NCBI GenBank assembly: GCA_030698575.1
Contig: JAUYMQ010000586.1
Span: 1-8,754 of the forward strand
Reading direction: 5' to 3'
From: Deltaproteobacteria bacterium
Lineage (GTDB): Bacteria > JAUYMQ01
Length of the DNA: 8,754 nucleotides
Part shown: piece by piece, positions 1 through 8,754 of the stretch
Position numbering within the stretch: the stretch's first letter is position 1
Layout: each line of letters begins with the position of its first letter
Notes under the pieces: generated by a model
The model's input: only the letters and a program-made list of their open reading frames with translations
What the model was told of the DNA's origin: nothing
Database searches by the model: none
Position numbers and translations under genes: made by a program

Positions 1-1123
1 CGGCGGCCAGCTTGCCCTGCCGCGTGGTCCTCGGATCGTATCGGTCGCTCCCGACTACGTCCTCGGAGATGACGCTTCCGAGCGAGAGCAGCACCGAGTC
101 GGCCGTCGACATGATGGCCGCAAGCGCGCCGATGAAAACCAGGGTCGCGAGCACGACGTGAACCCCTCCCTGGTCGGCCCAGTTCCGTATAACCATCGGC
201 ATCACCTCGTCGGCGCCAATCTCGCCAAGCCCGGCGAGCATGGGCAGCGCGGCAATGCCGACGAGCGTGACGACGAAGACCGTGACGAGGGGCATCCAGG
301 CCATGAGCGCGAGCGATCGGTAAAGGGTCTGTTTCGAGCGCGCGGCGTAGATCCGCTGGATCGTCTGGGGGTAAACCACGCTTCCGACACCGAGCAGTAG
401 CAGCGACGAAGCCCAGTTCCGGCACTCGTCGCCCGAGGGAACGGTGGCCAGGGAGGGCTCGTTCATGAGTATCCAGCCGGTCACGCCCGCCATCCCGCCG
501 GACCGCTCGAGAAGCCAGACGAGCATGGCGATGAGCCCGAACAACAGCAGCAATCCCTGAAAGGCGTCGGTGAACGCCACGGCGCGGAGGCCCCCCAGCG
601 TTTCGTAGATCAGGATCACGGCCGCCAGACCGATCACCCCGGCGGCGTAGGGAATGGCGCCGCCCGTGAGCCCTGCCGCGACGTGCCCCATCGCGATGAG
701 CTGGGCCAGCAGGAATTGGGTGAGGGCAAGGGCCTGGATTGCGCCGATGAGCCGGACGAGGGCGGTGTTGCCGTATCGCAGGCGGATGTAGTCCCCCGGC
801 GATACGAGATGGTGCTCCTCGCTCGCGCGGCGAAGACGCGGCGCGAGGAGAAGAAAGACCACCATGATGGCCATCATGAAGCCGGTGGACATCACCCAGG
901 AGAAGCCTCGCCGGTAAGCTTCACCCGGATAACCCAGGAGCGAGTTGCCGCTGTAGGTGGTGGCGTAGAGCGTGAAGAAGAGGACGAAGAAAGCCAGGTC
1001 GCGACCGCCGAGATAGAATTCCGACGGGGTCCGGAGACTGGCCCGGCGCGCGAGCAGCGTCAGGACGACGAGCACGCAGAGATAGAGCCCCAGCGCGACG
1101 AGCCCGGTCCCCGCGAGGCTCAC
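1..1123 (-). CDS. Sodium:solute symporter (SSS/SLC5 family), 3' end beyond window
   Basis: Inner-membrane Na+-coupled symporter; the substrate cannot be assigned. The reading frame is open from the GTG at 1123 to the left edge and gives 374 residues, against roughly 450-550 for complete family members. Residues 34-41 (PSEFYLGG) and the TM2-like stretch with SGN at 58-60 and GYPGEAY at 64-70 follow the family pattern. Residues 177-190 match the SSS signature (GG.RAV..TD..Q). Residues 336-343 (AIMSTADS) correspond to the helix whose Ser/Thr pair contributes to the Na2 site in PutP and vSGLT. Several long hydrophobic segments alternate with short loops. The start is supported by GGAGG at 1131-1135, seven bases upstream, and by a 4-base GTGA overlap with the preceding DUF3311 gene, an arrangement known for SSS transporters. 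An odd possibility is that the missing C-terminus carries a histidine kinase as in CbrA, because an NtrC-type regulator lies in the same operon. The family call is secure. Confidence 0.93.
   Translation of the reverse strand, partial: MSLAGTGLVALGLYLCVLVVLTLLARRASLRTPSEFYLGGRDLAFFVLFFTLYATTYSGNSLLGYPGEAYRRGFSWVMSTGFMMAIMVVFLLLAPRLRRASEEHHLVSPGDYIRLRYGNTALVRLIGAIQALALTQFLLAQLIAMGHVAAGLTGGAIPYAAGVIGLAAVILIYETLGGLRAVAFTDAFQGLLLLFGLIAMLVWLLERSGGMAGVTGWILMNEPSLATVPSGDECRNWASSLLLLGVGSVVYPQTIQRIYAARSKQTLYRSLALMAWMPLVTVFVVTLVGIAALPMLAGLGEIGADEVMPMVIRNWADQGGVHVVLATLVFIGALAAIMSTADSVLLSLGSVISEDVVGSDRYDPRTTRQGKLAA
1120..1123 (-). other. GTGA stop/start overlap (DUF3311 / symporter)
   Basis: The TGA of the DUF3311 gene (1122-1120) overlaps the GTG of the symporter (1123-1121), with a GGAGG Shine-Dalgarno at 1131-1135. 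This is the second identical overlap in the operon and supports stoichiometric production of the two membrane proteins. Confidence 0.85.
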
Positions 1124-1332
1124 GGATCTTCCTCCCGCGCGCGCCGCAGCCAGATGATCGAGCAGAGGGCGGCGACGAAGACGTGGGCGAGCGTGGCGAT
1201 GACGACCCAGTCGGGAAGGCCGAACCAGATGGCGGGAATCGCGCCGGTGGGGCGGTACCAGGGGATCGAGATCGCGTAGAGGACAATGAAGGCGGCGGCG
1301 AGGAGCAAGTCGCTACGGCGGCGGGGGGTCAC
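1120..1332 (-). CDS. DUF3311-type small membrane protein paired with the symporter
   Basis: A 70-residue protein with two predicted membrane helices, about residues 8-25 and 42-62. A short loop between them holds PWYRP and the IWFGLPDWV stretch, both typical of DUF3311. It ends in a charged cytoplasmic-type tail (RRAREEDP). Such proteins are commonly encoded just before an SSS symporter, and a role as an accessory subunit or folding partner is inferred, not proven. The GTG start at 1332 overlaps the TGA of the response regulator, and its own TGA overlaps the symporter GTG, so translation is probably coupled on both sides. An AAGGA motif at 1342-1346 lies nine bases upstream of the start, within the regulator coding sequence. 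Size, topology and position all agree; only the biochemical role is unknown. Confidence 0.85.
   Translation of the reverse strand: MTPRRRSDLLLAAAFIVLYAISIPWYRPTGAIPAIWFGLPDWVVIATLAHVFVAALCSIIWLRRAREEDP
1329..1332 (-). other. GTGA stop/start overlap (regulator / DUF3311)
   Basis: The regulator's TGA (1331-1329) shares two bases with the GTG of the DUF3311 gene (1332-1330). Four-base overlaps of this type usually allow terminating ribosomes to reinitiate, so the two proteins are probably made in linked amounts. Seen directly in sequence; the coupling is inferred. Confidence 0.85.
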
Positions 1333-2810
1333 TTTTCGCGTTCCTTCTCCGTGATCCGGTAGCGCTTCAGCTTCTCCATGAAGGGGCGCAGCGAGATTCC
1401 GAGATCCTTCGCCGTCTGGGTTCGGTTCCAGCCGTGGCGATTCAGTTCGCGCACGATGACCGTTCGCTCGAAGGATTGAACCCGTTCCTTCAGGGAGCCG
1501 GACCAGCCTGCCCCCTCCTCCGCCACAACGTCCTGCTCATCCCCGGATTGCGCTGAGGCCTGCTTCATCTTGTCCGAGAGCTGGGCCGGGGCGATGGTTT
1601 CGCCCGCCGGCACCAGCGCCATCACGCGCTGCACCTCGTTCTCCAGCTCCCGCACGTTGCCCGGGAAATGGTAGGCCTGCAGGAGATCGAGCGCCTCGGG
1701 CGAGATCCCCGGCACGCTCTTCTGATCACGTTTCCCGTACTTTTCGAAAAAGTGCTCGACCAGAACCGGAATGTCTTCCCGCCGTTCGCGGAGCGGCGGC
1801 ACATGGATGGGAAAGACGTGGAGGCGGTAGTAGAGGTCCTCGCGGAACTGCTTCGACTTCACGGCGGCCTCCAAATTGCGGTTGGTGGCCGAGATCACCC
1901 GGACGTCAACCTTTCTGGAGGTCGCGTCGCCCACCCGCTTGATCTCCCCGTCCTGCAGCACGCGAAGGAGCCGCACCTGGAGAGGCATCGGCATGTCTCC
2001 GATCTCGTCCAGAAAAATCGTCCCGCCGTCGGCGACCTCGAAGAGCCCCTTCTTGTCCTCCACGGCGCCGGTGAATGCGCCCTTCCGGTGACCGAACAGT
2101 TCGCTTTCGAGAAGGTTCTCCATGAGGGCGCCGCAGTTCTGGGCGACGAAGGGCTTCGAGCGGCGCGGGCTGTTGTAGTGGATCGCCCGGGCAATCAGCT
2201 CCTTCCCGGTTCCGGTCTCACCCGTGATGAGCACCGTGGTCGACGAATCGATGACGCGCGTCAGGAGCTCGAAGGTTTCCTGCATGGCGGGGGAGCGCCC
2301 CACGATCTGATCGAAGGTGTAATGCCCTACAACCTCGCGTTTCAGCTCGACGTTTTCGCGCATCAGGCGCGCGGTCAGATCCTGCAACTCGGAGGTGAGC
2401 TTCCTGTTGTCGCGGCCCAGCTCGTAGGCCTCGATCGCGGTCTTGATGTTCTGGTGCAGGTCCGCCTCCTCCCAGGGCTTCGTGAGGTAGCGGTAGACCT
2501 TGCCCGTATTGATCGCGTCGATGGCCGAATCGATGTCGGTGTAGCCGGTGAGGATGATGCGGATGGCGGAGGGCCGAAGCGCAACGCTCTGGTCGAGGAA
2601 CTGCGCGCCGCTCATCTGCGGCATGCGCTGGTCGGCGATGATGAGGGAAACGTCCCGCTTTCGCAGGATCTCCAGGCCATCGGCGCCGCTCTGCGCCGTC
2701 AGCACATCGTAGTCGTTGCCCAGGGTGTATTCGATGAGCTTCAGGATGTCCGGTTCGTCATCGACGAACAGAATCGTGTGGCGCTCCTGATCGCCGCTCT
2801 TGTCGGCCAC
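1329..2810 (-). CDS. NtrC-family sigma-54-dependent response regulator (HupR/HoxA-like receiver)
   Basis: Two-component transcription activator of 493 residues from the GTG at 2810. The receiver domain (about 12-125) has the acidic pair D17-D18, phosphoacceptor D60 in ADQRMP, T88 and K111 in TKPW. The DQRMP and YRYLTKPW signatures are typical of HupR/HoxA-like receivers. A charged, probably coiled linker spans about 131-161. The AAA+ domain follows, with Walker A GETGTGK (197-203), the sigma-54 contact loop GAFTGA (244-249), Walker B with D268-E269, the REDLYYRL arginine-finger region near 323-330 and GNVRELEN near 384-391. A Fis-type helix-turn-helix ends the protein (about 445-486). All residues for ATP hydrolysis and sigma-54 remodelling are present. 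It is the first gene of an operon with the DUF3311 protein and the symporter, so it probably controls uptake or responds to it. No kinase is visible. An in-frame ATG at 2831 would add seven residues but lacks a Shine-Dalgarno; the GTG at 2810 has GGAG five bases upstream. Confidence 0.95.
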   Translation of the reverse strand: MADKSGDQERHTILFVDDEPDILKLIEYTLGNDYDVLTAQSGADGLEILRKRDVSLIIADQRMPQMSGAQFLDQSVALRPSAIRIILTGYTDIDSAIDAINTGKVYRYLTKPWEEADLHQNIKTAIEAYELGRDNRKLTSELQDLTARLMRENVELKREVVGHYTFDQIVGRSPAMQETFELLTRVIDSSTTVLITGETGTGKELIARAIHYNSPRRSKPFVAQNCGALMENLLESELFGHRKGAFTGAVEDKKGLFEVADGGTIFLDEIGDMPMPLQVRLLRVLQDGEIKRVGDATSRKVDVRVISATNRNLEAAVKSKQFREDLYYRLHVFPIHVPPLRERREDIPVLVEHFFEKYGKRDQKSVPGISPEALDLLQAYHFPGNVRELENEVQRVMALVPAGETIAPAQLSDKMKQASAQSGDEQDVVAEEGAGWSGSLKERVQSFERTVIVRELNRHGWNRTQTAKDLGISLRPFMEKLKRYRITEKEREK

Positions 2811-2815
2811 TTCCG

Positions 2816-2819
2816 CTCC
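2816..2819 (-). promoter_or_regulatory. Shine-Dalgarno deciding the regulator start
   Basis: GGAG, within a GGGGAG run at 2816-2821, lies five bases before the GTG at 2810. The upstream in-frame ATG at 2831 has no comparable motif. This favours the shorter protein beginning VADKSGDQ. Confidence 0.6.
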
Positions 2820-2869
2820 CCATTTACACATGCCCGGCAGGATCCCGGCGCTTCTCGCGCAAGATCGAG

Positions 2870-2898
2870 ACCATAGTAGACGCCCACGGGCTTTTCAA
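2870..2898 (-). promoter_or_regulatory. Putative sigma-70 promoter for the regulator operon
   Basis: On the minus strand, TTGAAA (2898-2893, 5 of 6 to the -35 consensus) and TATGGT (2875-2870, 4 of 6 to the -10 consensus) are separated by exactly 17 bases. A start near 2863 would give a leader of about 30-55 bases. It lies in the only gap upstream of the operon. No -24/-12 element was recognised, so the operon does not obviously autoactivate through sigma-54 here. Confidence 0.55.
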
Positions 2899-2987
2899 CG
2901 TCCCGGCTGCGACGCCCAGGCCAAGGGCCGGGGGCCGGCTTGCTCCGGGAGGGTCATGCGCGCCCCCGATGGGAGGCTAACTAATAA

Positions 2988-3016
2988 TTGCCTTCGCGCC
3001 CGACGGCTGTTATCGT
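2988..3016 (+). promoter_or_regulatory. Putative sigma-70 promoter for RNase D
   Basis: TTGCCT (2988-2993) and TATCGT (3011-3016) are spaced 17 bases apart, each matching its consensus at 4 of 6 positions. Transcription would start near 3023, about 40 bases before the ATG. The region around the -35 is locally AT-rich (a taactaataatt stretch at 2978-2989), unlike the surrounding DNA. Confidence 0.5.
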
Positions 3017-3061
3017 GTCCTTTCCCCCGTTCCTGAAAGGACCGCCAGCACGGATACCCGG

Positions 3062-4210
3062 ATGAAATCGGCCAGCCTTATCGAGACCAAAAACGCGCTT
3101 GAAGATCTGGCCGGGGCGCTCGCGGGGATCCCCGAAATCGCCATCGACACCGAGAGCAACAGCTTCCACAACTACCACGACCGCATCTGCCTCATCCAGA
3201 TAAGCATTCCCGACAAGGACTTCATCATCGATCCGATCGCGGTGCCCGACCTGGGCCCCCTGAAGACGATTTTTCTCGCCGAAGAGACCCAGAAGATCTT
3301 CCACGCAGCCGAGAACGACATCCTGCTGCTGAAGAAGCACCACGGCTTCGAGTTTCTGAACGTCTTCGATACGCTGCTGGCCGCCCAGATACTCGGCCAC
3401 CGGGAGGTGGGTCTGGCCTCGTTGCTGGCGCGGCTGTTCGACATCCGCCTGGACAAGGGGGAGCAGCGGAGCGATTGGTCGCGCAGGCCGCTGTCCGCCG
3501 ACCAGATGCTCTACGCCGTGCACGACACGCACCATCTCATCCGGCTCAGGGACACGCTTCTGGAAGAACTCCGGAACGCGGATCGCCTCGAAGCGGCCGA
3601 GGAAGAGTTTCAGCGGCTTGCAGAGAAATGCCCCGTCGAACGCCGTCCCGACGCCTCCGCCTATCTCCGGATCAAGGGCTCGAAGAAGCTTGCCCCGCGC
3701 GGCCGCGGCGTGCTCCAGGCGCTCTTCCACTGGCGAGAGCGAACCGCGCGGTCGCTCGATCGGCCGCCCTTCCGGGTGCTCTCGAACGAGACCCTGCTCG
3801 AGCTGAGCCAACTCACGCCGGCTTCCTGGAACGGCGCGGGGCGCATCCGGGGGGTCACGCCGCGCATCATCGGACGCTATGGCGACGAGATCCTCGCCGC
3901 CATCCGGGATGGCCTCGAGAAGGGGGAGGTCCGGGCCCCGCGGCCGGCACCGACCGAGCGCCGGGAGCGCGACGAATGGACCGACGAGATGGACGGGCGT
4001 TTCCGCCGGTTGCGTGAATGGCGGAACCAGCGCGCCGAATCGCTGGACGTCCAGCCCTTCATCGTTGCGCCCAACCGGCTGCTCGTGAGCCTGGCCCGTC
4101 TGGCGCCGGAGTCCATCGAAGCACTGCAGGACGTGCCCGGCATGGCTGCCTGGCGTGTCCGCGACTACGGCAGCGAGATCCTGGACCTCTTCCGGAACAT
4201 TCCCGGCTGA
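3062..4210 (+). CDS. rnd: Ribonuclease D (3'-5' exoribonuclease, DEDDy)
   Basis: Hydrolytic 3'-5' exoribonuclease that trims tRNA precursors and other structured RNAs in the cytoplasm. The protein has 382 residues, close to the usual family length. The exonuclease domain (about 4-175) shows Exo I with D29 and E31 in IDTES, Exo II with D86 in HAAENDILLL, and Exo III with Y151 and D155 in YAVHDTHHL, so the DEDDy metal-binding set is complete. Two HRDC domains follow, about 212-285 and 311-380. Each has the pattern of an arginine-rich first helix, a FRVL or FIVA strand position, and a late GRYGDEIL or RDYGSEIL helix. Both HRDC domains are also found in E. coli RNase D. The ATG at 3062 has only a weak GGAT six bases upstream. 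The gene stands alone, divergent from the regulator operon and convergent with the NpdG-like gene. Identification is firm. Confidence 0.95.
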   Translation: MKSASLIETKNALEDLAGALAGIPEIAIDTESNSFHNYHDRICLIQISIPDKDFIIDPIAVPDLGPLKTIFLAEETQKIFHAAENDILLLKKHHGFEFLNVFDTLLAAQILGHREVGLASLLARLFDIRLDKGEQRSDWSRRPLSADQMLYAVHDTHHLIRLRDTLLEELRNADRLEAAEEEFQRLAEKCPVERRPDASAYLRIKGSKKLAPRGRGVLQALFHWRERTARSLDRPPFRVLSNETLLELSQLTPASWNGAGRIRGVTPRIIGRYGDEILAAIRDGLEKGEVRAPRPAPTERRERDEWTDEMDGRFRRLREWRNQRAESLDVQPFIVAPNRLLVSLARLAPESIEALQDVPGMAAWRVRDYGSEILDLFRNIPG

Positions 4211-4235
4211 ACTCGAAATATTTTCCCGCCCAGAT

Positions 4236-4907
4236 TCAAACGAACTTGATCGCGAGATTCTTCCGCTTGTTCACGATGGCCAGGTTGATCAGGAGCGGCG
4301 TGATCGACTCGACCAGACTGCTCGTCACAAGCGGCCCGCCATCGATGGGGTGTAGCCCGTCGATCTCGGCGACGAGTCCCATGATCCTCTCCTTCGCATC
4401 CTTCATGTCGCCCAGAACGACCACGTCCTGATCCAGCGTTGCGGAGAGATCGGCAAGCTTGTGGGCCGGCACGGTGTGAAAGGCGCTGACCAGCGGGATC
4501 GCCTCGGGGAGGACGCGCGCCAGCTGCACGGCCATCGATCCATCCGGGGGAGGCGCGTAGAGGAATACGCCTCCCTTGCGAACCATCGAAACCGCGGGCG
4601 TGACGACGATCTTGTCAGGGCTGAGGACACCCAGGAGCTCGCGGAGCGTCGCGACCACGTAGGGCGCCTCGACGCAGAGAACGACGATCTCGGAGTCCTT
4701 GACGACATCCTCATTCGTGCCGCCGGTGATCCCCGATTTCGCCTTCCTTCCTGCGATCTCGAGCTTCCGGGCGAACTCCTCGGCCCGCTCCCGGGCCTTG
4801 TCCGCCTTGCGTGAGCCGATGAGCAACGCGTGCTCGGTGTTGAGGCCCCATCGCAGGGCGAGCCCCTCGCCAATATCACCGGTTCCGCCTATCAGTCCGA
4901 TCTTCAT
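4236..4907 (-). CDS. npdG: NpdG-like F420-dependent NADP oxidoreductase
   Basis: Probably transfers hydride between reduced deazaflavin F420 and NADP in the cytoplasm. The protein has 223 residues, the normal family size. An N-terminal Rossmann fold carries the nucleotide loop GGTGDIG (7-13) and G31-S32-R33, the position that recognises the 2'-phosphate of NADP in this family. SAFHTVPA at 141-148 and the C-terminal pattern DGGPL (189-193), VESITPLLINLAI (199-211) and the ending IKF match NpdG/FNO proteins. The ATG at 4907 is chosen because MKIGLIGG is the conserved N-terminus and a strong GAGAGGAGA Shine-Dalgarno lies at 4912-4919. An in-frame extension upstream would overlap the CoA-transferase and is not used. 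The gene follows that CoA-transferase by 35 bases, so it is probably in the same operon. It might instead act on a related deazaflavin or quinone, because F420 use in this organism is not shown within the window. Confidence 0.85.
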   Translation of the reverse strand: MKIGLIGGTGDIGEGLALRWGLNTEHALLIGSRKADKARERAEEFARKLEIAGRKAKSGITGGTNEDVVKDSEIVVLCVEAPYVVATLRELLGVLSPDKIVVTPAVSMVRKGGVFLYAPPPDGSMAVQLARVLPEAIPLVSAFHTVPAHKLADLSATLDQDVVVLGDMKDAKERIMGLVAEIDGLHPIDGGPLVTSSLVESITPLLINLAIVNKRKNLAIKFV

Positions 4908-4942
4908 GATTCTCCTCTCGGCGCGAGCAGCGCGCCGGCGAC

Positions 4943-6178
4943 TCACCCCTGTTCGCGGATGATATTCTGGTCGCGAAGCTTTGCAATTTCCTCGGACGAG
5001 TAGCCGGCAGACGTGAGTATTTCCGCCGTGTGTTCCCCTAGCTCCGGCGCGCGTGCGCGGATGGCCGCCGGGGTCTTCGAGAGCCGCACCGGCGTTCCGA
5101 TGGCACGCAGCCGGCCCGCCACGGGATGATCGAACTCTTGGATGAGCCCGTTCTGGATTACCTGGGGGCTGCTGGTCGCCTCGGCGTAATCGTAAACCGG
5201 CCCCGCGATGAGGTCGGAGGCCTCGAGCAGGGCGAGCCACTCGGCGGTCGTCTTCTTTCGGAAAACCTCCTCCATGCGCGGATAGAACTCGCCCTCCCGT
5301 CCCGCGCGGGTCATGGGACTGTCGTAGTCGGGATTGCCGACGAGGTCTTCAAGCTTCAGCACGTGGCAGAGCGCGTCCCAGCGGGTTTCGCCTGAGGCCG
5401 TCATGTTGAAGACCCCGGAGATGACCAGGGCGCCGTCGGAAGTGTCGAACCGGCGCCACACGTCGCCGTCGAGGTTCTTCCCGGCGCCCACCCGCGACGG
5501 GACGACGCCGCACATGAGGTAGGTCGATATCTCCCAGGTCTGCATGGCCATCGTCGCGTCGATCATCGCGACATCCAGCTCCTGCCCTTCGCCCGTCCTG
5601 AGCCGGTGCACGAGCGCCGAAAGAATGCCGATGGCGCCGTAAAGCGCCGTCGCCTGATCGCCGATGGTGGCGCCGGCCGGCAGCGCCGATCCCTCGGTCT
5701 CGCCTGTCACCGACATGAGGCCGCTCATCGCCTGCGCCACGAGATCGAAGCAGGGGCGCTTGGCCCAGGGCCCCTCGCGCCCGAAGCCCGTCACGTGCAG
5801 GTAGATGATGGCCGAATTGACCGCATTCACGTCGGCGTAGCCGAGCCCCAGCGACTCCATGATTCCCGGGCGGAAGTTCTCCATCACGACATCGCAATCG
5901 CGCGCCAGCCGGAGCAGCACCTCTTTCCCCTCGGGGGTCTGATAATCGATGGCGATCGATCGCTTGTTGCGGTTGAGCGCCTGAAAGTAGGACGACGCGG
6001 GAAGATTGGGGGTGGGGTAGTAGCGCCCCAGATCGCCGATGCGCGGGTTCTCGACCTTGATGATCTCGGCGCCGAGATCTCCGAGATGCATCGAGCCCGC
6101 GGGTCCGGCCTGGAAACGCGTGAAGTCGAGAATTCGGACGCCCGCCAGGGGGCCCTTGGCGGCGTTCACTTCGCTCAT
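4943..6178 (-). CDS. Class III CoA-transferase (CaiB/BaiF family)
   Basis: Moves coenzyme A from one acyl-CoA to another carboxylic acid through an aspartyl-CoA thioester intermediate; the substrate is not predictable. The protein has 411 residues, typical for the family. Near the N-terminus it has GVRILDFTRFQAGP (13-26), LGDLGAEIIKVENP (32-45) and GDLGR, which is the family's CoA-binding start. NRNKRSIAIDYQ (69-80) and MENFRPGIMESLGLGY (99-114) follow. The catalytic aspartate is predicted at D174 in TIGDQATALYGAIG, and GEGQELDVAMIDA (196-208) completes the core. The ATG at 6178 has AAGGA seven bases upstream and gives a start aligned with the family. A longer in-frame extension to 6583 has no family similarity and is rejected. 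The gene is the first of a two-gene unit with the NpdG-like gene. Such enzymes often serve degradation of carnitine, oxalate, steroids or aromatic acids. Confidence 0.95.
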   Translation of the reverse strand: MSEVNAAKGPLAGVRILDFTRFQAGPAGSMHLGDLGAEIIKVENPRIGDLGRYYPTPNLPASSYFQALNRNKRSIAIDYQTPEGKEVLLRLARDCDVVMENFRPGIMESLGLGYADVNAVNSAIIYLHVTGFGREGPWAKRPCFDLVAQAMSGLMSVTGETEGSALPAGATIGDQATALYGAIGILSALVHRLRTGEGQELDVAMIDATMAMQTWEISTYLMCGVVPSRVGAGKNLDGDVWRRFDTSDGALVISGVFNMTASGETRWDALCHVLKLEDLVGNPDYDSPMTRAGREGEFYPRMEEVFRKKTTAEWLALLEASDLIAGPVYDYAEATSSPQVIQNGLIQEFDHPVAGRLRAIGTPVRLSKTPAAIRARAPELGEHTAEILTSAGYSSEEIAKLRDQNIIREQG

Positions 6179-6240
6179 AAGAATTTCCTTCCCCGTGGAG
6201 CAGTCTTTCAATGGAGGTGGAGCCCGATCGGCAGCCTTCA

Positions 6241-6269
6241 GAGATAAAAGAAACCGGCGCCTGAGGCAA
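6241..6269 (-). promoter_or_regulatory. Putative promoter for the CoA-transferase / npdG unit
   Basis: On the minus strand, TTGCCT (6269-6264) and TATCTC (6246-6241) are 17 bases apart, in the gap before the CoA-transferase. The -35 is identical to that proposed for RNase D, and the first four -10 bases (TATC) are shared. The -10 matches consensus at only 3 of 6, so confidence is modest. A start near 6234 would leave a leader of about 55 bases. Confidence 0.4.
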
Positions 6270-6397
6270 CCTCGAGGCGAACCCGAGCCGCCCTCCGATT
6301 TTGCTGAGTGGGCCGGGGCGCTGCGCTCTGGCCTCGTTCCATCGATCTGTGTAGACTTCCTCCCGCAAAGGTCGGAATGTTCACGCTGCCCCCCGCC

Positions 6398-6401
6398 GGA
6401 G
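6398..6401 (+). promoter_or_regulatory. Shine-Dalgarno deciding the TTG start of the lipoprotein
   Basis: GGAG lies six bases before a TTG at 6408. The frame from that TTG begins directly with a lipoprotein signal peptide. No in-frame ATG or GTG occurs between here and the signal sequence, so this TTG is the best-supported start. Confidence 0.65.
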
Positions 6402-6407
6402 ACAGGG

Positions 6408-8754
6408 TTGCCCCGAGTCGTCGCCGCCGCCTGCCTCGCCCTTCTCGTCGCCCTCGCGGGGTGCGTGAAGAAGCAGGTCGCGCCTCCCATCGCCGGCGAA
6501 GGTCGCCTCAAGCCCGGGCAGGAAGCGCTCATCCCCGGCACACCCACCGCTGAGGGCGAGGCCGTTGCTCTGCCTCGCCTCATGGCCGGCGCCCCGCGCG
6601 CCGTCCTCTATCTCCAGATCGATCCGATGTCGGCCGGGTACGCCCGGCGCCTCGGCTGGGATTGCGCCGACGAGGCCGCGGCGCGGCCGGGTGAGATCGC
6701 CTGTTTCACCGCCGTCGTGAGCCACAAGCCGGGGACGGCCTCCTCAGGCGACGCCACGCTGACCCAGAAGCTTCCCGCCGGCCTTGCGCCGCTCGACACG
6801 GTGCCCTCGGCGGGGCTTCACTGCGCCGATGAGGCGGGGGCGCTCACCTGCGACATCGCGCCCCTCGAGGGGCGCCAGTACGTGACCCTGGCAATCCGCG
6901 CGCGCGTCGTCGCAGGCGCAGGGGCGGGCGCGCGGCTTTGCACCAGCGCCGCCCTCGAGAGCCCGAGGTCGATCGCGCGGGCAAAAGCGGCGCCCGACAC
7001 GCCGCTCGGCGCGCCTCTCGAGGCGTGCGTCACCGTGAGCGCGCCGCCGGCGCCACCGCCACCGCTTGTACCGGCTCCGCCACCACTGGCGCCGCCGCCG
7101 CCGATCCCGGAACCGAAGCCGGTCGTGCCGCCACCCGCGCCCCCGCCTCCTCCGGCCGCGGAGCCCGCTCCACCGCCACCTCCTCCTCCGCCCCCGCCGC
7201 CGCCCGCGCCGGTGCTCCGCCTCTCGAAGAAGCGGATGGATGCCGCCGACGCAAAAAAACTTGGCTGGACTTGCGACGCCGATCCCGTCGAGGCCGGCGG
7301 CTTCGCGTGCTTCGAGGTGCGGATAGCGCATCAGGCGGGGACAGCCCCCTCGAAAGTTTCGGCACTCACCGACACCCTGCCCGCCGGCCTCGTCATTGAA
7401 CAGATCGATACGGCCGGAATCTCCTGTCGCAGCAAGACCGCCCCGCTCGCCTGCGAAGTCTCGTCGCTCGACGGGGACGAGGAAGCGCGTCTCTCCATCC
7501 AGGCAAGGGTCGCGGAGAACGCCGGCGCGGACGCGCCGCTTTGCAACCGCGTCGCGCTCGAAAGCCCGGGCGCGAAGGTCGAGCCGGCGGCCACCGCGGA
7601 AGCCTGTATCAGCGTGCGCAAGAAAGTACCGCCGAAGCTGCGCTTCGAGAAGACGCGCCTCGGGGCAAGCATCGCCGAAGAGCTGGGCTGGGCCTGCGCG
7701 GCGGGCGAGGCGAAGCCGGGAGAGAGTGTCTGCTTCGAGGTGACGCTGACTCACGCGGGAGGCGATGCGCTCGCGTCGGCCGAGATTCGCGACGCGCTTC
7801 CGGCGGGTTTGACGCCGGCTGACGTGGCGGCAACGGCCGGAACGACCTGCGTCGCAGCTGCAACGCCGATCGTCTGCAGCACGCGCGAGATGAAGGCAGG
7901 CGATCGCGCCGTCATTCGCATCCGCGCCGAGATCACAGCCGAAGCGCCGGCGGGCCAGACCCTCTGCAACGAGGCCCGGGTTGACGCGCCCGGCGCCGGC
8001 GTGGAGCCCCGGACGAGTGCAACGGCCTGCGTCACCGTGGTCCTCCCGCCGCCTCCGCCGCCGCCTCCGCCACCGCCTCCTCCACCCGCGCCCCCGGCGC
8101 CAGAACCAGCGCCACCGCCGCCTCCGCCGCCGCTGCCGGCGCCCGTGCTCGATCTCGGGAAGACACGGATGGGCCTGAGCGAGGCTCGCCGGCTCGGCTG
8201 GACTTGCGACGCCGATCCCGTCGAGACCGGCGGCCAGGTCTGCTTCGAGGTGACGATTGCGCACGAAGCGGGAACCGGGCCCTCCGAGCCCTCGACGCTC
8301 ACCGACACGCTCCCGCCCGGCCTGGCCGTCGAAGAGATTGATTCGTCCGCCGCGCTCGACTGCCGCACCGACGAGAACCGCATCACGTGCACCGTCGCGC
8401 CGCTCGACGGCGGAGACAGCGCCAATCTTCACGTTCGGATGAGGGTCGAGGACGACGCGCCCGCGGAGATGCCGCTCTGCAACCGCGCGGGGCTCGAAAG
8501 CCCCGGCGCAACACTGCACCCTGCGGCCTCCACGGAGGCCTGTGTCAGGGTGCGCGCGAAGGTGCCGCCCGTGCTGCGCTTCGAGAAGACGCTTCTGGGC
8601 GCAAGCGAGGCCTCGGCACTGGGCTGGGAATGTGCAACCGGAGAGGTGAAGCCGGGAGAGCGCGTCTGCTTCGAGATCACGCTGCGCCACATCGGGGGCG
8701 ACCCCTTCCCGCCGGCTGAGATCCGCGACCTGCTTCCGCGCGGACTTGTCTTCG
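6408..8754 (+). CDS. Large modular lipoprotein: cysteine-rich DUF11-like modules with polyproline linkers, 3' end beyond window
   Basis: Function unknown; an exported, lipid-anchored, probably surface structural or adhesive protein is inferred. The first 782 residues are present. Residues 1-19 form a lipoprotein signal peptide with one Arg, a hydrophobic Ala/Leu/Val core and the lipobox LAGC, acylated at C19. V20 is not Asp, so outer-membrane sorting is expected if E. coli rules apply. A low-complexity segment (20-65) leads to module 1 (about 66-211), polyproline linker 1 (213-268), module A1 (269-about 409), module B1 (about 410-546), linker 2 (547-579), module A2 (580-about 721) and module B2 (about 722 to the edge). 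Each module carries a DUF11-like L.D.LP.GL strand and an LC(N/T) strand. Each complete module has six cysteines: C86, C99, C139, C148, C178, C207; C289, C301, C340, C349, C379, C400; C430, C442, C481, C490, C520, C541; C600, C612, C652, C661, C691, C712. The start is TTG with GGAG six bases upstream. It could be an adhesin, stalk or envelope scaffold. Confidence 0.85.
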   Translation, partial: MPRVVAAACLALLVALAGCVKKQVAPPIAGEGRLKPGQEALIPGTPTAEGEAVALPRLMAGAPRAVLYLQIDPMSAGYARRLGWDCADEAAARPGEIACFTAVVSHKPGTASSGDATLTQKLPAGLAPLDTVPSAGLHCADEAGALTCDIAPLEGRQYVTLAIRARVVAGAGAGARLCTSAALESPRSIARAKAAPDTPLGAPLEACVTVSAPPAPPPPLVPAPPPLAPPPPIPEPKPVVPPPAPPPPPAAEPAPPPPPPPPPPPPAPVLRLSKKRMDAADAKKLGWTCDADPVEAGGFACFEVRIAHQAGTAPSKVSALTDTLPAGLVIEQIDTAGISCRSKTAPLACEVSSLDGDEEARLSIQARVAENAGADAPLCNRVALESPGAKVEPAATAEACISVRKKVPPKLRFEKTRLGASIAEELGWACAAGEAKPGESVCFEVTLTHAGGDALASAEIRDALPAGLTPADVAATAGTTCVAAATPIVCSTREMKAGDRAVIRIRAEITAEAPAGQTLCNEARVDAPGAGVEPRTSATACVTVVLPPPPPPPPPPPPPPAPPAPEPAPPPPPPPLPAPVLDLGKTRMGLSEARRLGWTCDADPVETGGQVCFEVTIAHEAGTGPSEPSTLTDTLPPGLAVEEIDSSAALDCRTDENRITCTVAPLDGGDSANLHVRMRVEDDAPAEMPLCNRAGLESPGATLHPAASTEACVRVRAKVPPVLRFEKTLLGASEASALGWECATGEVKPGERVCFEITLRHIGGDPFPPAEIRDLLPRGLVF
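7044..7211 (+). repeat. Polyproline linker 1 (low-complexity CCN tract)
   Basis: Encodes residues 213-268 of the lipoprotein, nearly all Pro with scattered Ala, Glu, Lys, Val and Leu. The longest uninterrupted run is 12 prolines (255-266). Codons mix CCG, CCA, CCT and CCC, so the DNA is imperfectly repetitive and the protein composition appears selected rather than produced by recent slippage of one unit. It separates module 1 from the first A-B pair. Confidence 0.9.
7212..8144 (+). repeat. Tandem super-repeat unit 1 (module A - KVPP - module B - polyproline linker)
   Basis: A 933-base (311-codon) in-frame block. It opens with VLRLSKKRM and contains LGWTCDADPVE. Module A joins module B through KKVPP, and B opens with LRFEKT and LGAS. 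The same order recurs immediately in unit 2. A 30-base identity at 7263-7292 against 8196-8225 shows duplication at DNA level. Confidence 0.85.
8046..8144 (+). repeat. Polyproline linker 2 (low-complexity CCN tract)
   Basis: Encodes residues 547-579, opening with 14 consecutive prolines (547-560) and then alternating Ala/Glu/Pro. It is shorter than linker 1 and separates the two A-B module pairs. Mixed proline codons again argue for selection on the protein. Confidence 0.9.
8145..8754 (+). repeat. Tandem super-repeat unit 2, incomplete at window edge
   Basis: Second copy of the A-B block. The offset is 933 bases in module A and 936 bases at the start of module B (7638 against 8574), so one codon was gained or lost since duplication. 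The window ends about 60 residues into module B2; a third linker and more units may follow. Confidence 0.8.

Follow-up and report, generated by a model that had tools for sequence, protein, structure and literature searches.

A predicted lipoprotein with six-cysteine CLIPPER (DUF11) modules and proline-rich spacers

We identified a gene encoding a predicted bacterial lipoprotein that combines six-cysteine modules of the DUF11 family with proline-rich linkers. The modules belong to a known and recently characterised family: DUF11 has been renamed CLIPPER (Costa et al., 2025; PMC12617251). What is new here is a six-cysteine, helix-inserted version; the CLIPPER family itself is known. The product is probably an exported diderm lipoprotein serving as a long stalk or spacer of cross-linked CLIPPER modules; we infer its bonds, surface exposure and function. 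A preliminary description of the sequence had recognised no characterised protein of this architecture; an uncharacterised status is not supported for the module itself, as a CLIPPER crystal structure (9IFR) is already published (PMC12617251). That description also overlooked an isopeptide triad in three modules (A1, B1 and A2), the loss of this triad in a fourth (M1) and an LGWxC helical insertion.

The analysed stretch of DNA (the window) is an entire contig (C638, 8,754 nt) of a 4.13-Mb genome whose assembly is fragmented into 653 contigs (completeness 91.6%, contamination 4.6%). The lipoprotein gene (6408–8754, plus strand) starts at a TTG codon, with a GGAG at 6398–6401, 6 nt upstream. 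Its frame stays open for 782 codons up to the contig end, so that the gene is truncated at its 3' end. The predicted N-terminus, MPRVVAAACLALLVALAGC, contains a signal peptide (6408–6464) with the lipobox LAGC (residues 16–19), in which Cys19 (codon 6462–6464), immediately after LAG, would bear the lipid. Lipidation is predicted from this signal peptide together with the presence of LspA in the genome (E 2.0e-41). A search of the genome's contigs found the same modules on no other contig; because the window is itself a complete contig, the full gene cannot be recovered.

The mature protein is predicted to begin with the lipid-bearing cysteine and a tether of 45 residues (6465–6599), followed, on the same strand, by M1, linker 1, A1, B1, linker 2, A2 and B2. 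It thus contains four complete modules and one partial module, which the proline-rich linkers divide into M1, A1–B1 and A2–B2. M1 (6600–7046) is a six-cysteine, DUF11/CLIPPER-like module with Ile (6618), Gln (6765) and Thr (6942) in the triad columns, so that all three isopeptide residues are lost. Linker 1 (7047–7208) has 54 residues, 69% of them proline, and linker 2 (8049–8141) has 31, of which 81% are proline; the lipoprotein with polyproline linkers first described is thus borne out. The other complete modules, all six-cysteine DUF11/CLIPPER domains, are A1 (7209–7625; Lys 7227, Asp 7371, Asn 7545), assigned from its predicted structure, triad and cysteines, B1 (7632–8048; Lys 7650, Asp 7791, Asn 7968) and A2 (8142–8561; Lys 8160, Asp 8304, Asn 8481). 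B2 (8568–8754; Lys 8586, Asp 8727) contains the first two cysteines and is cut at the contig end after 62 residues. The joints within the A–B pairs consist of two residues (VP) between the module boundaries.

Successive cysteines are spaced by 12, 39, 9, 30 and 21 residues in A1 and B1, by 12, 40, 9, 30 and 21 in A2, and by 13, 40, 9, 30 and 29 in M1; in B2 the first interval is 12, after which the contig ends. Our recount agrees exactly with the spacing originally reported, including the longer last interval of M1. The protein has 28 cysteines: 26 in-register module cysteines, one in the lipobox and one within the signal peptide. A DNA motif encoding [A/G]..(L/F)GW.C(8)G(4)C[FY] matches four times in the window, with 0 matches expected from 200 shuffles. 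Protein identity is 57% between A1 and A2 and 69% between B1 and B2, against 36% between A1 and B1, suggesting that the A–B pair was probably duplicated as one unit; M1 and A1 are 42% identical. The modules are homologous duplicates, and the repeated cysteine spacing was therefore inherited by duplication and does not constitute independent evidence for each module.

The whole protein matches Pfam DUF11 (Pfam accession PF01345) with an E value of 1.2e-32 and 113.1 bits, against a gathering cut-off of 24.6. Scored singly, A1 (28.3 bits), B1 (39.0 bits) and A2 (29.7 bits) exceed this cut-off and M1 (22.2 bits) falls just below it, which supports the DUF11 identity suggested earlier. An AlphaFold2 model of A1 (pLDDT 92.8, pTM 0.87), built with only the window's own modules, is mostly beta with a helix at residues 12–17. 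The model has the CnaA-like, Ig-like beta-sandwich fold that characterises DUF11/CLIPPER domains, in line with the fold originally proposed. Its best PDB match is the CLIPPER structure 9IFR (Foldseek E 3.8e-8, TMt 0.82; Z 14.5, rmsd 1.8, 117 residues aligned (VIA)). In a tandem model of A1–B1 (pLDDT 89.2, pTM 0.65), the B1 half also resembles 9IFR (Z 15.6, rmsd 1.9, 121 residues aligned). The preliminary description had proposed a rigid rod. The rigidity is uncertain, as a tandem pTM of 0.65 establishes no rigid relative orientation of the modules.

Sequence searches of the PDB with the single protein and with a profile of its own modules returned chance matches only. A mixed DUF11 profile found 9IFR and the Aureispira grappling hook protein GhpA. 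We rejected GhpA as a functional analogue because the match covers generic DUF11 sequence. Pfam and structural matches to integrin alpha were read as a common Ig-like fold and not as close kinship.

9IFR is the crystal structure of a domain of the Acinetobacter silvestris adhesin B9T28_05395 and contains an intramolecular Lys715–Asn806 isopeptide bond with Asp748 as the putative catalyst (PMC12617251). The Lys715Ala change lowers the unfolding temperature from ~80 C (wild type) to ~45 C, and the bond also makes the domain resistant to protease (PMC12617251). Aligned with DUF11 domains from other genomes, Lys7, Asp55 and Asn113 of A1 fall in the conserved K, D and N columns of the family, and a profile alignment places the corresponding residues of 9IFR in these columns too. 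In the HMMER alignment the position of the conserved Asp is Lys+34, against Lys+33 by the published numbering (Asp748) (PMC12617251). Among the other DUF11 domains, non-gap residues are K in 87/106, D in 124/143 and N in 114/135, and 78 of the 95 domains that span all three columns have K, D/E and N/D (70/86 without duplicates). Judged by sequence, A1, B1 and A2 contain the Lys/Asp/Asn triad that marks DUF11/CLIPPER domains, and the truncated B2 still includes the Lys and the Asp; the bond itself is a prediction.

We compared the modules with 140 unique domains of the DUF11 family. These come from 41 loci picked by profile score, with several domains drawn from one gene, so that the frequencies given here do not represent a population and the p values err on the optimistic side. 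None of the 140 has cysteines at all six module positions and 82 have none, in agreement with the earlier remark that DUF11 domains usually have fewer cysteines. The window modules also contain an insertion of ~14 residues with an ‘A..LGW.C’ helix between strands A and B; the insertion columns of A15 and W20 are occupied in 0/140 other domains. The distance from Lys to Asp is accordingly 47–48 residues in A1, B1 and A2, against 34 in most other DUF11 domains. All five modules have His after strand B (His41 in A1, codon 7329–7331) at a position that is Asn in 131/140 other domains and His in none.

Co-occurrence of cysteines in the same 140 domains points to how the six may pair. C4 is present in all 25 domains with C3 (p 5e-23) and C5 in all three with C6 (p 3e-4), both p values being optimistic for the reason given above. 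Only one domain (L100) has both C1 and C2. No association was found among the 140 domains for C2–C3 or C4–C5, and we thus read the pairing in sequence order. In the A1 model, C73 and C82 lie in adjacent short strands (71–73 and 80–84). Cysteine co-occurrence and strand positions support the pairing C1–C2, C3–C4 and C5–C6, strongly for C3–C4 and weakly for C1–C2, and make the three disulfides per module of the preliminary description plausible. In 29.7% of CLIPPER domains, the isopeptide bond is accompanied by disulfides (PMC12617251).

In addition to LspA, the source genome encodes Omp85 proteins, DsbB and several DsbA-like thioredoxin-fold proteins; VKOR was not found in it. These genes make both disulfide formation and lipid anchoring feasible. 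On one contig (C576), a DsbA-like domain match lies ~170 bases from that of DsbB, and these two closely spaced genes (G000:C576:575–1596, minus strand) likely form an oxidative-folding pair.

These observations can be combined into a model of the protein. Each module would fold as an Ig-like beta-sandwich of the CLIPPER (DUF11) type. An intramolecular isopeptide bond, catalysed by the Asp of a ‘D-x-L-P’ motif, would link the Lys of the first strand to the Asn of a late strand in A1, B1, A2 and probably B2. The C1–C2 disulfide may fasten the inserted LGWxC helix or loop to strand B, C3–C4 may close a hairpin, and C5–C6 may link the late strands beside the isopeptide Asn. M1, closest to the membrane, would have retained its cysteines and lost the isopeptide residues. 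The polyproline spacers would set the two-module A–B units apart. The array may thereby resist heat, protease and force, and hold the lost C-terminal part, possibly a binding or wall-associated domain, off the membrane.

CLIPPER domains are typically the stalks of surface fibrillar adhesins (PMC12617251), and the window protein, with its signal peptide and at least five modules, shows the export signal and the tandemly repeated stalk domains that mark this class. The gene lacks its 3' end and the portion present contains no adhesive or second anchoring domain; the stalk function is therefore assigned by family analogy. A location inside the cell envelope is possible, if doubtful: an inner- or outer-membrane lipoprotein could serve as a periplasmic spacer, with disulfides made by DsbA/DsbB and polyproline segments that span the peptidoglycan or extend to it, keeping a C-terminal domain there. 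The lipobox and the LspA, Omp85, DsbB and DsbA-like genes fit a diderm periplasmic route, and no feature observed proves surface export. The usual place of CLIPPER domains in surface stalks argues against such a spacer, as do the at least four cross-linked modules, which would seem to exceed the usual need.

The chemistry of the modules can also be read in other ways. We think it unlikely that the modules are held by disulfides alone, with Lys, Asp and Asn kept as family features and the insertion and the Asn-to-His change altering the core so that no isopeptide bond forms. In favour of this reading, the insertion and the His substitution are found in 0/140 other domains, and the bond is missing from some DUF11 domains (PMC12617251); however, the triad is jointly kept in A1, B1 and A2 and jointly lost in M1, and the fold closely matches 9IFR. 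That the cysteines serve in metal binding, redox activity or intermolecular cross-linking instead of stable disulfides within each module is very improbable. The sequence alone is compatible with such roles, but C3–C4, C5–C6 and, in one case, C1–C2 co-occur in other DUF11 domains, C73 and C82 sit on neighbouring strands of the A1 model, and disulfides are common in CLIPPER domains (PMC12617251).

Searches for relatives of the six-cysteine module found none in viral contigs, in plasmids or, by peptide pattern, in GTDB genome contigs. A DNA motif scan of the GTDB genome contigs returned 59 stretches. Stops interrupt most of their translations, in which no module is visible, and no stretch reaches E 1e-3 against the module profile (best 0.0027). 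Given the stops and the lack of a profile match, we read these stretches as chance. Profile searches of 386 broadly chosen genomes and of a phylum of 95 genomes identified only generic DUF11 domains, with matches starting after the LGWxC region; a further phylum (232 genomes) gave no match of any kind, which is uninformative alone. A second match in the source genome was rejected as a low-complexity match to a subtilase with a polyproline stretch. This subtilase-like protein (L002, G000:C590), which has Ig-like repeats, is a second polyproline-jointed protein of the genome.

The proposed search for identical cysteine spacing thus yielded no homolog with the insertion in the collections searched. 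These results fit, without proving, confinement of the six-cysteine, helix-inserted DUF11 module to one lineage, given that the source genome is the sole representative of its phylum among the genomes searched and that the contig collections may omit close relatives. In the open-access literature on DUF11 we found no published description of an architecture with six cysteines, a lipid anchor and polyproline linkers. There is an even chance, in our judgement, that the modules represent a distinct CLIPPER subfamily, marked by an isopeptide bond and three disulfides per module, a disulfide-pinned helix insertion, a lipoprotein with polyproline spacers, a disulfide-only M1 and occurrence in one poorly sampled lineage.

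The remainder of the window encodes a sodium:solute symporter that is cut by the contig start, then a small ORF and a sigma-54-dependent response regulator (1329–2831, minus strand) with receiver, AAA+ and Fis-type HTH domains. These are followed by an RNase D-like gene (3062–4210, plus strand) with a 3'–5' exonuclease domain and two HRDC stretches, an F420-dependent NADP oxidoreductase-type gene (Pfam accession PF03807; 4236–4907, minus strand) and, adjoining the latter, a family III CoA-transferase (~4943–6178, minus strand).

Should both types of bond form, every module would contain four intramolecular cross-links. The modules would then offer a test of how load is shared between isopeptide and disulfide bonds within a single small domain, and might yield highly stable protein scaffolds. 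M1 without the triad and A1, B1 and A2 with it provide a natural, clean comparison within one protein. The stalk proposed here would also widen the known range of CLIPPER stalks, adding a diderm lineage that is under-sampled and a lipoprotein mode of anchoring.

Several known systems resemble the window protein in part. A search with the whole protein gives three matching stretches for DUF7933 (Pfam accession PF25564; 3.2e-7); single modules score under the DUF7933 cut-off, and DUF11 scores higher. DUF7933 is a sister isopeptide family with the same Lys/Asp/Asn arrangement as CLIPPER (PMC12617251). The isopeptide-forming pilin domains of the RrgB/BcpA/EbpB type are fold neighbours of the A1 model (Z 11–12), and TIGR04226 matches weakly, below its cut-off; these pilins differ in being Gram-positive and sortase-assembled. 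We know of no lipobox and no six-cysteine pattern in them. The L100 domain (genome G084) shares equivalents of C1–C2 and C3–C4, and its triad columns hold K, D and N/D; it differs in its C1–C2 spacing and in lacking C5–C6 and the LGWxC insertion. The CLIPPER domain 9IFR shares the CnaA-like/Ig beta-sandwich, the Lys-Asp-Asn triad, exported tandem repeats and the presence of a disulfide. Its single CTTC disulfide lies in the last strand and it lacks the inserted helix, whereas the window modules have six cysteines, the ~14-residue A..LGW.C insertion and His in place of Asn after strand B, in a protein that is predicted to be lipid-anchored at its N-terminus and contains polyproline spacers.
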